This document shows, one piece after another, positions 1 through 63,606 of a stretch of 63,606 nt of DNA. A program made the translations under genes and the position numbers. Within the stretch, counting starts at the first letter, position 1, and each line of letters starts with the position of its first letter. The DNA lies in assembly GCA_021735425.1 (NCBI GenBank), contig JAIPGZ010000005.1, forward strand, positions 1-63,606. Direction: 5' to 3'. The notes below the pieces were generated by a model. The model saw only the letters and a list, made by a program, of their open reading frames with translations, made no database searches and was not told the DNA's origin. Origin of the DNA: Candidatus Altimarinota bacterium. GTDB taxonomy: Bacteria; Patescibacteriota; Gracilibacteria; JAHISY01.

Positions 1-70
1 GAAGAGTGTCACTGCGGACACCCAAAGTCGCCGCCAGCTCTGCAAAAGTCATTTTTGTGTTTGTGGACAT
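1..70 (-). CDS. Partial CDS, N-terminus of an unknown protein
   Basis: Reading leftward from an ATG at 70-68, the frame stays open to the window edge for 23 codons (MSTNTKMTFAELAATLGV...). The segment TFAELAATLGV looks like the first helices of a helix-turn-helix, but it is too short to identify. A good extended -10 (TGGTACAAT) lies 22 nt upstream, which supports a real gene start. The rest of the gene is outside the window. Confidence 0.4.
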   Translation of the reverse strand, partial: MSTNTKMTFAELAATLGVRSDTL

Positions 71-91
71 CGAGTGCGTAAGTACGCTCTC

Positions 92-97
92 ATTGTA
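92..97 (-). promoter_or_regulatory. Extended -10 box (TGG-TACAAT)
   Basis: On the minus strand TG-G-TACAAT lies 22 nt before the ATG at 70. It is the only promoter-like signal in the gap between the partial gene and the end of the ATP-grasp gene at 158. No clear -35 box is seen. Confidence 0.45.
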
Positions 98-157
98 CCA
101 TAATTCAAGAGGAAAGGCAAGGGAGGGGAGGGGCAGAATCTATGACGAACTTAGGGA

Positions 158-1024
158 TTATTTACGCGCAGTTTTCGCGATCAAAAAGTCGAGCATTTTG
201 CCTGCGATATCGACACCAGTGAAATCCTGTGAGGCAGCGAAGTTGCAAGGAAAATTAACTTCTGTGACTAAGTAGCCATTTTTAGTTGGCAAAAGATCAA
301 TGCCACCAAATTCTACTCCGGCTGCAGCGACCGCCTTCAAAACAATTTTTTTAGTTTTAGCATCAATTTTGACGATTTTGTTTTTGGAAAAAAATCCACC
401 AGTAGCATTTGAGCGAAAGTCGACTTTTTTCGGAACGGATTTTTGATAAGCGCATAAAATTTCTTCGCCGAGTACGACCACGCGAATATGTTTTCCGGCT
501 GATTCATGAATCATTTTTTGGAAAATAAATTCTGATTTTTTACTGACCAAAAATTGCACTGTGGTCTTTAATCCAAAAAAAGAATCAACAAGTAAGATTC
601 CATTACCGAGTGACCCAGTGAGGGTTTTTATAATTAGGGGTAGTCCAAGCTTCTTGGAGATTTTTTTAAGGTCGGCAGTATTTGTTGAATTCGAGAATAT
701 CGTTGGTGGGATGGGAACTCCAGCGTTTGCAAACTCAATGTAACGTGTCAATTTATTACCGAAACGACGTTTTAAATTTAGCTCTTTTGTAAAAAATGAA
801 GCCAAATTATTACCTAACAAGAAGCTTTGCTCGAGGAGTGCTTCACTTTTATCGACGGCGATTCGATAAATTAGATCATTTTTTATATTTTGCTTTTTGC
901 CAATTTCAAAAATATTTTTCTCACTGCTAACCACTTCTGCTGCAAGACCACGTTTCTTTGCTGCCGCGACAAGATATTCTTCACACTTGGGATTGTGTCC
1001 GTTATTAACGAGTATTAGCTTCAT
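158..1024 (-). CDS. RimK-like ATP-grasp ligase
   Basis: This 288-residue protein has the layout of RimK/LysX-type ATP-grasp ligases, which join a carboxylate to an amine through an acyl phosphate. Visible are the glycine-rich ATP loop TLTGSLGNGILL near residue 135, the DFRSNATGG motif near residue 205 typical of RimK relatives, and the metal-binding end GGIDLL...VTEVNFPCNF near residues 245-265. The substrate cannot be told: RimK modifies ribosomal protein S6, but relatives make lysine carrier adducts, cofactors or peptides. It is divergent from a second ATP-grasp gene, and a third follows within 1.4 kb. Length is normal for the family, so the enzyme is probably intact. Confidence 0.8.
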   Translation of the reverse strand: MKLILVNNGHNPKCEEYLVAAAKKRGLAAEVVSSEKNIFEIGKKQNIKNDLIYRIAVDKSEALLEQSFLLGNNLASFFTKELNLKRRFGNKLTRYIEFANAGVPIPPTIFSNSTNTADLKKISKKLGLPLIIKTLTGSLGNGILLVDSFFGLKTTVQFLVSKKSEFIFQKMIHESAGKHIRVVVLGEEILCAYQKSVPKKVDFRSNATGGFFSKNKIVKIDAKTKKIVLKAVAAAGVEFGGIDLLPTKNGYLVTEVNFPCNFAASQDFTGVDIAGKMLDFLIAKTARK

Positions 1025-1046
1025 TGGTGTTGTTTAAATTTGAGCT

Positions 1047-1052
1047 ATTTTA
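1047..1052 (-). promoter_or_regulatory. -10 box (TTAAAAT) of the RimK-like gene
   Basis: Minus-strand TAAAAT, 22 nt before the start at 1024. It matches the TAAAAT form of the -10 box that recurs across the window. Confidence 0.5.
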
Positions 1053-1101
1053 ACCATTGCGTCGTCAAAAAGGAATCTCTAAACTGCGACCACTTTCTGC
1101 A

Positions 1102-2373
1102 ATGCGCCGCAAAAAAGCAATTGTATTTACCGAATATCGCCATAAACTGGAGAGTGTGGAATCTGCTCAAAAGGCTGGTTTTGCTGCGGTCCTCGTGACT
1201 CGCAAGATCCGCAATGGCGCGACCAAAGTTTTCGATAAAATTTTCGAAGTGGACTTAAACCAGAAAGAAGTTTGGGATGCTTTGGCGAAAACTTTGAAAG
1301 TGGAATACAACGTCAAAGCAGTCGTGAGTAATTACGATCATTTCGTCGTGCAGCGTTCATACCTTGCCGAAAGGCTGGGTGTGCCTGCTACCACGGTTTA
1401 CTCTGCTGCCTGCACGCGCAATAAAGTCCTGATGCGTAAGGCTTTGGCAGTGATTCCGGAGAATATCGAATTTGAAGAAGCGCAGACTTTGGCAGAGGCG
1501 AAAAAAGTCCGTAAAAGGTTGGGTGGTGATGTTTTTCTAAAATCTATCGCTGGAATCAAAAGCAGATGTATTTTTCACGTCCAGAGTGAGGCACAATTGA
1601 CCAAAGCCTGGAAGGAATTCCGCCAGCTCAAAATGGATCTGGACACCGAGCTTTACGATGATTTCAAATATCTCGACTTTCGCTTTAATTACCCCAATCC
1701 GCGGGAAACAGTTTTGGTTGAAAAAGCGATTGAAGGAAAACAAGTCACGGTCTCCTCACTCGTGGACAGCCATCGAGTTTGGCATGCGCCTTCGCTTTGC
1801 GACATTTATACGGCTGCCGACATTGGTCGCGAGGATTCTTTTTTAGCCTTTCGGATGCTTCCCTCCAAACAACCGAAAGCAATTTGGCAAGAGGCGAAAA
1901 AGATTACGACGACGGCAATCAATGTGCTGGGTCTGCGAAATTGTGCGGTTTTTACTGATTTAATCGTTGATTCTGCCGGAAATGTAAAGATTATCGAAAT
2001 CGCGAGTCGCATGGGTGGTTATCGACCTTTGATGTATCAACACGCTTACGGATTTTATCTTCCAGATTTACTGATTCGTGCGGTCACCGGTCGACCGGTG
2101 AAGCGCCGCAAAAAGGCGCAACAGTATGTTTCCTTACTCGAGCTCTTTCCTAGCGAAAAAGGCAAATTCGTCAAAATCGAAAATTTAAAAGAATTACAAA
2201 AAGATCCTGCTCTCGTTTATTCCAAAATGAAAGCGAAACGTAATCAAATAGTGGGAAAAGCGAGAGAGAATTTCGAGCCAGTAGCGGTGATTTTACTGAA
2301 AGGCAAAAATTACAAAGAACTTAAAAAGAAGAGTTTTTATTATCAAGAGAGGTTGAAAGTACTGGTCACCTAA
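1102..2373 (+). CDS. ATP-grasp ligase, carboxylate-amine ligase type
   Basis: I take ATG 1102 (423 residues, MRRKKAIVFTEY) rather than an in-frame TTG at 1057, whose extra 15 residues look unconserved. The protein has the three-part ATP-grasp plan: a Rossmann-like pre-domain, an ATP-binding centre, and a metal-binding segment with FTDLIVD...VKIIEIASRMGGYRP near residues 300-320. The EIASRMGG stretch resembles biotin carboxylase, PurK and BtrJ-like amino acid ligases. It probably couples a carboxylate to an amine or small peptide; the substrate is unknown. It is convergent with the next ATP-grasp gene, overlapping it by 4 nt, and divergent from the previous one. Confidence 0.75.
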   Translation: MRRKKAIVFTEYRHKLESVESAQKAGFAAVLVTRKIRNGATKVFDKIFEVDLNQKEVWDALAKTLKVEYNVKAVVSNYDHFVVQRSYLAERLGVPATTVYSAACTRNKVLMRKALAVIPENIEFEEAQTLAEAKKVRKRLGGDVFLKSIAGIKSRCIFHVQSEAQLTKAWKEFRQLKMDLDTELYDDFKYLDFRFNYPNPRETVLVEKAIEGKQVTVSSLVDSHRVWHAPSLCDIYTAADIGREDSFLAFRMLPSKQPKAIWQEAKKITTTAINVLGLRNCAVFTDLIVDSAGNVKIIEIASRMGGYRPLMYQHAYGFYLPDLLIRAVTGRPVKRRKKAQQYVSLLELFPSEKGKFVKIENLKELQKDPALVYSKMKAKRNQIVGKARENFEPVAVILLKGKNYKELKKKSFYYQERLKVLVT

Positions 2374-3299
2374 AAGCTCAACAAAACATCGGCGACTTTT
2401 TTCTGAAACTTCGTGAAACTCGCACCGCGTTTTTGTGAAAAAAGTGCGGGCTGCGAATTCAGTTCGATTAATTTTGGCTCGCCATTCTCGTCGAAGCCGA
2501 GGTCGATCGAATACACGCGCCGGTAGCTTGCGAATTTCGCATCGACTTTTTCTGCAAGCTCGCGCGCCGTCGCTGGAATATCCGTGAGCGCGATTTCGTG
2601 CGACGCGCCACCCTGCGCAACATTCGCGGTGAGGCTACCCGTTGGCGGAGTCCGCGCGAAAGACTGAATAATCTCGCCGTCAATCACGACCATGCGAAAA
2701 TCGTGGTGTGAGTCGATGCCCGCGACTTTCGGAATACCCTCCGAAGTGTCGATAAATTCCGAAATCAAAACCGGAAAATCTTTTTTCGCGCTCCGCAATT
2801 TCTCCGCATCGCCAATTACGACTCCCGCGCCGCCCTCCGCATTCAAGGGCTTCAAAACCATCCGCTTTCCGCGCGTCTCCCGCGTCGCAGTCACGACCTG
2901 CGCCTCGTCGAGTGCGATTGTGATTCGCGGCGAAAATTCCGGAAAGAGGGTATGTGTTTTGAATTTGTCGTTGCAAATCTCCACGATCGGATTTGGATTC
3001 AAAATTTTCGCTTCTGACTCAAAACGAAATGGGGGAGTGAGCGCCGAGTTGCTTTTGTCGTAAATCACATCGACCGCGAATTCTCCGCCGACTTCGGCAA
3101 ATTTCGCTCCATCCCACTTCCAGCCAGCGCGAAATTTCATCTTGCCAAGGTAGCTCGTGTCGCCGCGGACAATGAAAAATTCGCCGCCTCGCCTTGCGAT
3201 AATTTTCGCGAACTCGTGATAGGCGTCGCGGTATTCCTCTTCGTCGAATGGATAATCGTCAAAATTGGGCTGTTCGAAAAATACTGCTATTTTTTTCAT
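2370..3299 (-). CDS. Glutathione-synthetase-like ATP-grasp protein
   Basis: A 309-residue protein with ATP-grasp features: the lysine-containing segment GKRMVLKPLNAEGGAGVVI near residue 145, the acidic DFRMVVIDGEII near residue 202, and the metal/ADP-binding end YSIDLGFDENG..KLIELNSQP near residues 265-285. The end resembles glutathione synthetase and RimK relatives. No partner cysteine or glutamate pathway is present here, so the product is unknown. Its 3' end overlaps the oppositely oriented ATP-grasp gene by 4 nt. It is the third member of a compact trio of distinct ATP-grasp families. Confidence 0.7.
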   Translation of the reverse strand: MKKIAVFFEQPNFDDYPFDEEEYRDAYHEFAKIIARRGGEFFIVRGDTSYLGKMKFRAGWKWDGAKFAEVGGEFAVDVIYDKSNSALTPPFRFESEAKILNPNPIVEICNDKFKTHTLFPEFSPRITIALDEAQVVTATRETRGKRMVLKPLNAEGGAGVVIGDAEKLRSAKKDFPVLISEFIDTSEGIPKVAGIDSHHDFRMVVIDGEIIQSFARTPPTGSLTANVAQGGASHEIALTDIPATARELAEKVDAKFASYRRVYSIDLGFDENGEPKLIELNSQPALFSQKRGASFTKFQKKVADVLLSF

Positions 3300-3306
3300 C
3301 GTCTGA

Positions 3307-5385
<2,079 letters not shown>

Positions 5386-5395
5386 AAAACATTTT

Positions 5396-5438
5396 CAAAA
5401 ATAGCCCGTTCCCGAGGGAGTAGGCTATTTTTGTTTTT
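5396..5438 (+). terminator. Rho-independent terminator of gyrB
   Basis: CAAAAATAGCC (5396-5406) pairs with GGCTATTTTTG (5423-5433), with an inner TCCC/GGGA stem, and is followed by T-rich sequence. It starts 11 nt after the gyrB stop. The stretch from here to 5601 holds no gene or other signal that I can see. Confidence 0.85.
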
Positions 5439-5601
5439 GGTCCGGTCACCTATTCGAATGAATCAAATCCGAAGATCTGAATCAATTGAGCGATTAAGTA
5501 TTTCTAGAATTACCGAAGTAAATTTCGAAATAAAAAATCTCAGTAACTGAACAACCATAGTATATCAAATTCTGCGACCAATTGCAAACCAATTTTCTTG
5601 C

Positions 5602-6750
5602 TTATTTCAATTTAATCGCAACGATTTCTGAATTACAACCAGTGCGAAGTGTCGGACCCCAGACACCCGTGCCACTGGAGATATAAATTTGAAAATTATT
5701 AATTTTGTGCAAACCGTGTTCGTAACCGTCGTAAATCCACTTGGTAATGAGCGTGAAGGGGAAAATTTGACCGCCGTGGCTGTGACCCGAAAGCTGTAAA
5801 TCAATTCCTAAATCTTGTGCAGCTTGAAAATCTACATTCGGCTTCCAGTATAAATTTTTGTGTTGGACTTCACCTTCACCGAGACTAGTGGGGGAGTGAA
5901 AAAGCAAAACATTCACTTTATCACGATCAAAGCTTGGATTGTCTTCGATGATTTGGCGGACGTGACTGTTCTCGCCATTACCAGGGTAGCTAATCCCAAT
6001 CAGCTGTAAGCCAGCTAAGTCAACGATTTCATTCTCTAAAATATGAATATTAAGTTTGCGTAAAATTCTCAAAGAATCTTCAGCGCCACGGTAGCCTTCG
6101 TGATTGCCAGTCACGAAATAAGTTCCACTTGCGCTTTTAATTTCATTTAAAAGGTTAATATATTTCTCGATTCCATCGGCGCTGCCGTCCAACAAATCTC
6201 CGGTTATCACCACAATTTCCGGATTGAGTTGATTAATTTCGCTGATTACTTTTTTTAAAAAATTTTCATCCAAAATGCCTCCCAAATGTAAGTCTGAAAT
6301 TTGCACGATTGTTTTACCACTCCAGGCTTGAGGAAGATTTTTGAGTTCGATTTCAACATTTTTCACGACAGGATGGAAAACATTCCACGCGCCAAACAAG
6401 GAATAAGCAACCGCACAAAAAATGACAATTTGTCCGATGAGTTGGAAATTTAATTTTTGCCAGAAAATCCTCATCGCGCCAATCACCAACCATGCGACGA
6501 GAATCATCCAAACTAAATTCAACAAAATTCCAAACCAAACCCCGAAGCTCAGACTAATAATTTTTGTAAATAAACCACCTCCCTGGCGCGCTAGAATAAA
6601 CGACCCCACAAAACCACCGAATAAAAGCAGTAAACTCAAAGCTACTTTCGATTGTCCAATTTTATCTTGAATCGAAAAAGCACGAATACAGAAATCGTAA
6701 ACTACGGCGTGGAGAGCCAATAGAATTGCGAGAATGACTGCAAAAAACAT
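5602..6750 (-). CDS. Membrane-anchored metallophosphoesterase (YaeI/YkuE-like)
   Basis: A 382-residue protein with about four transmembrane segments in the first 130 residues, then a calcineurin-like phosphoesterase domain. The metal-binding motifs are all present: ISDLHLGG (near residue 151), ITGDLLDG (182), TGNHEGY (216), LLFHSP (284) and SGHSHGGQ (321). Proteins of this layout in other bacteria act on phospholipid-type substrates (for example UDP-diacylglucosamine or undecaprenyl derivatives) or nucleotides; the substrate here is unknown. It is transcribed alone, and a -10 box 7 nt before the start suggests a leaderless message. Confidence 0.85.
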   Translation of the reverse strand: MFFAVILAILLALHAVVYDFCIRAFSIQDKIGQSKVALSLLLLFGGFVGSFILARQGGGLFTKIISLSFGVWFGILLNLVWMILVAWLVIGAMRIFWQKLNFQLIGQIVIFCAVAYSLFGAWNVFHPVVKNVEIELKNLPQAWSGKTIVQISDLHLGGILDENFLKKVISEINQLNPEIVVITGDLLDGSADGIEKYINLLNEIKSASGTYFVTGNHEGYRGAEDSLRILRKLNIHILENEIVDLAGLQLIGISYPGNGENSHVRQIIEDNPSFDRDKVNVLLFHSPTSLGEGEVQHKNLYWKPNVDFQAAQDLGIDLQLSGHSHGGQIFPFTLITKWIYDGYEHGLHKINNFQIYISSGTGVWGPTLRTGCNSEIVAIKLK

Positions 6751-6757
6751 TGCGCGT

Positions 6758-6763
6758 ATTTTA
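6758..6763 (-). promoter_or_regulatory. -10 box (GCTAAAAT) with leaderless spacing
   Basis: Minus-strand TAAAAT separated from the ATG at 6750 by 7 nt, so the expected transcript start coincides with the start codon. Confidence 0.6.
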
Positions 6764-6840
6764 GCTTATGGAATTTTATTCGCTTCGCAATGCGTCGACG
6801 TGAGTGAAGTGGGGGTGGGTAGGGTAAAATTCAAAACAAG

Positions 6841-9597
6841 ATGTTGAGTCTCAACGAAATTCGAAGTCGCGCCATTGCTTTCGCCAAAGAATGGGAAGAT
6901 GCAACCGATGAACGCGCCGAGGCGCAAAGTTTTTGGAATGACTTTTTTGATGTTTTCGGTATTTCACGAAGGCGATTAGCCAGTTTCGAGGAACCAGTTA
7001 AGCTTTTGAAAAACAAGCAAGGTTTCATTGATCTTTTTTGGAAGGGTAAATTATTAGTCGAACATAAATCAGAAGGTCGAAGTTTGGATGCTGCTTACAC
7101 GCAAGCAGTAGATTACTTTGAGGGCATTGATGAAAAGGATTTACCTAAATATGTTTTAGTTTCAGATTTCAAAAAATTTCGTCTTCACGACTTGGACGAA
7201 AATAAAAAACGGGAATTCGCGCTCGGAGAATTGCCGAAAAAAATCGAACTATTCGGTTTCATTTCGGGCTACGAAAAACAGGAATTGCTCGTCGAAGATC
7301 CGGTGAATATTCGCGCGGCGATGTTGATGGGTGAGCTGCACGACGAGCTGGCGAAGATCGGATACGGCGGTCACGATCTTGAAGTTTTTCTCGTGCGGAT
7401 TTTGTTTTGTCTTTTTGCGGAGGACTCGCGCGGGATTTTCGAAGAGCGCGGCGCGTTTTCGTGGTTCATCAAAAATCGCACCGAGCCGGACGGGAGTGAT
7501 CTCGGAATGAAGCTCGACCAAATTTTCGAAATCCTGAACACGCCGAAAAATGCGCGGCTCACGACGCTCGACGAAAAACTCGCGAATTTTCCGTACATCA
7601 ATGGCGGACTTTATTCCGAAAACCTGCGCAAAACTGCGTTCAACAGCGCGATGCGCGACAAACTTTTGAAGTGTTGTAATTTTGATTGGGAAAATATTTC
7701 GCCGGCGGTTTTTGGTTCGCTGTTTCAATATGTGATGGATCCGAAATTGCGGCGCGATCTCGGTGCACACTACACCGACGAGCAAAATATTTTGAAATTG
7801 ATCAAGCCGCTTTTTCTCGACGACTTGTGGGCGGAATTCGAAAAGGCGAAAAAGTCGCCGAAAAGTTTGCGCGAGCTGCATTCCAAATTGGGCGAATTGC
7901 GATTTCTCGATCCGGCGTGTGGTTGCGGTAATTTTCTCGTGATTACTTATCGTGAGATTCGCAAACTCGAACTGGAGATTCTCAAAATTCTGCACAAAAA
8001 TTTGCGGGAGCATTCTGCCCATGTCGCGAAATTTAATATTGCCAATCTCTTGAAAGTCGATGTCGATAATTTTTTCGGAATCGAGATCGAGGAATTTAGT
8101 GTGCGGGTGGCGGAGGTGGCGATGTGGCTGATGGATCACCAAATGAACGAGTTGGTCGGAAGTGCGCTCGGGCAGGCGTTCGCGCGGATTCCGCTCAAAA
8201 AATCGGCGACGATTCGCCACGCGAATTCACTGCGGATTGATTGGAACGAAGTTTTGCCCGCGCGAAAATGCAGTTTTATTATTTCGAATCCGCCGTTTTA
8301 CGGCAAACAGCTGCAAACTGCGGAGCAAAAAGAGGATATCGACAATGTTTTTCGTGGCGTGAAAGGCTCGGGTGTTTTGGATTATGTCGCGTGTTGGTAC
8401 AAAAAAGCGGCGGAATATATTCAAAATACGAATGTCGAGGTCGGTTTCGTCTCGACGAATTCGATCACGCAGGGTGAGCAGGTCGGGATTTTGTGGAGCG
8501 AATTATTGAGTCGCGGCGTGCGAATTAATTTCGCGCACCAAACTTTCAAATGGACGAATCAGGCGCGCGGAAAGGCGCAGGTTTTTGTCGTGATTATTGG
8601 TTTTGCTTTGCATGATCGCGCGACGAAATTGATTTTTGAATACGACGATGTGCGCGGCGAACCGCACAAAAAGCGGGTGAAAAATATCAATCCGTATTTG
8701 ATTGAGGGAAGTCCGGTCGTGGTCGCGAAAAGAACGAAGCCGATTTGCGATGTGCCGGAGATGCTAAAAGGGAGTCAGCCGACCGACGACGGAAATTTAT
8801 TGTTGTCCGACGAAGAGAAAAAAGAATTTTTAAAAAACGAGCCACTGGCAAAAAAATATATTCGCCAATTTATGTCGGCAAAAGAATTTATAAACAACGA
8901 AAAGCGTTGGTGTTTGTGGTTGAAGAATGCCGATCCAAAAGAGCTGCGAGCAATGTCGAAAATAATTGAGCGAGTTCAAAAAGTAAAAACATTTCGCGAG
9001 AAGAGCAGTAAAAAACAAACTCGAGACTTTGCGAAATCGCCGACGGTTTTCACCGAAGATCGTCAACCAAATTCGAAATATATTTTAATTCCGCGCCATT
9101 CGTCGGAAAATCGCAAATATATTCCGCTCGGATTTTTCTCAAAAGAAATTATTATTGCTGATTCCTGTATCGCGTTGCCGAGTGCCACGCTTTTCCACTT
9201 CGGCGTTTTGACTTCCGAAATGCACATGGCGTGGACGCGCTATGTTTGCGGGCGGCTCGAAGGGCGTTTTCGTTATTCGAATCAAATTGTTTACAATAAT
9301 TTCCCGTGGCCGGACTCGCCGTTGGCGACGAAAATAAAAAAGGTCGAAGCCGCTGCGCAAAAAGTTTTGGATGTTCGCGCGAAATATCAAAATCTCTCTC
9401 AGTCCCCCTTTGCGAAAGGGGGAAGCGGTGCGTCCCTCGCCGATCTTTACGATCCACTCACGATGCCGCCCGACCTCGTTCGTGCGCACGCCGCGCTCGA
9501 CCGAGCCGTCGATCTTTGTTATCGCGCCGCGTCTTTCGTGAAAGAGACAGATCGGGTTGGGTTTTTGTTTGAGAGATATGAAAAGTTGATACAATAA
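6841..9597 (+). CDS. MmeI-like type IIL/IIG restriction-modification enzyme
   Basis: At 918 residues it matches the length of MmeI, a single chain that both cuts and methylates DNA. The N-terminal PD-(D/E)xK nuclease is complete by eye: D64 in GFIDLFWKGK and E74-H-K76 in LLVEHKS. A helical spacer follows, then a gamma-type N6-adenine methyltransferase with FLDPACGCGNF near 357 and the catalytic NPPF near 482, then target recognition and a C-terminal helical region (YDPLTMPPDLVRAHAALDRAVD). A palindrome typical of a dispersed repeat (9390-9430) is inserted in frame between ARAKY and ASLADLYDP, adding about 13 residues. No separate methylase is needed. A -10 TAAAAT sits 10 nt before the ATG. 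Function as a phage barrier is inferred from the family. Confidence 0.88.
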   Translation: MLSLNEIRSRAIAFAKEWEDATDERAEAQSFWNDFFDVFGISRRRLASFEEPVKLLKNKQGFIDLFWKGKLLVEHKSEGRSLDAAYTQAVDYFEGIDEKDLPKYVLVSDFKKFRLHDLDENKKREFALGELPKKIELFGFISGYEKQELLVEDPVNIRAAMLMGELHDELAKIGYGGHDLEVFLVRILFCLFAEDSRGIFEERGAFSWFIKNRTEPDGSDLGMKLDQIFEILNTPKNARLTTLDEKLANFPYINGGLYSENLRKTAFNSAMRDKLLKCCNFDWENISPAVFGSLFQYVMDPKLRRDLGAHYTDEQNILKLIKPLFLDDLWAEFEKAKKSPKSLRELHSKLGELRFLDPACGCGNFLVITYREIRKLELEILKILHKNLREHSAHVAKFNIANLLKVDVDNFFGIEIEEFSVRVAEVAMWLMDHQMNELVGSALGQAFARIPLKKSATIRHANSLRIDWNEVLPARKCSFIISNPPFYGKQLQTAEQKEDIDNVFRGVKGSGVLDYVACWYKKAAEYIQNTNVEVGFVSTNSITQGEQVGILWSELLSRGVRINFAHQTFKWTNQARGKAQVFVVIIGFALHDRATKLIFEYDDVRGEPHKKRVKNINPYLIEGSPVVVAKRTKPICDVPEMLKGSQPTDDGNLLLSDEEKKEFLKNEPLAKKYIRQFMSAKEFINNEKRWCLWLKNADPKELRAMSKIIERVQKVKTFREKSSKKQTRDFAKSPTVFTEDRQPNSKYILIPRHSSENRKYIPLGFFSKEIIIADSCIALPSATLFHFGVLTSEMHMAWTRYVCGRLEGRFRYSNQIVYNNFPWPDSPLATKIKKVEAAAQKVLDVRAKYQNLSQSPFAKGGSGASLADLYDPLTMPPDLVRAHAALDRAVDLCYRAASFVKETDRVGFLFERYEKLIQ
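9390..9430 (+). repeat. Half copy of the MITE-like repeat, in frame inside the MmeI-like gene
   Basis: The palindrome TCCCCCTTTG-C-GAAAGGGGGA (9403-9423), with the flanks AAAATCTCTCTCAG and AGCGGT, matches the left half of the 120-bp element at 10436-10555. Its length and phase keep the reading frame open, giving the low-complexity peptide LSQSPFAKGGSG. Confidence 0.75.
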
Positions 9598-9617
9598 GAT
9601 TGTTTTTAACTTGAATT

Positions 9618-10265
9618 ATGGTCAAAATCAAAACAACAAAGGAGTTAATTAAATTTCTTGAAGATTCAAAATCGCAATTCCAAAATCTTGGTAAAGAAAT
9701 GATGGAGGCAGATGGCGGAAAAATGTTCCCCATGGACTTGTTTGCGATGGGGATAATAAATCGCTCGCTTCTGTTGGTGACAGGATTCTGTACGCTAATT
9801 AGAAGTGATAATTTTTTAAGTGCCGCCCCAATTATTCGTTTGTATTTAGATACATTGTTGCAATTTTATGCTTGCTTCATTGTTGAAGACCCTCATGGGT
9901 TTTCCATGAAAAAGCTAGAAGGCAAACAAACAAATACCTTAAAGGACAAAGATGGGAACAAGATGACAGACGGACATTTAGCCTCGCAGATTTCAAAAGA
10001 GAAAGAATTTGAATGGGTGAAAAATGTTTACAAAGAGACCTCAAAGTTTATTCACTTTAGCGATAAGCATATTTTTAGTGCGTGTACAAAAATTGAAGGC
10101 GGCGGTGCAGTAGAGTTTTGTCTTTCTGAAAAAATGAAAGTCTCTGATTCGGCAGAAAGAGAAGCTGTCGTTGTTATGATTGAAACAACGAAAGGAATTT
10201 TTAAATACCTATGTGGCTGGACTCATACAAAAAATAATCCACATTGCATTGGAAAAAATAAATAA
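9618..10265 (+). CDS. Hypothetical protein next to restriction enzyme
   Basis: A 215-residue soluble, mainly helical protein that I do not recognise with certainty. A central block, SAAPIIRLYLDTLLQFYACF near residue 70, and a later TSKFIHFSDKHIF resemble DUF5677/AbiV-like helical proteins in which an arginine and later histidine and serine are conserved; this is a weak resemblance. It starts 20 nt after the MmeI-like stop and could be co-transcribed. The location next to a restriction enzyme makes a defence or accessory role possible. It is AT-richer than its upstream neighbour. Confidence 0.55.
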   Translation: MVKIKTTKELIKFLEDSKSQFQNLGKEMMEADGGKMFPMDLFAMGIINRSLLLVTGFCTLIRSDNFLSAAPIIRLYLDTLLQFYACFIVEDPHGFSMKKLEGKQTNTLKDKDGNKMTDGHLASQISKEKEFEWVKNVYKETSKFIHFSDKHIFSACTKIEGGGAVEFCLSEKMKVSDSAEREAVVVMIETTKGIFKYLCGWTHTKNNPHCIGKNK

Positions 10266-10320
10266 AATTAAATATTAAATCGCGCCAAAATTATTTTGGA
10301 TTTCCAACGCGGATGATTAT

Positions 10321-10427
10321 CTGAACTGTGATTCGAAATAACTACAAGAATTCTATTTAGCAAGAATTGCCATGTTTATTCTTGCTTAAAAATATTCTTG
10401 TAGTTTTATCTTCTGAACCGTGATTCG
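10321..10427. repeat. Imperfect inverted repeat flanked by 15-bp direct repeats
   Basis: Two near-identical copies of CTGAAC[T/C]GTGATTCG (10321-10335 and 10413-10427) flank an inverted repeat: ACTACAAGAAT...TAGCAAGAAT on the left and ATTCTTGCTTA...ATTCTTGTAGT on the right. It is shaped like a small non-autonomous element with duplicated flanks. The whole gap 10266-10702 has no convincing gene and is made mainly of this element, the MITE-like repeat and the sigma-gene promoter. Confidence 0.55.
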
Positions 10428-10435
10428 CTGTTTCT

Positions 10436-10555
10436 AAAATCTCCCCCAGCCCCTCTTTACGAAAGAGGGAGTAAGCGGTTGCTTCGCAGCTTTTATAATA
10501 GCCGCGTAGCGACACTAATTCCCTCCTTTCGCAAAGGAGGATTAGGGAGGATTTT
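10436..10555 (+). repeat. MITE-like composite palindromic element, copy 1
   Basis: The ends are imperfect inverted repeats: AAAATCTCCCCCAGCCCCTC on the left and GGAGGATTAGGGAGGATTTT on the right. Each end contains a smaller palindrome (CCCTCTTTAC-GAAAGAGGG and CCTCCTTTCGCAAAGGAGG). The centre carries GCTTCGCAGC and GCCGCGTAGCGACA. A second copy in the opposite orientation lies at 23658-23769, and a half copy is inside the restriction gene. Confidence 0.75.
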
Positions 10556-10651
10556 ACAACCAGCAATTCCACCGTCCAATTTCCAATTTCCAATCAGGTT
10601 AAGGAGCGTTTTATAAATAGCAGATTATTTTATTACGCCTTTTTCTGCACC

Positions 10652-10674
10652 TTTCTTTCGTTGGTCGAAAGAAA
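10652..10674. promoter_or_regulatory. Perfect hairpin upstream of the sigma-factor gene
   Basis: TTTCTTTCG (10652-10660) and CGAAAGAAA (10666-10674) form a perfect 9-bp inverted repeat around TTGGT, 16 nt upstream of the -10 box of the ECF sigma gene. It could be an operator or a remnant of a repeat; there is no T-run, so a terminator is less likely. Confidence 0.35.
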
Positions 10675-10690
10675 ATCACCACGTGTCGCG

Positions 10691-10696
10691 TATAAT
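10691..10696 (+). promoter_or_regulatory. Consensus -10 TATAAT with leaderless spacing
   Basis: TATAAT ends 6 nt before the ATG at 10703 of the sigma gene, predicting a leaderless mRNA. No good -35 box at 17 nt is seen. Confidence 0.6.
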
Positions 10697-10702
10697 TAAA
10701 TA

Positions 10703-11266
10703 ATGGAAGAAGACGCCCAGCTCGTTATTCTCGCACTCGCCGATTCGCAGAATTACGCGAAAATTGTCGAAAAATATGAGAAGCCTTTGTTGCATTACCT
10801 CCTTAGGATTTCCAACATCACCCGTGAGGAAGGGGAAGACTTGCTTCAAAATATTTTTCTCAAGGCTTATCAAAACTTGAACGACTTCGATCAAAGTCTG
10901 AAATTTTCGAGTTGGATTTATCGCATCGCTCACAACGAAGTTATCTCAGCCTGGCGCAAAAGATCGGCGCGAGCAGAAGAAGTGAATCTCGAAACCGCTG
11001 AAGTAGCGCAAATTCTCGCCTCGCCGCTCGACATCCCCCGACAAACCGATCAGAAATTTCTCGCTAAATTTGTGCGTGAAATTCTCGCCAAGATTTCACA
11101 GAAATATCGGGAGGTTTTGGTGCTCCGTTTCTTGGAAAATAAGGATTACGCCGAAATTTCCGACATCCTACAAAAACCGATGGGTTCAGTCGCGACACTA
11201 GTCCACCGCGCGAAACACACTTTCGAGCTCGCTGCTCGCGAAGCTAATTTTCAAAAATTTATTTAA
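10703..11266 (+). CDS. ECF-type RNA polymerase sigma factor
   Basis: A 187-residue sigma-70 family protein of the extracytoplasmic-function type. Region 2 is seen at about residues 25-95 (EEGEDLLQNIFLKAYQNL, SLKFSSWIYRIAHN) and region 4 at about 125-180 (LAKISQKYREVLVLRFLENKDYAEISDIL..PMGSVATLVHRAK). It directs RNA polymerase to a regulon. The next two genes, a membrane protein and a secreted protein, follow at short spacing, so the three probably form one operon; the membrane protein may act as sensor or anti-sigma factor, although no classic anti-sigma domain is visible. Confidence 0.92.
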   Translation: MEEDAQLVILALADSQNYAKIVEKYEKPLLHYLLRISNITREEGEDLLQNIFLKAYQNLNDFDQSLKFSSWIYRIAHNEVISAWRKRSARAEEVNLETAEVAQILASPLDIPRQTDQKFLAKFVREILAKISQKYREVLVLRFLENKDYAEISDILQKPMGSVATLVHRAKHTFELAAREANFQKFI

Positions 11267-11275
11267 TTCAAAAAA

Positions 11276-12040
11276 ATGCCAAACCTCTCTAAAAAAATCC
11301 TTGCCAAAATTAAGTCTGAAAAAATTTCTCCGCGGGAGAAATGGATTTTTCTAGTGAAAAATTATGGAATTTGGATTCTCGCGGTTCTCGCGATCGTCCT
11401 CGCAGGAATTTTTCTCGGTAATTTGATTGCCGATTTGTTGCTCGCGGAGTGGAGAATTTTTCAGCGTTTTCCAGGCGGCGGCGTGCGATTTCTCGCGAGC
11501 ACGATTTCAATTTTTTGGCTCGTCGGAATTCTCGCGGCAGGCGCACTCGCTTTTCTTTTTCTCCGTAAAACACGCCGCGGCTACCGACTCGGCGGCCTAG
11601 CGCTCAGCGGTGTGATTTTTGTCGCGAGTCTCGTCGGCGGAATCTCCCTTCTCTCTTCTTCACTTCCTGGAAAATTTCTCGAATTCCGCGATCAACATTT
11701 TCCACCAAAATTCGAATCCCAAAAATGGCAAAATCCGGCGGCGGGATTTCTATTCGGAAAAATTATCGCGATCCACGAAAATTCGATTCTCCTCCTCGAC
11801 TCACTCGACGGCTCGACGTGGGAAGTCGAATTCGCGGCGGCCGAGATTCCGGATTTTCTCGAATTGAAAATTGGCGAAAAAGTGCGGGCAATTGGCGAAA
11901 AAATTGCCACCGAAAAATTTCGTGCGGAATTCATTCTCCCCGAAAAACCACCTCGCGAGTTCGAGCGAGTTCGCAAAAATTTGATGAAAGAAATTCTGCC
12001 GGGCGGACGTATTAATTCTCGAAGCGCGCCTCAAATTTAA
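11276..12040 (+). CDS. Membrane protein of the sigma-factor operon
   Basis: A 254-residue protein with a basic cytoplasmic N-terminus, then three to four hydrophobic segments (about residues 31-55, 75-96, 107-128), and an extracytoplasmic domain of about 110 residues that looks like a small beta-rich fold (FLFGKIIAIHENSILLLDSLDGSTWEVEF...). It starts 9 nt after the sigma gene. Position suggests that it controls or is controlled by the sigma factor, as anti-sigma factors usually are, but there is no zinc-binding motif or recognised family. Confidence 0.7.
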   Translation: MPNLSKKILAKIKSEKISPREKWIFLVKNYGIWILAVLAIVLAGIFLGNLIADLLLAEWRIFQRFPGGGVRFLASTISIFWLVGILAAGALAFLFLRKTRRGYRLGGLALSGVIFVASLVGGISLLSSSLPGKFLEFRDQHFPPKFESQKWQNPAAGFLFGKIIAIHENSILLLDSLDGSTWEVEFAAAEIPDFLELKIGEKVRAIGEKIATEKFRAEFILPEKPPREFERVRKNLMKEILPGGRINSRSAPQI

Positions 12041-12063
12041 TTTAATTTTTTAACCCAAAAATT

Positions 12064-12606
12064 ATGCAAAAAAAACTTTTTGCGGGAATCACCGCACTCA
12101 CACTCGCCGCTACAATCATTCCCTCGACATTCGCGTTCGGCGGATTCGGACCGCGCGAAGGTGACCAAAAATTTAATCCCGAGAATCGGGAAGCAATTGA
12201 GACCGCGATTGAGGCGGAAGATTTCTCAGCCTTTGTCGAAGCAACTGGCAATTCAAACCTGACTCAGGAAAAATTTGAAACAATGCTTGAACGACATGCT
12301 GAAATGGAAATAAAACGAGCTGAAAATGAAGCAGCTCACGAGGCGATTCAGGCCGCAGTCGAAGCTGGTGATTATGAGACTTGGACGAGCTTGATTGCCG
12401 AGAAGAATCCAGACGCCCCAATCCTTGAAAAAATTACAGCTGAAAATTTCTCACAGCTTCAAGAACTTCATGAGTTGCGTGGAGAGATGAAGACGATTCA
12501 GGAAGAGCTGGGGCTAAATGGTAAGGATTTTGGGCACAAAGGTGGTACACAAAGAGGTAATAAGCATGGAGGTCAAGGAATAGGTGGTTCCCGTATGAAC
12601 CAATAA
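12064..12606 (+). CDS. Secreted helical-repeat protein
   Basis: A 180-residue protein with a clear Sec signal peptide (MQKKLFAGITALTLAATIIPSTFA). The mature part holds two similar helical repeats, AIETAIEAEDFSAFVEAT near residue 43 and AIQAAVEAGDYETWTSLI near residue 94, followed by a Gly/His/Lys-rich tail. Such duplicated DxxxW/F helical units occur in small secreted proteins of Patescibacteria; function is unknown. It is the last gene of the sigma operon and is followed by a terminator. Confidence 0.75.
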   Translation: MQKKLFAGITALTLAATIIPSTFAFGGFGPREGDQKFNPENREAIETAIEAEDFSAFVEATGNSNLTQEKFETMLERHAEMEIKRAENEAAHEAIQAAVEAGDYETWTSLIAEKNPDAPILEKITAENFSQLQELHELRGEMKTIQEELGLNGKDFGHKGGTQRGNKHGGQGIGGSRMNQ

Positions 12607-12623
12607 TCAAGTGTTGGGGTGGG

Positions 12624-12656
12624 AAAAGCTCTTCCAGAGATGGGAGGGCTTTTTTG
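12624..12656 (+). terminator. Rho-independent terminator of the sigma operon
   Basis: AAAAGCTCTTCC and GGGAGGGCTTTTTT form a stem with a short loop and a T-run, 18 nt after the stop of the secreted protein. Confidence 0.75.
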
Positions 12657-12688
12657 TTTCATGTTTCGTGCTTCATGTTGTGTGTTGC

Positions 12689-13675
12689 CTATCTTTTAAA
12701 TTTCAGCAGATTCCCTCGCGGCAGGTGCAGTAAAGTCAGATATTCTGGTGAAACAGCTACAATCGAATACTTAATTGTGTCCACTCCGGCATTCACGACC
12801 AGCGAATCACCATCGACTTTGAAATATTCTTCTGACACTTTTTCGCCGTCGTAAAAGTCGGTCTTGCGCTCGCCGCTGAATTCGACTGTAGATTTCGTGT
12901 CTTCAATCGAAGTCCAAAATCCCTGCAAAGATTCGAGATTACCTCGTGCCTCAGTCTTGCTTTCTGGAGTTTGGAATTCAATCGTGGCGACAATCGCGTC
13001 GAAAGTGTCGAACCATTTTTGCGCCACCGGGCTGCCTTTTCCTTTTGCTAAATTTTTATAAAAATCTTTTTGTTTATCAAAATTCCAGATTTTCGCCTCG
13101 AAACAATTTTCCGGATTAGTCGTGAAAAATTCCGGATTCTCAGCGAGAATTTTGTCACGATCGCCAACGACAGTGAGAACAACCTGCCGGTCGTTTAAAT
13201 AAAAAACTAGCTTTCGTTCAAACGCGACATCGCAAATTTCGAATCTCCCCAAGACGAGAAAATCCTGTCCACTTAGCTCACCTAAATTTTTGACCTGTTT
13301 GGAAGATTCTAAAGGCCAATCCAAATTATTTTTTCCGAATTTCCCAGCGGCTAGCGCATCGCGAATTTTCGTTGCATTTTCCGTCGTGAAGCCGAGCGGT
13401 CGCTCGCCGAGCGAAGCGACAAATTCGCTTTCGATTCTCAAATCTTGGCCAAAATCGATTTCCAGGGGATAACGGAGACTAAAACCAGTCTTGGAATCTT
13501 CAAAAAACTGCCAAAGATCAGTCTCATCTTCGACTGCTTTCGCTCTGCCACTTGCATTGAATTCCGCCTCTTCTGCAGAAATATCTGTCCCAATTTTATT
13601 TTCTAAAATCGGAACTTCATGGTGGCATCCAGCGAAGAGGATGATGACGATAAAAACAGGAAGAAATTTATGCAT
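12689..13675 (-). CDS. Putative lipoprotein
   Basis: Start taken at ATG 13675 (328 residues): it gives a lipoprotein signal, MHKFLPVFIVIILFAGC, with the lipobox cysteine at residue 17. The longer frame from 13825 would bury that signal. The mature part contains a region with FFEDSKTGFSLRYPLEIDFG, seen in lipoproteins of related organisms that resemble PsbP-like domains, and a C-terminal beta-rich domain (GFWTSIEDTKSTVEFSGERKTDFYDGEKVSEEYF) that resembles lipocalin-like stress lipoproteins. The role is unknown. It is divergent from lepB. Confidence 0.7.
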   Translation of the reverse strand: MHKFLPVFIVIILFAGCHHEVPILENKIGTDISAEEAEFNASGRAKAVEDETDLWQFFEDSKTGFSLRYPLEIDFGQDLRIESEFVASLGERPLGFTTENATKIRDALAAGKFGKNNLDWPLESSKQVKNLGELSGQDFLVLGRFEICDVAFERKLVFYLNDRQVVLTVVGDRDKILAENPEFFTTNPENCFEAKIWNFDKQKDFYKNLAKGKGSPVAQKWFDTFDAIVATIEFQTPESKTEARGNLESLQGFWTSIEDTKSTVEFSGERKTDFYDGEKVSEEYFKVDGDSLVVNAGVDTIKYSIVAVSPEYLTLLHLPRGNLLKFKR

Positions 13676-13810
13676 TGGAATAAATTTAAGGAATAAACTT
13701 CCTGCCCATTTTAACAAATTTCCCAAACGTAGTTCTGTGGCTGGACTATTGAAAATTTCAGAAAATTCTAAGAAATTACCATTGCCAACCGTGCTAAACT
13801 CCCTCGCGAA

Positions 13811-14503
13811 ATGAAAATTTTTCAAAATATTAAATTCCCGAAAAATAAAAAACTTTCACCACTGCAGGTGGCTTTCGTCGACTTTGTCACCGATGTTGTC
13901 GTAATTTTTTTCCTCGTCTTGGTCGTCGTCAAACCTCTTTTTTTCGCACCCTTTCGTGTTCAGCAGCAGTCGATGACACCGAATATTCTCGATGGGGAAT
14001 TCATCATCGTTTGGAAGACGCCTTATGTTTTTGGGGCGGAATACGAACGCGACGACATCGTCGTTTTCAAACCCGACGGCGGAGAAAATTATTTAATCAA
14101 AAGAGTCGTCGGACTGCCGGGAGAGACTTTACGTTTCACGGGAGGCTTCACTTGGGTCCAGAATGCCGCCGGAGAATTCGAGAGATTAAACGAAGATTTC
14201 CTCGCCCCACAAAATTTAGGTAATACTTGTGCTGGTAGTGGGTCTTGTCCGAACTCAGAAAAAGACCGCAATATTGATTTCGAGGTTCCCGAAGGAAAAT
14301 ATTTCGTAATGGGTGATAATCGTCTCGCTTCGCGTGACTCGCGGAGTTGCTTCGAGACGAGCTGCAATGACGAGAATTCTAATTTCCTCGAGCAGAAAAT
14401 AATCGAAGGAAGAGCGATTCTAACTTTCGCCCGATTTTGGATTGAGGATGGTGAGAGGAATTTCACACTCAAAAACGTCAGAGTTCTCCGCAATCCTAAT
14501 TAA
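13811..14503 (+). CDS. lepB: Signal peptidase I
   Basis: LepB cleaves signal peptides from exported proteins at the outer face of the membrane. The 230-residue protein has one transmembrane segment (about residues 25-48), the catalytic serine in RVQQQSMTP (about residue 57), the catalytic lysine in YLIKRVVGLPGE (about residue 97) and the box GDNRLASRDSR (about residue 171). A segment with paired cysteines (NTCAGSGSCP, CFETSC) is inserted in the outer domain and may form disulfides. A -10 (GTGCTAAACT) lies 10 nt before the start. It fits the many secreted proteins in the window. Confidence 0.95.
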   Translation: MKIFQNIKFPKNKKLSPLQVAFVDFVTDVVVIFFLVLVVVKPLFFAPFRVQQQSMTPNILDGEFIIVWKTPYVFGAEYERDDIVVFKPDGGENYLIKRVVGLPGETLRFTGGFTWVQNAAGEFERLNEDFLAPQNLGNTCAGSGSCPNSEKDRNIDFEVPEGKYFVMGDNRLASRDSRSCFETSCNDENSNFLEQKIIEGRAILTFARFWIEDGERNFTLKNVRVLRNPN

Positions 14504-14514
14504 AGGATACCCAC

Positions 14515-15240
14515 TTATTTGGTTAAAATTCGCAAAAATCGTTCCAAATTATGCAAGCCGCCTTTTTCGAACTGTCGAAAAAGTTCGCTGCCGAGAATTC
14601 CAATCGTGCCTCCTGCTTGGACGATTTGCTGAAGATCTTTTCGAGATTTCACCCCGAAACCAACTCCGAGCGGAAGCGACGTGAAACGTTTAACTCGAGC
14701 TAGAAATTTTTTCAAATTTTTTCCAAACTCAGTTTGACTACCGGTGATGCCAAGTCGCGCGACGCAATAAATCCAACCACGCGCCGCTACCGCAATTTTC
14801 CTCAAAGTAATCTCAGAAATATTCGGCGCGACGACAAAAATTAAATCAAGCTTATTTTTACGACAAATTTTGAGCAATTCGCCAGCTTCCTCGACTGGCA
14901 AATCAGGAATAATAAAACCTTTTACTCCCGCCTTTTGTGCTGCCTTCACAAATTTCGTAATCCCAAAACGAAAGACTGGGTTGAAATAAGTCATTAAATA
15001 AAAATCTGTTTGGGGAAATTTCTGGGAAATTTTGGCGGCAAAATTAAGACAAATCTGCGGCGTAATTTTGTTTTGCAACGCAACAGAATTCGCGGCGGCA
15101 ATGACCGGCCCATCGGCGACTGGGTCAGAAAATGGAACTTGCAACTCCACAATCGCCGAATGCGCAGCGAGAATTTCAACAATTTTTGTCGAAGTTTTCA
15201 AATCCGGAAATCCGACGACAGTATGGGAAGCGATTTTCAT
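14515..15240 (-). CDS. trpA: Tryptophan synthase alpha-chain homologue
   Basis: Start taken at ATG 15240 (241 residues); the longer frame to 15417 overlaps rmlB and adds repeat-derived sequence. TrpA splits indole-3-glycerol phosphate to indole. The active-site glutamate and aspartate are seen in VELQVPFSDPVADGP, followed by MTYFNPVFRFG, FIIPDLPVEEAGEL and the phosphate-binding LGVGFGVKSRKDLQQI. The N-terminus is about 25 residues shorter than usual, starting at HTVVGFPDL where homologues read TAGDP. No trpB or other trp gene is nearby, so it may use another partner or act on indole salvage. Confidence 0.88.
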   Translation of the reverse strand: MKIASHTVVGFPDLKTSTKIVEILAAHSAIVELQVPFSDPVADGPVIAAANSVALQNKITPQICLNFAAKISQKFPQTDFYLMTYFNPVFRFGITKFVKAAQKAGVKGFIIPDLPVEEAGELLKICRKNKLDLIFVVAPNISEITLRKIAVAARGWIYCVARLGITGSQTEFGKNLKKFLARVKRFTSLPLGVGFGVKSRKDLQQIVQAGGTIGILGSELFRQFEKGGLHNLERFLRILTK

Positions 15241-15292
15241 AAAACATGGAACATAAAACATAAAGCATTTTAACGCTGTTTCATGCTCCATG

Positions 15293-16243
15293 TTATGTGT
15301 TGTGTAATTTATACCATTCCACCATCTCTGCCAGTTCTTTTTCAAAGTTTGTCCTTTTGGGTCTCCATCCAAGTTTGCTCTGAATTTTACTTGAGTCAAT
15401 CGCATACCTCCTGTCATGTCCTGGACGATCGCTCACGAATTCAATCAAACTCTCGTCTTTGCCTAGAATTTTTAGTAAGAGTTTCACTAAATCTATATTT
15501 GTTACTTCATTATCCGCCCCCACATTGTAAATCTCACCAGCTTCGCCATTCTGTAAAATTGCGAGAATCGCTCGATGATGATCATCTACATGAATCCAAT
15601 CACGCACATTCTCACCATTACCATAGACCGGGATTTTTTCATTTTTAAATGCTTTTGAAATCACGAGCGGCATCAGTTTTTCTTCCAATTGGTGTGTGCC
15701 GTAATTATTCGAGCAACGAGAAATCAAGATTGGCTGTCCGAAGGTCCGGTGAGCGGCGATACAAAGCATGTCTCCCGCAGCTTTACTCGCTGAATAAGGA
15801 GAGCTGGGTTTCAGCTCAGAGTGTTCTGTGAATTTCTCCGAACCTTCTAAAGGCAAATCGCCATAAACCTCGTCCGTGGAAACTTGAACGAATCTCTCTA
15901 ATGAATGTCTACGCGCAGCATCTAATAAATTTTGCGTACCTAATACATTCGTTTGTACAAAAATGCCTGGATTATCGATTGAATTATCTACGTGGGACTC
16001 CGCAGCGAAATTTACTACGGCTTCTGCTTGACTCACTAAATCATCGACTAAATCTTTATTACAAATATCCCCCTTGACGAATTGATATTGCGGATTATCT
16101 TTGAAGTCGTCTGTATTTCCAATCTTTCCCGCATAAGTTAAGGCATCCAAATTCGTTACTTTAAAATCCGTCTCGTCGAGCAACATTCGGCAGAAATGTG
16201 AGCCAATAAAACCGCAACCGCCTGTTATTAATAATTTTTTCAT
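15293..16243 (-). CDS. rmlB: dTDP-glucose 4,6-dehydratase
   Basis: RmlB converts dTDP-glucose to dTDP-4-keto-6-deoxyglucose, the second step to dTDP-rhamnose. The 316-residue protein has the NAD-binding GGCGFIGSHF at the N-terminus, STDEVYGDL, the catalytic YSASKAAGDM (Tyr and Lys about residues 153 and 157) and RCSNNYGTHQ..EKLMPL. It is followed upstream by rmlC on the same strand. RmlA and RmlD are not in the window. The product is probably used in surface polysaccharide or glycoprotein. Confidence 0.94.
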   Translation of the reverse strand: MKKLLITGGCGFIGSHFCRMLLDETDFKVTNLDALTYAGKIGNTDDFKDNPQYQFVKGDICNKDLVDDLVSQAEAVVNFAAESHVDNSIDNPGIFVQTNVLGTQNLLDAARRHSLERFVQVSTDEVYGDLPLEGSEKFTEHSELKPSSPYSASKAAGDMLCIAAHRTFGQPILISRCSNNYGTHQLEEKLMPLVISKAFKNEKIPVYGNGENVRDWIHVDDHHRAILAILQNGEAGEIYNVGADNEVTNIDLVKLLLKILGKDESLIEFVSDRPGHDRRYAIDSSKIQSKLGWRPKRTNFEKELAEMVEWYKLHNT

Positions 16244-16275
16244 TTAAAAATTACAAGATTAAAATAATCCTCATC

Positions 16276-16731
16276 CTAGCGAGGCTCCGTTTTCCAATTA
16301 AAGCCAATTTCTGGATCGTCGTGCGGAATCCGCCCTTCGTCGGGATTTTTCGAGTCATATTCCGCATCTACAAGGTAGATTAGTCCAGCCGGAGAATTAC
16401 CCAAAACACGGTAACCATGTACTACGCCTACCGGGATTAAAATTGCAGCAGAGTAAAATTCACCCAAAATAATTTTTTGTGTCTCACCGAAAGTGGGAGA
16501 ATTTTTCCGACGGTCAAATAAAACCGCCTCGAGATTTCCGCTAGTCGCGAACCATAAATCTTGTTGTTTTTCGTGAAAATGAAAGGCTTTAACCACACCG
16601 GGATGCGCGACGGTAAAATTGAGTTGCCGTGGCGAAAAATTTTTCAGGCGAGAATCACGCCAGATTTCGGCAAGAAAACCGCGGTCATCGGCATTTTTTT
16701 TAATCTCAAAGATTTGGACACCATCAATCAT
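16276..16731 (-). CDS. rmlC: dTDP-4-dehydrorhamnose 3,5-epimerase-like protein
   Basis: Start taken at ATG 16731 (151 residues), 7 nt downstream of a -10 TAAAAT. This RmlC-like cupin carries DDRGFLAEIWRDS, the catalytic-type histidine in VVKAFHFHEKQQDLWF and the FYSAAILIPVGVVHGYRVLG segment. At 151 residues it is shorter than standard RmlC (about 180), a size seen in sugar 3,4-ketoisomerase-type relatives, so the exact epimerisation is uncertain. It is 32 nt upstream of rmlB and very likely in the same operon. Confidence 0.85.
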   Translation of the reverse strand: MIDGVQIFEIKKNADDRGFLAEIWRDSRLKNFSPRQLNFTVAHPGVVKAFHFHEKQQDLWFATSGNLEAVLFDRRKNSPTFGETQKIILGEFYSAAILIPVGVVHGYRVLGNSPAGLIYLVDAEYDSKNPDEGRIPHDDPEIGFNWKTEPR

Positions 16732-16738
16732 GATTTTA

Positions 16739-16744
16739 ATTTTA
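16739..16744 (-). promoter_or_regulatory. -10 box (TGC-TAAAAT), leaderless rmlC-rmlB promoter
   Basis: Minus-strand TGCTAAAAT, 7 nt before the ATG at 16731. Supports both the start choice and leaderless transcription. Confidence 0.65.
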
Positions 16745-16752
16745 GCAGATTC

Positions 16753-16781
16753 TTGCTTTTCGCTTGCGAAAGTGATAAAAT
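16753..16781 (+). promoter_or_regulatory. Promoter TTGCTT-N17-TAAAAT of the mscS gene
   Basis: -35 TTGCTT (16753-16758), 17-nt spacer, -10 TGA-TAAAAT (16776-16781). The ATG of the MscS gene is 34 nt further, so this mRNA has an A-rich leader. Confidence 0.6.
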
Positions 16782-16815
16782 GACATAATTTCAAAACTAA
16801 AAATAAAAATCAAAA

Positions 16816-17850
16816 ATGAATTTGAGCTTCGTCCCCACAGCTCTCGCTGCCAACACAGAAGAAACCATTACTGTTGTCGAATCCATTCCTGGTTTTTTGG
16901 TAAATATTATTATCGGAGGAATCGGAATAGTAATTTCATTTTTTCTCGCAACCTTTTTGCGGTCTTGGACGCAAAGAATAATTGATAAAAAGAAAATTGC
17001 CCAACATGAAGAAATGAAAGTTCTTTACGGAAGGGTTGTTTTTTCCATAATCCTCGCCGTCGGCATCATCATAAGTCTGACAATTGTCGGCGCGCCGCTC
17101 GAATTATTTACAGGTGGCGTCGGCTTAGGAATCGCTTTTGCTTTCAGAGAAATTCTCGCAAATTTTTTCGCAGGAATGATTTTACTCTCGAATAATAAAT
17201 TTAATATCGGTGATTACATAATGCTGGACCCGAACAAAGACGGAAGTAGTAGTATTGCCGGAACTATTGTGGATATTCAATCTCGTGCCACAAGTTTACG
17301 AAGTATTGATGGAGGAGAAATTACCGTCCCAAACACAAGGATGCTAAATTCTCCAGTGAAATGTTTCACTAAAAATCCAATCCGTCGGCATGTCATCCCA
17401 ATCGGGGTAGGCTACCAAACCGATATTGCTGCAGCTTGTGAATTAATCCGAAAGACTGTTACCGCCAATGCAAATGTCCAACCTAAGCCTCCAGTGACTG
17501 TTTTGACGAAAGGAATAAATGATAGTGCAGTGATGCTTGAGGCGCGATTTTGGACAATCAGCCGATCGAAATGGTGGATTGCCAAATCTGAGATTTTACG
17601 AGAAATTTTTGACACCCTACAAAAGGCCGGTATCGACATTCCATATCCGATTCAAACTCTCCGCGTGGATTCCGCTTCTTCGGATATGCTCGCACAGCCG
17701 AACCACCTCATCGACAATTTGAAAAAAATTAAACAAGTCAAAACAGCAGTTCAGGAAGAAGTTTTCAGACAGACCCCGAATGAAGCTGTCGCGACACCGC
17801 AACCAGTCCCTCCCAAAGCTACACCAGCCTTCACCCCTCAAAACACCTAA
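16816..17850 (+). CDS. MscS-family mechanosensitive channel
   Basis: A 344-residue channel protein that opens under membrane tension. Three transmembrane segments are seen (about residues 28-50, 75-97, 100-125). The pore helix GGVGLGIAFAFREILANFFAGMILL near residues 97-123 is typical of MscS TM3, followed by the beta domain NKFNIGDYIML..GTIVDIQSRATSLRSIDGGEITVPN. The cytoplasmic C-terminus ends in a Pro/Thr-rich tail. The first residues resemble a weak signal. Directly followed (0 nt) by a 97-residue hypothetical gene. Confidence 0.9.
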   Translation: MNLSFVPTALAANTEETITVVESIPGFLVNIIIGGIGIVISFFLATFLRSWTQRIIDKKKIAQHEEMKVLYGRVVFSIILAVGIIISLTIVGAPLELFTGGVGLGIAFAFREILANFFAGMILLSNNKFNIGDYIMLDPNKDGSSSIAGTIVDIQSRATSLRSIDGGEITVPNTRMLNSPVKCFTKNPIRRHVIPIGVGYQTDIAAACELIRKTVTANANVQPKPPVTVLTKGINDSAVMLEARFWTISRSKWWIAKSEILREIFDTLQKAGIDIPYPIQTLRVDSASSDMLAQPNHLIDNLKKIKQVKTAVQEEVFRQTPNEAVATPQPVPPKATPAFTPQNT

Positions 17851-18144
17851 ATGAGATTTTTCAAACCTATTCCGGACGAAGGAGATTGTGGTGATAAACC
17901 ACATTTTATCAAACGCAAGATTCGCAAAACTGGTGATTTGAGTTTAATCAAAACAGTTCGCGATTTATTGGAGAAATTCGAAGACGAAGGTGACGAAATG
18001 TTGGTTAGCGAGCTTGGCGACCTAGTCGAGGCACTCCATCGCTCGGCGATTCTTGTCCAAAATTCGAAACAAAAGAAAATGCTTGCTAAATTAAGGAAGC
18101 ACTCTCGACAGAAATTCTTCGTAAAAAAAAGGCTTTCAAGCTAA
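17851..18144 (+). CDS. Small basic hypothetical protein
   Basis: A 97-residue, charged, soluble protein (MRFFKPIPDEGDCGDKPHF...) starting directly after the mscS stop. It is mostly helical (SLIKTVRDLLEKFEDEGDEMLVSELGDLVEALH) with a lysine/arginine-rich end. I do not recognise a family. Its ATG abuts the TAA of mscS, so it is probably in the same transcript. Confidence 0.65.
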   Translation: MRFFKPIPDEGDCGDKPHFIKRKIRKTGDLSLIKTVRDLLEKFEDEGDEMLVSELGDLVEALHRSAILVQNSKQKKMLAKLRKHSRQKFFVKKRLSS

Positions 18145-18147
18145 AAT
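18142..18147 (+). promoter_or_regulatory. -10 box (GC-TAAAAT), leaderless
   Basis: TAAAAT overlaps the stop of the preceding gene and ends 6 nt before the GTG start at 18154. Confidence 0.55.
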
Positions 18148-18153
18148 CTTCGG

Positions 18154-18549
18154 GTGGAAATTTTGCTTGACTCGACCGGTGAAAAATCAATTGCTCTCCA
18201 AAGTGGGAAGCGTGTTTGGCAATTCCCAACTAGTAAGCGAGACTCTGGCGCGAGTCTGATTCGCAAATTAACAAAATTGAAAATTTCAAAAAATGACGAA
18301 TTGAAAGTCGTCGTCGGTCCAGGCAATTTCACCGCTGTCCGGACAGTTTGTCTCATCGGGAATGCGATTAAATTTTTGACTGGCTGTCGAGTTCTCGCGA
18401 AAAAAAAATCTGATCCCGCATTTCACATGGTGGAAAATTTGCAACCTTTTTATGCGACCGAGCCAGCGATTACGATTGCCAAAACCCACCTTCGCAAAAC
18501 TTCGGTGAGCTGCGCAACTTTTATTAAATTAAAGAGTTTGAAAAAATGA
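18154..18549 (+). CDS. tsaB: Truncated TsaB-like protein (t6A biosynthesis)
   Basis: A 131-residue protein from a GTG start, with the N-terminal half of TsaB/YeaZ: EILLDSTGEKSIAL at the start and the signature VVVGPGNFTAVRTVCLIGNAIKF near residue 50, where homologues read GPGSFTGLRIG. TsaB partners TsaD and TsaE in making N6-threonylcarbamoyladenosine on tRNA. The second ASKHA half is almost missing (usual length about 220), a reduction I would expect in a reduced genome, but it could be a decayed gene. TsaC is encoded at 37671-38276. It overlaps the next gene by 4 nt (ATGA). Confidence 0.7.
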   Translation: MEILLDSTGEKSIALQSGKRVWQFPTSKRDSGASLIRKLTKLKISKNDELKVVVGPGNFTAVRTVCLIGNAIKFLTGCRVLAKKKSDPAFHMVENLQPFYATEPAITIAKTHLRKTSVSCATFIKLKSLKK

Positions 18550-18824
18550 AGAAAGAAATTAAACGCTTTTTCGAAATCGTTGGCGGGGGTTTCCTAATTC
18601 TCGCGGGAATCGTAATGCTCGTCACACCGGGACAAGGAGTGCTCGCGATTGTCGCCGGTATTTTTTTAATTTCACCTCAGCACGGTAAACGAGTCGTTTG
18701 GTGGGGCAGACAGCTTTGGCGGGGAGTGAAGGGTTGGTGGTTTTCGTGGCGGTTTAAACGCGTCATCCGGCGGAGGATTTTTCAGCGCGCCGAGAAATTA
18801 AAAAAGAAGTTTTCTAAAAAATAA
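18546..18824 (+). CDS. Small membrane protein, PGPGW-like
   Basis: A 92-residue protein with a helical hairpin of two hydrophobic segments around a central TPGQG turn (FLILAGIVMLVTPGQGVLAI), which matches the plan of PGPGW-type transmembrane proteins. The rest is amphipathic and strongly basic with several tryptophans (WWGRQLWRGVKGWWFSW). Function is unknown. Its ATG overlaps the tsaB stop, so it is co-translated. Confidence 0.7.
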   Translation: MKKEIKRFFEIVGGGFLILAGIVMLVTPGQGVLAIVAGIFLISPQHGKRVVWWGRQLWRGVKGWWFSWRFKRVIRRRIFQRAEKLKKKFSKK

Positions 18825-18847
18825 TTTTGCATTTTTAATTTTAAATT

Positions 18848-19513
18848 TTGAATTTATTTATTGTTGCCACACCGATTGGAAATCTAGGAGATATGACTTT
18901 CAGAGCAGTTGAAATTTTGCAAAAAGTTGATTTGGTGGCTGCCGAAAACACAAATACCGCAATGAAACTTTTCGCCAAATTCGACATCCATACTCCGTTT
19001 ACCTCTTTCCATGCGCATTCCAACGAGAAAAAAGTCAGCGAGCTAGTGGAAAAAATGCAGACAGGCAAAACGATTGCCTTGATTTCCGAAGCTGGTACAC
19101 CCGGCATTTCCGACCCTGGCTTTGCTTTAATCCAAGCTGCTATTCAAGTCAAAATTCCAGTAGTCCCGATTCCGGGCTGCTGCGCGGCAATTGCCGGTTT
19201 GAGTGGCAGCGGTTTGCGGATGGACAAATTCACTTTCCTCGGTTTCCTGCCGCTGAAAAAAGGACGCCAGAAACTTTTCGAAAGTTTGCGTGACAAAAAC
19301 GAAACCATCATTTTTTACGAATCACCGCACCGAATTTTGAAAACAATTTCTCAAATCAAAGCTGTTTTGGGCGACGAGCGGAGAGTTGTTTTGGCGCGAG
19401 AACTGACGAAAATCCACGAAGAATTTTTTCGAGGAACTTTGGCGGAAGCGGTGGATTTTTTGAACTCAAAGAAGGTGCGAGGGGAGTTCACGGTTTTGAT
19501 TGAGGGGACTTAG
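18848..19513 (+). CDS. rsmI: 16S rRNA C1402 2'-O-methyltransferase
   Basis: RsmI methylates the ribose of C1402 in 16S rRNA. The protein (221 residues, TTG start) begins LFIVATPIGNLGDMTFRAVEIL, typical of the family, and has the SAM-binding ALISEAGTPGISDPGF and the later IIFYESPHRILKTI. Two family positions differ: AAENTNT where most have AAEDTR, and SEAGTP where most have SDAGTP. It overlaps a convergent hypothetical gene by 26 nt. Confidence 0.92.
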   Translation: MNLFIVATPIGNLGDMTFRAVEILQKVDLVAAENTNTAMKLFAKFDIHTPFTSFHAHSNEKKVSELVEKMQTGKTIALISEAGTPGISDPGFALIQAAIQVKIPVVPIPGCCAAIAGLSGSGLRMDKFTFLGFLPLKKGRQKLFESLRDKNETIIFYESPHRILKTISQIKAVLGDERRVVLARELTKIHEEFFRGTLAEAVDFLNSKKVRGEFTVLIEGT

Positions 19514-20144
19514 TCTGCTTTTTTTCCTCTTGCGTAGAATCTATCTTGCACCATAATTTCTCCACCCCGATCCTCACAGCTTGTGTGACTTTTTTTCTAA
19601 TCTCCTCAGGGATGTCCATGGTTTTAACATTTGGCAACCCTCTGAGATAATCAATATCACCTATTGATGTTGGGGAATAGGTATCTAATAAATCGTTAAT
19701 TTCCGCAGCAAAATCATCTCGGAATCCTGCAACTATGCCCCGTAGTGGATAAATCCATTTTTTCTCCCTGCTATTCTTAATCTCTTTTCCGAGTAGTTCA
19801 GATAACTGCGAACTCTGAATGTCACAATCGCAACCCAGTATTCTACGAAATCCCATCACAAATTTACTAATTTCTTTGTTGTAAGTAATAAAAAAACCTA
19901 AACGAATAGCATCATTTTCGTCAAAAAAACTTTTAATATTATAAAAAGCAGACTTTAACTCTTCTGTAATGTAGGCAGCACGTAATATACTCCCATCTAT
20001 CTTTTCAGGATTTTTTTCATCAGGATGTCCCTTCAAAGGAAAAGGCACATTTTTGAAGCCAGAACCAATCTCAAAAAGATCCTTCTCAAAATCTACTCCA
20101 AGGACTTTTACTTGATCTTCCGTTATTTCAACTTTTTCACTCAT
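19488..20144 (-). CDS. Hypothetical protein
   Basis: 218 residues from ATG 20144 (MSEKVEITEDQVKVLGVDF). An in-frame upstream ATG at 20225 would add a 27-residue hydrophobic leader (FFSSFALLFLLLILK); which start is used is open. It is a soluble helical protein with a single Cys-rich spot (LGCDCDI) and a charged tail. I do not recognise a family. Codon and base content are more AT-rich than the neighbours, suggesting later acquisition. It is convergent with rsmI. Confidence 0.6.
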   Translation of the reverse strand: MSEKVEITEDQVKVLGVDFEKDLFEIGSGFKNVPFPLKGHPDEKNPEKIDGSILRAAYITEELKSAFYNIKSFFDENDAIRLGFFITYNKEISKFVMGFRRILGCDCDIQSSQLSELLGKEIKNSREKKWIYPLRGIVAGFRDDFAAEINDLLDTYSPTSIGDIDYLRGLPNVKTMDIPEEIRKKVTQAVRIGVEKLWCKIDSTQEEKKQTKSPQSKP

Positions 20145-20264
20145 TTTTAAAATTAGAAGAAGAAATAATAAAGCAAAAGAGCTGAAAAATAAAATCCCAT
20201 CTCCCATATTCATTCCACAATTCATGTTTTGCGCTAAAATTCCCGAAACTAAACTAAATCAAAT

Positions 20265-22916
20265 TTGGCAGATTACTTCTTTCAGGCCGCCATTGGATTA
20301 GCTGGAATCGTGGTGCTCATTTTGGGTTGGAAAATCTTTCTCGCAATTCAACAGTACCGTTTCCGCCGAAAGCAAAAACGCGTTTTGCTTTCGATTCGCG
20401 TCAGCCGTTTAAATGAAAAGCTGCCGATTGTTGCCGAACAGATGTTCGCCGTGTTGCACGGTATCATTCACCAGCTTTCGTTTTTTGAGAAAGTACGAGG
20501 TGTCGTCCCAGAAAGCTTCGCTTGCGAGATTGCGAATGTCGATTCGCAAATTAAATTCTACATACAAACTCCGATTCATCTTCGAAATTTCGTCGAAAAT
20601 CAGGTTTACGCCCAATATCCGGATGTCGAGATTGCAGTCGTCGAGGATTATCTGGCAGAGAAAAAGATTGAAATTTGCTCGCCGGCAGAGTTGCCCGAAA
20701 TTTCGGATTCCAAAACTTTGGCAGCAGTCGAGTCTGGTCTCGCGCCCGCTGGGGCAGAATTTGAGAAGCTCGATAACTTCGCGAACGCGGTGGGAGCGGA
20801 GCTAACTTTCACTGATCCGGACATTTACCCAATCAAGAGACACTCCCAATTCGAAGATAAAATCACTCGCACCGCCGTCGATACTTTGAGCGGGATTACC
20901 TCGGCGCTGATGAAGCTACCCGGCGAAAACGACATCGCCGCGGTTCAAATCGTCGCCCAACCACTGCCCGATTGGTGGAGAGTCCGCGCCACAAAGTGCG
21001 CCCGCATCCTTGGTAAAAATGTTTTTTTCGGAATCGAGAAGTTACAAAAAATTTACGTGCGGGTTTTCATGACGCGCAGTCTTTGGGTGCGAACAGTTTT
21101 CTTCCCTTTTTATTTAATTTTCTTTTTCCAAGGTTTGATGGCCGGCAGCAAAGTGAAATTTAGTAGTACTGAAAACGGTGGCGGCGGGGATGATATTTTG
21201 GAGGAACTCGCGAATAAAGCCCATGACAACGAGTCAGCACACGACGCGATGATGGACAAAGTAGTGAAGATGGCTTTCGATGTTTCCATACGGGTAGTTT
21301 TCGTGCCAACGCTCAAAGATAAAGCTGCCAGCGCGATGAAGGTACGGGAATTGGCGGGGGCATTCAAACAATTCAATCAGCCGCATCTGAATGGCTTCAA
21401 AGTCGCGGAGACTGGCGGGCAAGAAATTTTGGAAAGATTTCGCAACCGCGAGCTTTACCAGACTTTTGTTTTGAATACTGAAGAACTCGCGACTGTCTTT
21501 CACCTGCCGAATATCGAAGTCAAAACTCCCAACATTTTTTGGGTGAATAGCAAGAAGCTCGAACCGCCGATTGATTTACCGAATCCGGCGAAAGAGCCAG
21601 AAATCACGACTCTCGGGAGATCGAACTACCGCGGCGTGGATAAATTATTTGGCGTCCGCCAAGAAGACCGCCGCCGCCACATTTACATCATTGGAAAGAC
21701 TGGTATGGGTAAATCAACCTTGCTGGAAAATATGGTGATTAGTGACATCCGCGAAGGCAAAGGGGTCGCGGTGGTCGATCCGCACGGCGACCTCGCTGAC
21801 AGCATTCTGGATAACATTCCATCGAATCGGACGAACGATGTCATCGTCTTCGATCCCTCCGACCGCGATTTTCCAGTGGCTTTCAACATGCTAGAAAATA
21901 TCGATCCGGCGATGAATAGCGTCGTGGCGTCAGGACTCGTCGGTATTTTCAAAAAACTTTACGCTGAGAGTTGGGGACCGCGATTGGAACACATTTTGCG
22001 CAACACGATTCTTTCACTGCTCGAAAGTCCAGGCATGACGATGCTCGGAATCCCCAGGATGTTGGTCGACGCCGATTTCCGACGGAAGGTCGTCCGCCAA
22101 ATCAGCGACCCAATCGTGAAGAAGTTTTGGAAGGATGAATTCGATGCGATGCAGGAAAGACAACGTACCGAGGCGATTTCGCCGATTCAAAATAAAGTCG
22201 GGCAGTTCCTCTCATCTTCAATCATCCGCAATATCGTCGGGCAGCCGAAGTCGATGGTTGATCTCCGTTTCGCGATGGACAAGAAAAAAATCTTCATCTG
22301 CAACCTCTCGAAAGGCAAAATCGGGGAAGATAATTCCTCACTCCTCGGCTCGATGATTATCACGAAATTCCAGCTCGACGCGATGAGCCGCTCGAATATT
22401 CCGGAAAAAGACCGGACTGATTTTTACCTTTACGTCGATGAGTTTCAGAATTTTGCGACCGACTCTTTTGCCACGATTCTCTCCGAAGCGCGCAAATACC
22501 GACTGAATCTGACCATGGCGAATCAGTACATCGCACAAATGCCGGAAGAAGTGAGCGACGCAGTTTTTGGCAATGTCGGCTCGCTGCTCGCCTTCCAAGT
22601 CGGTTTCGACGACGCCGAATATATCTCGAATCAATTCAGCGAAATCGCGCTGCCGAACGATCTCGTCCAACTGCCGAAATACAATCTTTATTCCAAACTC
22701 TTAATCGACGGGATGCCGTCGCAACCCTTCAGCGCCGCCACGCTGCCTCCTGTCGAGAGTGGTTTCGAGGAGGGGCGGAGAGAGAAGGTCATCAAATTCT
22801 CACGGGAACGCTACGCCCGACCGCGAGCTGTCGTGGAAGAGAAGATTAAGCGGTGGAGTGAGGAGAAGGAGAAAAAAACTTTGCTAGGAGATGAGAAGAA
22901 GAAATTAAAAAGGTAG
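20265..22916 (+). CDS. TraG/VirB4-like type IV secretion ATPase, paralogue 1
   Basis: An 883-residue P-loop ATPase of the HerA/TraG/VirB4 group, as found in Patescibacteria. An N-terminal membrane segment (about residues 5-27) is followed by a 400-residue domain, then the ATPase core: Walker A GKTGMGKSTLLENM near residue 476, Walker B VAVVDPHGDLADSIL near 505, and the TraM-recognition-like YLYVDEFQNFATDSFATIL near 722. The end is basic and charged. It starts from TTG 20265 with a TAAAAT box 24 nt upstream. A close relative is encoded at 32791-35322. These ATPases would power export or pilus assembly together with the pilin operon at 41.6-50 kb. Its stop codon lies inside a REP palindrome unit. 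Confidence 0.85.
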   Translation: MADYFFQAAIGLAGIVVLILGWKIFLAIQQYRFRRKQKRVLLSIRVSRLNEKLPIVAEQMFAVLHGIIHQLSFFEKVRGVVPESFACEIANVDSQIKFYIQTPIHLRNFVENQVYAQYPDVEIAVVEDYLAEKKIEICSPAELPEISDSKTLAAVESGLAPAGAEFEKLDNFANAVGAELTFTDPDIYPIKRHSQFEDKITRTAVDTLSGITSALMKLPGENDIAAVQIVAQPLPDWWRVRATKCARILGKNVFFGIEKLQKIYVRVFMTRSLWVRTVFFPFYLIFFFQGLMAGSKVKFSSTENGGGGDDILEELANKAHDNESAHDAMMDKVVKMAFDVSIRVVFVPTLKDKAASAMKVRELAGAFKQFNQPHLNGFKVAETGGQEILERFRNRELYQTFVLNTEELATVFHLPNIEVKTPNIFWVNSKKLEPPIDLPNPAKEPEITTLGRSNYRGVDKLFGVRQEDRRRHIYIIGKTGMGKSTLLENMVISDIREGKGVAVVDPHGDLADSILDNIPSNRTNDVIVFDPSDRDFPVAFNMLENIDPAMNSVVASGLVGIFKKLYAESWGPRLEHILRNTILSLLESPGMTMLGIPRMLVDADFRRKVVRQISDPIVKKFWKDEFDAMQERQRTEAISPIQNKVGQFLSSSIIRNIVGQPKSMVDLRFAMDKKKIFICNLSKGKIGEDNSSLLGSMIITKFQLDAMSRSNIPEKDRTDFYLYVDEFQNFATDSFATILSEARKYRLNLTMANQYIAQMPEEVSDAVFGNVGSLLAFQVGFDDAEYISNQFSEIALPNDLVQLPKYNLYSKLLIDGMPSQPFSAATLPPVESGFEEGRREKVIKFSRERYARPRAVVEEKIKRWSEEKEKKTLLGDEKKKLKR

Positions 22917-22936
22917 GGAACGGGCATGCCCATTCC
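22913..22936 (+). repeat. REP-like palindrome, copy 1 (GTAG foot)
   Basis: GTAG followed by GGAACGGGCATGCCCATTCC, one mismatch from the perfect palindrome of copies 2 and 3. The TAG stop of the TraG-like gene is the TAG of the GTAG foot. Confidence 0.8.
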
Positions 22937-22967
22937 GGATAATAAATAGAATCGACTAATCCGTTTT

Positions 22968-23510
22968 TTAAAAATTATTTTTATCCTTCGCCCAATTCTC
23001 AGGATTCGACGAAATATATTCGCGAATGAGATTTAATTCCTCGTCGTCGCGAATTATGTGGTCATGGAATGATTTTTGCCACGCGAAATCCATCCGAATT
23101 TTTTGATGAATTTCTTTGGATGCGGCTGATTTGAATGAACCGAGAATTGCGGATAAATTGGATTTTTTTGAGGAGGAACGGGCATGCCCGTTCCCTACGT
23201 CCGCGTTTTCCAAATTTACCGCGTTTTCCACGCCGTTTATCGAATTCCCAATCCGCACAATTCCATGAATATGATTCGGCATCACGACGAATTCATCTAA
23301 TTTCGTGTCGGGGAAATGCGTCGGAATTTCCTGCCAACATTTCACGACAATTTTCCCGCAATCGTTCAAAATCATTTTGTCATCGTGAATCTCACCGAAA
23401 AAATGTTCGCGGTTTTCGGTACAAATCGTGACGAAGTAGGCACCGCCGGTGGCATAATCGAAAAAGGCGAGGCGGGTGCGTTTACGATTGGGTCGGACAA
23501 CAACGGACAT
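22968..23510 (-). CDS. REP-associated tyrosine transposase (RAYT)
   Basis: A 180-residue Y1/HUH transposase of the TnpA_REP type. It shows GAYFVTICTENREHFFGEI, the HUH motif VVMPNHIHGIV near residue 85, and the family end FHDHIIRDDEELNLIREYISSNPENWAKD. Most relatives have Tyr in the (Y)YEHIIR box; here it reads SFHDHIIR, so the nucleophile may be the Tyr of REYI or the enzyme may be weakened. A GTAG-footed palindrome is inserted in its own coding sequence, giving the in-frame peptide DVGNGHARSS near residues 106-115. RAYTs are known to bind and move REP palindromes with a GTAG foot; three such units lie within 700 bp here. Confidence 0.88.
   Translation of the reverse strand: MSVVVRPNRKRTRLAFFDYATGGAYFVTICTENREHFFGEIHDDKMILNDCGKIVVKCWQEIPTHFPDTKLDEFVVMPNHIHGIVRIGNSINGVENAVNLENADVGNGHARSSSKKSNLSAILGSFKSAASKEIHQKIRMDFAWQKSFHDHIIRDDEELNLIREYISSNPENWAKDKNNF
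23175..23198 (-). repeat. REP-like palindrome, copy 2, inside the transposase gene
   Basis: Minus strand reads GTAG then GGAACGGGCATGCCCGTTCC, a perfect 20-bp palindrome, in frame within the RAYT gene. Confidence 0.85.
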
Positions 23511-23581
23511 CGAAATAATTCTAACCCGAGAATGTGGCCCTGTCGGGGCACGCCGTAAAAAAACACAACAGGTGAATCATC

Positions 23582-23605
23582 GTAGGGAACGGGCATGCCC
23601 GTTCC
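23582..23605 (+). repeat. REP-like palindrome, copy 3
   Basis: GTAG (23582-23585) then the perfect palindrome GGAACGGGCATGCCCGTTCC (23586-23605), 72 nt upstream of the transposase start. Gap 23511-23879 holds this unit, a MITE-like copy and a leuS 3'-end copy, and no gene. Confidence 0.85.
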
Positions 23606-23657
23606 GCGTGTCCCAGATGAGAAGAAGAAGTTGCCGGGAAGGAAGAAAATTATTTAT

Positions 23658-23769
23658 AAAATCCTCCCTAGCCCTCCTTTACAAAAGGAGGGAACAAATT
23701 GTCGCTTCGCGGCTTTTTTATTGGCAGAAGGAAAGCCCCTCTTTCGTAAAGAGGGGTTGGGGAGATTTT
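23658..23769 (-). repeat. MITE-like composite palindromic element, copy 2
   Basis: Inverted relative to the copy at 10436-10555. Ends read AAAATCCTCCCTAGCCCTCC and GAGGGGTTGGGGAGATTTT; inner palindromes CCTCCTTTACAAAAGGAGG and CCTCTTTCGTAAAGAGG; the centre keeps GTCGCTTCGCGGC. Confidence 0.75.
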
Positions 23770-23789
23770 ATTGAACACCATACAACTTT

Positions 23790-23829
23790 CTAAACCACCA
23801 AATTCACCATCTTCCCCGGCACGAAGACT
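23790..23829 (-). repeat. leuS 3'-end copy A
   Basis: On the minus strand it reads VFVPGKMVNLVV and a TAG stop, which is the normal end of a leucyl-tRNA synthetase. The true leuS end is 0.9 kb away (24677). About 35 bp are shared with copy B with one mismatch. Confidence 0.8.
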
Positions 23830-23879
23830 TGACTTTTGTCGAAAAAATGTAAGAATGGTTTTTTTAATTAACACCCACT

Positions 23880-24071
23880 ATGAAAGATACTCCAAACTCT
23901 ACACTGATTCAAACAACAAAAGAAGAGGAATTAATTGCTTTTAGTAAGATCGAAGAATCACCAGAGGACATAAAAGCGAAAGCAAAATTGCACTTAGAAA
24001 AAGGACTCTCTCCTACCCAAGCATTGGCATTAGCGTTAAGTCGAGAGAAAATTAATAAAAATCTTTCTTAG
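23880..24071 (+). CDS. Small hypothetical protein between leuS-end copies
   Basis: A 63-residue acidic helical protein (MKDTPNSTLIQTTKEEELIAF...) with no recognised domain. Two helices end in KGLSPTQALALALSREK. A promoter-like TTGACT-N16-AAGAAT begins at the edge of leuS-end copy A and reads into it, and it stops 9 nt before copy B. It may be a cassette gene, for example an antitoxin-sized protein, but that is guesswork. Confidence 0.5.
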   Translation: MKDTPNSTLIQTTKEEELIAFSKIEESPEDIKAKAKLHLEKGLSPTQALALALSREKINKNLS

Positions 24072-24079
24072 TTCAGCCC

Positions 24080-24122
24080 CTAAACCACCAAATTCACCAT
24101 CTTCCCTGGCACGAAAATCTCA
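24080..24122 (-). repeat. leuS 3'-end copy B
   Basis: Minus strand reads EIFVPGKMVNLVV then TAG. It shares about 37 bp with the real leuS end (differing at two or three bases) and 35 bp with copy A. Confidence 0.8.
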
Positions 24123-24144
24123 TTTTTTTATGATGAAAAAACTC

Positions 24145-24173
24145 TTGAAATGCTGTTACGTTTTTGATAAAAT
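24145..24173 (+). promoter_or_regulatory. Strong promoter TTGAAA-N17-TAAAAT
   Basis: -35 TTGAAA (24145-24150), 17-nt spacer, extended -10 TGA-TAAAAT (24168-24173). The expected transcript start (about 24180) coincides with the 5' arm of the structured RNA candidate, and no reading frame follows on this strand. Confidence 0.7.
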
Positions 24174-24179
24174 TGATTT

Positions 24180-24256
24180 GTAAATAGTGCTGGGAGGTTT
24201 CGTACCTCGACGCCGCCATCGGCTTATGGTCGTAAGTGGGAGACAGCACTATTTTC
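24180..24256 (+). ncRNA. Candidate structured small RNA
   Basis: A perfect 11-bp closing stem, AAATAGTGCTG (24182-24192) with CAGCACTATTT (24244-24254), encloses two hairpins: GAGGT/ACCTC with loop TTCGT (24194-24208), and ACG..CCAT/ATGG..CGT (24210-24233). The fold is a three-way junction, followed by TTTTCG. A consensus promoter ends 6-8 nt upstream. It does not match tRNA, SRP, 6S, tmRNA or riboswitch cores that I know. It is convergent with the nuclease-like gene, 5-7 nt from its stop. Confidence 0.6.
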
Positions 24257-24261
24257 GTTGT

Positions 24262-24657
24262 TTAATCAACGCGCATCTCTTTGGGGCGACTGTAAGTAAA
24301 TACAGAATAGACATGTTTTGGACTTACTTCTTTTTGTCTCACAATTACAGTTACCCACTTTCCTCGGATAAAACCCGTGAAATTCCAGTAACGAGTTTTA
24401 CTATTTTCATCTTTTTTGAAAGCTTGGTAGGTGGTAGATTTTTCCAAGAGTTTTTTGGCGTGAGGCAGCAATTCCAGCCTAGAACATAATTCAGATATTT
24501 TTCTTTTTCGACTGTTGATATGCTCCCAGCCTGCCCTAGTCACATAAACCACTTCCCCTTGGAAAGCAGGACAACCTTTTTCACATCCTCGCCATTTTTC
24601 AAAATAAAAATCCTTTTGCTGCTTAATAAATTCATCGACATTTTCAGGAATATTCAT
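24262..24657 (-). CDS. Hypothetical protein, possibly BECR-fold nuclease
   Basis: A 131-residue protein. The pattern VVYVTRAGWEHINSRKRK, then helices (LLPHAKKLLEKSTTYQAF), then RYWNFTGFIRGKWVTVIVRQ and KHVYSVFTY is like that of small BECR-type (barnase/EndoU/colicin/RelE) nuclease domains, with a histidine after the first strand and a basic strand end. This is a fold-level guess by eye. It lies between leuS-end copy B and the true leuS end, convergent with the candidate RNA. It could be a toxin or a housekeeping RNA-binding protein. Confidence 0.55.
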   Translation of the reverse strand: MNIPENVDEFIKQQKDFYFEKWRGCEKGCPAFQGEVVYVTRAGWEHINSRKRKISELCSRLELLPHAKKLLEKSTTYQAFKKDENSKTRYWNFTGFIRGKWVTVIVRQKEVSPKHVYSVFTYSRPKEMRVD

Positions 24658-24676
24658 TTTTGAATTTTTAGATAAA

Positions 24677-27199
24677 TCAATCTATTACCAAATTCACCAT
24701 CTTCCCCGGCACAAAAATCTCTTTGCGAATCTCCTTTCCCTCCAGCCACTTCTGAAGCTTCTCCGACTTTTTCGCCAAATCCAACGCTTCATCCTTCGAA
24801 ATATCCGCCGCCACAGAAATCGTGTCTCGGAGTTTGCCGTTCACTGAGATTGCCAAAGTAATTGTCTCATCTTGGGCTAGTTTTGGATCGAACGACGGCC
24901 AGGCTTCGAGATGAATCGATTTCTTGTGGTCCAGTTTCTCCCAAAGTTCTTCCGCCAGATGCGGTGCAAAAGGCGCGAGAATGATAAGAAGTTTTTCAAG
25001 TTCTTTTTTTGTTAAAAGATGCTCTTCTGTTTGGTGCAAGATAACTCCATCTCTTTTTTTAACATTTTCAATTCTTAGATAATTTATAAAACTCATCAAT
25101 GTTGAAATTGAGGTATTAAATTTAAAATTCTCTATATCTTGAGAAACCTTCTTAATAGTTTTATGTAACATTTTCACATTTTTCGTATTTTTGGTTTCTC
25201 TTTCGATGGATTTTTTATTTTCTGGATTTACTTTAATAAAATAATCGTAGCTGTCTTTACAATTAATTGAATAATTCCAGACTTTTTCGAGAAATCGCCG
25301 CACACCCTCTACGCCACCTTCATTCCAGCTCGCAGCCTGATCGAAGGGTCCGATGAACATTTCATAAAGGCGCAGCGTGTCCGCGCCAAATTTCTCAATA
25401 ATCTCATCGGGATTGACGACGTTGCCCCGCGATTTCGACATTTTCTCGCCATCCGGCCCGAGAATCATTCCGTGGGAGATTCTTTTGGCGTAAGGCTCGG
25501 GCGTCGGGACGAGCTTCTGGTCGAAAAGGAATTTGTGCCAAAAGCGCGAATAAAGGAGATGAAGAACGGTGTGTTCCATCCCGCCGTTGTAGAGATCGAC
25601 TGGCAGCCATTTTTTTAATTTCTCCGGCGCGGCGAAAGCTTCATCATTTTGCGGATCGATGTAGCGGAGGAAATACCAGCTCGAACCCGCCCAGTTTGGC
25701 ATCGTGTCGGTTTCTCGTTTTGCCGCCCCGCCACATTTCGGGCAGTCGCAATTCACCCAATTTTCAATCGAGGCAAGCGGGGATTCACCTGTCTCTGTCG
25801 GCTCGTAGTTCTCGACTTCAGGTAGTTCGAGCGGCAAATATTTCAATTCGAGAGGAACTGTCCCACATTTCGAGCAATGCACGATGGGAATCGGCTCACC
25901 CCAATATCTCTGGCGACTGAAAATCCAATCGCGTAATTTGAAATTAATCGCCGCCTTGCCGACCTTTTTATTTCCGAGGAATTCGATAATCTGCTTTTTG
26001 AATTCGGCAGTTTTCAATCCGTCGAACTCGCCGGAGTTTTTAGCAATTCCGTCGCCAGTGAAACATTTTTCGCTTGAACCTTTCGGCAATCTCACCTGCC
26101 TGCCGGTAGGCATGACCACCTCGCGAATCTCGATTCCAAACTTCGTCGCGAATTCAAAATCCCGCTCGTCGTGCGCCGGCACCGCCATGATTGCGCCCGT
26201 CCCGTAACCCGCGAGGACATAATCCGCCACGAAAATTGGGATTTCCTCGTCGTTCACTGGATTGATTGCCATGACGCCTTCCAGCCGAACGCCTGTTTTT
26301 TCTTTGGACAATTCTGTGCGCTCCAAATCCGACTTCGCCGACGCGGCTGCTAAATACTGCTCAACTTCTTTCCAATTCTTGATTTGCGGTTTGAGCTTTT
26401 GAAGCAACTTAGCTTCCGGCGCGAGGACAGTGTAAGTCGCGCCAAACAAAGTGTCGGGGCGCGTCGTGAAAACTTTAATCTTTTCGGCAGAATCCGTAAT
26501 TGCGAAATCGACTTCCGCACCTTCGCTGCGTCCAATCCAATTCTGTTGTTGAATTTTAATCCGCGGCAGGAAGTCCACAGTGTCGAGTCCATCGAGTAAT
26601 TTTTGCGCGTATTTCGTAATCGCCAGCATCCACTGTTTTTTCACTCGTCGTTCAATTGCACCACCGCAGCGTTCGCATTTTCCGTCGACAACCTCTTCGT
26701 TCGCCAAACCGATTTTGCAATCGACGCACCAATTAATCGGAATTTCGGCTTGGTAGGCGAGACCAGCTTCGAAAAACTTGAGGAAAATAAATTGCGTCCA
26801 TTTGAAATATTTTGGATCGGTCGTGTCGACGACCCTATTCCAGTCGAACGAAAAACCGATTGATTTTAGTTGTTTCGTGAAATTCGCGATATTTTTTTCC
26901 GTCGCATCGCGCGGTTTGATTTTATTTTTAATCGCGAAATTCTCCGTCGGCAGTCCGAAAGCGTCGAAACCGATTGGGAAGAGAACATTCTTGCCTTCCA
27001 TCCTTTTCTTCCTGGCAACAATATCGAGCGCGGTGTAGCTCCGGCAATGCCCGACATGCAGACCATCGCCAGACGGGTAGGGGAATTCAACCAGCAGATA
27101 AAACTTCTCTTTCGGGGAATCGTCGCTGGCAGCGTAAATTTGTGCAGCCTCCCATTTTGACTGCCACTTTGACTCGAACTTTTTGTGATCAAAACTCAT
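24677..27199 (-). CDS. leuS: Leucyl-tRNA synthetase
   Basis: LeuS charges tRNA-Leu. The 840-residue protein has the HIGH box as FPYPSGDGLHVGH (residues 39-51), the zinc-like CVDCKIG..CERCGG, the editing domain (TRPDTLFGATY, GTGAIMAVPAHDERD), KMSKSRGNVVNP near residue 586, and the C-terminal domain ending VPGKMVNLVID. An in-frame palindromic insert (26095-26114) adds PTGRQVRL within the editing region. Codons between about 25000 and 25290 are visibly more AT-rich than the rest. Two extra 3'-end copies lie downstream. The leader between the promoter-like TAAAAT and the ATG is made of stutter repeats. Confidence 0.97.
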   Translation of the reverse strand: MSFDHKKFESKWQSKWEAAQIYAASDDSPKEKFYLLVEFPYPSGDGLHVGHCRSYTALDIVARKKRMEGKNVLFPIGFDAFGLPTENFAIKNKIKPRDATEKNIANFTKQLKSIGFSFDWNRVVDTTDPKYFKWTQFIFLKFFEAGLAYQAEIPINWCVDCKIGLANEEVVDGKCERCGGAIERRVKKQWMLAITKYAQKLLDGLDTVDFLPRIKIQQQNWIGRSEGAEVDFAITDSAEKIKVFTTRPDTLFGATYTVLAPEAKLLQKLKPQIKNWKEVEQYLAAASAKSDLERTELSKEKTGVRLEGVMAINPVNDEEIPIFVADYVLAGYGTGAIMAVPAHDERDFEFATKFGIEIREVVMPTGRQVRLPKGSSEKCFTGDGIAKNSGEFDGLKTAEFKKQIIEFLGNKKVGKAAINFKLRDWIFSRQRYWGEPIPIVHCSKCGTVPLELKYLPLELPEVENYEPTETGESPLASIENWVNCDCPKCGGAAKRETDTMPNWAGSSWYFLRYIDPQNDEAFAAPEKLKKWLPVDLYNGGMEHTVLHLLYSRFWHKFLFDQKLVPTPEPYAKRISHGMILGPDGEKMSKSRGNVVNPDEIIEKFGADTLRLYEMFIGPFDQAASWNEGGVEGVRRFLEKVWNYSINCKDSYDYFIKVNPENKKSIERETKNTKNVKMLHKTIKKVSQDIENFKFNTSISTLMSFINYLRIENVKKRDGVILHQTEEHLLTKKELEKLLIILAPFAPHLAEELWEKLDHKKSIHLEAWPSFDPKLAQDETITLAISVNGKLRDTISVAADISKDEALDLAKKSEKLQKWLEGKEIRKEIFVPGKMVNLVID
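26095..26114 (-). repeat. In-frame palindromic insert in leuS
   Basis: GCCTGCC/GGTAGGC (26098-26111) is a near-perfect palindrome with one G-T pair. It encodes PTGRQV between EVVM and LPKGSSEKCF. The same type of Gly-Arg-Gln peptide from a CCTGCC-GGCAGG repeat occurs in proteins of many environmental bacteria, from memory. Confidence 0.55.
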
Positions 27200-27332
27200 T
27201 TAGTAGTTGTGTAGTGAATAGTTAGTAGTTGGTAGACTCCCTCACTTGCATCTGATTTTAGCTTAAAATCAAAACACTTCGAATCCATCAGCCCTTATTC
27301 CATTATTCCTTTATTCCACTATTCTAATTCCC

Positions 27333-27962
27333 ATGGAACTCAAAACTTCCGGCATCGTTTTAAAAAAGCAAAACTTCGGCGAAGCTGATCGGATTTTGCG
27401 CATCTTCAGTCAAGAATTAGGAATAATCAGTGCCATCGCCAAAGGTGTGAAGAAAATTACCTCGAAGAAGGGTGGCTGTCTGGAGCTTTTTTGTGAAAGT
27501 AATTTACGTCTCTACCGCCGCAAAGGAGAGCTATTCCTCATCACCGACGCTGCGACGAAGAAGAATTTCGAGAGCAAAGATTTGGAAGTATTGAAGACCG
27601 CTTATGCCGCTAACGAGCTGCTGCTGAATATCGCTCCGCCCGAAAAAGAATTACCAAAAATTTACAAAATCTTTGCCGACTTCCTCGCACTGTTGCCGAC
27701 AGCCAAGAAACTCCAACTTCTCAAAATCGCTTTCTTCGCTAAGACTCTGAATATTTTTGGCTTTCTCGAAGACAGTGCAAGCATGCCAGAAAGAGAACGT
27801 AAATTCTTTAAGTTTATTTTGCATTCCGATTTCACGGAAATCCTCAAGCTCGCCGCAGATCCAGAAATCTTCCGAGCAGCCGAAAATAAACTCGCTGAAA
27901 TTCTGGAAAATGTCAGTGAAAAAATCTCCAAGGTTTCCGCCGCGACGCAGGGTTGGAGCTGA
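27333..27962 (+). CDS. recO: DNA repair protein RecO
   Basis: RecO helps RecR load RecA onto SSB-coated DNA. This 209-residue protein has the N-terminal OB fold with the family opening LKTSGIVLKKQNFGEADRIL..FSQELGIISAIAKGVKK, and the helical rest (KTAYAANELLLNIAPPEKELP, LLKIAFFAKTLNIFGFL). It is slightly shorter than average, and the usual zinc cysteines are absent, which is common in the family. Start ATG 27333. Confidence 0.9.
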   Translation: MELKTSGIVLKKQNFGEADRILRIFSQELGIISAIAKGVKKITSKKGGCLELFCESNLRLYRRKGELFLITDAATKKNFESKDLEVLKTAYAANELLLNIAPPEKELPKIYKIFADFLALLPTAKKLQLLKIAFFAKTLNIFGFLEDSASMPERERKFFKFILHSDFTEILKLAADPEIFRAAENKLAEILENVSEKISKVSAATQGWS

Positions 27963-28009
27963 AGAAATATTAAATATTGAGATATAATTTTAATTTTAAA
28001 TTCATTTGA

Positions 28010-28423
28010 ATGAATCAACTTCAAACTTCAAACAACAACGTTCGAGAATCTCTTAAGTTTAACCAAGGTTTTAGCTCTATTTTAGAAGTTTTAACAAATC
28101 ACATAAAAGAGCGTGATCCGTCAGAAGAATCACCGCGACTAGATGCAAAAATTAAAGATAGTGATTCAATTAGTCTGTATTGTACAATTTTAAAATTACT
28201 CAACATAAATTCAGGAGAAGAGCCAAGCCTAGCTGATAAAGTTTTCGATTTATTGTCGAAAACAAGAAAAGATACTTGTAAATCTCTCGCTGAAAAAATC
28301 GTCAGAATTAAATATCGAAATGAGATTCAGAGAGCTTCACAAATAGAAGAAGAACAACAACGTAGAGACGCGATTAATCGCGTCTCTACAACCAACAACC
28401 AACGACTAGCAACTAAAAACTAG
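28010..28423 (+). CDS. Hypothetical protein with repeat-derived C-terminus
   Basis: A 137-residue helical protein (MNQLQTSNNNVRESLKF...) with no recognised domain. The last 20 residues (RRDAINRVSTTNNQRLATKN) are encoded by a GTAG-footed palindrome and a stutter repeat, so the original C-terminus has probably been replaced. It lies between recO and lgt in the same direction. Confidence 0.5.
   Translation: MNQLQTSNNNVRESLKFNQGFSSILEVLTNHIKERDPSEESPRLDAKIKDSDSISLYCTILKLLNINSGEEPSLADKVFDLLSKTRKDTCKSLAEKIVRIKYRNEIQRASQIEEEQQRRDAINRVSTTNNQRLATKN
28362..28389. repeat. 28-bp perfect palindrome with GTAG feet
   Basis: GTAGAGACGCGATT and AATCGCGTCTCTAC form a perfect palindrome with GTAG at each foot. 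It differs from the GGAACGGGC family near the transposase. It lies in frame at the 3' end of the hypothetical gene. Confidence 0.75.
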
Positions 28424-28441
28424 CCACTATAAACTACCGAG

Positions 28442-29203
28442 GTGATTTGGACTCACAATCTTAATCCCGTCCTCCTCGACCTCGGCTTCCTCCAAGTCCG
28501 TTGGTACGGTATTTTTTATGCCGTCTCTTTTCTGCTCGCTTACTTTTGGCTACGGAATTCAGCGCAAAAAAAGTTAATCAATATTTCCGCACAACAAGTC
28601 GAAGATTTAATTTTTGGGATAATTTTGGGGGTAATTTTGGGTGGGAGGATTGGCTATTTTTTGTTTTACAATTTCAGCGAATTTTTCAGTTTGGAAATTC
28701 TTAAAATTTGGCACGGTGGCATGAGCTTCCACGGTGGACTAATCGGCGTCTTATTGGCAATTTTTTATTTCGCAAGAAAATGGAGAAAAAGCTTTTTTGA
28801 AATTAGTGACCTCATCACCATCCCCGCCGCACTCGGTTTGATGTTTGGCCGATTGGGAAATTTCGTCAACGGCGAACTGTGGGGGAAACCCACGAATGCC
28901 GATTGGGGAGTCGTTTTCCCAAGTGCCGATGAGCAACCTCGCTTCCCGAGTCAACTTTTCGAAGCCGCGAAAAATTTACTGATTGCTGAAATTTTATTTT
29001 CGACTTTTCGCCAAAAACCGCGCCGCGGAATTTTGAGCTTTCTGTTTCTAACTTTTTACGGTGGAGGCAGAATTTTGGTTGAGTTTTTTTTACGAGAACC
29101 GCTTGACGGCTTCATCTTCGGAATGCCACGCGGAGCATTTTTTTCCATCCCAGTTTTACTAATTGGGGTTGCTGGATTGCTGTGGGTAAATAAAAAAGCA
29201 TAA
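28442..29203 (+). CDS. lgt: Prolipoprotein diacylglyceryl transferase
   Basis: Lgt attaches diacylglycerol to the lipobox cysteine of prolipoproteins in the membrane. This 253-residue protein (GTG start) has about seven transmembrane segments, the opening LLDLGFLQVRWYGIFYAVSF, HGGMSFHGGLIG near residue 93 and the signature GRLGNFVNGELWGKPT near residue 136 with the essential Arg and Asn. The lipoprotein at 12689-13675 is a likely substrate. The message leader consists of stutter repeat sequence. Confidence 0.95.
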   Translation: MIWTHNLNPVLLDLGFLQVRWYGIFYAVSFLLAYFWLRNSAQKKLINISAQQVEDLIFGIILGVILGGRIGYFLFYNFSEFFSLEILKIWHGGMSFHGGLIGVLLAIFYFARKWRKSFFEISDLITIPAALGLMFGRLGNFVNGELWGKPTNADWGVVFPSADEQPRFPSQLFEAAKNLLIAEILFSTFRQKPRRGILSFLFLTFYGGGRILVEFFLREPLDGFIFGMPRGAFFSIPVLLIGVAGLLWVNKKA

Positions 29204-29243
29204 AAAAAAAACCTTATTCTCTTATTCTTTATCCCTTATCTGC

Positions 29244-31379
29244 TCATGCCCGAGCGGCAGAAGTGATACCATCGACTCTTTCTAGCTCTCCCAACAGCTT
29301 TTCCAACTGCTCGACACCTTTCACCTCGATCGTCATTTCATGGATGATTTCATGTTTATCGCTGCGCTTCAAGCTCAAATCGGCAATATTAATCTCCATC
29401 TTGGCAATCACTTCGGCAATATCATGCAACATCCCAACGCGATTTTTTGCGGTAATTGCGATTTTAACTAATTTGGATTTCACATCACTGACGAATTGTG
29501 CTCGCAACTTCCTTTCATCAGCGACACGGCGAATTTGTTTGCAATCTGCTTTATGAATCATCGCACCATTCCGACTCATCACTGCGAGAATAACGTCACC
29601 CGCTTTCGGCTCGCAACATTTCGCCAGCTTTGTAGCTAGTCCACTCACACCTTCTACTAATACGTCGCCTTTTTTCGCAGAAGAATCATCGAGTGAGGCA
29701 ACCGGTTTTTTGCCAGTTTTTTTGACGGCAAATTCTTCGAATTCAAATAAGTCTTTCACTACCGCAGAAGAGGAAACACTGCCGTTACCGACTCTTTCGA
29801 GTAGTAATTCCCGTTCTTTTTTGCCTAAATTTTGCTTTTTATAATCACGCAGCATGGAATAATCTGCATCCAGTTTCGCCTTGCCTAGCCGGGCTAATTT
29901 TTTATTAATTAAATCTTTTCCCAAAAGAAGATTTTCACTTTTACCGAGCGACGAAAAGTAAGCGCGAATTTTAGATTTAGCTGAAGTTGTTTTAGCGAAA
30001 GACAACCAAAAACGATTCGGTTTCGCATCCTTGCGGGTAAGAATTTCCACTACATCACCATTTTTTAATTTGGTATCTAGTTTCGCAATCTTGCCGTCAA
30101 TCTTGGCCCCCACGCAGGTATGACCGATATTGGTATGAATAATGTAGGCAAAATCAATCGGCGTCGCTTCGGCTGGCAAATCAAAAACATCGCCCTTCGG
30201 AGTGAGCACAAAAATCCGATCCTCCAAAACATCGCTCGTCAGCGAGGCAGTGAATTCAGAATTATCCTGCATCGATTCATGTAGCTCCACCAAGCCTCGA
30301 ATCCATTTTAATTTTTCTTCCTCGACTTTGACCGACTTTTTGTTTTCAGAATAAGCGAAATGCGCCGCCGCGCCGCGTTCCGCTGCAGAATGCATTTCGT
30401 CGGTGCGAATCTGAATTTCAGTCGGAGAGTTACGATTGAGACCTATGACGGTAGTATGCAACGACTGATAACCGTTGGGCTTTGGCACAGCGATGAAATC
30501 TTTGAAACGATGAGAAAGGGGAGTGTAATAATGATGGAGGATTCCCAGCGCTGCATAACAATCAGCCGTCGTTTTCACAATCACCCGCAACGCAAACAAA
30601 TCGTAAAGCTCTTCAACCGAAGGATATTTCTTAAGTTGCAGCTTCCGCCAAATCGAATAAAAATGTTTAATTCTTCCTCCGACCTTGACTTCGATATTTT
30701 CTTTTTTGAATATTTTTTCTAAAGTTTTTTGTGCACTTTCGATGAAATTTTTACGACCAGTCGAAGTACCAGCAACTGCTTTTTCGATTTTGTGAAATTC
30801 CTCAGGATGCAAAGTTTTGAAAGCGAGATCCTCTAAGCGCGATTTAAATTCATACAAACCGAGCCGCGCAGCAATCGGCGCATAAACTTCTAGCGTTTCT
30901 TGGGCAATTCTTTTTTGTTTGTCTGGACGCACGTGAACAATCGTCTCCATATTATGCAGCCGATCAGCCAGCTTGATAAAAATGACCCGAATATCCCGCG
31001 CCATCGCAACAAACATTTTGCGCAAATTCTCAACCTGCCGCTCTTGTCCCTGATAACGCACCGTGCCTAATTTTTCCATATCGAGACAAAGACTAGCGAC
31101 AGTGCTGCCAAATTTATCTTCAATTGTTTTCAAATCCTCCTCAGTATCTTCAATCACATCGTGTAACAGGCAGGCGATCAAAGCATCCTCGTCGGGTCGC
31201 AGCGTGAGTAAATGAAGTGTGGCAGCGACAGGATGGATGAAATAAGGTTCACCGGAAAATCTTTTTTGACCAGCATGCGCCGCTTTCGCGAAATCGTAAG
31301 CCTCGGTAATCCTGTCGAAATTAGCTTTCGGCAAATACTCCTTAACCGCTTCGAGAATTTTTTTGAGAGAACTATCCAT
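29244..31379 (-). CDS. spoT: RelA/SpoT-family (p)ppGpp synthetase/hydrolase
   Basis: A 711-residue long RSH protein controlling the stringent response. The HD hydrolase domain is present (CLLHDVIEDTEED near residue 70, KLADRLHNMET near 137), so it may both make and break (p)ppGpp. The synthetase (about residues 230-340, KPNGYQSLHTTVIG), the TGS domain (FVLTPKGDVFDLPAEATPIDFAY near 392) and a C-terminal ACT domain follow. It is the only alarmone gene in the window. Confidence 0.95.
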   Translation of the reverse strand: MDSSLKKILEAVKEYLPKANFDRITEAYDFAKAAHAGQKRFSGEPYFIHPVAATLHLLTLRPDEDALIACLLHDVIEDTEEDLKTIEDKFGSTVASLCLDMEKLGTVRYQGQERQVENLRKMFVAMARDIRVIFIKLADRLHNMETIVHVRPDKQKRIAQETLEVYAPIAARLGLYEFKSRLEDLAFKTLHPEEFHKIEKAVAGTSTGRKNFIESAQKTLEKIFKKENIEVKVGGRIKHFYSIWRKLQLKKYPSVEELYDLFALRVIVKTTADCYAALGILHHYYTPLSHRFKDFIAVPKPNGYQSLHTTVIGLNRNSPTEIQIRTDEMHSAAERGAAAHFAYSENKKSVKVEEEKLKWIRGLVELHESMQDNSEFTASLTSDVLEDRIFVLTPKGDVFDLPAEATPIDFAYIIHTNIGHTCVGAKIDGKIAKLDTKLKNGDVVEILTRKDAKPNRFWLSFAKTTSAKSKIRAYFSSLGKSENLLLGKDLINKKLARLGKAKLDADYSMLRDYKKQNLGKKERELLLERVGNGSVSSSAVVKDLFEFEEFAVKKTGKKPVASLDDSSAKKGDVLVEGVSGLATKLAKCCEPKAGDVILAVMSRNGAMIHKADCKQIRRVADERKLRAQFVSDVKSKLVKIAITAKNRVGMLHDIAEVIAKMEINIADLSLKRSDKHEIIHEMTIEVKGVEQLEKLLGELERVDGITSAARA

Positions 31380-31480
31380 CTGACAGGCTTTTATTTTAAC
31401 GAAAAAGACTTCGAAACCGAAGTGGTAAAGTTAATTAAAAATGGAACGGCATAGCCAACCGAAGAGCGAAAATCGAAAAT

Positions 31481-31557
31481 TGGTGGGCGGAGAAGGACTT
31501 GAACCTTCGACCTCGTCGTTATCAGCGACGCGCTCTAACCAGCTGAGCTACCCGCCC
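31481..31557 (-). tRNA. tRNA-Ile (GAT anticodon)
   Basis: A 77-nt cloverleaf on the minus strand. Acceptor GGGCGGG pairs with TCCGCCC; D arm GCTCAGCTGGTTAGAGC; anticodon loop CTGATAA in the stem CGTCG/CGACG; T arm AAGGTTCAAGTCCTT. Discriminator A and the CCA end are encoded. Confidence 0.95.
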
Positions 31558-31570
31558 GAGCAGCCGAGCG

Positions 31571-31598
31571 ATTTTAAGCGATTTTGCTAAAATTTCAA
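31571..31598 (-). promoter_or_regulatory. Promoter of tRNA-Ile, TTGAAA-N16-TAAAAT
   Basis: Minus strand -35 TTGAAA, 16-nt spacer, -10 TAAAAT 13 nt before the tRNA. Confidence 0.65.
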
Positions 31599-31689
31599 AC
31601 TCCCTCACTTTACCATTTTCCGATTTATCAAATTGACAATTATAAATTTTTAAAATAAATTCACGTCTCATTTTTTTAACCCAAAAAAT

Positions 31690-31917
31690 ATGCCTAAAAT
31701 TGAAGTCGAAGTAAATGACCTCGTTAGCTATGGAGAACTTGGAAACAAATTGCTTAAGATTCTAGAGGAACAAGGCTTTGTTCCCTCTTGTGAAAATCCC
31801 AACAAAAGTGTTTGGGAAGGTAAAACTCCGCTCGAGGATATCTTCGCTCTCGCAGGAACAACAAGAGATCAATTATGCGACATGGGAATTTATATTGATG
31901 AGATTCCACAAGATTGA
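31690..31917 (+). CDS. Small hypothetical protein
   Basis: A 75-residue acidic protein (MPKIEVEVNDLVSYGELGNKL...) preceded by the leader TTTAACCCAAAAAAT that also occurs before other starts here. No domain is recognised. It has two cysteines (FVPSCENP, DQLCDMG). It lies upstream of the MBL hydrolase, which has its own promoter. Confidence 0.6.
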   Translation: MPKIEVEVNDLVSYGELGNKLLKILEEQGFVPSCENPNKSVWEGKTPLEDIFALAGTTRDQLCDMGIYIDEIPQD

Positions 31918-31941
31918 AAATTAGTCGGAAGCCGGTATGAT
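31914..31941 (+). promoter_or_regulatory. Promoter TTGAAA-N16-TATGAT, leaderless
   Basis: -35 TTGAAA overlaps the stop of the 75-residue gene. -10 TATGAT ends 7 nt before ATG 31949, so it selects that start over the in-frame ATG at 31937, which overlaps the -10 itself. Confidence 0.6.
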
Positions 31942-31948
31942 TTCATTA

Positions 31949-32794
31949 ATGCCAAAAAGATTCTTATTCAGACTTTACGGAATTCTCGGAATTTGTGGAA
32001 CCGTTTTAATTTTTGGATTTTGGAGTCTCCCTTCGCATGATTTGGAAACAACTTTTCTCGATGTCGGACAGGGTGACGCGATTTTGATTCGCACTCCGCA
32101 GCAGCAAAAAATTCTAATCGATGCCGGTCAACCAGGACAGATTCTCCCACCACTCGCCGAAGAATTAAGTTTCTGGGAACGCAAAATTCAGCTCGCAATT
32201 TTAACTCATCCCGATACCGACCATATCGCCGGCTTTTTAGAAATTTTAAAAAGATACGAGGTAGAGAATATTTTATTAACTGGAGTGCAACACGAGACAC
32301 AGTGGTACGACGAGATTTTGAAGGAAATCGCCCGCCAACAAATTCCTGTTTTAATCGCAGACGCCGAACAAGATTTTAAATTTGGTGAAGTGTTTTTTGA
32401 TATTTTTTGGCCCGATGAAAATTTGCTGGGAGCCAGCCTGACTGATGCGAACGCCGGCTCGATTGCTTTGAAAATGACTTTTGGCAAGACAACGGCAATT
32501 TTGACCGGCGATCTCGATCTCGAGTCAGAGGAGAAAATTTTAAAAAATGCACCCAACCTAACAGCGCAAGTTTTGAAAATCAGTCACCACGGCAGCCGCA
32601 CTGCGAGCTCAGCGAAATTTCTGGCAGCAGTGAATCCCGATTTTGCAATCATCTCGGCAGGGGAGGGGAATTCCTTCGGACATCCGCACGAAGAAGTTTT
32701 GGCGCGATTGGAAAATTCTAAGATTCTCGAAACAGCAAAAATAGGGAGCATAAAATTAGTCTCCGACGGCGAAAAATGGAGGACTGAGAATTAA
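31949..32794 (+). CDS. ComEC/Rec2-like metallo-beta-lactamase-fold hydrolase
   Basis: A 281-residue exported or membrane-anchored protein (one N-terminal hydrophobic segment) with the C-terminal MBL domain of ComEC: TTFLDVGQGDAILIRTPQQ, the metal motif LTHPDTDHIAGF, TAILTGDLD and ISHHGSRTASSAKFL. In full ComEC this domain degrades the non-transported DNA strand. The competence membrane domain is missing, as in stand-alone relatives, so the substrate is uncertain. It overlaps the convergent ATPase gene by 4 nt. Confidence 0.85.
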   Translation: MPKRFLFRLYGILGICGTVLIFGFWSLPSHDLETTFLDVGQGDAILIRTPQQQKILIDAGQPGQILPPLAEELSFWERKIQLAILTHPDTDHIAGFLEILKRYEVENILLTGVQHETQWYDEILKEIARQQIPVLIADAEQDFKFGEVFFDIFWPDENLLGASLTDANAGSIALKMTFGKTTAILTGDLDLESEEKILKNAPNLTAQVLKISHHGSRTASSAKFLAAVNPDFAIISAGEGNSFGHPHEEVLARLENSKILETAKIGSIKLVSDGEKWRTEN

Positions 32795-35322
32795 GTCGTA
32801 ATCCGCTTGAAAATCTCCGTCTCGACGAATTCCCGGTCGCGGCCGTATTTCAATCGGCTAAGCTGGCGAATTGCCTCAGCGGCTTCTTCGTCACGTCCAC
32901 CCTGATCATAAATCGTTTCCAGAGTGAAACCGCGGCTCGTCGCGTTGTTGATATTGAGCTTGATACAAGCTTTGTAGTTCGCGATATTAATTAAATCCTG
33001 TTGACTGAAAACCGGCGAGAATTCTTTTTCCATCGTCTCTGCATCCTGCGCCCCAATCTTGAAACAAAGCATTGAACCGACATTGCCAAAAACCGCGTCG
33101 CGAATTTCAGTATCTTCGTGCTTACCCTTACCACCACCCTGTCCTTTTGTAATTTGCGAAATATACTGGTGGGCGACAATCAGATTTAAACGGTATTTCC
33201 GCGCTTCAGAGAGAATCGAAGCAAATGAATCAGTGACGAAATTTTGGAACTCGTCGACATAAAGGTAAAAATCTTTGCGATCTTTTTCGGGAATATTAAC
33301 TCGACTCATCGCGGCTTGTTGGATTTTGGCAACCAAGATTGAACCAATTAATTGGGAATTGAGTTCGCCCGTTTTACCTTTCGAAAGATTGCAGAGAATA
33401 ATCTTGCCTTGGTCCATCGCCTCGCGGAGATTGAAAGCCGACTTCGTCTGACCGATGACATTTCGAATCAGTCCATTGGTTACGAAAGGTCCGAATTTGG
33501 AGTTGAAATAAGGAATGATTTCCTGCTTTTCGCGCGCACCACTTGAAGCCATTTCTTTCGTCCAAAAAGATCGCACGACCGGATTTTTGACTTTCGAAAC
33601 TTTATATCTTTGCCAAGCTTCATCGGTAAAAAGGCGAGTCAGGTCAATCAGAGTCGCACCCTCCTCCTGGTCCTCCATCAATGTCAGACAGCCGTTGCGG
33701 AAATAATGTTGCAGCCGCGGCCCCATTATCTCTTCGCCAAACATTTTGATAAAAATCGAGAGCGCCTCCTGCGCCATGAATTCGCGCTCGTCGGCAGTCT
33801 TACCTTCGAGGATATTGAGCCCGATTGGTCGCTCTAAATCGCCGGGATTGAAATAAACGATATCGTCAGCACGCTTTCGTGGAATATAAGGGAGGATCGC
33901 TTCAACTAAATCACCGTGCGGATCAATCAGACAAAGTCCTTCGCCATTTTGTAAATCCTGCCGAACCATGTTTTCGAGCAAAGTTGATTTACCTGTCCCG
34001 GATTTACCAATCATATAAAAGTGGCGGCGGCGATCATCACGCATAATCCGGATTTCTTTTTTCGATCCACGGTAAGTGTTGTGACCGAGCAACAGCCCTT
34101 CTTTAGGAATATTTTGCGGCGCCGGCTCGACTTTGAAATCTTGCCATTTCACAATCGTCGAAGGGTTGTAGCGAATGTCGGGGAAATGGTACATCGACGC
34201 GATTTCTTCCGCACCAAGAATCATCGTCTTTTCAAATCGACGCAACATCTTGTACCAAGCAATCCAGCCGCGTTTGAAGTTGCGAAAAATGAAAGACTCG
34301 ATAATTTTGCGGTTGGAATGGTATTCTGTGAAATAAAGCGAATTGTGAGACGGGGCGTGAAATTGCTCGAAGCTCGCCCGAATTGATTGGAGAATGGATT
34401 GAACGCGCGGTTGACTCGGCGCCGACGCGACAATTCGGATGATGGAATCAAAGCCAGTGTGCTCCGATTTATCAGCAATCAATTTCACCATATCTTGAAT
34501 GTTTTGGGTCACCTGCGCCTTAATTGAACCATCGGCACCTTGCGAGGAAAGATACTCCGACTGCGGCCCGCGGATGATGATGCCAAGTAAACTCGCGAGA
34601 AAGCTGAAAGGATGGCTAAACCATTTCAGACTTTTGCGGGTGAAAAGAGCGTCAGCCAGTGCTCGACATTTTTTGCGCCAACCTGGACGAACCGGACGCA
34701 ACATTATTTGCACCGCCGCCCCTTCATCAAGATTGATCTTCGAAAAAGCATTTAGAATCGGGTTAATGGTTTCTGATTCCAGTTTTTGGAAAGTCATCAG
34801 CGGCTCGGCGTAACTCTTATTGAGAATGAGATAAGTCCCAGCACTCCTATTACCCTTTTGAAAAATATTATAATCCGGGACTTGGTCGATAACGGCGTCT
34901 TTGTAAAAACCGGTGACCTGCTTCTCAACCAACTCTTTGTAAGCGCGCGGCACAACCATAAAAAAATTGAGCTCGCCCTGAAGCATCGCATATTCGAGGG
35001 AAAAAAAGTTCTGTCCGATGAAGCGATTTTTAATTTTTCGAGAAAACATGATTTGTAAATTCTCGAGAAAATGCACCATAATCCCGGTAATTTTCTTAAA
35101 TTCTTTGCCGCTGCCAAATTGCTCATGTTCGGAATCACCACCACCCTTATCTTCTTTGGAGTCTTTTTTGGGAATCAAAATGCGGAGAAAAACCAACTCG
35201 AGCGAGCGTCGAAAATTCATCCAGAACCGCATAATCGAAGAAATAAGCCAAATTATGACAATCCCACCGACGACGATTCCGCCCCAATTAATCACGAGAT
35301 TCCAAAATTCAGCTGAAGTCAT
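32791..35322 (-). CDS. TraG/VirB4-like type IV secretion ATPase, paralogue 2
   Basis: An 843-residue relative of the 20265-22916 protein. It has N-terminal membrane segments (about residues 8-30), a large middle domain, Walker A GKSGTGKSTLLENMV near residue 438, LCLIDPHGDLVEAILPYI near 465, IILCNLSKGKTGELNSQLIGS near 645 and YLYVDEFQNFVTDSFASILSEA near 690. Identity with paralogue 1 is high in the core and low outside it, suggesting old duplication and separate partners. A -10 box 7 nt upstream of the ATG implies a leaderless message. Likely motor for export or pilus assembly; inferred from family. Confidence 0.85.
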   Translation of the reverse strand: MTSAEFWNLVINWGGIVVGGIVIIWLISSIMRFWMNFRRSLELVFLRILIPKKDSKEDKGGGDSEHEQFGSGKEFKKITGIMVHFLENLQIMFSRKIKNRFIGQNFFSLEYAMLQGELNFFMVVPRAYKELVEKQVTGFYKDAVIDQVPDYNIFQKGNRSAGTYLILNKSYAEPLMTFQKLESETINPILNAFSKINLDEGAAVQIMLRPVRPGWRKKCRALADALFTRKSLKWFSHPFSFLASLLGIIIRGPQSEYLSSQGADGSIKAQVTQNIQDMVKLIADKSEHTGFDSIIRIVASAPSQPRVQSILQSIRASFEQFHAPSHNSLYFTEYHSNRKIIESFIFRNFKRGWIAWYKMLRRFEKTMILGAEEIASMYHFPDIRYNPSTIVKWQDFKVEPAPQNIPKEGLLLGHNTYRGSKKEIRIMRDDRRRHFYMIGKSGTGKSTLLENMVRQDLQNGEGLCLIDPHGDLVEAILPYIPRKRADDIVYFNPGDLERPIGLNILEGKTADEREFMAQEALSIFIKMFGEEIMGPRLQHYFRNGCLTLMEDQEEGATLIDLTRLFTDEAWQRYKVSKVKNPVVRSFWTKEMASSGAREKQEIIPYFNSKFGPFVTNGLIRNVIGQTKSAFNLREAMDQGKIILCNLSKGKTGELNSQLIGSILVAKIQQAAMSRVNIPEKDRKDFYLYVDEFQNFVTDSFASILSEARKYRLNLIVAHQYISQITKGQGGGKGKHEDTEIRDAVFGNVGSMLCFKIGAQDAETMEKEFSPVFSQQDLINIANYKACIKLNINNATSRGFTLETIYDQGGRDEEAAEAIRQLSRLKYGRDREFVETEIFKRITT

Positions 35323-35329
35323 CGGTCTA

Positions 35330-35335
35330 ATTTTA
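35330..35335 (-). promoter_or_regulatory. -10 box TAAAAT, leaderless
   Basis: Minus-strand GCTAAAAT, 7 nt before the ATG at 35322. Confidence 0.6.
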
Positions 35336-35455
35336 GCGTATTTCTGTCGGAATCTCGGACAAATTGACGGAAAATTTTTGACTCGTTCAAAATATTTGGC
35401 TTAAAAATTTATTTTATATCTTATTATTGTAACACTTTTTATTAAAAAAATCAAA

Positions 35456-35806
35456 TCAGTCTGCATCCAGAACACCAGCCTGTAAATAAATTGGTTTTTT
35501 GATTTGTTCCATGTCTTCGAGCACTCCGGAATTTTTAATCGCATCGAGAGATTCCGCCTCACTAATCTGCTGATTCCAAATTTCCATTTGGGTTTGAATC
35601 TGATTTTTTTCAATTTCTAATTTCTTCAAAGCATAACCCCGCGTCGCTGTTCTGTTCGCGTGAGCTAGGTAAAGAAGCGAGACTGACAGCGCGAGGAAAA
35701 TCATCACAACCATCAAGGCGAAAGTGCCGATTTCAATTTTCGCCGACAAGGTGCGCCGTCGGATACCCGGTTTAGCTTCGCGAGAATTGGAAAGAATTAG
35801 GTTCAA
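35456..35806 (-). CDS. FtsL-like cell division protein
   Basis: A 116-residue bitopic protein with a basic cytoplasmic start, one transmembrane segment (about residues 28-50) and a coiled-coil outside (YALKKLEIEKNQIQTQMEIWNQQ). Size, topology and position directly after rsmH (8 nt) are those of FtsL in division gene clusters; sequence itself is poorly conserved. FtsL would link FtsB/FtsQ to septal peptidoglycan synthesis. No ftsI follows. Confidence 0.7.
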   Translation of the reverse strand: MNLILSNSREAKPGIRRRTLSAKIEIGTFALMVVMIFLALSVSLLYLAHANRTATRGYALKKLEIEKNQIQTQMEIWNQQISEAESLDAIKNSGVLEDMEQIKKPIYLQAGVLDAD

Positions 35807-35814
35807 TTTTAAAT

Positions 35815-36657
35815 TTAAAATTTTCTAGCCCCCCGCAATTTAGCCGATCTGCTCCTCGGGTTTTCAGCAAGCTCTGAGGCACTTGGTCCCACTGCCTTCT
35901 TCGTCAGAATTTCGAGAATTTTTAACTTTTTTTGTTCGCGGAAAAAATTTTTGACAATCCGATCTTCGAGTGAATGGAAAGAAATTACCGCAATCCGACC
36001 TCCTGATTTTAAAGCTTCGACGGCGGAATTTAAACCCTGCTCTAAATTTTCGAGTTCAGAATTGACTCGAATTCGTAAAGCCTGAAAAACTTGAGGTAAA
36101 AGTTTGGGATGAGCAATTAAATTAACTAAATCTTCCGTCTGGCGAAATTTTTGTTTCCGGCGAAACTCGACGATTTGTTTCGCGATTTTGCGGGAAGAAC
36201 GAATCTCACCAAATTTGTAAAAAATGTCCGCGATTTCGTTTTCGGGAAAAGAATTGAGAATCGCCGCAGCGTCGAGCGGCTGGGTGGAATCGAAGCGCAT
36301 GTCGAGCTTGCCCAAATTTTGAAATGAAAAACCGCGGCTCGCGTCATCGAAATGCAGCGAGGAAACTCCAAGATCAAGCAAAATTCCGTCGAGCGAGGCG
36401 GGCGAAGTGAATTTCAAAAGATCGCGAAAATTGGCTTGATGAGTTTCGAGGTTAGAGAATTTTTGTAAATTATTTTGCGCCAATTCCAAATTCCGTGAGT
36501 CTAAATCTAATCCAATTAATTTTCCGGTTTTCCTGATTTTCTCCAAAATCAATCCGGCGTGACCACCCAGACCGAGTGTCCCATCGAGAAAAACCTCGCC
36601 AGCCTTCGGCGCGAGTAATTCGAGAACTTCGACGGGGAGGACAGGGAGATGACTCAC
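35815..36657 (-). CDS. rsmH: 16S rRNA C1402 N4-methyltransferase
   Basis: RsmH (MraW) methylates N4 of C1402 in 16S rRNA, the same nucleotide modified by RsmI at 18848. The 280-residue protein (GTG start) has HLPVLPVEVLELL, DGTLGLGGHAGLIL near residue 25, LLDLGVSSLHFDDASRGFSF near residue 96 and VISFHSLEDRIVKNFF near residue 225. A -10 box 6 nt before the GTG supports this start. It is followed by the ftsL-like gene. Confidence 0.96.
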   Translation of the reverse strand: MSHLPVLPVEVLELLAPKAGEVFLDGTLGLGGHAGLILEKIRKTGKLIGLDLDSRNLELAQNNLQKFSNLETHQANFRDLLKFTSPASLDGILLDLGVSSLHFDDASRGFSFQNLGKLDMRFDSTQPLDAAAILNSFPENEIADIFYKFGEIRSSRKIAKQIVEFRRKQKFRQTEDLVNLIAHPKLLPQVFQALRIRVNSELENLEQGLNSAVEALKSGGRIAVISFHSLEDRIVKNFFREQKKLKILEILTKKAVGPSASELAENPRSRSAKLRGARKF

Positions 36658-36663
36658 GCGGCG

Positions 36664-36669
36664 ATTTTA
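36664..36669 (-). promoter_or_regulatory. -10 box (GT-TAAAAT), leaderless rsmH promoter
   Basis: Minus-strand TAAAAT overlapping the end of the response-regulator gene, 6 nt before the GTG at 36657. Confidence 0.6.
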
Positions 36670-37098
36670 ACCCGCTTTTGACTTTGTCGTCGCACCGTTA
36701 CTATTTTGACCTAAAAACTGATAAACCGTATTTTTTAAATCTGAAAGCTTAAATGGTTTTTCAATCAAAACCGCGTTAGGAAATTCCGCAATTTTTTCCG
36801 TTTCATCAGAAAAACCAGTCATAAAAACAACAGGAATTTCATCACGAATTTTGCGAATCGCCGCCGCTAAATCAACCCCCGAAATTTCCGGCATTTTTAA
36901 ATCAGAAATCAAAAGATCAAAATCAAAAGCTGTCGAATCACTTTCAAATAATTTCAAAACTTCAACCGGATTATTTTTGGTCGTAACTTTGTAACCCTCC
37001 TTCGTTAAAACACGCTTTAATAGTTCAGAAATCGGTGTTTCGTCATCGACGATGAGAATTCTTTGATTTGCATTTGAACAAGCTTCTAAATCAGACAT
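36667..37098 (-). CDS. Single-domain response regulator
   Basis: A 143-residue CheY-like receiver with all key residues: acidic pair in ILIVDDETPI (about residues 18-19), phospho-acceptor Asp in LLISDLKMPEISG (about residue 65), Thr in VFMTGFSDE (about 93) and Lys in LIEKPFKLSDL (about 114). There is no output domain, so it acts through protein contacts. No histidine kinase is in the window. Confidence 0.9.
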   Translation of the reverse strand: MSDLEACSNANQRILIVDDETPISELLKRVLTKEGYKVTTKNNPVEVLKLFESDSTAFDFDLLISDLKMPEISGVDLAAAIRKIRDEIPVVFMTGFSDETEKIAEFPNAVLIEKPFKLSDLKNTVYQFLGQNSNGATTKSKAG

Positions 37099-37227
37099 TT
37101 TGCAAAAAAATTAAGAAAAAAATTTTAAGCATTTTAGCTAAAAAATTTTATTTGTCAAACCTTGGATTGCCTGCTAAAGCCAATCTTTTCTTTCTAGTTT
37201 TTTAGCTCACGCCAAACTGTTTTTTGC

Positions 37228-37233
37228 TAAAAT
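37228..37233 (+). promoter_or_regulatory. -10 box (TGC-TAAAAT), leaderless
   Basis: TTTTGCTAAAAT ends 7 nt before the ATG at 37241. Confidence 0.65.
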
Positions 37234-37240
37234 CCCGCGG

Positions 37241-37708
37241 ATGCCTCCTGAACTCACCACCTTCCTCTTCGGCATGACTCCTATCGGCGAAATTCGCGCT
37301 GCGGTAATTTGGGGAATGACTTACGGGAAACTAAGTTCTGCGGAAGCGCTTTTTTGGGGTTATTTGGGAAATGTTTTGGTGGCAGTACTAATTGTTTTAC
37401 TTTTGCCGAAAATCGCAGAATTCGCCCGCCAACACTTTCAACCGATTAATCACATCTTCCGAAAAGTTTTCGCCAAAACTCGCAAAAAACATTCTAAAAA
37501 CTTTCTCCGTTTCGCCGAACTTTCTTTACTAATTCTGGTCGCCGTCCCACTACCTGGCTCAGGCGCTTACACCGGCGCACTCGTCGCCTGGCTTTTCGGA
37601 GTGAAACCGAAAGTCGCGATTCCGCTCATCGCGGTCGGAATATTCCTCGCCGGCTTAATCGTCCTCGGACTCACGAATGGCGGTCTAGCTTTTGCAAAAT
37701 CTTTCTAA
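37241..37708 (+). CDS. Small multidrug export-type membrane protein
   Basis: A 155-residue protein with four or five membrane segments. It opens PPELTTFLFGMTPIGEIRAAVIWG and contains LILVAVPLPGSGAYTGALVAWLFG near residue 100, both typical of the Sm_multidrug_ex family (PF06695). The family name reflects an old inference; transport substrate is unknown. It overlaps the convergent tsaC gene by 38 nt. Confidence 0.85.
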   Translation: MPPELTTFLFGMTPIGEIRAAVIWGMTYGKLSSAEALFWGYLGNVLVAVLIVLLLPKIAEFARQHFQPINHIFRKVFAKTRKKHSKNFLRFAELSLLILVAVPLPGSGAYTGALVAWLFGVKPKVAIPLIAVGIFLAGLIVLGLTNGGLAFAKSF

Positions 37709-38276
37709 AAGGAATCATCCCTTCCCGAATCAGTTGAACTTCTTTGCCGGAAACATCAACCAACGTCGAGGCGAAATTTTTGGAAATGCTCCCGTCGTCT
37801 AAAATTAAATCGACTGCTGGAAAAATTCGGGCGACGGCTTTGGCATTTTCGGCAACTTTTGAACCAGTCAAATTCGCCGAAGTCGTAATTAAAGGTCTTC
37901 CAAATCGACGGACGAGTAGATTAGAAATTGCATGGTCGGGGAGACGAACGCCAATTTTCGCGTCAGAATTTTTCGCCATAATCAGTAAACTTAGACTGCC
38001 CGGCCAAAAAGTTTTGGCAAGAAGGTGCGCCTTACAAAGTTTGCGACCGACTTTATTGAGATAATTTTTCGATGGCAAATTCAAAAGCAGCGGTTTCGTC
38101 GAATCGGATTGTTTGAGTCGGTAAATTTTTGCGACAGCTTTTTTATTCCCCGCATCCACCGCCAAACCCCAAACCGTGTCGGTCGAATGAGCGATGACAC
38201 CGCCTTTTCGAAGAATCTCGATTGCTTCAGAAATCGCCGAGCTTAAATTCGCGGGATTTACTTTGAGAATTTTCAT
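37671..38276 (-). CDS. tsaC: Threonylcarbamoyl-AMP synthase (Sua5/YrdC)
   Basis: TsaC makes threonylcarbamoyl-AMP, the first step to t6A37 on tRNA. I use ATG 38276 (201 residues, MKILKVNPANLSSAI); a longer frame to 38375 adds non-conserved sequence that overlaps the next gene. Visible are GGVIAHSTDTVWGLAVDA, KIYRLKQSDSTKPLLLNL (family KxR), SLLI..IGVRLPDH and PLITTSANLTG. It complements the short TsaB at 18154. Confidence 0.93.
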   Translation of the reverse strand: MKILKVNPANLSSAISEAIEILRKGGVIAHSTDTVWGLAVDAGNKKAVAKIYRLKQSDSTKPLLLNLPSKNYLNKVGRKLCKAHLLAKTFWPGSLSLLIMAKNSDAKIGVRLPDHAISNLLVRRFGRPLITTSANLTGSKVAENAKAVARIFPAVDLILDDGSISKNFASTLVDVSGKEVQLIREGMIPFRKILQKLDRHS

Positions 38277-38348
38277 TTCAAACTTTAGATATTCTAATTG
38301 CAATTTATTTTTTTGTTTGCAAAAATCGCAAACCTTTAATTTCACAAA

Positions 38349-38750
38349 ATGGAAACATTGAAAAAAAGACCTCAAATAACCGAGGCCGAAATTAATAAAA
38401 TTCGTGAAAAAATCGCGACAGCTTTGATGGAAAAAGTTGAAGCTGGGGAAGATATTTTTTATCGAACCGAGGGCGGTTATGGAGAAGATGTGAAAATGAA
38501 AAATGGTCGAAGTCTTTTAGCCCAAATGAATCAAACCGAAAAAGCCGCAATTTCTAATTTGCGAGAAAAAATAGCCGAAGCAATTTTTATTCACTCCGGC
38601 GATCAATTAAATTTGGTCAGACTTTTGACTCAGGAGGGGATTCAAATGACGACTCGATTTAAAATCGAAGATTTTGGTTTGACCGACGACGACGCTTTGA
38701 AAATAAAAAGTTTTTGTTTCAATTTTTACGGCGTCGAAATAGAGAATTAG
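38349..38750 (+). CDS. Hypothetical protein
   Basis: A 133-residue charged soluble protein (METLKKRPQITEAEINKIREKI...). Predicted mostly helical with a short beta end. No domain recognised. The preceding Sec or membrane signals are absent. It is convergent with, and overlaps by 4 nt, the TPR protein gene. Confidence 0.6.
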   Translation: METLKKRPQITEAEINKIREKIATALMEKVEAGEDIFYRTEGGYGEDVKMKNGRSLLAQMNQTEKAAISNLREKIAEAIFIHSGDQLNLVRLLTQEGIQMTTRFKIEDFGLTDDDALKIKSFCFNFYGVEIEN

Positions 38751-39349
38751 TTAATTCTACGTTTTAAATTCTGAGCTCTGTCGGCGTATTCTTCGACGAT
38801 AATCAGACATTCCCGCGCCTTTTCATTGTCGGGGTCAATTTCCAAAACTCGACGAAAAATAGGCAAGGCTTTTTGAATATTTTTTTCATTGAGATAACAA
38901 ACACCGAGGTCAGTCAAAACGAAAGTGTCGTCCGGCGCGAGCGCCTTTGCTCGCTCGAGGAGGATGATTCCTTTGCCACGATCGCCCGCCATCGCGACAC
39001 TCCAACCCAGACAACGCAAAATTTCAGAATGATTGGATTTCAAATCATCAGCTTTTTCAAGAAACTCGATCGAGTTTTCCCAATCACGCTGACAGGAAAA
39101 AAGAAAGCCGAGTAAGTAAGTGGCATTAGCGGATTTAGAATCAAGCTCAACCGCTTTCCGCAAGGCCTTTTCTGCTTTCTTGAGCTGATTCAGCGAAATA
39201 AAATTGTCGCCAATTTCTTCAAGTGCCTCGACACATCCTGGATCCTCGGCGAGAATTTCCTCGCAAATCTCAATCGCTTCACGATATTTACCACCAAGCT
39301 TCAGATCATCAGCCTGGTCGAGTAGCTCGTCAATTTTGTCATCATCCAC
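38747..39349 (-). CDS. Tetratricopeptide repeat protein
   Basis: A 200-residue soluble protein (GTG start) built from about five TPR units: GKYREAIEICEEILAEDPG, NQLKKAEKALRKAVELDS, RDWENSIEFLEKADDLKS, GDRGKGIILLERAKALAP, KNIQKALPIFRRVLEIDPD. TPRs bind other proteins; the partner is unknown. A -10 TGCTAAACT ends 6 nt before the GTG. Confidence 0.9.
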   Translation of the reverse strand: MDDDKIDELLDQADDLKLGGKYREAIEICEEILAEDPGCVEALEEIGDNFISLNQLKKAEKALRKAVELDSKSANATYLLGFLFSCQRDWENSIEFLEKADDLKSNHSEILRCLGWSVAMAGDRGKGIILLERAKALAPDDTFVLTDLGVCYLNEKNIQKALPIFRRVLEIDPDNEKARECLIIVEEYADRAQNLKRRIN

Positions 39350-39355
39350 CGCGGG

Positions 39356-39361
39356 AGTTTA
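39356..39361 (-). promoter_or_regulatory. -10 box (TGC-TAAACT), leaderless
   Basis: Minus strand, 6 nt before the GTG start at 39349. Confidence 0.6.
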
Positions 39362-39416
39362 GCAAAAATCTTGAAGCCTGAAATAGGGGACAAAAAATAA
39401 TTTTAAATTCCGAAGC

Positions 39417-40229
39417 TCATCCCAAAATCTCCGGATGCTGCTGCGCGACGAAATTATTGGCGGCGAGCCAACCCGCCTTACTACCGCAATCAAAGCGTTT
39501 TCCTGTGAGAATTTCGCCAAAAATCTTTTCTTCTTTGAGGAGAATCGCTAAAGCATCAATCAGGCGAATCTCGCCGCTGGCATTGGGATTGTCGGAGAGA
39601 ATTTCAAAAATACGAGAAGTACAAATATATTTGCCGACGATGGCGAGATCGCTCGGCGCGTTTTCTATTCTCGGTTTTTCGACGAACTGGGTGATGGTGG
39701 AATCTTCCTGAATCGCGACAATGCCGTATTTATCAACTTCTAATTTGGCAACTTTTTGCAATCCGACGACAGTGGCATCTTTCTTGGTGTAAGCCTCTAC
39801 CAGCTGACGAGACGGCTGACCAAAAATTAAGTCGTCACCGAACAAGACGAGGAAGGCTTCATCGCCAATTTTTTCACGCGCCTGCAAAATCGCGTGACCG
39901 TCGCCCAGCATTTCTTTTTGAATTACAAAATTAAATTTCGCCAACTTGGAAATTTTCTGGATTTCAGCGAGTAAATCGAGTTCACCCTTTTCCGCCAATT
40001 TTTTTTCGAGCGCCAAATCAGAAGCGAAATATTTTTGGATGTCGGTCTGATCGGGAGAGACAACAAAAACAATTTGCTCAATTCCAGCCGCCACTGCATC
40101 CTCGACGAGGAATTGTAAAACTGGTTTGTCGATAATCGGTAGGAGTGCCTTAGAAAAGGCTTTCGCGACAGGCAGAAAACGAGTCGCAAAACCGGCGACA
40201 GGGATAATGGCTTTTTTAATTTTGGACAT
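39417..40229 (-). CDS. galU: UTP-glucose-1-phosphate uridylyltransferase
   Basis: GalU makes UDP-glucose for surface sugars. The 270-residue protein has KKAIIPVAGFATRFLPVAKAFSKALLPIIDKPVLQ at the N-terminus (the usual GLGTR is GFATR here), EDAVAAGIEQIVFV, the acidic AFLVLFGDDLIFG near residue 130, FVEKP near 184 and the C-terminal FDCGSKAGWLAAN. A leaderless -10 box precedes it. Confidence 0.93.
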   Translation of the reverse strand: MSKIKKAIIPVAGFATRFLPVAKAFSKALLPIIDKPVLQFLVEDAVAAGIEQIVFVVSPDQTDIQKYFASDLALEKKLAEKGELDLLAEIQKISKLAKFNFVIQKEMLGDGHAILQAREKIGDEAFLVLFGDDLIFGQPSRQLVEAYTKKDATVVGLQKVAKLEVDKYGIVAIQEDSTITQFVEKPRIENAPSDLAIVGKYICTSRIFEILSDNPNASGEIRLIDALAILLKEEKIFGEILTGKRFDCGSKAGWLAANNFVAQQHPEILG

Positions 40230-40236
40230 CGCTGAA

Positions 40237-40242
40237 ATTTTA
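40237..40242 (-). promoter_or_regulatory. -10 box (GT-TAAAAT), leaderless galU promoter
   Basis: Minus-strand TAAAAT, 7 nt before the ATG at 40229. Confidence 0.6.
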
Positions 40243-40348
40243 ACACTTTGGAAAATCTCTCAAAGCGAGTAAAAGAATGACTCAGAAGTAATTTGACAAA
40301 ATGAAATTCTTTTGTGAAAATAGCATAAATCGGTCTTCTAAAAGAGCT

Positions 40349-40377
40349 TTGACAGTAATCAGAACAAGCTCTAATAT
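40349..40377 (+). promoter_or_regulatory. Consensus promoter TTGACA-N17-TAATAT
   Basis: A perfect -35 TTGACA (40349-40354), 17-nt spacer and -10 TAATAT (40372-40377), 28 nt before the ATG of the sigma4-HARE gene. A second TTGACA lies at 40293. Confidence 0.75.
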
Positions 40378-40405
40378 CTCATTCAGTTAAATTAACTTTT
40401 CAAAA

Positions 40406-41509
40406 ATGATTGCTCCAACTCCCACTATGGATCTCACCCAGATTCTCGAAGAACTTTTTCTTGTCCTGAGTCAAAAAGAAAGAGAGGTGGTCACGCGGCG
40501 CTTTGCACTGACAGGCGACAATCGTCAGACTTTGGAAAAAATCGGACAGCATTTTGATGTGACTCGCGAAAGAATTCGTCAAATTGAATCAATCGCTTTA
40601 CAAAAATTACGCCGGACCATAGCCAGCACGAAACTCAAACATGTCAACGAGTTAGCAAAACAAGTTTTGGAAAAGAATGGCGGAGTGAAATTAGAAGAGG
40701 CTCTGATTACCGAAGTTTTGAATTTGATTCACTCGGTAAGCGAGGTCGACGGCAACATCATCCGTCTTTCTCTCGCGGTAGACGAAAGCGTCCTGCAAGA
40801 AAGAACTTCGAGCCTCAGACCGTTTTGGCATTCCAACAAAATTCTCACCGCCGACGTCAACGCAATGGCCGACAAGGCCGCCAATGTTTTGGGTAAACAA
40901 AAAGATTTGGTGGACGGCGAGCGACTGGTCAATATGGTGCGAGCAGCTTTGGCGAATAGCGGCAAGAATTTTAAAGCCGAAACAATCGCCTCAATTTTTG
41001 AGCTCGATCCACGACTGAAAAAAACTGAGGAAGGTTGGGGACTGATGACTTGGCGACACATCAATCCGCGTAGCCTCCGCGACAAAGCTTTGATTATCAT
41101 GCGAGAAATCCAGAAGCCAATTCACTTTGTCGAAATTGCGAATAAGATTGCCGAGCATGGTTTCGACAAAAAAGTTGTGACCGTCCAAGCCGTCCACAAT
41201 GAATTAATCCGCGATGAAAAATTTGTTTTAATCGGGCGCGGACTTTACGCTTTGCGTGAATGGGGCTACAGCGAAGGAACCGTCGCTGACATTATCGAAG
41301 ATTTATTGGCCAAGAAATCACCACTTTCGAAAGAAGAAATCATCCGCGGAGTTTTGAAACAACGCCAGGTCAAGAAAGGTACGATTTCTTTGAATTTACA
41401 AAAAACACCTTGGTTTGAGCGTGTCGGACGAGCCCTTTACAAGCTCAATCTTGCCAAAAAGAAAGGCGTAGAAGCCAACCGCAAACGACGAGGCGGACGC
41501 AAGGTCTAA
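40406..41509 (+). CDS. Sigma-region-4 and HARE-HTH regulator
   Basis: A 367-residue protein. The first 70 residues form a sigma-70 region 4 (VLSQKEREVVTRRFAL..TLEKIGQHFDVTRERIRQIESIALQKLRR) without region 2. The middle is unfamiliar. Residues about 235-315 look like a HARE-HTH winged helix as in RNA polymerase delta subunit (KPIHFVEIANKIAEHGFDKKVVTVQAVHNELIRDEKFVLIGRGLYALREWGY), followed by a second winged-helix-like part and a basic tail. This is a known Patescibacteria layout from memory. It probably binds RNA polymerase or -35 regions and modulates transcription. Confidence 0.88.
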   Translation: MIAPTPTMDLTQILEELFLVLSQKEREVVTRRFALTGDNRQTLEKIGQHFDVTRERIRQIESIALQKLRRTIASTKLKHVNELAKQVLEKNGGVKLEEALITEVLNLIHSVSEVDGNIIRLSLAVDESVLQERTSSLRPFWHSNKILTADVNAMADKAANVLGKQKDLVDGERLVNMVRAALANSGKNFKAETIASIFELDPRLKKTEEGWGLMTWRHINPRSLRDKALIIMREIQKPIHFVEIANKIAEHGFDKKVVTVQAVHNELIRDEKFVLIGRGLYALREWGYSEGTVADIIEDLLAKKSPLSKEEIIRGVLKQRQVKKGTISLNLQKTPWFERVGRALYKLNLAKKKGVEANRKRRGGRKV

Positions 41510-41545
41510 TCCATAAATCTTATCAGTCTGGAATTTCAGAATGGT

Positions 41546-41574
41546 TTGATTTTTAGGCGTATTTTTGCTAAAAT
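41546..41574 (+). promoter_or_regulatory. Promoter TTGATT-N17-TAAAAT of the pilin operon
   Basis: -35 TTGATT (41546-41551), 17-nt spacer, extended -10 TGC-TAAAAT (41569-41574), 21 nt before the TTG start at 41596. The promoter at 44534-44562 has the same -35 and spacing. Confidence 0.75.
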
Positions 41575-41595
41575 GAGAAGATTTAAAAACCAAAA

Positions 41596-42972
41596 TTGGC
41601 TGAAATAAAAAACAAAATCCATCGTTTCTTCGAAAAAAATATTCATCACATTCAAGAAACTCTGTTTGCGGCAACTTTGGTTTTTGTTTTGGGAGGATTT
41701 TTTTTACAAAATATCGGGACAGGAGGGGATTACTTAAAAGCTCTCTTGCTAGCAGATGCCGCCCAGCCACAGGCTGAATTGCTCACAGCAAGTAGCCTCA
41801 GCTTGCCTAAAGAGACTCCCGACGGAGTAGTTAAATTCAACCCAGAAGACATCGCTAAATGGGAAAGTAACGATGCGTTAATCAAAAATATTTTTGAAGA
41901 AACTCTTATTCATAAAATTATAAATGTTTTGAGATATGTCCTCGGCGGTCTTTTTATGCTTTTCCTTGGTTTATATGTTTTGAATTTCCTAACTACAGGC
42001 AACAAAGAAGAAGCTTCTAAAAAATTCAATGATCAGCTGCTTTGGGCCTTCGTCGGTTTCGTTGTTCTCGCGCTCGCCAAACCATTTTCGGAAGCTTTTA
42101 TGTTACTCCGCGACGGTAAGGCTGATCTACTCACAAATCCTGATTCTGTCTTGGCTTCCGCCCAAATTGTTGGGTTTACCTACCGCTCTGCCGCTCATTT
42201 GATTCAATACATCCTCGGCGGCATTGCGCTCATCACGATGGGTGTTTCGGCCTTTCGCATGATCCAAGCTGTCGGCGACGAAGAAACTGTAACGAGCTCA
42301 CGCAAATCAATGGTTTGGTCAGCAATTGCTTTGATAATCGCTGGTGGCAGCGCAATTTTCGTTGATAAAGTTTTCGCCCCCGATGCCGCAACTGGAATCA
42401 TCAGCGACGGCGGGAACGCAGCAGCGCAACTTAAATTAATTTTAGAATCTGGACAATCACAAGCGCGCATTTTGGTTTTGAATTATGTCAAATACTTCCA
42501 AACTTTCCTCGGCGCAGGAGCAGTCCTAATGCTTTTTCTCGCTGGATTCAAAATGGTCTCCGCCGCCGGAAACGAAGAAATCGTCACCAAGCAGCGCCAA
42601 ATGATTACTTGGATTTTTATGGGTCTGGCCATTATTTTGGTTACAGAAGGTCTAGTAAGTGTATTTTTACCAGAAGGCGAAGCTGGAAAAATTGCTTTCA
42701 ACTCGACAACCGCAATCGAAAGCTTCTCCGCGCAAATGGGTGGATTTACGAATTTCCTTTTAACTTTTTCGAGTGCCATCGCCGTCCTCGCGCTCATCGT
42801 CGGTGCAGTCTACATGACGAGCGCCGTCGCTAATCCAGAGCAAGCAGAGAAGGGTAAAAAAATTATTCTCGCCGCGGTACTTGGACTGGTTGTCACGATT
42901 TCGGCTTTCGCGTTGGTGAATACCGTCCTCTCGGGCGGTGAAGTCACCCCCGCAATCAGCATATCGCTTTAA
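41596..42972 (+). CDS. Poly-pilin membrane protein with four VirB2/TrbC-like modules
   Basis: A 458-residue protein (TTG start). After a signal/anchor segment (about residues 22-40) there are four copies of one module: hydrophobic helix, short polar turn (GNKEEA, GDEETV, GNEEIV, NPEQAEKG), basic stretch, second hydrophobic helix. They span about residues 108-168, 198-260, 295-360 and 382-448. A single such module is what a TrbC/VirB2-type pilin contains. The last module has the pilin-like KKIILAAVLGLVVTISAFALVNTVL. Concatenated pilins are unusual; the protein could be a platform or pore instead of a filament subunit. First gene of the operon. Confidence 0.8.
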   Translation: MAEIKNKIHRFFEKNIHHIQETLFAATLVFVLGGFFLQNIGTGGDYLKALLLADAAQPQAELLTASSLSLPKETPDGVVKFNPEDIAKWESNDALIKNIFEETLIHKIINVLRYVLGGLFMLFLGLYVLNFLTTGNKEEASKKFNDQLLWAFVGFVVLALAKPFSEAFMLLRDGKADLLTNPDSVLASAQIVGFTYRSAAHLIQYILGGIALITMGVSAFRMIQAVGDEETVTSSRKSMVWSAIALIIAGGSAIFVDKVFAPDAATGIISDGGNAAAQLKLILESGQSQARILVLNYVKYFQTFLGAGAVLMLFLAGFKMVSAAGNEEIVTKQRQMITWIFMGLAIILVTEGLVSVFLPEGEAGKIAFNSTTAIESFSAQMGGFTNFLLTFSSAIAVLALIVGAVYMTSAVANPEQAEKGKKIILAAVLGLVVTISAFALVNTVLSGGEVTPAISISL

Positions 42973-42979
42973 AATAAAA

Positions 42980-44512
42980 ATGCCAAAAAAAATAATTTTT
43001 ACGATTCGCAAAATCCGGAATGCCAATCCGCGACTACCCCGAATCTATCGCAAGTTCCGGGAAAAAACCTGGAGACTCGCCGTCGTAATTTTTCTAGCAA
43101 TTTTCGGAATTGCGGGTTTATTTTTCTTCGGTGGAAATTTTGAAAATAATATTAAGGCCAGTTTACTCTCCGCCGATGCAAACGAAATTCTCGGCTCTGG
43201 CTTCGAGACTGAGGCTGGCTTCAGCGACAGCGCAACCAATAAAACACTCGACTCAAAAGACGGAGCATTTAAAAAAGATGGTATTGGAATGATTAATGCA
43301 ATGCTTTACAACATCAAAGACTATTTTAAATATATCGTCGGTTCAATCGCGATTCTTTATTTGATAATTGCCGCAACTCAAATCGTGACAGCCGTAGAAA
43401 GCGAAGGTGTTGAGAAGGGTAAGAAAAATTTGAAGTGGAGCATCGTCGCGCTAGTCTCGATTTTTTTAATCGATGTCATGGTGACGGCTTTTTTCGAATC
43501 AGGCGCTACCCCTGGTGAAAGCTTGTTCCAAATCAAAGATGGAGTGGCGATAGAAAGCGAAACAAATTTGATGTCTGCAATCGCAGTATATTTCAAAGCA
43601 AATGTGCGAGTAATCTTCGAATACCTCAAAACTATCGCCGGAGCTTTTGCGATTCTTTTCATTTTCCTCGCTGGCGCCCACATGATCTCCGCCGGTGGCA
43701 ACGAGGAGAAAATTGAAAAAGAAAAAAAGTTTTTGATTCACGCCATCACCGCTTTTGTCACCCTGCTTATTTTGGATCAAATGATTTTCGGATTTATTTA
43801 TCCAGACAATGAGCTTGGTCAAAGCGATCCAATATGCGCAGAATTTATGAATTTCACGACTGAAAATGCGCTCAATCTGCACATAATGGAAAGTGGCGAC
43901 TTCATTCAACTCGCAAAAAATTACGGAATCGATGAAAGCGAAGCAATAGCAAGAATGGAAAAATGTCAGACTGCTGCCGAACTTGGTGTTGCCGGCTCAA
44001 ATCAAATTCTTGGAATTGTGAAATTTTTCGAAAGCCTGATCGGCGGCATTGCTATCTTTTTCATAGTGTATTCGGGGGTCGCGATTATTTCCTCGATGGG
44101 TAACGAAGAACTCGTCACAAAACATAAAAAAACCTTAGCTTGGAGTTTGGCTGGATTAGTAGTGATCATACTTTCGGAAACTCTTGTAAATCAATTTTTG
44201 TTCGTTGTAGATCCAGCGACAGGAGCAGCAACGATAAATGCTGCCTCGGGCATCACCACCATCGCTGGCGTGACGAATTTCATCGCGACTCTCGTCGGAG
44301 TATTTTCTGTAATTTCAATCATCATCGCAGGAATGATTTGGGTCTCCAATTTTGGTAATACGGAAATCGCCGAAAAATCGAAAAAAATAATTCTCGGGGC
44401 AATCGTGGGGGTGATCCTATCAGTCTCGGCTTACGCGATTGTGAACTCAGTCACGACTGGTAATTCCGAAGGAATGGGCGGAAGTGGGATTAACGTGGAA
44501 CTATCAAATTAA
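42980..44512 (+). CDS. Second poly-pilin protein with N-terminal FTIRKIRNANPR motif
   Basis: 510 residues from ATG 42980, 8 nt after the previous stop. A basic N-terminus with FTIRKIRNANPR (residues 7-18), a membrane segment (33-50), then four pilin-like helix-turn-helix modules at about 111-174, 209-276, 344-410 and 431-495, with turns GVEKGKK, GNEEKIEKEKK, GNEELVTKHKK, GNTEIAEKSKK. A soluble insert with two cysteines (DPICAEF, MEKCQT) separates modules 2 and 3. Paralogous to the preceding gene. Probably an inner-membrane component of a secretion or pilus system. Confidence 0.8.
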   Translation: MPKKIIFTIRKIRNANPRLPRIYRKFREKTWRLAVVIFLAIFGIAGLFFFGGNFENNIKASLLSADANEILGSGFETEAGFSDSATNKTLDSKDGAFKKDGIGMINAMLYNIKDYFKYIVGSIAILYLIIAATQIVTAVESEGVEKGKKNLKWSIVALVSIFLIDVMVTAFFESGATPGESLFQIKDGVAIESETNLMSAIAVYFKANVRVIFEYLKTIAGAFAILFIFLAGAHMISAGGNEEKIEKEKKFLIHAITAFVTLLILDQMIFGFIYPDNELGQSDPICAEFMNFTTENALNLHIMESGDFIQLAKNYGIDESEAIARMEKCQTAAELGVAGSNQILGIVKFFESLIGGIAIFFIVYSGVAIISSMGNEELVTKHKKTLAWSLAGLVVIILSETLVNQFLFVVDPATGAATINAASGITTIAGVTNFIATLVGVFSVISIIIAGMIWVSNFGNTEIAEKSKKIILGAIVGVILSVSAYAIVNSVTTGNSEGMGGSGINVELSN

Positions 44513-44533
44513 TCTTCGGTCAAGCATCTTCAT

Positions 44534-44562
44534 TTGATTAGAAAGGGCAGAAGTGCTAAAAT
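44534..44562 (+). promoter_or_regulatory. Promoter TTGATT-N17-TAAAAT
   Basis: -35 TTGATT (44534-44539), 17-nt spacer, extended -10 TGC-TAAAAT (44557-44562), 48 nt before the ATG of the 46-residue gene. It divides the pilin region into two transcription units. Confidence 0.75.
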
Positions 44563-44610
44563 AATTAGATTTGAAAACCAAAATCAAATCAAAAATTTAA
44601 CCCCCATAAA

Positions 44611-44751
44611 ATGGCTAAAACACAAAAAAGGGCGACTCGAACTCTGGTAAAACGCGCTCACTTCTCGGTTCGCACAATCCGCAACGCGAATCCACGACAG
44701 TTTCGCGCACACCGAGCTGGTAGTGTCCTCGCGCGCATCTTCTCGTTTTAA
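44611..44751 (+). CDS. 46-residue basic protein sharing the NANPR motif
   Basis: A short gene (ATG 44611, TAA 44751): very basic, no membrane segment, with FSVRTIRNANPRQFRAHR in residues 18-35. The same motif opens both neighbouring proteins (42980 and 44793), but here it is the whole protein. A strong promoter and a T-AACCC-type leader precede it, so it is likely expressed. It could be a free copy of a targeting or docking peptide. Confidence 0.65.
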   Translation: MAKTQKRATRTLVKRAHFSVRTIRNANPRQFRAHRAGSVLARIFSF

Positions 44752-44792
44752 TTTCAGAAAACAGAGGGTGGCACGGTTAATTTTTTAACTGA

Positions 44793-45947
44793 ATGTCTCC
44801 AAAAACAAAAATAAGTCGAAAGTCGCGACCGGCGGTCAAATTCACCGTCCGCCGGATTGCGAATAGAAATCCACGCCATGCGCGAGTTTTTCATCAATTC
44901 CGACGCAAACTTGCCCGTACCACAGCTGGTCTAATTGCTTTCGGGCTACTCGCAAGTGGAATGTGGATCGGTGACGGCAGCTCGCTGCAAAGTGCGCTGC
45001 TTACCAATGATGGAAATTCGGCCTGTGCAGCCACCGAAATCACAAAACAATTCGAGGATCTTAATATAAGAGTGGCAAACATCAACCGTGATTTCCCTAA
45101 ACAGTTCGCAAATCTCAGCTTTTGCGAAGATAAAAATTGTGCCGCTGAAAAGAAAATTTATCAAACCGAAAAACAGCTTTGGCAGCTGAATTCCGATATT
45201 GCCGAATTAGAAAAAAACACGGCGAAGGCTCGCAAAGATTTCACGGCTGGACTCGCGGCAGCAGAGGATGGAATCCTTTTTTGTGAAAACGAAGATCGTT
45301 GTCAAATTGCCGAAAGGGCTTTGCAGACGGCTCGTATTTGTGAAAAAGAATTTCAAAATATTACGAAATTTTCTGAGCTGCGGACAGCCGTCGCCGAAAA
45401 TTACACTTATCTGAATTCAAAAGGGAAAGAATATCCTGCTTCGGTTTACGCAAAAACATTATTGGAAGATATCTCCAAAAACCGCACCTCTGTGACGAAA
45501 AACGAAGCTGACTACATCACCTGCGTCACCGCAGAAGATGCAAGTGTTTGTCAAAAATATGTCGAAAACAAAAAAGAAGCAGAAGAAAAAATCTCTTCTG
45601 TCACCGAAGAATTGAGCTACCTGAAGGCCGAACTCACCGACAAACTCGACGCAATCGACGCCGACATCATCGCCATACAAATCGGCAAAGAAGATTCCAA
45701 AAACCTCGAACCAAACGTCGGAAAAGGCTGGTGCGAGCAAAATTTGCAAAGTAAAAAATCCGGCTTGAGCACAAAAATCAGCGCAAGCAGTTCACTTAAA
45801 AAGAATTATGAAACGGCACTCGAAAAGTTAAAACAAAAAAAGATTCTACTGGCAATGCAAATCGCTCAGGAAATAGAGGCGACCGAAAAAAAAACTAAAG
45901 CCGAAATTATTTTCAGTATTTGGAGCGTAATCCGCAACACTTTTTAA
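44793..45947 (+). CDS. Secreted or anchored coiled-coil protein with NRNPR motif
   Basis: 384 residues. Basic N-terminus with FTVRRIANRNPR (residues 17-28), one membrane segment (about 43-62), then an extracytoplasmic region rich in long helices likely to form coiled coils (EKQLWQLNSDIAELEKNTAK, EEKISSVTEELSYLKAELTDKL) with about nine cysteines that could make disulfides. No known domain. It is followed after 1 nt by another coiled-coil protein with a pilin module, so the two may interact. Confidence 0.7.
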   Translation: MSPKTKISRKSRPAVKFTVRRIANRNPRHARVFHQFRRKLARTTAGLIAFGLLASGMWIGDGSSLQSALLTNDGNSACAATEITKQFEDLNIRVANINRDFPKQFANLSFCEDKNCAAEKKIYQTEKQLWQLNSDIAELEKNTAKARKDFTAGLAAAEDGILFCENEDRCQIAERALQTARICEKEFQNITKFSELRTAVAENYTYLNSKGKEYPASVYAKTLLEDISKNRTSVTKNEADYITCVTAEDASVCQKYVENKKEAEEKISSVTEELSYLKAELTDKLDAIDADIIAIQIGKEDSKNLEPNVGKGWCEQNLQSKKSGLSTKISASSSLKKNYETALEKLKQKKILLAMQIAQEIEATEKKTKAEIIFSIWSVIRNTF

Positions 45948-45948
45948 G

Positions 45949-47295
45949 ATGAAATTCTTACAAAAACTTCACGCTAATCGAAAACTGCAAATTGCGGTCG
46001 TTGTCTCAGTAGCGACCTTGCTGCTTGTCGTTGGTTGGCAACTGGAAGGTAAAAATGTTTCGACAGAATTACCGCTTCAGAAAACTAACGCATTGGCAGA
46101 AATCCAGCTAGAGGCTGGTGTAGTGCAATCTGCCCGAGACAACTATCTCAAAGCAATCGGGAAAGGTAATGGAGGTGCTTACGATGAATACCAAAATGCT
46201 TTAATTTGCGAAGCAAACCTCAATTCGCGAGTAGGAGAATTAAAAAATTTACGAGCCGAATATCAGCGGCTAATAAGTGAAATCGATTTGCGGGAACGAG
46301 AAATGCGTGTGGCGGCGGCAGTCGCGAAATTCGAGGAAGAGGCCACAACAATCATGACCGAGACTATTGATGAAAATGGAATAGCACTACTCGAAGAAAG
46401 AGAGGCTCAGGCACGCGGAAATTTCGAGAAAATCGCCAACACTTTAAAAAACTGTCTTGAGAATTTTAAAACTTGGGAAAAATGCGAAGCTGAAAAACAA
46501 AATTTATTACTAGCAAAAGAAAGCTATTTCAAAGAGGTCAACGAAATTGAAAATCTCATAAAAGAGAAGCAAGAAGATGCAAAAAAGAAGTTGGAAGCAC
46601 TGCAAGAAAAAGCGGAAGAAGCGTGGTACGAAAAAGAAAAGACCAACGATAAAAAAATAAGTAATCTGCTAAATAAAATTCAAGCAAAAAATTTAAAGGC
46701 TGGTTTGGGTGATGGAATAACATATGAATCTGATGGCCTAGCATTAACTACAACCCTCCCTGATAGTACTCTTAATAATACAATCGGAGCAGCCATAAAT
46801 AATACAATCACAGCAGTCGGCACGCCACTCATCGCCGGCGCGAATATTCTAGGAGGTGCGCTTAAGGCAGGGGACAGTGTAGTCAATGAAATTTTAGACG
46901 GACTTGGTTTGGGTGGCACAAACTCCGACGCAGTCGGCAGCGGTGTCCTCAATGGTCCTGGCGCAATCAAAGGTCTCGAGACTTTCGAAAAAAGTTACAA
47001 AGGCAACACCTACGGCAGCGCAATCGGGATGATTACAGGTTGGACGAATTTCCTTCTTCCTTTCGTCGGCGCCATCGCCATCGCCGCCATCGTCTACGCT
47101 GGCTTTCTTTATCTCACCGCCGCTGGCAGTGATGAGCAAGTCGGCAAAGCCAAGAAAATTATTATTTGGGTCGTCATTGGAATCATCGTAATCTTCTCGG
47201 CTTACGCCATCGTGAATACTCTCCTCGGCAGCAGCAGTGGAGGTGGAGACAACGAAACGAGTATCAGTGTCGGTGGCTTAGATGTTAATTTCTAA
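45949..47295 (+). CDS. Coiled-coil protein with C-terminal pilin module
   Basis: 448 residues. An N-terminal membrane segment (about 13-30), a long helical coiled-coil region (about 50-240, with KEKQEDAKKKLEALQEKAEEA), a Gly/Asn/Thr-rich linker, and from residue 360 a single VirB2/TrbC-like module: GWTNFLLPFVGAIAIAAIVY, turn AAGSDEQVGKAKK, IIIWVVIGIIVIFSAYAIVN. The module is nearly the same as in the next gene. The start lies 1 nt after the previous stop. Confidence 0.75.
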   Translation: MKFLQKLHANRKLQIAVVVSVATLLLVVGWQLEGKNVSTELPLQKTNALAEIQLEAGVVQSARDNYLKAIGKGNGGAYDEYQNALICEANLNSRVGELKNLRAEYQRLISEIDLREREMRVAAAVAKFEEEATTIMTETIDENGIALLEEREAQARGNFEKIANTLKNCLENFKTWEKCEAEKQNLLLAKESYFKEVNEIENLIKEKQEDAKKKLEALQEKAEEAWYEKEKTNDKKISNLLNKIQAKNLKAGLGDGITYESDGLALTTTLPDSTLNNTIGAAINNTITAVGTPLIAGANILGGALKAGDSVVNEILDGLGLGGTNSDAVGSGVLNGPGAIKGLETFEKSYKGNTYGSAIGMITGWTNFLLPFVGAIAIAAIVYAGFLYLTAAGSDEQVGKAKKIIIWVVIGIIVIFSAYAIVNTLLGSSSGGGDNETSISVGGLDVNF

Positions 47296-47296
47296 A

Positions 47297-47809
47297 ATGA
47301 TAAAAATAAATAAATCTCGTAATAATCGCATTGTCACTGGAGTCATCCTCGGAGCAGTGGTTCTGGTTGTTGCAATCTTCGGTCGAGTGGCAGGAGAAAA
47401 TCTCAAGGCAGCAATCAGCATTGACGGAATTTTACCCGGCATCTCAATCGACACCGACGAATTTAGTCTGAACGCCGGTGGCGGCAGCAATCAAGCGCCT
47501 GGCTGCGGTGGCGGCAACTGTCTCGTCGCACCTGACGCCGGCGAATACAGTGGTATTGCGGTCGAAACATCTTTTCGCCAGTTTCTGATTACCTGGACTA
47601 ATTTTGCCTTACGCTTCCTCGCTTTAATCGCGATGATTGCTTTAATCTACGCTGGCTTCCTTTATGTCACTGCTGCGGGCAACGACGAGCAAGCAGGTAA
47701 GGCTAAAAAGATTATCATCTGGGTCGTCACTGGAATTGTCGTGATTCTGCTCGCTTATGCTTTAGTCAATACTTTAATTACAAAAGGTCCTACTGGCAGC
47801 GACCTTTAA
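47297..47809 (+). CDS. VirB2/TrbC-like pilin
   Basis: 170 residues from ATG 47297 (an in-frame ATG at 47282 overlaps the previous gene). Signal-like hydrophobic start (about 13-30), a small outer segment with APGCGGGNC, then a single pilin module from residue 92: TWTNFALRFLALIAMIALIYA, turn AAGNDEQAGKAKK, IIIWVVTGIVVILLAYALVN. This is the standard size and layout for a type IV secretion pilin in this lineage. Confidence 0.82.
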   Translation: MIKINKSRNNRIVTGVILGAVVLVVAIFGRVAGENLKAAISIDGILPGISIDTDEFSLNAGGGSNQAPGCGGGNCLVAPDAGEYSGIAVETSFRQFLITWTNFALRFLALIAMIALIYAGFLYVTAAGNDEQAGKAKKIIIWVVTGIVVILLAYALVNTLITKGPTGSDL

Positions 47810-47819
47810 TTTTAAAAAA

Positions 47820-50054
47820 ATGGAAAACCAAAATCTTTCTGAATTCGATGAAATCGGGATTGGTCTACAACCGACCGTCTCCTCGGATTCTCCGCCAAAT
47901 CCGGAGAAACCGACCGTGGTGATTACAGAAAATCCAGAAGATCCCAAGCCTTCAAAAACAACGAATCAAAATAATCCACCAAGTCCGAAAAAAATGGTTA
48001 TTGGCTGTCTGTTTTTCTTTTTCATACTTTTTATAATTCTCGTCGTAGCAATGATTTTCGGTCTCCGCGCCGGAGAAGCGACAATCATCAGCTTCGGTTT
48101 AAATCCGGCTGATTTCAAAAATTGGACAATTGGAATAGTAAGCATATTTTTCGGTTTAATCTCTCTCGTCAGCATAATTTCAATTGTTTATCATCTGGGA
48201 GTTAGGTTACTTGCTTCAAAAGACGCTATTTTCGAGAAATCTAGGGCAGCAATGAAAAGTTTAGTGAGCGGAATCATTTTAGTGATTGCACTCGCGATTT
48301 GGTATTTCGTTTATAGTTATGTTTCCAGATTCGAGATGAAACCGCCGGAATTACCAATCGAAATTGTCACAAATCCAGCCTACACTTATGAGTTAGTTTC
48401 ACCGATTCAAATTGAGTTTTCTGCTGAAAGAATCACCGACAAATTCAAAAAAGCTTACGATCTCGTAAGCTATGAATGGGATAAGGAGGGTGACGGAAAA
48501 ATCGACGCCACTGGTCAAAAAGTCACAATCTACTTCCCAGACGGCGGCAAAAATAATGGGGTTTACGATGTCAAGCTGTTCATAAAAATGCAGCCCAAAG
48601 GCGGAGGAGACACAATCGCGAAAGACTATTCGAAAACTATTTCAATTTCACGACAGGACCTTTACGGCGAAATAAAAGTCGATCGGGAGTCTGGTGAAAT
48701 ACCTTTGACAATTAAGTTTGACGCCGACACCATTGCTGATCCGGACGACTCTCGAATCATAAATTATAGCTGGGATCTCGACGCCGATGGCCGACCTGAC
48801 CGAGACGGATTTTTATACCGTAACACCGAGTGGACTTTCGACACGATCGGAGAACACACCGTCAGTCTTCTGGTAACTTCAGAAGATTTTGACGAGAAAG
48901 GCAATCACGAGACAAAAACTTTTACGAAAAAAATCACAGTCTACGAACCAGTTGGCAGTACAGATGCAGAAGTTTGGATTGAGACAAATACCAAAAAAGG
49001 CTTTGCACCACTCTCCGTAAATTTCAGTGCACAGCAAAAAGTTATTAACGGTAAAAAAGCCAAGATTGAAAACTACGAGTGGAAAATTGGCGATGGACTG
49101 GAAACTATTCGCGGCGAACGTGCTCATTACACTTTTGAAAAAGCAGGAGTTTACCCCGTTGAGCTCACAGTTACTTTTGTGAACGGGCAGATAAAACATG
49201 AAATGGTTGAAATCGTGGTAACTGATGAAAGCATTGCCCCAAAGGCAATTATCAAAACTGAGCCAACAATAAGCGCCCAGTACAAAACTTTGACTGGTCG
49301 TGCACCTTTCAAAGTAAAATTCGACGCCAGCCAATCAGAAGATGCCGACAACAACGTTGTGAAGTACGATTGGGATTTCGATGGAGACGGTCAGTGGGAT
49401 GCAGAAGGCAGCATCGTGGAACACCAATTTTTAGATTCCGGAAATTATAAAACTACATTGCGTATTACCGATTCAGATGAAAATGAATCTCGTGCTGAAA
49501 TTAATGTCAAAGTGGGCGATGAAAATGCCGTAATTGATTTTGGAGTGAATAAGTTATCTGGTGCTGCCCCACTAACAGTCGATTTCGATGCTAGCGGCTC
49601 ACGAGTTCCGAAAGGCAAAAAAATTATTTCTTACGAATGGGATTTTAACCCAAGCCTGAAGGGTAGAGATAAACAAACCTTTATCTACGAAAGATCTCAG
49701 ACTTCACATATTTTCGATTCAATCGGCGAACACCTTGTGCAGCTGACTTTGCACGCTGATGACGGCAGCGAATATTTTGATACTATTAAAATAGTGGCGA
49801 CTTACCCCTCATTAAACGCAGAATTTTCTGCTTCGCGTTTGAGTGGAAACGCCCCTTTGGGAATTTCTTTTGACGCAAGCGAATCAACCGGAAAAATCTC
49901 AAAATTCGAATGGATTTTTAATGACGGATCGACGAGCGCCGAAAAATCTCCTACTCATATTTTCGAGAAAAAAGGCATTTACGAAGTAATCTTGAAGGTT
50001 CACGATTCGCTGAGCAATGTCTCTCAAACTAGTAAAACTATTACTGTTAATTAG
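47820..50054 (+). CDS. Membrane-anchored six-PKD-domain surface protein
   Basis: 744 residues. A Pro/Asn-rich cytoplasmic start, three membrane segments (about 60-82, 102-128, 146-168), then six PKD-like beta-sandwich domains. Their signature strands read YEWDKEGDGKID, YSWDLDADGRPDRDG, YEWKIGDG, YDWDFDGDGQWDAEG, YEWDFNP and FEWIFNDG, and most end in a HxFxxxGxYxVxL pattern. PKD domains mediate protein or sugar contacts at the surface. It starts 10 nt after the pilin gene and closes the operon. Confidence 0.85.
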   Translation: MENQNLSEFDEIGIGLQPTVSSDSPPNPEKPTVVITENPEDPKPSKTTNQNNPPSPKKMVIGCLFFFFILFIILVVAMIFGLRAGEATIISFGLNPADFKNWTIGIVSIFFGLISLVSIISIVYHLGVRLLASKDAIFEKSRAAMKSLVSGIILVIALAIWYFVYSYVSRFEMKPPELPIEIVTNPAYTYELVSPIQIEFSAERITDKFKKAYDLVSYEWDKEGDGKIDATGQKVTIYFPDGGKNNGVYDVKLFIKMQPKGGGDTIAKDYSKTISISRQDLYGEIKVDRESGEIPLTIKFDADTIADPDDSRIINYSWDLDADGRPDRDGFLYRNTEWTFDTIGEHTVSLLVTSEDFDEKGNHETKTFTKKITVYEPVGSTDAEVWIETNTKKGFAPLSVNFSAQQKVINGKKAKIENYEWKIGDGLETIRGERAHYTFEKAGVYPVELTVTFVNGQIKHEMVEIVVTDESIAPKAIIKTEPTISAQYKTLTGRAPFKVKFDASQSEDADNNVVKYDWDFDGDGQWDAEGSIVEHQFLDSGNYKTTLRITDSDENESRAEINVKVGDENAVIDFGVNKLSGAAPLTVDFDASGSRVPKGKKIISYEWDFNPSLKGRDKQTFIYERSQTSHIFDSIGEHLVQLTLHADDGSEYFDTIKIVATYPSLNAEFSASRLSGNAPLGISFDASESTGKISKFEWIFNDGSTSAEKSPTHIFEKKGIYEVILKVHDSLSNVSQTSKTITVN

Positions 50055-50068
50055 TTATTAACCCAAAA

Positions 50069-51022
50069 ATGCAAAATAAAATTTATTTTTTCGAAGTGGA
50101 AAAATCGGATCAAAAAACGATTCTCAAAAAATATCCACGAGCCCAGATTTTTGCCGAGCCATTTTCTAAAAAATTACTATCGAAATGTCACGATGCTGAA
50201 ATTTTATGCGGCATGGTCCATTCGAGTTTTGCGGGCAAACTTTTGAAAAATTTACCGAACCTAAAACTCGTCGTGACACGCACTGCTGGCTACGACCACC
50301 TTGATTTGAAATTCTTGGCAGAACGAAAAATTCTCGCCGCTAGCGTACCAGAATATGGCAGTCATGCCATCGCCGAACATGTTTTTGCGCTTTTACTTTC
50401 AAGCTGTCGCAATGTTTTGGAAGGGGAGGAACGCACGAATCACGACAACTTTTCCTGGTGTGGGCTAAAAGGTTTAGCTCTGAAAGATAAAACCATCGGC
50501 GTAATCGGAACAGGGAGAATCGGGGCACAAGTTTGTCGCATCGCGAGCGACGGATTTTTGATGCAAGTCTTGGGCTACGATATTACGAAAAATCCCGCAC
50601 TTAAAAAATTAAAAAACTTCAAATATTCCACCCTTGACGCACTTTTAAAAAAATCCGATTTCATCTCACTTCACCTGCCGCTTTTTCCGGAGACCCAACA
50701 TCTCATCAATTCTAAAACAATCGCCAAAATGAAGGATGGAGTGGTTTTGATTAACACAGCACGCGGCGGATTAATCAACACTCACGACTTAATGCGAGCG
50801 GTCAAAAAAGGCAAATTTTCACGTGTCGCATTAGATGTTGTCGAACATGAAAATAATTTAAAAGAAGACCGCGAACTATTGCACTGTCCACACATTATCA
50901 TCACTCCTCACATCGCTTTTTACACTGACCAATCGAACGAAAAAATGTACCTCGAGGCTTTTCGTTCAATCGACGAATTTTTAAAAAATAAGAAACTTAC
51001 TCATCAGATTCAAGGTCATTAG
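50069..51022 (+). CDS. D-2-hydroxyacid dehydrogenase
   Basis: A 317-residue NAD-dependent dehydrogenase of the D-lactate/D-glycerate family. NAD-binding GVIGTGRIGAQVCRIA near residue 152, the catalytic Arg in INTARGGLINT (about 230), Glu in VALDVVEHE (about 260) and His in ITPHIAFYT (about 290). DHLDLKFL resembles D-lactate dehydrogenase. It would reduce pyruvate to D-lactate in fermentation, but the substrate is inferred. Confidence 0.9.
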   Translation: MQNKIYFFEVEKSDQKTILKKYPRAQIFAEPFSKKLLSKCHDAEILCGMVHSSFAGKLLKNLPNLKLVVTRTAGYDHLDLKFLAERKILAASVPEYGSHAIAEHVFALLLSSCRNVLEGEERTNHDNFSWCGLKGLALKDKTIGVIGTGRIGAQVCRIASDGFLMQVLGYDITKNPALKKLKNFKYSTLDALLKKSDFISLHLPLFPETQHLINSKTIAKMKDGVVLINTARGGLINTHDLMRAVKKGKFSRVALDVVEHENNLKEDRELLHCPHIIITPHIAFYTDQSNEKMYLEAFRSIDEFLKNKKLTHQIQGH

Positions 51023-51039
51023 TTCCTAATCCTTAATTC

Positions 51040-51837
51040 TTGTCAGCCTACCGTCTTGCCGCCATCGAAAAATTCAAAGCCTCATCAGAAATCCAACTTT
51101 CGCGATCACGAGAGGCAATCACCGAATCCAAACTCGACCATTCCCGCAAGGTTTACGAAAAGGCGCTCGCGCAAAGTTTTCCTTATTCGTATTTTGAGAA
51201 TTTTCGTATTACGGTTTTTGGCAGTGGCTTATTGGCAGACACGACATCAAACGATTATCGTTTTATTGAACATCTCACTCGAAAATTAGGTAACGAAATA
51301 CAGGTAGACATCGTAACTGGTGGTGGTGGTGGATTGATGCTCGCCGCGAATGAAGGCCTTTCTGAAGCGCAAACTGATTTGCGAAAAGATCACAAAAAAG
51401 TACTCTGTCATAACCTCGGAATTAAAGTCGATCTATCTCATGAAATGGGGCGAAATGAATTCCTCGACAAGGAGAAAAATTTTTTAAATTTCTCCACACG
51501 ATTGGAAGAATTTGTGCGCACCTCAAACGGAATTTATCTCGCGCCAGGTGGCTTCGGCACCGATTTGGAAGCTGCAATGTTTATTCAGCTAAAACAGCGG
51601 TGGAGAATGGAGAGTGATTTTCCGATTCTTGCGCACCCTTTTTGGCGACCAATTTTTGAACGCGAAAATGAAATTATGTTCAAAAAGCAAATCGCTAATG
51701 GTCATACCCCTCTCATCGCTGAGGAAGATCTTTATCTCGTGCGCTACACTTCGGACCTAAAAGAAATCGTCAAAATTTTTGGAGCGAGCAAAAAAAAGTG
51801 GGAAGAGCTACGAAAGAAAGTGCGGTGGGGGAAGTAG
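51040..51837 (+). CDS. LOG-family (TIGR00730-like) protein
   Basis: A 265-residue protein (TTG start) with the lysine decarboxylase-like/LOG fold: ITVFGSGLLAD near residue 56, VTGGGGGLMLAANEGL near 89 and the nucleotide-binding IYLAPGGFGTDLEAAMFIQ near 168. LOG proteins release the base from nucleoside 5'-monophosphates. The N-terminal helix is long. Starts after a stutter-type spacer. Exact substrate unknown. Confidence 0.85.
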   Translation: MSAYRLAAIEKFKASSEIQLSRSREAITESKLDHSRKVYEKALAQSFPYSYFENFRITVFGSGLLADTTSNDYRFIEHLTRKLGNEIQVDIVTGGGGGLMLAANEGLSEAQTDLRKDHKKVLCHNLGIKVDLSHEMGRNEFLDKEKNFLNFSTRLEEFVRTSNGIYLAPGGFGTDLEAAMFIQLKQRWRMESDFPILAHPFWRPIFERENEIMFKKQIANGHTPLIAEEDLYLVRYTSDLKEIVKIFGASKKKWEELRKKVRWGK

Positions 51838-51967
51838 GTTTTGGCAATGATAAATTAATAAAGTTATCACGGCTTGAGCAGAGAGAGGGATATTTTCGAG
51901 ACTTTATTTTGAGGAGAGTTCACTAAGCGCATGTGATAAATGCACTAGTGTCCCAAATAACAAATAT

Positions 51968-51996
51968 TTGCAAATATCATCTTTTTGTGATAAAAT
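51968..51996 (+). promoter_or_regulatory. Promoter TTGCAA-N17-TAAAAT
   Basis: -35 TTGCAA (51968-51973), 17-nt spacer, extended -10 TGA-TAAAAT (51991-51996). It reads into the frameshifted gene. Stretch 51838-51967 shows nothing else. Confidence 0.6.
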
Positions 51997-52201
51997 CATG
52001 GGAAATATTTACTAATTTTATACCCCATACTTTGGAACTTTTTCTTAACAAAAACGGTCCTAAAATCGGAGAAATTCCCTCTTCGGCAATAGAAACAAAA
52101 TCACCTACTACTCCCCTCGAAGAAAAAAATACGATGGAGCCGACGAAGAATACAATCATCTACATAACTACTACCATCCTTTTCTAAATACAATATCTAA
52201 A

Positions 52202-52561
52202 TTGGAAGAAAAAATGAGAGGAATGAAAAATCCACAACCTCTTTTAGATGATTTAAATAACGTTTTAGGAACAAAATTCAAAACCCTAGAGAAAGCTTTT
52301 GATGACCTTAGTAGTGACGAGAACTCGCTGATAGACGAGAGAGCTAAGTTAATCAAAAAGAAACTAAGTCTCAAGCCTCTGAACACACACTTTTTGGAGC
52401 TAGACAATAAACTCAAAGAAGTTCTAACAAGAGCGGAAGAAAATAAAATTTTATCTAAACTACTTCCATCGGAAACTTCATCTATAGAGGAAAACCGTCT
52501 TATGGCTAATAACAGACTCGATGATATAATTACAAAAATTCTAGGCAAGAATAGAAGCTAA
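52202..52561 (+). CDS. Middle fragment of the frameshifted gene
   Basis: 119 residues if read alone from a TTG; helical and charged (LLDDLNNVLGTKFKTLEKAF). The same frame is open well upstream of the TTG, so this is a fragment and not a true start. No family recognised. Confidence 0.45.
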   Translation: MEEKMRGMKNPQPLLDDLNNVLGTKFKTLEKAFDDLSSDENSLIDERAKLIKKKLSLKPLNTHFLELDNKLKEVLTRAEENKILSKLLPSETSSIEENRLMANNRLDDIITKILGKNRS

Positions 52562-52631
52562 TGACTTAGATATTGGCACTCATTTCGAAGGCGCAAAAAC
52601 TTACTCTGAAGTAGAAGCTTTTTTTACGAAA

Positions 52632-53336
52632 ATGAAAGCCGATAATCTGAAAATGAAAAACGAAAACGAAAAAGTATTTGGTGATATGGTAAAAATACAA
52701 ATCAATACTTTCGAAGCTTTAGCAAAACCTAAAATTGAAAAAAAATCCAATGGAGAAATTAATTCTTTTTCCTCTGGAAGGGGCGAAAAGATCCTTTCTT
52801 CAAATTCAGATATAGAAATATCCCCTAGTGAAAATGATGCTCAAGTTATTAAACATAAAGGGAAATCATATATTTTCCCTAATGGTAGTAATGAAGCAAG
52901 ATCTTTCGGTTTCGAGTGGGGAAGCACTGATGTAGCAGATTTTGCATTCCAATATCCAAACGGAATTTCATTAGTTGTTATAGGAAAGAAATTTTATTAT
53001 TTCGAAAAAGGACAAAATGATAAACCTGTAGAATTTAAAATTAATGATAAAACTGTAAGTGGTATAGAAGGAGAACAACCAAAATTTATGACCATCGAAG
53101 GAAGAAATTGTTTAGCAATAGATGTCGGCGGAGGAAAAAGTTCTCTTTATGAGATTGGCTACAAAGAACCTTTATTGCTTGTACAAGAAATAAGTCTTTT
53201 GAAATTACAATTCAAGGCAAAGAGTGGCACTAAATTTGACGAAATCTTGCCATCAGGAGACGGATTAACAGTATCTAACAAAGGAGAAAAACCATTCTAT
53301 GCTAAAATAAATATCAGATTACGAAATAAAAAATAA
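52632..53336 (+). CDS. C-terminal fragment of the frameshifted gene
   Basis: 234 residues if read alone from ATG 52632. The frame is open upstream to 52545. The second half is beta-rich with YIFPNGSNEARSFGFEWGSTDVADFAF and FYYFEKGQNDKPVEF, like a repeated sandwich domain. It has no signal peptide and no recognised family. Confidence 0.5.
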   Translation: MKADNLKMKNENEKVFGDMVKIQINTFEALAKPKIEKKSNGEINSFSSGRGEKILSSNSDIEISPSENDAQVIKHKGKSYIFPNGSNEARSFGFEWGSTDVADFAFQYPNGISLVVIGKKFYYFEKGQNDKPVEFKINDKTVSGIEGEQPKFMTIEGRNCLAIDVGGGKSSLYEIGYKEPLLLVQEISLLKLQFKAKSGTKFDEILPSGDGLTVSNKGEKPFYAKINIRLRNKK

Positions 53337-53427
53337 GGGATAATAGAGAAAGCAGCTACTATATTGGCGTTGTAGGGAAAAAGATGGTGCCAAAAAAAAT
53401 CGCAGCACAGTCCACTCATGAGCGATG

Positions 53428-53503
53428 TGGCAGGCCCAGAAGGATTCGAACCCTCACTTGCGGTTTTGGAAACCGACGTGCTAACCATTGACACTATGGG
53501 CCT
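53428..53503 (-). tRNA. tRNA-Trp (CCA anticodon)
   Basis: A 76-nt cloverleaf on the minus strand. Acceptor AGGCCCA pairs with TGGGCCT; anticodon arm CGGT-TTCCAAA-ACCG gives CCA; T arm GAGGGTTCGAATCCTTC. Discriminator G and CCA end are encoded. Confidence 0.95.
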
Positions 53504-53515
53504 GTTTGCCGGGGA

Positions 53516-53521
53516 ATTTTA
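53516..53521 (-). promoter_or_regulatory. -10 box (TGA-TAAAAT) of tRNA-Trp
   Basis: Minus-strand TGATAAAAT, 12 nt before the tRNA 5' end, abutting the stop codon of the AEC transporter gene. Confidence 0.6.
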
Positions 53522-54427
53522 TCAATTGATTAAAAAATAAGCGATTCCTAAAACTACAAAACTACCAAGTGAAGTTAAAACCACGAGATTGCTAATCTCA
53601 TCCACTTTGTAGTTGTAACGAGAAGCGAAAACTCCCAGCGAAATTGCACTTGGAATTCCACCTTGGAGAATGAGAAATTTACCTGTCTCTCCTTCGACAT
53701 TTAACCATGTGCTGATAATTAGAAATGAAACTAGAGGAAGCGCTATTAGACGGAAGAGCGCAAAAGCGTAGGAGTGTCTGAGTTTCTCGAAAGAGAAATT
53801 GTCGTAAATGAAAGTACCTAAAGCAAACTCCGCAAGAGGACCAGCAGTTTTACCAAGTGTTTCGATTCCCTGAAAGATAAAACCACCTTCGATTTTTAAA
53901 AGCGAAACTACTACCCCGAGTAAGATAGAAATGATGAGCGGATTGCGCATAATCTTGCCACAAAAACACCAACCTTCTCCTCGACTCGAGGCATATTCAA
54001 AGATATAAATCGTAATAAAAATACCCACTGGTCCCAGTATTGAAGAAGTGAGAATCGCAAAATCTAATCCATCTGCTCCAGCTAGAGTTTCGAAAAAAGT
54101 GATTCCGAAGAAAGCATTACTGCCAAATGATGTCGCTAACGCTAATAAAATAAAAGTATGTTTGGAAATGATGCGTGTAATTTTCAAGAAAAGCAGAAAA
54201 ATAAGTATCGAAAAGATAGGAAGCAGGCTACCCAACACAATTTCTCCATTTAAATTTGCTAAGTCCATTTGTGCAATCTTGGGGAAGAATAAAGCTGGCA
54301 ACGCAAAGTAGTAGATGTAGCTACTCATACCACGCGTATTTTCTTTCGAGAGAATATTTAGCCTGCGAGATAACCAACCTAAAAATGCCACAATCGCAAT
54401 CACGCCGAGAGCAAAGAAAATTTCCAT
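53522..54427 (-). CDS. AEC-family transporter
   Basis: A 301-residue membrane protein with about ten hydrophobic segments and the auxin efflux carrier family plan: LGWLSRRLNILSKENTRGMSSYIYYFALPALFF at the N-terminus, ATSFGSNAFFGITFFETLAG near residue 100 and a second half starting near residue 155 (RNPLIISILLGVVVSLL). Bacterial members move organic acids such as malate or malonate; the substrate here is unknown. Confidence 0.88.
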   Translation of the reverse strand: MEIFFALGVIAIVAFLGWLSRRLNILSKENTRGMSSYIYYFALPALFFPKIAQMDLANLNGEIVLGSLLPIFSILIFLLFLKITRIISKHTFILLALATSFGSNAFFGITFFETLAGADGLDFAILTSSILGPVGIFITIYIFEYASSRGEGWCFCGKIMRNPLIISILLGVVVSLLKIEGGFIFQGIETLGKTAGPLAEFALGTFIYDNFSFEKLRHSYAFALFRLIALPLVSFLIISTWLNVEGETGKFLILQGGIPSAISLGVFASRYNYKVDEISNLVVLTSLGSFVVLGIAYFLIN

Positions 54428-54557
54428 TTTTTTGTGTGAAAAATTTTTTTAGGTAAAATCATTCTAAAGTAATTTTTGAATTTTATAATTTTTAAACAGA
54501 AATCAAGGTTTGTTTAGAAATTGAAAATTAGAAATTAATTCTCTAACCCCTCCAATC

Positions 54558-55487
54558 ATGCTAGTCACATCTACCGACCTCTTCACCAAAGCTCTTGCTG
54601 AAAAATATGCCATCGGCGCGTTCAACGTCAACAATCTTGAAATAATTCAGGGAATTCTAGAAGGCTGCAAGGCAAAACAATCACCTGTCATCCTCCAAGT
54701 CTCCGCCGGTGCGCGTGAGTATGCCGGTTCAATTTTTCTCCGTAAGCTAATCGAAGGTGGCGCTGAAATCTATCCTGAAATTCCCATCGTCTTTCACCTC
54801 GACCACGGAGAAGATTTCGCAATCTGTAAAGACTGTATCGATAACGGTTTCACCAGCGTAATGATTGATGGCTCGAAACATCCATTTGAAGAAAATATGA
54901 GATTAACGAAAGAAGTCGTCGATTACGCCCATTCAAAAGGTGTCGTCGTCGAAGGTGAGCTGGGGAAATTAGAAGGCATGGAAGATGATGTGAAAGTCGC
55001 CAAAGGAGAGGGAATTTACACCGATCCCGATCAAGCGGCAGAATTTGTCGAAAAAACTGGCATCGATTCACTCGCTGTCGCCATCGGAACTTCTCACGGA
55101 GCTTACAAATTCCCACTTGATGCCAAGCCAGAGCTAGACTTCGAGCGTTGTGGTAAAATCGCTGAGTTGGTCAAAATTCCGCTCGTTCTCCACGGTGCAA
55201 GCTCGGTATTACAGGATTTCGTCGCGGAAATCAATTCTTACGGCGGAGAAGTAAAGGGAAGTCAGGGAGTGCCGGAAGCGATGATTACCGAAGCGAGCAA
55301 ACACGGTGTCGCGAAGGTGAATATTGATACAGATATCCGTCTCGCGATGACTGCCTCGATGCGAAAGAACTTAAAGGAGATGCCCGAAAATTTCGATGTC
55401 AGAAAGCCCCTCGGTGCAGCCCGAGATGCAGTACAAAAAATGGTCGAGCATAAAATCGACATTCTTGGCTCAGCAGGGAAAATTTAG
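54558..55487 (+). CDS. fba: Class II fructose-bisphosphate aldolase
   Basis: Zinc-dependent aldolase of glycolysis/gluconeogenesis, 309 residues. It has AIGAFNVNNLEIIQGIL, the zinc histidines in FHLDHGEDF (about residue 81) and later VAIGTSHGAYKF (about 178) and LVLHGASSV (about 213), and GVAKVNIDTDIRLA. The acid residues and length fit the family. A possible -10 (TAAAAT, 54454) would leave a leader near 100 nt. It overlaps the convergent next gene by 4 nt. Confidence 0.94.
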   Translation: MLVTSTDLFTKALAEKYAIGAFNVNNLEIIQGILEGCKAKQSPVILQVSAGAREYAGSIFLRKLIEGGAEIYPEIPIVFHLDHGEDFAICKDCIDNGFTSVMIDGSKHPFEENMRLTKEVVDYAHSKGVVVEGELGKLEGMEDDVKVAKGEGIYTDPDQAAEFVEKTGIDSLAVAIGTSHGAYKFPLDAKPELDFERCGKIAELVKIPLVLHGASSVLQDFVAEINSYGGEVKGSQGVPEAMITEASKHGVAKVNIDTDIRLAMTASMRKNLKEMPENFDVRKPLGAARDAVQKMVEHKIDILGSAGKI

Positions 55488-56764
55488 TCGCGGCAAGTCG
55501 CGGGGATTTCCATTTTCGCAATAATTTCGTAGCTTTCAGAATAATCGTTTTGAATATCCCAAACCGTGAAACCGCAAAATCCAGCGTCATAAACCGCCTC
55601 GATCTGGTCCAATATCTGCTGCCGTGTCGTGTAATAACCCTGAATCCAGGGTCGTAACTTCACTGAGTCCTCGCCGAGTAATTCTGAATATTTTTGTAGA
55701 GTTTGAAAAACGGTCGAATATTCGAAACTTTTTTCGTCTAGAAAATATTTCTGATTATCGCGTGAGAAAGTCGAAGGGTAAAGCATCGGCGCGATGATGT
55801 CGACGAGCGGCGCCATTTTCTGGATATCCTGCCCAAGTGCCGCTGCATTTTCCTCTAAATCCCAGCCAAGAATCGCAAAAGTGTTTACACTCAAAACCGT
55901 TGCTGGATTTTCTAAGTCAATTGTTTCCCGAACCATTTTGATGAAATCCAAAACATTTTTAATTTTTTCTTCACCGGAAATTCCAAGCCACTCGCTCGTG
56001 AATTTGTCGGGGTAGCGAACGAAATCAAGATTAATTTCGTCAATCCCCGCCGCGATAATTTCGGTGATAATCTCCCGATTGTAGTCGAGAACTTCCGAAT
56101 TTGTCGGATCAACCCACTCCGGCACAAATTTTGTTTTGGAAGAATTCCAAAGCCGTACTGTCGAATTTTGATTTGCGAAAACATCATCCTTCAGGGAAAT
56201 CACTCGCGCAATTGTGTAAATTCCAGCGTTTTTTAACTTACTTATAATCTGAGGTAAATCATAAAGTGGTTTGATTAAACCATATTTTTTGGCGAGCACG
56301 GATTTTGAATCGAAATAAACAAAACTACCTTTCACATCGAAAACAACTGCTGAATTTTCTAGCTTTTTTAATTTATCGACTTCCGCGTCGAAAACTTTTG
56401 AATTAGCGATATTATTCATATGCAGGTAGACGCCAACTTTACGCTCAGCGAAAATCGGTGGCAGAGGCGCTTCCGGCTCCAGCCGAATGTCTAACGCCAT
56501 TTTTTGAACTTCTTTCTTAATCTCCTTGTGAACAGAAGCCAAAAGTGGTCGATAAATCTGAGAGGAATCTAGCTCGGTTTTCAGAATTGCAGCCTGAATT
56601 TGATTCGGATTTTGCAGAGCTTGCGTGTATTGAATGAAAAGATTTCCCCCACTCAAACTTATGACAAGCAAACAAAAAAACAACACAAAACTTGAAAATT
56701 TGCGCCACCGCCTTATCCTCAATAGACGGTCTAACTCGGGAAAATCTTGATTCTCAATCTCCAT
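55484..56764 (-). CDS. Putative glycoside hydrolase (DUF4015 type)
   Basis: 426 residues from ATG 56764, chosen because a -10 TAAAAT lies 10 nt upstream and overlaps an earlier ATG. One membrane segment (about 22-42), then a TIM-barrel-like domain with VGVYLHMNNIANS, VVFDVKGSFVYFDS, LPQIISKLKNAGIYTIARVISLKD, INLDFVRYP and IIAPMLYPSTF, matching the putative glycosyl hydrolase domain PF13200. It is probably outside the membrane and acts on a polysaccharide; substrate unknown. Confidence 0.85.
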   Translation of the reverse strand: MEIENQDFPELDRLLRIRRWRKFSSFVLFFCLLVISLSGGNLFIQYTQALQNPNQIQAAILKTELDSSQIYRPLLASVHKEIKKEVQKMALDIRLEPEAPLPPIFAERKVGVYLHMNNIANSKVFDAEVDKLKKLENSAVVFDVKGSFVYFDSKSVLAKKYGLIKPLYDLPQIISKLKNAGIYTIARVISLKDDVFANQNSTVRLWNSSKTKFVPEWVDPTNSEVLDYNREIITEIIAAGIDEINLDFVRYPDKFTSEWLGISGEEKIKNVLDFIKMVRETIDLENPATVLSVNTFAILGWDLEENAAALGQDIQKMAPLVDIIAPMLYPSTFSRDNQKYFLDEKSFEYSTVFQTLQKYSELLGEDSVKLRPWIQGYYTTRQQILDQIEAVYDAGFCGFTVWDIQNDYSESYEIIAKMEIPATCRD

Positions 56765-56774
56765 TATTCTTGCC

Positions 56775-56780
56775 ATTTTA
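56775..56780 (-). promoter_or_regulatory. -10 box (TGC-TAAAAT), near-leaderless
   Basis: Minus-strand TGCTAAAAT, 10 nt before ATG 56764. Confidence 0.55.
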
Positions 56781-56834
56781 GCATAAATCAGTGCTTTTTT
56801 CAATCAGCATCATAATTTAATTTCAGGAATTTGC

Positions 56835-56840
56835 TAAAAT
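56835..56840 (+). promoter_or_regulatory. -10 box (TGC-TAAAAT) of the second mscS gene
   Basis: TTTGCTAAAAT, 21 nt before the ATG at 56862. Confidence 0.6.
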
Positions 56841-56861
56841 TATCGCGTTTAAAAAATCAAA

Positions 56862-57944
56862 ATGGAACTATTACAAAAAATTCAACCCTTCCTTACAAAA
56901 CTACAAACTTTTAGTTGGTGGGGGATTGACGCTACAAAATGGGGAATCGCTTTACTTATTTTTTTGGTTTTAATTTTAGGCTATCGCTTTTTTAAATATC
57001 ACATTCTCAAAAACCTCAAGAAACTCGCAAAAAAAACCGAGACTGACTTAGATGATACTTTAGTGGAAGTTTTGGAAGAAATTCCAAATTATTTTTATTG
57101 GCTCGTTTCCGCTTTCATCGCTTTCCATTTTTTGGGTACGACGAACGAGTTTGCACTAAAAATTGTCAACGGCGTTTTTGTTGTTTTTTTAGTCTTTCGT
57201 CTTATCGCGATTATTCAAAAATTCATTAATTATACGATTGCCAAAGTGTGGTTAAAGGATGAAAAACTGGCGGAAGAGAAACAAACTGCGATTCACGGGA
57301 TTAAAATTATCGCCACGATTCTTTTGTGGAGTATTGGTTTTCTGCTCGTCCTGTCTAATCTCGGTATCGAAGTCTCGACGCTCGTCGCGAGTTTGGGAAT
57401 TGGCGGCGTCGCAATCGCTTTCGCGCTCCAAAATATTCTCGGTGATCTTTTTTCGAGTTTCGCGATTTATTTCGACAAGCCTTTTCAAATCGGTGATTAT
57501 ATCGTCCTCGGGACAGACAGCGGAACAGTGAAGAAAATTGGCCTAAAAACAACTCGAATCACGACGCTGCAAGGTGAAGAGCTAGTGGTTTCAAATACAG
57601 AGCTAACTTCGACACGGATTAAGAATTTCAAACGAATGAAAAAGCGGCGAATCGTTTTTGGCTTCGGAGTAGTCTACGGCACCGCGACAACAAAACTTCG
57701 GAAGATTCCCGACCTCATCAGCAAAATTATTATCAAAGAGGAAATGGCCGAAATAGAGCGGGTCCATTTCAAAGAATTCGGTGACTTTAGTTTGAATTTT
57801 GAGGTGGTTTATTATGTAAAAAACCGGGAATACATCGATTATATGAACACCCAACAATTCATTAATTTTGCGATTAAGGAAGCGTTTGAAAAGGAAAAAA
57901 TAGAAATGGCCTTCCCAACACAGACGATTTATGTGCAAAAATAA
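56862..57944 (+). CDS. MscS-family mechanosensitive channel, second copy
   Basis: A 360-residue channel with about five membrane segments (residues 25-48, 70-90, 95-118, 145-165, 168-195). The MscS pore helix and beta domain are seen in VASLGIGGVAIAFALQNILGDLFSSFAIYFDKPFQIGDYIVLG, followed by VKKIGLKTTRITTLQGEELVVSNTEL. It is a different subtype from the 16816 gene. Likely relieves osmotic pressure. Confidence 0.92.
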   Translation: MELLQKIQPFLTKLQTFSWWGIDATKWGIALLIFLVLILGYRFFKYHILKNLKKLAKKTETDLDDTLVEVLEEIPNYFYWLVSAFIAFHFLGTTNEFALKIVNGVFVVFLVFRLIAIIQKFINYTIAKVWLKDEKLAEEKQTAIHGIKIIATILLWSIGFLLVLSNLGIEVSTLVASLGIGGVAIAFALQNILGDLFSSFAIYFDKPFQIGDYIVLGTDSGTVKKIGLKTTRITTLQGEELVVSNTELTSTRIKNFKRMKKRRIVFGFGVVYGTATTKLRKIPDLISKIIIKEEMAEIERVHFKEFGDFSLNFEVVYYVKNREYIDYMNTQQFINFAIKEAFEKEKIEMAFPTQTIYVQK

Positions 57945-57956
57945 CTAAACCTAATG

Positions 57957-58265
57957 TTAGTTCAGCACAGAAGTTATTTCTTTCCTAGCAGCTTCTACGA
58001 AAGCCTGCAGCACAAGTTCTTTTTGCTCTGGTGATAATTCTTCGATGTCATCGATCACCTCTCCATCTGCTGCCATAGTAATGTAAATATTATCGCTGAG
58101 CTCAGAAACTGTAAGAAAATTTCCAGCAACTTCTGCTGGAGTTAATTTACCTCCAGCTTCTTTAGCGTTATTGTGCACCGTAAAAAAAGGTCCTTTCCGT
58201 TGATACAAAAAACGAATTGTGGCCACTCCTAGCTTGGGAATATCAATATCTTTGTATTCAAACAT
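57957..58265 (-). CDS. Small hypothetical protein
   Basis: A 102-residue acidic protein (MFEYKDIDIPKLGVATIRFLYQ...). It has a beta-rich start and a helical end (SPEQKELVLQAFVEAARKEITSVL). No membrane segment. No family recognised. A -10 TGATAAAAT lies about 30 nt upstream (58296-58301). Confidence 0.6.
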   Translation of the reverse strand: MFEYKDIDIPKLGVATIRFLYQRKGPFFTVHNNAKEAGGKLTPAEVAGNFLTVSELSDNIYITMAADGEVIDDIEELSPEQKELVLQAFVEAARKEITSVLN

Positions 58266-58311
58266 ATATTTATCTTTAAAAAGATAAGGTCTTATTTTAT
58301 CATCAGTCTCA

Positions 58312-59223
58312 TCATTTCACTATCTTCACTTTGAAACTCCCACTCGGTAACGAATCTCCTACAATCCATGGATTTAGCTCTTTGATTGCTCGCAGCGTCG
58401 TCCCGTTCTCCGTCGCGAAATCAGCCAGATCTCCAATCGGTCCAACGACTGTTTTGAGCTCAAGCTCCGGCCAATCAAAAAACCCATCCTCTGAAATTTC
58501 ATAACCGTATTTCTTGGGCGAATTCATAATTTCCTTGATGGCAAGAATGCGAAAAATATAGCGCGAGGTTTCTTCATTCAAATATAAATCGTGGTAATCG
58601 ACCACATTTTGCTCGTCTAATCTGCGCTTAATCCCATTCTCACCCGCATTGTAACCAGCCGCAGCCAGACTCCACGAATCAAATTTTTGGTGAAGAAACT
58701 CTAAATAATTCAAGGCGGCTGGAGTTGCTTTCTCGAAATTGTTGCGCTCATCAATCTCTGAATCCACCCGTAAGCCGTAGCGCTGCGCCGTCGCAGGGAT
58801 AAACTGCCAAATACCCTCCGCACCAGCCGAAGAGCGTACGTCGTCCCGCAAAGCTGATTCTGCTACCGCGAGATACTTCAGGTCATCCGGCAAATTGCGC
58901 CTGGCTAATTCTGATTCAATCAGCGGAAAGTATTTCGGCGCTCGTTTGAGATAAAGAATATTTTGAAAATCGCTCGCGAGTGTCACGAGAAATTCTTTTT
59001 CCCAAGCCTCGCGGATGTAAAAATCGTCGAATGGGATTTTCTCTCCACAAAATTCTAAATCACTCGGCCAGTCAATTTTCATCAACTTCGATTGCGAAAA
59101 GAGAATTTTTTCACCGCCACCAAGTACAATTTTAAAAAATAAAAAAATGGCAAGCAAAACACCACCCCAAAAAAATAACGGAAAGCGCGATTTAGTCGTG
59201 ACAGGTATCGAATGAAATTTCAA
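58312..59223 (-). CDS. Lytic transglycosylase with SLT domain and LysM-like end
   Basis: A 303-residue membrane-anchored enzyme that cuts peptidoglycan. One membrane segment (about 14-34). The SLT domain (about 110-250) has the catalytic Glu in LKYLAVAESALRDDVRSSAGAEGIWQFIPATAQRYGL and the later AAAGYNAGENGIKR. The C-terminus (FATENGTTLRAIKELNPWI) looks like a LysM sugar-binding module. TTG start overlaps the stop of the upstream ATPase gene (TTGA), so the two are coupled. Confidence 0.92.
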   Translation of the reverse strand: MKFHSIPVTTKSRFPLFFWGGVLLAIFLFFKIVLGGGEKILFSQSKLMKIDWPSDLEFCGEKIPFDDFYIREAWEKEFLVTLASDFQNILYLKRAPKYFPLIESELARRNLPDDLKYLAVAESALRDDVRSSAGAEGIWQFIPATAQRYGLRVDSEIDERNNFEKATPAALNYLEFLHQKFDSWSLAAAGYNAGENGIKRRLDEQNVVDYHDLYLNEETSRYIFRILAIKEIMNSPKKYGYEISEDGFFDWPELELKTVVGPIGDLADFATENGTTLRAIKELNPWIVGDSLPSGSFKVKIVK

Positions 59224-61865
59224 TTTTTAGAGGTTAAAAGTCGAGTGAATATTTTACGAATTTCTTCGATAAATAAAATACTCGCTCCGACCGCAACGAC
59301 TGTAAACCATTCAAAAAGTGAGAGCGACGCTGTTGTGAAGATTTTTTGGGCGAAGGGAACCTGGACGACAAATAAAACGAGTACAAGTGAAGCGAAAATT
59401 GAAAACCATAAAAAAAGGTTTTTTTGGATACGCTGTGAAAAAGCGGAAAGAATTGTCGAGCGAAAATTAAAAATATTGAAAAGTTGGATGACAACGAGCG
59501 TAGCAAACGCAAAGGAACTCGCACGAAGATGAGTCACCGAATCAGCAGAAAGAGGTGCACCGAGCTGCCAACCATCGTGCAACAAAATTCCGAAATAACT
59601 TCCAAGCACGAGCATACCAATCACAACTCCCATCCACGTGAAATGGAAAATAAATTTACCACGTAAAATTCTCGAATTCGGATCGCGTGGTGCTTCGCTC
59701 ATAGCCAGGGGATCGGCGGGATCGATGCCGAGTGAGAGAGTGGGCAGGAGGTCTGTACCGAGATCGATGAGGAGAATCAGAACCGCAGTAAGCGGGAGAG
59801 GAAGATTCAGCAAAATCGCCGCGATGACCACGACGAGCTCACCGATGTTGCACGAAAAAATATAACCGATAAATTTTTTCATATTGCCATAAATCCGCCT
59901 CCCCTCGGAAATTGCATCTACAATCGTCGCGAAGGAGTCGTCAGTGAGAATGAGACTCGCGGCTTCTTTCGCGACATCCGCGCCACACCGCCCCATCGCT
60001 ACGCCAATATCCGCGCGCTTGAGCGCCGGCGCATCATTCACACCATCACCCGTCACCGCCACGATTTCACCCAATTTTTTATACGTCTCGACGATGCGCA
60101 ATTTATCAGCCGGTTTCACCCGCGCAAAAATAATGTTCTCTTTTTTCGCGAGAATCTTTTTGAGGGCACGCAAGGAAAGTTTTTTTAACTCGTCGCCCGT
60201 AATCACGCGCGTTTTTTCGTCAGCAATCCCAAGCTCGCAAGCAATCGCACGTGCAGTCACACCGAAATCACCCGTCACGATAGTGATACGAATACCGGCA
60301 AGTCGACACGCTTCGACCGCCTCGCGAACTTCTTTGCGTGGCGAATCATACATTCCGAGTAATCCGACAAAAATCAAATTAGCTTCGGCTTTTTCATTGG
60401 TCAATTTTTCGCCTTTTTTTACAACACGAAACGCCGCTCCCAAAACTCGCAACGCGTCATCCGCAAAAAATTCGGCGTGCGAGAGAATACGTTTCTTAGT
60501 TTTTGTATCTAATTTTTTGACTTTGCCGTGTTCGAGAAAATGTGTGCAGCGTGCAAGTAGTTTTTCGGGCGCGCCTTTCGTGAAAATTTCAGAACCAATG
60601 ACAACACTCATTAATTTGCGATTTGAGTCAAAAGGAAAAGTCTTCTGCCTGCGCCAGTTTTTTTGAATGCCAAATTTACGTGCGGCGACACGAAGTGCCG
60701 CTTCAGTCGGATCACCAAGAATTCGCCACGAACGAACCTTTTTTTCAAGCTCCGCGTCATTCACCGCATCAAAAATTGAGAATAATTTTTGCGCGTCGAT
60801 ATTTTTACGAACAATCGCGACCGCACCACTGTGCGGATCATATCCGCTCCCTGTCACGCCGAAATCACCATGACTCGCCAACCAACCGCGTCGTACGACC
60901 ATTTCGTTGCGCGTAAGCGTGCCAGTTTTATCTGAACAAATTACTGTCGTCGCACCAAGTGTCTCGACTGATTTCAAATCTTTAACAAGTGCCTTTTTAT
61001 CCGCGAGCCGTCGCATTCCGAGTGCCAAAGCTGTCGTAATAGTGACTGGTAAACCTTCAGGCACCGCCGCGACCGCAACCGCCACTGCAAAAAGAAGTGC
61101 CTCTACAAATGATGCGTGTTGAAAAAAAATACCGATAAAAAAAAGAAACATTGAAATTATGAGTGAGACTTTGCCAACAAAAATACCAATATTTCTCATT
61201 TCTTGCGTGAGCGGCGAGTCAGATTTTTCGGTCGTTGTCGTCAGCTTCGCAATTTTTCCAAACTCGGTCGAGCGACCAACGGTTGTCACAATCGCGCGTC
61301 CACCGCCACTCACGACCGTCGTACCAGAAAAAATTTTTGTAGAATTTTCGTTTTGCGAGTCGAGAAATTTATGAACCGCAAGCGATTCGCCAGTCAAAAT
61401 TGCCTCGTCAATTCTAATCATATCAATCGCGAAAAGTCGCGCATCGGCCGCGATTTTGGCACCCTCTTCGAGGACGAGAATGTCTCCGACGACGACCTCA
61501 CTCGCCGGAATCATTTGAATCTTGCCATCACGCAGAACTTTCGAATTGAGCGCGACCAGTTTTTGCAAAGCCTCTAGCATACGCTCGGTTTTAAATTCTT
61601 GAATAAAACCGATTGCAGCATTCGCAAGCACAATCCCGAAAATCACGAGGGCATCGGTGAATTCACCAAAAACGAGTGAAAGACTAGCCGCGACAATCAA
61701 AACAATCACGAGCAGATCAGTGAATTGTCGCGCGAGCTTCACCCACCAGCCTTCCGGTTTTTTGATTTCCAATTCATTCACCCCGAATTTCACCCGACTC
61801 GCCAAAACTTGGGGGATAGTTAGACCGTTCTTATTGGAATGAAATTCAAAAAAGAGATTTGGCAT
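59220..61865 (-). CDS. Ca2+-type P-type ATPase
   Basis: An 881-residue P2-type cation pump. Order: N-terminal cation-ATPase domain, four membrane helices with PEGLPVTIT near residue 270, phosphorylation site SDKTGTLTRNEMV near residue 312, nucleotide domain, hinge TGDGVNDAPALKRADIGVAMG near residue 604, and six C-terminal helices (NIGELVVVIAAILLNLPLPL). The motifs fit calcium or manganese pumps of the SERCA/PMR1 type; ion choice is inferred. A -10 box 7 nt before the ATG suggests a leaderless message. Followed by the lytic transglycosylase. Confidence 0.94.
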   Translation of the reverse strand: MPNLFFEFHSNKNGLTIPQVLASRVKFGVNELEIKKPEGWWVKLARQFTDLLVIVLIVAASLSLVFGEFTDALVIFGIVLANAAIGFIQEFKTERMLEALQKLVALNSKVLRDGKIQMIPASEVVVGDILVLEEGAKIAADARLFAIDMIRIDEAILTGESLAVHKFLDSQNENSTKIFSGTTVVSGGGRAIVTTVGRSTEFGKIAKLTTTTEKSDSPLTQEMRNIGIFVGKVSLIISMFLFFIGIFFQHASFVEALLFAVAVAVAAVPEGLPVTITTALALGMRRLADKKALVKDLKSVETLGATTVICSDKTGTLTRNEMVVRRGWLASHGDFGVTGSGYDPHSGAVAIVRKNIDAQKLFSIFDAVNDAELEKKVRSWRILGDPTEAALRVAARKFGIQKNWRRQKTFPFDSNRKLMSVVIGSEIFTKGAPEKLLARCTHFLEHGKVKKLDTKTKKRILSHAEFFADDALRVLGAAFRVVKKGEKLTNEKAEANLIFVGLLGMYDSPRKEVREAVEACRLAGIRITIVTGDFGVTARAIACELGIADEKTRVITGDELKKLSLRALKKILAKKENIIFARVKPADKLRIVETYKKLGEIVAVTGDGVNDAPALKRADIGVAMGRCGADVAKEAASLILTDDSFATIVDAISEGRRIYGNMKKFIGYIFSCNIGELVVVIAAILLNLPLPLTAVLILLIDLGTDLLPTLSLGIDPADPLAMSEAPRDPNSRILRGKFIFHFTWMGVVIGMLVLGSYFGILLHDGWQLGAPLSADSVTHLRASSFAFATLVVIQLFNIFNFRSTILSAFSQRIQKNLFLWFSIFASLVLVLFVVQVPFAQKIFTTASLSLFEWFTVVAVGASILFIEEIRKIFTRLLTSKN

Positions 61866-61872
61866 TTGATGT

Positions 61873-61878
61873 ATTTTA
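61873..61878 (-). promoter_or_regulatory. -10 box (TGT-TAAAAT), leaderless
   Basis: Minus-strand TGTTAAAAT, 7 nt before the ATG at 61865. The gap 61866-62098 otherwise holds stutter-type repeats (TTTCCAAT and AATTTCC words) and no gene. Confidence 0.6.
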
Positions 61879-62098
61879 ACATTTCAAAATTTCCAATAAC
61901 CAATTTTACAATTTCCAAATAAGTCTCAAATCTTAACTAGACCTAAAAAATTACTATTCTGAAAATAATCTGCTCACTAAGCTGGCGTACAAATAACATT
62001 TGAGAATTAGAATTTATTTGAAAACTGAGACTTGAAAATTAACACCCATATTTCTAGTACTAAATTCATTGATTACGAAAATCTTTCAAGCAGAAGGA

Positions 62099-63313
62099 TT
62101 ATGAGTTATTTTCAAGGTAATCCACCAACTCACCACGCTCGTATTTAATTGCCCGCATCACGAGCTCGCTCATTTTCCCACGTGTCAGATTTTCGTTTGC
62201 TTCGGCAAAATCAGCGGGAAGGATTTCCAATTTGGAAGCTTTTTCAAGAAAGGGTGCGAACCATTCATTGTTTGAATTATCTTCCACTGAGAATTCAAAA
62301 GATTTCACGAGAATTGTGACCGCCTCGGCAAGATTGACTGGATTCGCCGGTTTGAATTTCCCATCAGGATAGCCGCCCAGAATCCCTTTTTCTTTCGCGA
62401 AACAAACGAAAGATGCGAACCAGGCATCAATTTCGAAATCAGGGAAACAACTTTCTGTCGGCATTTCGAAAGTTTCTAGCTCATCGGAAAATTTAGTTTT
62501 CACAAGAATTTTGGTGAATTCAGCGCGATTAATTTCCTTCCCTGGTTGGAAGTCGCCAGCTGCATAACCAGCCGCGATTTTTTCATTCGCTACGAAATTG
62601 ATTGCATAAAAAAACGGATTTTCGATATCGACATCACTAAATTTTTGCTTCCCAAGTTCAGCCTCAATTCTCGCCCGTTCTTCCTCTTTTTGCTTCGCAA
62701 TTTTATCAAGAAAGGGCTGCAAAGCATCCTCAGCGAGGAGAGAAACATAAGCCCCAAAAGTTTCGGTGAAGATCTTGCCGACATTTTGATTAATCACTCC
62801 GTGAATCCGAACAACATCATCAGCCCGAGAAGAATAGCCGAAAAGAATTTTCGAATTTTCGTCGCGAAATTGTGTTGTTTTGCCAATTAAAACTTCGAAG
62901 TTTTTACCATCTACTGTCTCAAGAGTGAAGGAGTTTTCGGTCGGCTCGCGCACCCAGCCGTAAAAATTCTGGTCGCAGAGTAATAAATCGGCGTTTTGGG
63001 CAGCGATAATAACGCCCGCGGAATTGACCAAAATTCGAACAGTATCGCCTGCAAAAAATTCTGCTGCGGCAGCCGGTCCCGCTCCGTCGCGATATTTGAA
63101 AATCGCCTCCATCCGGCTAGAAAAATTTTCTTCATCGGAATTAACGACTGACAAAACTTCGTCGCTCGCCTCGACGACCGTCGCCTCGAAAACTTTTTCA
63201 CCCTCTGACAAATCGGTAAAAGGATTCGGTTCTGGATCGGTCAACGCCAAAACATTCCCGCTAAAAGCGAGAAAAAAAATGAACAATGCTCGAATAAAAA
63301 ATTTGCGCAACAT
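62099..63313 (-). CDS. Secreted SLH-domain protein
   Basis: 404 residues from ATG 63313, preferred over 63340 because a -10 box sits 7 nt upstream. A Sec signal peptide (MLRKFFIRALFIFFLAFSGNVLA) is followed by a beta-rich domain (about 30-200) and three S-layer homology units: FFYAINFVANEKIAAGYAAGDFQPG..RAEFTKILVK, WFASFVCFAKEKGILGGYPDGKFKP..LAEAVTILVK and WFAPFLEKASKLEILP...LTRGKMSELVMRAI. SLH units bind cell-wall polymers, so this is a surface protein. Confidence 0.88.
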   Translation of the reverse strand: MLRKFFIRALFIFFLAFSGNVLALTDPEPNPFTDLSEGEKVFEATVVEASDEVLSVVNSDEENFSSRMEAIFKYRDGAGPAAAAEFFAGDTVRILVNSAGVIIAAQNADLLLCDQNFYGWVREPTENSFTLETVDGKNFEVLIGKTTQFRDENSKILFGYSSRADDVVRIHGVINQNVGKIFTETFGAYVSLLAEDALQPFLDKIAKQKEEERARIEAELGKQKFSDVDIENPFFYAINFVANEKIAAGYAAGDFQPGKEINRAEFTKILVKTKFSDELETFEMPTESCFPDFEIDAWFASFVCFAKEKGILGGYPDGKFKPANPVNLAEAVTILVKSFEFSVEDNSNNEWFAPFLEKASKLEILPADFAEANENLTRGKMSELVMRAIKYERGELVDYLENNS

Positions 63314-63320
63314 CGGAGCA

Positions 63321-63326
63321 ATTTTA
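63321..63326 (-). promoter_or_regulatory. -10 box (TT-TAAAAT), leaderless
   Basis: Minus-strand TAAAAT, 7 nt before ATG 63313. Confidence 0.6.
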
Positions 63327-63380
63327 AATTCAAAAGCCAAAATTTGAAATTGACTTTTTAATTGGGACTACGCCTATTAA

Positions 63381-63579
63381 GTGTTGGTAGTTGGCCTAGA
63401 GAATCGAGCAGTTAGGTAGGCTACCCGTTCAGGATAGCTGAAGTTGAATTGAAAACAAATCTCTTTTAGGAACCTCTGAAAAACACCCTTCCTAAAAAAG
63501 TTTTAGGATGCCTAACCACGTTTTTGGAAAATTTTAGGTTTTTTTAGGGTACCTGAACCGCTTTTGAGCGGTTTTTTTA
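63381..63579 (+). ncRNA. Candidate structured leader RNA ending in a terminator
   Basis: No reading frame fits. GCCTA/TAGGC and CCTAAAA/TTTTAGG (63491-63507) make hairpins. GTTCAGG (63427-63433) can pair with CCTGAAC (63552-63558), which overlaps the left arm of the final terminator, as expected for an attenuator-type switch. A weak promoter TTGACT-N19-TATTAA starts at 63350. The regulated gene would lie outside the window. Could instead be an independent small RNA. Confidence 0.35.
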
Positions 63580-63580
63580 G
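63556..63580 (+). terminator. Rho-independent terminator
   Basis: AACCGCT (63556-63562) and AGCGGTT (63567-63573) form a 7-bp stem with loop TTTG, followed by a T-run. No coding gene on this strand ends just before it. Confidence 0.75.
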
Positions 63581-63606
63581 TTGTTTTTCTTACTGTAAAC
63601 CCATTC

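Follow-up and report, generated by a model that had tools for sequence, protein, structure and literature searches.

A small structured RNA and the gene convergent with it, which recur together across the Patescibacteria, suggest an undescribed kind of toxin that is restrained by an RNA, and not by a protein. The pair was found in the window analyzed here, which is one whole contig of 63,606 b from a genome of 0.997 Mb. The RNA folds as a three-way junction behind a promoter of its own, and the gene encodes a small basic protein. This RNA is probably an antitoxin that binds and silences a ribonuclease toxin of the RelE fold, in an arrangement that resembles the type III systems, and is single-copy, mostly convergent, and separately promoted.

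The RNA of the window, its protein neighbor, and the leuS slot

The first-pass annotation of this DNA had described an 11-bp stem enclosing two hairpins in a three-way junction, preceded by a TTGAAA-N17-TAAAAT promoter, and both are present in the sequence and the fold (Table 1). The extent given for the RNA was correct in part, as the molecule comprises about 73 nt plus a short U-run, and position 24145, taken as its start, belongs to the promoter and not to the RNA. The minimum free energy of positions 24145-24256 is -31.4 kcal/mol (z = -2.28 relative to dinucleotide shuffles, with 5 of 200 shuffles as good), which means that the RNA is unusual to only a moderate degree when judged by its folding energy alone. 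The promoter has two mismatches in its 12 consensus positions and ends 8 nt ahead of the P1 stem, which places the predicted start of the transcript at the base of this stem. No open frame had been reported here, and the sole frame that overlaps the RNA is a GTG frame (24187-24489) that runs antisense through the neighboring gene, with no reading frame being conserved at this site. A search of Rfam 15 with the window RNA recovered no family at the gathering cut-off and nothing convincing even at E values of up to 10, where the matches to snoRNA and lncRNA families were rejected as the product of chance in A/T-rich DNA.

Table 1. Position of the RNA, the protein gene, and the flanking repeats in the window.
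Feature	Positions	Strand	Details or basis
Three-way-junction RNA, candidate antitoxin	24182..24254	+	Fold, homologue in genome G005, covariation, no Rfam match
P1 closing stem	24182-24192/24244-24254	+	11 bp, perfect, AAATAGTGCTG / CAGCACTATTT
P2 hairpin of the RNA	24194-24198/24204-24208	+	
P3 hairpin of the RNA	24213-24216/24236-24239 and 24220-24224/24228-24232	+	
U-run of the RNA	from about 24251	+	
RNA promoter	24145..24173	+	TTGAAA (24145-24150), 17-nt spacer, TAAAAT (24168-24173)
131-aa basic protein, predicted RelE/BECR-like ribonuclease toxin	24262..24657	-	Homologues, AlphaFold2, structure matches
leuS 3' end at the right edge of the RNA/toxin cassette (repeat copy 3)	24680..24727	-	Direct repeat D1
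leuS 3'-end duplicate at the left edge of the RNA/toxin cassette (copy 2)	24080..24127	-	Direct repeat D1
leuS 3'-end duplicate at the left edge of the second cassette (copy 1)	23790..23837	-	Direct repeat D1

A second genome of the same family (G005) contains an RNA that is 86% identical to that of the window, and is convergent with a homologue (78% identical) of the 131-aa protein. This pair (locus L010) occupies a different chromosomal site, flanked on one side by what we take to be metK and on the other by a presumed RlmH-like gene and tRNA-Gly, and its integrity at a different site indicates that the RNA and the protein travel together. Two base pairs differ between these RNAs on both sides and four on one side only, with all four becoming G-U pairs on the plus strand. 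On the minus strand, these four changes would be A-C mismatches, which identifies the plus strand as the strand of the RNA. The P1 stem of G005 has lost two A-U pairs at its outer end.

The protein has a pI of 9.6, and its gene begins about 20 nt past the leuS stop codon on the same strand. An AlphaFold2 model based on 25 homologues (pLDDT 92) predicts helices followed by a four-strand sheet, for which the best VIA-align match was the CdiA (CDI) toxin 6cp9 (Z 5.3 over 92 residues), followed by 7vd7 (Z 5.1), BrnT (4.6), MqsR (4.3), and others, among them RelE. When a group D protein (see below) was modeled, 6cp9, 7vd7, BrnT, and HigB ranked first. Both lists are thus headed by the same superfamily, and the predicted fold, at these weak scores, appears to be nearest to the RelE/BECR ribonuclease toxins. 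Folds of the ToxN type are absent from the lists of matches, an absence that does not exclude such a fold, and a Foldseek search with the predicted structure returned no match at E ≤ 0.001. Pfam and NCBIfam gave no match above the cut-off, with LPD3 and PBECR3 (Pfam) falling below it, and no convincing family was found in PADLOC, PHROGs, or NCBIfam, where the one PADLOC match, at locus L028, was to PDC-M04B (E 2e-4). The protein is basic in all 46 cases tested (pI 8.7-10.6), globular, and mostly about 125-190 aa in length, with two truncated frames being shorter. The residues His46, Arg60, Gln78, Val104, and Ser118 are conserved, and Arg107 nearly so, and there is no consistent gene for a protein antitoxin upstream across the loci.

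The location of the pair in a leuS-end cassette, as proposed previously, was confirmed by the 48-bp copies of the leuS 3' end that flank it, a repeat found in only three places in the genome, and by a sibling genome with a two-gene cassette in the same slot. In this sibling (G001, locus L068, G001:C89, 1493-2049), genes of 80 aa and 81 aa come after the leuS 3' end, between leuS-end repeats (33 nt, at 94%), and the 81-aa protein is ParE/RelE-like, with a weak match to ParE in Pfam. Site-specific insertion seems, from the leuS-end copies, to have occurred repeatedly at leuS, and the slot appears to be a place where toxin-antitoxin-like cassettes are exchanged.

Two further features of this region were observed. 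A second cassette (window 23790-24127) lies between leuS 3'-end copies and carries a 63-aa frame (23880-24071, plus strand), which has no match in Pfam. At 22968-23510, on the minus strand, there is an IS200-like (Y1) transposase gene, with palindromic copies similar to GGAACGGGCATGCCCGTTCC around it (22918-23600), an arrangement that recalls REP elements and their RAYT-type transposases.

Linkage, structure, and promoters across the Patescibacteria

A protein profile built from two rows recovered homologues in 19 of the 353 genomes of the class (23 loci), and 38 of 379 genomes sampled evenly across the phylum proved to have the family when a wider profile was used. A covariance model made from only two RNAs, those of the window and of G005, was run on the 23 homologue loci with filters off, and of the 12 distinct matches that scored best (E no higher than about 0.07), 11 were convergent and lay immediately beyond the gene's 3' end, the twelfth being a tRNA. 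Following these first blind matches, most RNA positions were set by folding and by eye. A three-way-junction RNA is convergent at the 3' end of the gene in 46 of the 48 loci, a set that leaves out L047, where the gene is interrupted, and L059, where it runs off the contig. The median distance from the 3' end of the convergent RNA to the stop codon is 9.5 nt, and the RNA overlaps the gene at several loci. In locus L019, the RNA is found upstream on the strand of the gene, and a U-run separates the two, so that the association is independent of the layout. In L024, there is no RNA, and the frame of the gene looks shifted or truncated. Each gene-linked locus has a single copy of the RNA, and Rfam 15 contains no family that matches these RNAs at the gathering cut-off in 40 homologue loci.

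The looks of the cassette, which appears to be mobile, together with the existence of RNAs that stand alone, might be read as the chance adjacency of a structured RNA to an unrelated gene. This is the least credible of the readings considered here, as the pair is kept in 47 of the 48 loci and in distant families, in which protein identity falls to about 23%. Beyond the Patescibacteria, the analysis covered phages, plasmids, and viral contigs, together with a single profile scan of genome contigs. No match to the protein was found in the phages, plasmids, or viral contigs, so that neither carriage by phages nor a role in defense or addiction is directly supported, and exact-pattern scans of the genome and viral contigs, with patterns that were too strict, also returned no match. 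Adjacent modules, of group D and then group A, each with its own convergent RNA, were observed at G240:C25, about 14,100-15,120 (L014, L031). Three loci (L022, L028, and L029) have a tRNA gene on the strand of the RNA, at a distance of roughly 100-120 nt upstream, and tRNA 3' ends may be further insertion sites.

The RNAs were assigned by eye to four sequence groups, A (which includes the window RNA), B, C, and D, all of which have the P1 closing stem and two inner hairpins, with groups A, B, and C also sharing GA-rich junctions, such as GA...GAGA. The core of the RNA varies from 49 to 88 nt across the loci. In an energy scan for three-way junctions, the median was -26.7, compared with -10.7 in shuffles and 0 in the 5' flanks, and at 37 of 46 loci no more than two of 40 shuffles reached the observed energy, although the scan discriminates only moderately, because short junctions arise by chance. 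Given that each RNA was folded separately, its paired fraction is close to 1 by construction, and the test is provided by the counts based on alignments. In the MAFFT alignments of group A (six sequences, including the window) and group D (10 sequences), 13 of 20 pairs have double-sided changes in either group, none of 500 shuffles reached any of five covariation measures, and slid structures dropped to 35-52% pairing. Compensatory changes were also seen in groups B and D1. The type of RNA follows the clade of the protein, with the minimum number of changes, four, in comparison with 17.8 when shuffled, which shows that the two have evolved in step.

The best match to TTGACA-N15-19-TATAAT within the 55 nt that precede the RNA had a mean of 2.5 mismatches over 44 loci, compared with 4.7 in control windows, and in most of these loci, the -10 box ends 5-8 nt ahead of P1. 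This enrichment is the strongest sign that the RNA may be a separate transcript. With this enrichment, the strong covariation found once the distant homologues were added, pairing that survives the base changes in the 86% identical RNA of the second genome, and no convincing match in Rfam, the earlier proposal of a structured RNA that is new and has a promoter of its own is supported. A U-run directly after the P1 stem, found at 24 of 46 loci, is what would be expected if the structure did no more than terminate transcription, perhaps in both directions, between convergent genes. This is very improbable, given the promoter immediately ahead of the stem, the separate terminator hairpin that follows the junction at many of the other loci, and the inner hairpins and junction letters, which are conserved and covary.

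RNAs without the gene and the probable action of the RNA on the protein

Four loci, in the genomes G165, G632, G383, and G533, have RNA with no gene. The locus in G383 (L092, G383:C5, 6231-6344) has two tandem RNAs of group D with a promoter that looks intact, and the other three have one RNA each. No relative of the protein was found in flanks of about 1.5 kb or more at these loci, and none of the 47 apparently intact genes is without the RNA, an asymmetry that is derived from few loci and from flanks of this length. Six of the 13 matches of the covariance model R3 were its own training rows, and the seven independent matches comprise three that adjoin the protein and four (at three loci) that are solo. 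The alignment of model R2 includes one reverse-complement row (L001, minus strand), and its genome-wide matches are mostly its own training rows, with only the new match in G165 being used as independent evidence. This match (L080, G165:C57, 798-1587) is a group B-like RNA located about 47-65 nt upstream of a DUF3800 gene on the same strand, with no RelE-like gene within the 6.5 kb examined, and may represent either a swap of partner or an orphan RNA.

An antitoxin can be kept alone, and a toxin cannot. The existence of solo RNAs and the lack of any intact gene without the RNA therefore follow the logic of a toxin-antitoxin system, albeit in small numbers. The agreement of RNA type with protein clade, the RNA-first order in L019, and the place of the cassette between leuS-end copies, in a slot that the sibling G001 fills with a two-gene cassette, favor this logic as well. 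From this asymmetry, the partner gene in 47 of 48 loci, and the protein fold nearest to RelE/BECR, we infer an RNA antitoxin, which the first-pass annotation had thought conceivable. The RNA and the convergent gene would then form a two-part module, in which the protein would be a small basic ribonuclease of the RelE/BECR kind, and the RNA, presumably transcribed from its own strong promoter, would fold into a compact three-way junction and bind the protein in trans, masking its RNA-binding or active site. If the synthesis of RNA were to stop, possibly through phage takeover, stress, or the loss of the cassette, the RNA would decay first, and the protein thus freed would cut cellular RNA.

The linkage of the RNA to the gene and its matching to the protein clades would be the same if the RNA were a cofactor, guide, or activator of an effector ribonucleoprotein involved in defense or RNA processing, and not an inhibitor. 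DUF3800, another nuclease-fold protein, has RNAs with the same three-way-junction shape, which are known only as putative ncRNAs (PMC10910872), and proteins beside RNAs of the DUF3800 type could likewise be part of such a complex. This reading is unlikely, as an activating cofactor leaves unexplained the presence of promoter-bearing solo RNAs alongside the absence of intact solo proteins, and the RNAs have no variable segment that resembles a guide, their loops being mostly short and structured.

The convergent layout, with the 3' end of the RNA so close to the stop codon and extending into the gene at several loci, also evokes a type I-like mechanism, in which an antisense RNA, paired with the toxin mRNA at its 3' end, would either destabilize this mRNA or hinder its transcription. 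The RNA of L019, which is upstream and on the same strand, cannot act as an antisense molecule, however, and the solo RNAs have no target, while most RNAs have no overlap with the coding sequence. Antisense pairing does not require the shape of the helices or the junction nucleotides (GA..GAGA), yet both are conserved on the RNA strand. The protein also differs from the toxins of the type I systems in being globular, and not a short hydrophobic peptide. This mode of action is, overall, a decidedly remote prospect, and an RNA that binds the protein itself is preferred.

Relationship to known systems and significance

With an RNA that would silence its toxin, the module would be closest in its mode of action to the type III systems or to AbiF/RCd22. 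In the type III systems (ToxIN, CptIN, and TenpIN/AbiQ), a small structured RNA silences an endoribonuclease, as proposed here, and there are few other parts. The RNA of these systems is encoded upstream of the toxin in a single operon, with a terminator between them and the antitoxin in tandem repeats (PMC5086642). Only L019 has this canonical order of RNA, U-run, and gene. The RNA of the module, by contrast, is single-copy at the gene-linked loci, with no tandem repeats, has its own promoter and is convergent in 46 of 48 loci, and forms a three-way junction, rather than a repeat-unit pseudoknot, while the protein appears, from its weak structural scores, to be RelE/BECR-like rather than ToxN-like. 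Given that the type III layout and repeat features are lacking, the module is not assigned to this type. In the AbiF/RCd22 system of C. difficile, an RNA motif silences the toxin encoded by the adjacent gene in trans, through direct RNA-protein contact (PMC12373285). The module is similar in having an RNA motif that adjoins a putative toxin gene, and in the direct binding proposed here, but the protein of AbiF/RCd22 belongs to the Abi_2/AbiF family, and this system has two repeated motifs, with the RNA upstream of the gene.

The closest genomic analogue of the module is the set of DUF3800 RNA motifs, which were reportedly described by Weinberg in 2017. The Rfam consensus structures of DUF3800-II (RF02961) and DUF3800-IX (RF02968) are three-way junctions, and these motifs, like the RNA of the module, are short and lie beside a small gene for a nuclease-fold protein. 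An RNase H fold is predicted for the DUF3800 proteins, which have putative ncRNAs as neighbors (PMC10910872). The RNAs of the module match no DUF3800 covariance model, however, and their partner is a RelE-like protein, with the exception of the solo RNA in G165. RNAs of DUF3800-II and DUF3800-IX occur near modules at L044 and L053. At L044 (G579:C36, 1408-2068), a DUF3800 gene and a convergent DUF3800-II RNA lie about 400-500 nt from the module.

The type II toxins of the BECR fold (RelE, ParE, and BrnT) resemble the protein of the module in their approximate size and basic character, and perhaps in their fold, as BECR toxins are the best matches to the predicted structure, at Z scores of only 4-5. 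The protein nevertheless has an N-terminal helical extension, and the module has no consistent protein antitoxin gene, the RNA being the only conserved partner. To our knowledge, the toxins of the RelE superfamily have protein antitoxins, and the pairing of a RelE-fold toxin with a structured RNA would join the type II toxins to the logic of type III. No report of the RNA/protein pair was found in the literature, in a search whose coverage excluded most subscription journals.

A broader view, which we hold tentatively and with less than even confidence, is that the RNAs constitute a large, hitherto undescribed superfamily of three-way-junction RNA antitoxins in the Patescibacteria, paired with at least two unrelated toxin folds, RelE/BECR-like and the RNase H-like DUF3800. 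If true, this would be a separate type of toxin-antitoxin system, with a convergent or upstream, separately promoted, single-copy RNA, which is sometimes retained alone as an anti-toxin. Genomes are very small in the Patescibacteria, for which few regulatory RNAs are known, and the module is present in about 10% of the genomes sampled from this phylum. Through the shared shape of the junction and the neighboring nuclease, the module also suggests a testable function for the DUF3800 RNA motifs.

What the first reader, a model, noticed from the sequence alone, without database searches (positions are those of the whole stretch)
41546..50054. Operon with concatenated (four-module) pilin-like proteins
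Two adjacent proteins (41596-42972, 42980-44512) each contain four tandem copies of the helix / GNEE-K-rich turn / helix module that normally makes up a single VirB2/TrbC-type pilin. Two further genes (45949, 47297) carry one module each, fused to a coiled coil or to a short signal domain. A six-PKD protein and a disulfide-rich coiled-coil protein complete the cluster. Covalent poly-pilins are not part of the classic type IV secretion set as I know it. They might form a fixed-stoichiometry membrane ring or channel, with the single-module proteins as mobile subunits.
Basis: partly seen in the sequence, partly recalled or inferred. Interest (0 to 1): 0.85.

Follow-up and report, generated by a model that had tools for sequence, protein, structure and literature searches.

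The report
Covalent multi-pilin membrane proteins in Patescibacteria
An uncultured, probably host-attached tiny bacterium and nearly all its relatives make proteins in which three or four secretion-pilus subunits are joined head to tail in a fixed order, next to subunits carrying long outward-facing stalks; this suggests a surface machine with built-in subunit counts and order, though what it does has not been shown.

Summary
P0001 (41596-42972) and P0002 (42980-44512) each carry four VirB2-like T4SS_pilin (PF18895) hairpins. P0004 and P0005 carry one each. P0006 has six PKD domains behind a divergent N-terminal hairpin. The cluster is conserved: all five window-family genomes readable at this locus have 4+4, and 23 of 34 sampled genomes from other families of the class have adjacent 3+3 pairs, often followed by giant PKD proteins with an N-terminal pilin hairpin. 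Proteins with 2, 3 or 4 modules also occur inside pilin arrays of other Patescibacteria classes. Modules are position-specific across families (85/132 assigned correctly against about 22 when shuffled). Internal modules carry a helix-2 acidic residue where terminal modules and single pilins carry Tyr/Phe. Arrays of separate VirB2-like pilin genes are known in Patescibacteria and essential in Southlakia (six genes); the covalent form was not found described in the open literature searched. The likeliest role is a tethered, fixed-order pilin platform of the Patescibacteria T4SS/pilus, presenting extracellular PKD and coiled-coil stalks for host contact. The ring or channel idea is untested: the AlphaFold models are low-confidence (pTM 0.42 and 0.50).

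The parts
41596..42972 (+). P0001, 458 aa: N-terminal membrane anchor (aa ~19-41), short extracellular stretch, four VirB2-like pilin hairpins (poly-pilin A)
   Evidence: PF18895 four stretches, E 2.8e-24; module HMM; orthologues 53-70% identical
41920..42087 (+). P0001 module 1
   Evidence: module HMM aa 109-164, 1e-12
42199..42363 (+). P0001 module 2
   Evidence: module HMM aa 202-256, 4e-15
42487..42657 (+). P0001 module 3
   Evidence: module HMM aa 298-354, 1e-19
42748..42918 (+). P0001 module 4 (terminal type, Tyr/Phe in helix 2)
   Evidence: module HMM aa 385-441, 3e-16; scores as class A3
42980..44512 (+). P0002, 510 aa: Arg-rich cytoplasmic N-terminus, membrane anchor, four pilin hairpins (poly-pilin B)
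   Evidence: PF18895 four stretches, E 9.1e-30; orthologues 50-66% identical
43319..43483 (+). P0002 module 1
   Evidence: module HMM 9e-16
43619..43783 (+). P0002 module 2
   Evidence: module HMM 9e-17
44018..44188 (+). P0002 module 3
   Evidence: module HMM 1e-20
44273..44443 (+). P0002 module 4 (terminal type)
   Evidence: module HMM 4e-15; scores as class B3 in 4 of 5 family members
44611..44751 (+). conserved 46-aa Arg-rich small protein sharing the FSVRxIRNANPR motif with the N-termini of P0002 and P0003
   Evidence: present in the window and four relatives; window vs L015: 13 synonymous and 1 nonsynonymous codon differences in 22 codons
44793..45947 (+). P0003, 384 aa: same N-terminal motif, likely anchor, extracellular coiled coil with conserved Cys; no pilin module
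   Evidence: no significant Pfam family; 7 Cys invariant in 6 orthologues
45949..47295 (+). P0004, 448 aa: N-terminal anchor, extracellular coiled coil, C-terminal pilin hairpin (47044-47214)
   Evidence: PF18895 1.2e-9; TrbC 2.9e-5; module HMM 4e-23
47297..47809 (+). P0005, about 170-175 aa: anchor or signal plus one pilin hairpin (47597-47767)
   Evidence: PF18895 4e-10; module HMM 3e-23
47820..50054 (+). P0006, 744 aa: cytoplasmic tail, membrane anchor, divergent pilin-like hairpin (48114-48317), six extracellular PKD domains
   Evidence: PKD_4 six stretches, E 2.7e-54; hairpin recognised in homologue L083:8078-10207 (E 8.7e-6); family conserved across the class

Best explanation
P0001 and P0002 are poly-pilins: VirB2/TrbC-type two-helix pilin hairpins fused in a fixed order and held in the cytoplasmic membrane by an N-terminal anchor. 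Each hairpin would have its Lys-rich loop in the cytoplasm and its linkers outside. The pair probably assembles with the single-module pilins P0004 and P0005 into a hetero-oligomeric platform whose subunit order and number are set by the covalent links. PKD and coiled-coil parts attached to pilin-type anchors (P0004, P0006) and the anchored coiled coil P0003 project outward for contact with a host cell. The platform is probably worked or assembled by the T4SS ATPase VirB4 encoded elsewhere in the genome, as the essential separate-gene pilin array of Saccharibacteria presumably is. Shown here: module identity, fusion, synteny, position-specific specialisation and class-wide conservation. Inferred: topology, hetero-oligomer, VirB4 dependence and host contact.
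For: Four PF18895 domains in each large protein. 4+4 in all five window-family genomes readable at this locus and adjacent 3+3 in 23 of 34 other class genomes, two of them only after TGA is read as Gly. Downstream giant proteins (about 1500-2060 aa) with N-terminal pilin hairpin plus PKD repeats, and a P0006-type PKD protein, in many families. Position-specific modules: 85/132 assigned across families against a shuffled mean of 22.4, maximum 28. Internal modules carry Asp/Glu at one helix-2 site (49-70%) and terminal modules none, with 91-100% aromatic there; single pilins are 71% aromatic. Outside the class, 2-, 3- and 4-module proteins sit inside arrays of single pilins. Multi-module pilins lie a few kb from VirB4 in G274 and in G009. 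VirB4 is present in the window's genome and in 39 of the 40 genomes searched. S. epibionticum has six VirB2-like pilins as an essential array (PMC12857230, PMC10633639), close to 2x3.
Against: VirB4 is not in this locus in the window's genome (C10) nor beside most 3+3 pairs, so functional coupling is inferred. No pilus, complex or phenotype is known for this class. AlphaFold models are low-confidence and no multimer was run. No solved structure matched by sequence or fold. Two genomes (G017, G035) have the modules split as 1, 2, 1, so covalent linkage is not essential in all lineages.
Confidence: 0.5

Rival explanations
1. A VirB4-independent surface-anchoring complex: the hairpins were recruited from pilins but now act only as a membrane scaffold holding PKD and coiled-coil adhesins, with no link to secretion or a pilus.
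For: The locus is separate from virB4 in the window's genome and beside housekeeping genes (nusB, RNase III, nusG, ribosomal proteins) in other families. PKD stalks are the most conserved partners.
Against: Multi-module pilins lie near virB4 in G274 and in G009. VirB4 is almost universal in the class. The separate-gene array of S. epibionticum is inside its essential T4SS cluster (PMC10633639).
Confidence: 0.25
2. A polyprotein: the multi-module proteins are cut in the linkers into single pilins that polymerise as an ordinary VirB2 pilus.
For: The terminal module resembles free single pilins. Split arrangements exist in some relatives (G017, G035, G015). Linkers are extracellular by inferred topology and long enough to cut in the 4-module proteins.
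Against: Spacing is short and regular in 3-module proteins (median 86.5 aa from module start to module start, against a 57-aa core). Internal modules carry membrane charges that free pilins lack. No signal-peptidase-like site close after the second helix was seen by eye.
Confidence: 0.13
3. A c-ring-like ion-translocating hairpin ring, analogous to multi-hairpin V/A-ATPase c subunits, using the helix-2 acidic residue.
For: Two-helix hairpins fused in series with an acidic residue in helix 2; multi-hairpin c subunits exist in methanogens (PMC2359735).
Against: No c-subunit profile match. The acid lies near the extracellular end of helix 2, is absent from terminal modules, and is present in only about half to 70% of internal modules. 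No rotor partner gene.
Confidence: 0.04

Closest known systems
VirB2-like pilin arrays of Patescibacteria (Quinonero-Coronel et al. 2025, PMC12102498; S. epibionticum SEML1_0006-0019, PMC10633639)
   Same: Adjacent, divergent PF18895/VirB2-like pilin genes, 2-11 per array; chromosomal; same phylum
   Different: There described as separate genes, in S. epibionticum six within the T4SS cluster. Here 3-5 pilins are fused into one protein, usually away from virB4, with PKD-pilin fusion proteins; fusion is not mentioned in the parts of that paper read here
VirB2/TrbC/TraA conjugative pilins (F pilus, PMC5018250)
   Same: Two hydrophobic helices joined by a short basic loop that is cytoplasmic in the membrane form
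   Different: Classic pilins are single small subunits that polymerise with five-start symmetry; the poly-pilins are covalent, anchored and differentiated by position
NF045849, Mbov_0395 family pilin-like conjugal transfer protein
   Same: All four pilin-bearing proteins match; P0001 and P0002 exceed the 40-bit cut-off (57.4 and 43.2)
   Different: That model is 80 positions; the cut-off is passed only by summing four repeats, and P0004 and P0005 stay below it
Multi-hairpin V/A-ATPase c subunits (Methanopyrus kandleri, 13 hairpins; PMC2359735)
   Same: Concept only: two-helix membrane hairpins fused in series to fix subunit number
   Different: No sequence relation found; different location of the acidic residue; no rotor genes

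Membership tests
T4SS pilin superfamily (PF18895 / VirB2-TrbC) | Two hydrophobic helices joined by a short basic loop, matching the family profile above the curated cut-off | tested here: met
   Four stretches each in P0001 and P0002, one each in P0004 and P0005, all proteins above 26.6 bits; hydrophobicity; helix-loop-helix per module in AlphaFold models
T4SS pilin superfamily (PF18895 / VirB2-TrbC) | Small single-domain subunit | tested here: not met
   P0001 and P0002 are four-domain proteins of 458 and 510 aa; P0005 meets it
T4SS pilin superfamily (PF18895 / VirB2-TrbC) | Gene beside virB4 and other T4SS genes | tested here: not met
   The window's virB4 is on another contig, C10; multi-module pilins within about 10 kb of virB4 only in some relatives (G274, G009)
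T4SS pilin superfamily (PF18895 / VirB2-TrbC) | Polymerises into a pilus | not testable with these tools
   Needs microscopy or biochemistry
Patescibacteria VirB2 pilin array (PMC12102498) | Two or more PF18895-positive genes in tandem or separated by one non-pilin gene | tested here: met
   P0001 and P0002 are directly adjacent, as are P0004 and P0005; the small ORF and P0003 lie between the two pairs
Mbov_0395 pilin-like family (NF045849) | Score above 40 bits as an 80-residue single-domain protein | tested here: inconclusive
   57.4 and 43.2 bits for P0001 and P0002 by summing repeats; 33.3 and 37.3 for P0004 and P0005
F/V/A-ATPase c subunit | Matches an ATP synthase c-subunit profile, with a mid-membrane carboxylate in each hairpin | tested here: not met
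   No such profile among Pfam hits; acid absent from terminal modules and not universal in internal ones

The most novel reading that the evidence does not exclude
A fixed-order ring of covalently linked, individually specialised VirB2 hairpins (6 in most families, 8 in the window's) forms a permanent membrane channel or pilus base that does the work of the VirB6 subunit, reported as undetectable in Gracilibacteria (PMC12102498), and carries PKD stalks for exchange with a host cell.
Probability: 0.15. Interest if true: 0.85.

Novelty: new variant of a known kind. Interest (0 to 1): 0.6.

Why it matters
Why Patescibacteria carry many divergent VirB2-like pilins instead of one is open; antigenic variation or host adaptation has been suggested (PMC12102498). 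Fusion of three to five of them in a conserved order across a whole class argues instead for a hetero-oligomer with defined positions, since covalent linkage would make free swapping of variants pointless. It gives a built-in guide to subunit order and number for structural work on a machine that is essential in the one species tested. It also links the pilins to PKD surface stalks, candidate host-contact parts.

Tried and rejected
Ring closure by AlphaFold: models of P0001 and P0002 were low-confidence and whole-model Foldseek against PDB gave nothing significant. PDB sequence search gave nothing meaningful. Plasmid and phage collections have no relative of P0001, and P0001, P0002, P0003 and P0005 match no PHROG, so there is no sign of a mobile element. 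The viral-contig scan failed because the alignment had no conserved stretch. NF058578 'CPR pilus PamR' matches only PKD/FnIII-like parts far below its cut-off and its literature was not found. A helix-2 acid / helix-1 base salt bridge: association is weak (Fisher p 0.011 within a module for columns 4 and 53; not corrected for relatedness). Promoter and terminator scans are at chance level. The longer GTG start for P0002 (42938) was rejected because orthologues align from ATG 42980.
Full report
OBSERVATION. The two adjacent proteins were translated as stated. Pfam-A gives four T4SS_pilin (PF18895) stretches in each (E 2.8e-24 and 9.1e-30) and one each in P0004 and P0005; P0006 has six PKD_4 domains. 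The modules are two hydrophobic helices around a G-N-E-E ... K-x-K-K loop. This is far beyond chance.

EXTRA FEATURES IN THE WINDOW. P0006 has a divergent pilin-like hairpin before its PKD domains. It is weak in P0006 itself (NF045849 E 0.09), but a homologous PKD protein in another family scores 8.7e-6 to PF18895. It shares the motif FSVRxIRNANPR with the cytoplasmic N-termini of P0002 and P0003, so these three proteins may be recognised by a common partner (inference).

TOPOLOGY. Each protein starts with a basic segment and a hydrophobic anchor. With the positive-inside rule (established knowledge) and the known cytoplasmic loop of F pilin in the membrane (PMC5018250), the Lys-rich loops would be inside and the linkers, coiled coils and PKD domains outside. 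This is inference.

CONSERVATION. In the 40 genomes searched I took regions of up to 20 kb and counted modules per ORF. All five window-family genomes readable at this locus (G000, G001, G003, G004, G005) have adjacent 4+4; the sixth, G002, is cut off by the contig end. Of the 34 genomes from other families of the class, 23 have adjacent 3+3, including two TGA-recoded ones once code 25 is used. G039, G019 and G015 have shorter or interrupted versions, G017 and G035 have 1, 2, 1, and six genomes had no clear pair in what was looked at. An evenly drawn phylum sample found further 3-module pairs in the class. In other classes, multi-module genes sit in arrays of single-module pilins: 1,1,4,1,1,1,1 (L127); 1,4,1,1,1,1 (L128); 1,2,1,1,1 (L129, L132); 1,1,1,1,3 (L140); 1,2,2,1,2 (L143). 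L139 has one 3-module protein. Within the class, G264 also has a 5-module protein (L137). Pfam confirmed module numbers in the ones scanned, and L137 also matches TrbC/VIRB2 (PF04956) at 5e-14.

NEIGHBOURS. In the window's family the order is A, B, small ORF, P0003, P0004, P0005, P0006. In several other families the pair is followed by a giant protein of about 1500-2060 aa, with an N-terminal pilin hairpin and PKD repeats, and often then a P0006-type PKD protein. Flanking genes are housekeeping (nusB, RNase III, nusG, L1, L11). VirB4 (PF19044) is present in 39 of the 40 genomes but on another contig in the window's genome and not beside most pairs. In G274 a 1,2,2,1,2 array starts about 6 kb from virB4, and in G009 a 1,2,1 array is about 6 kb from virB4.

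MODULES ARE SPECIALISED. Leave-family-out assignment of modules to A1..B3 is right in 85 of 132 cases; labels shuffled within loci give a mean of 22.4 and a maximum of 28. Most errors are among internal positions (A1, A2, B1, B2), while terminal positions A3 and B3 are assigned almost without error. The window's A module 1 scores as A1 and its module 4 as A3; B module 4 scores as B3 in 4 of 5 family members; its internal modules are ambiguous, compatible with an added internal module in each protein. Single pilins of the family score mostly as terminal type. At one helix-2 column internal modules have Asp/Glu in 49% (3-module) and 70% (4-module), terminal modules in 0%; terminal modules are 91-100% and single pilins 71% aromatic there. 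A Lys/Arg in helix 1 is likewise frequent in internal modules and nearly absent in terminal ones. So internal modules are not interchangeable copies of a polymerising pilin.

STRUCTURE. AlphaFold2 with 28-row alignments predicts helix-loop-helix per module but low-confidence packing (P0001 pLDDT 66.6, pTM 0.42; P0002 67.9, 0.50). Foldseek against PDB has no match at E<=0.001. Ring closure is neither supported nor excluded.

KNOWN CONTEXT. Quinonero-Coronel et al. (PMC12102498) report 441 arrays of 2-11 VirB2-like pilin genes in 383 Patescibacteria assemblies and no VirB6 homologue in Gracilibacteria; the parts read do not mention fusion. S. epibionticum has six VirB2-like pilins in an essential array (PMC12857230; PMC10633639). 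A search for phrases such as 'tandem pilin', 'polypilin' and 'fused pilins' found no paper; the library lacks most subscription journals and preprints, and supplements were not read, so absence is not proof.

MECHANISM. Shown: fusion, order conservation, specialisation, synteny with PKD proteins. Inferred: a membrane platform of fixed order in which the covalent links set neighbours and number, extracellular stalks on pilin-type anchors, assembly or energisation by the genome's VirB4, and a role in host contact or exchange. The near match of 3+3 to the six separate pilins of S. epibionticum is suggestive only; the 4+4 of this family and array totals from 5 to 10 elsewhere show that six is not universal.

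VERDICT. A real, conserved and apparently undescribed architecture, best filed as a new variant of the Patescibacteria VirB2-like pilin arrays. Its strength is the class-wide conservation and positional specialisation; its weakness is the lack of any direct functional or structural evidence.

Noticed in passing
44611-44751 +: Unlisted 46-aa Arg-rich gene, conserved in the window and four relatives with 13 synonymous against 1 nonsynonymous codon differences (window vs L015); shares the FSVRxIRNANPR motif with P0002 and P0003 N-termini.
   Followed up: yes
41546-41592 and 44534-44592 +: The stretches before P0001 and before the small ORF look alike (TTGATT, 17 nt, TAAAAT with TG, then AGATTTnAAAACCAAAAT): possibly a repeated promoter giving two transcription units. 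The scan as a whole is at chance level.
   Followed up: partly
L085 (G036) and L086 (G027): These relatives need TGA read as an amino acid (code 25); with it both show clean 3+3 poly-pilin pairs that standard-code searches miss.
   Followed up: yes
L137:6998-8377 (G264): A five-module pilin protein (459 aa), also matching TrbC/VIRB2 at 5e-14.
   Followed up: partly
L063:9056-10432 (G022): A DUF4331 protein gene lies between the poly-pilin pair and the PKD giant.
   Followed up: no
L143:2-3025 (G274): A 1008-aa protein with about 9 hydrophobic segments beside the multi-module pilin array and virB4: a VirB6-like candidate.
   Followed up: no
G009 (L081 and L082); possibly G030, G039: G009 has two pilin arrays: a 1,2,1 array near virB4 and a separate 3+3 pair; G030 and G039 also have pilin hits near virB4 besides their 3+3 or 3+2 pair.
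   Followed up: partly
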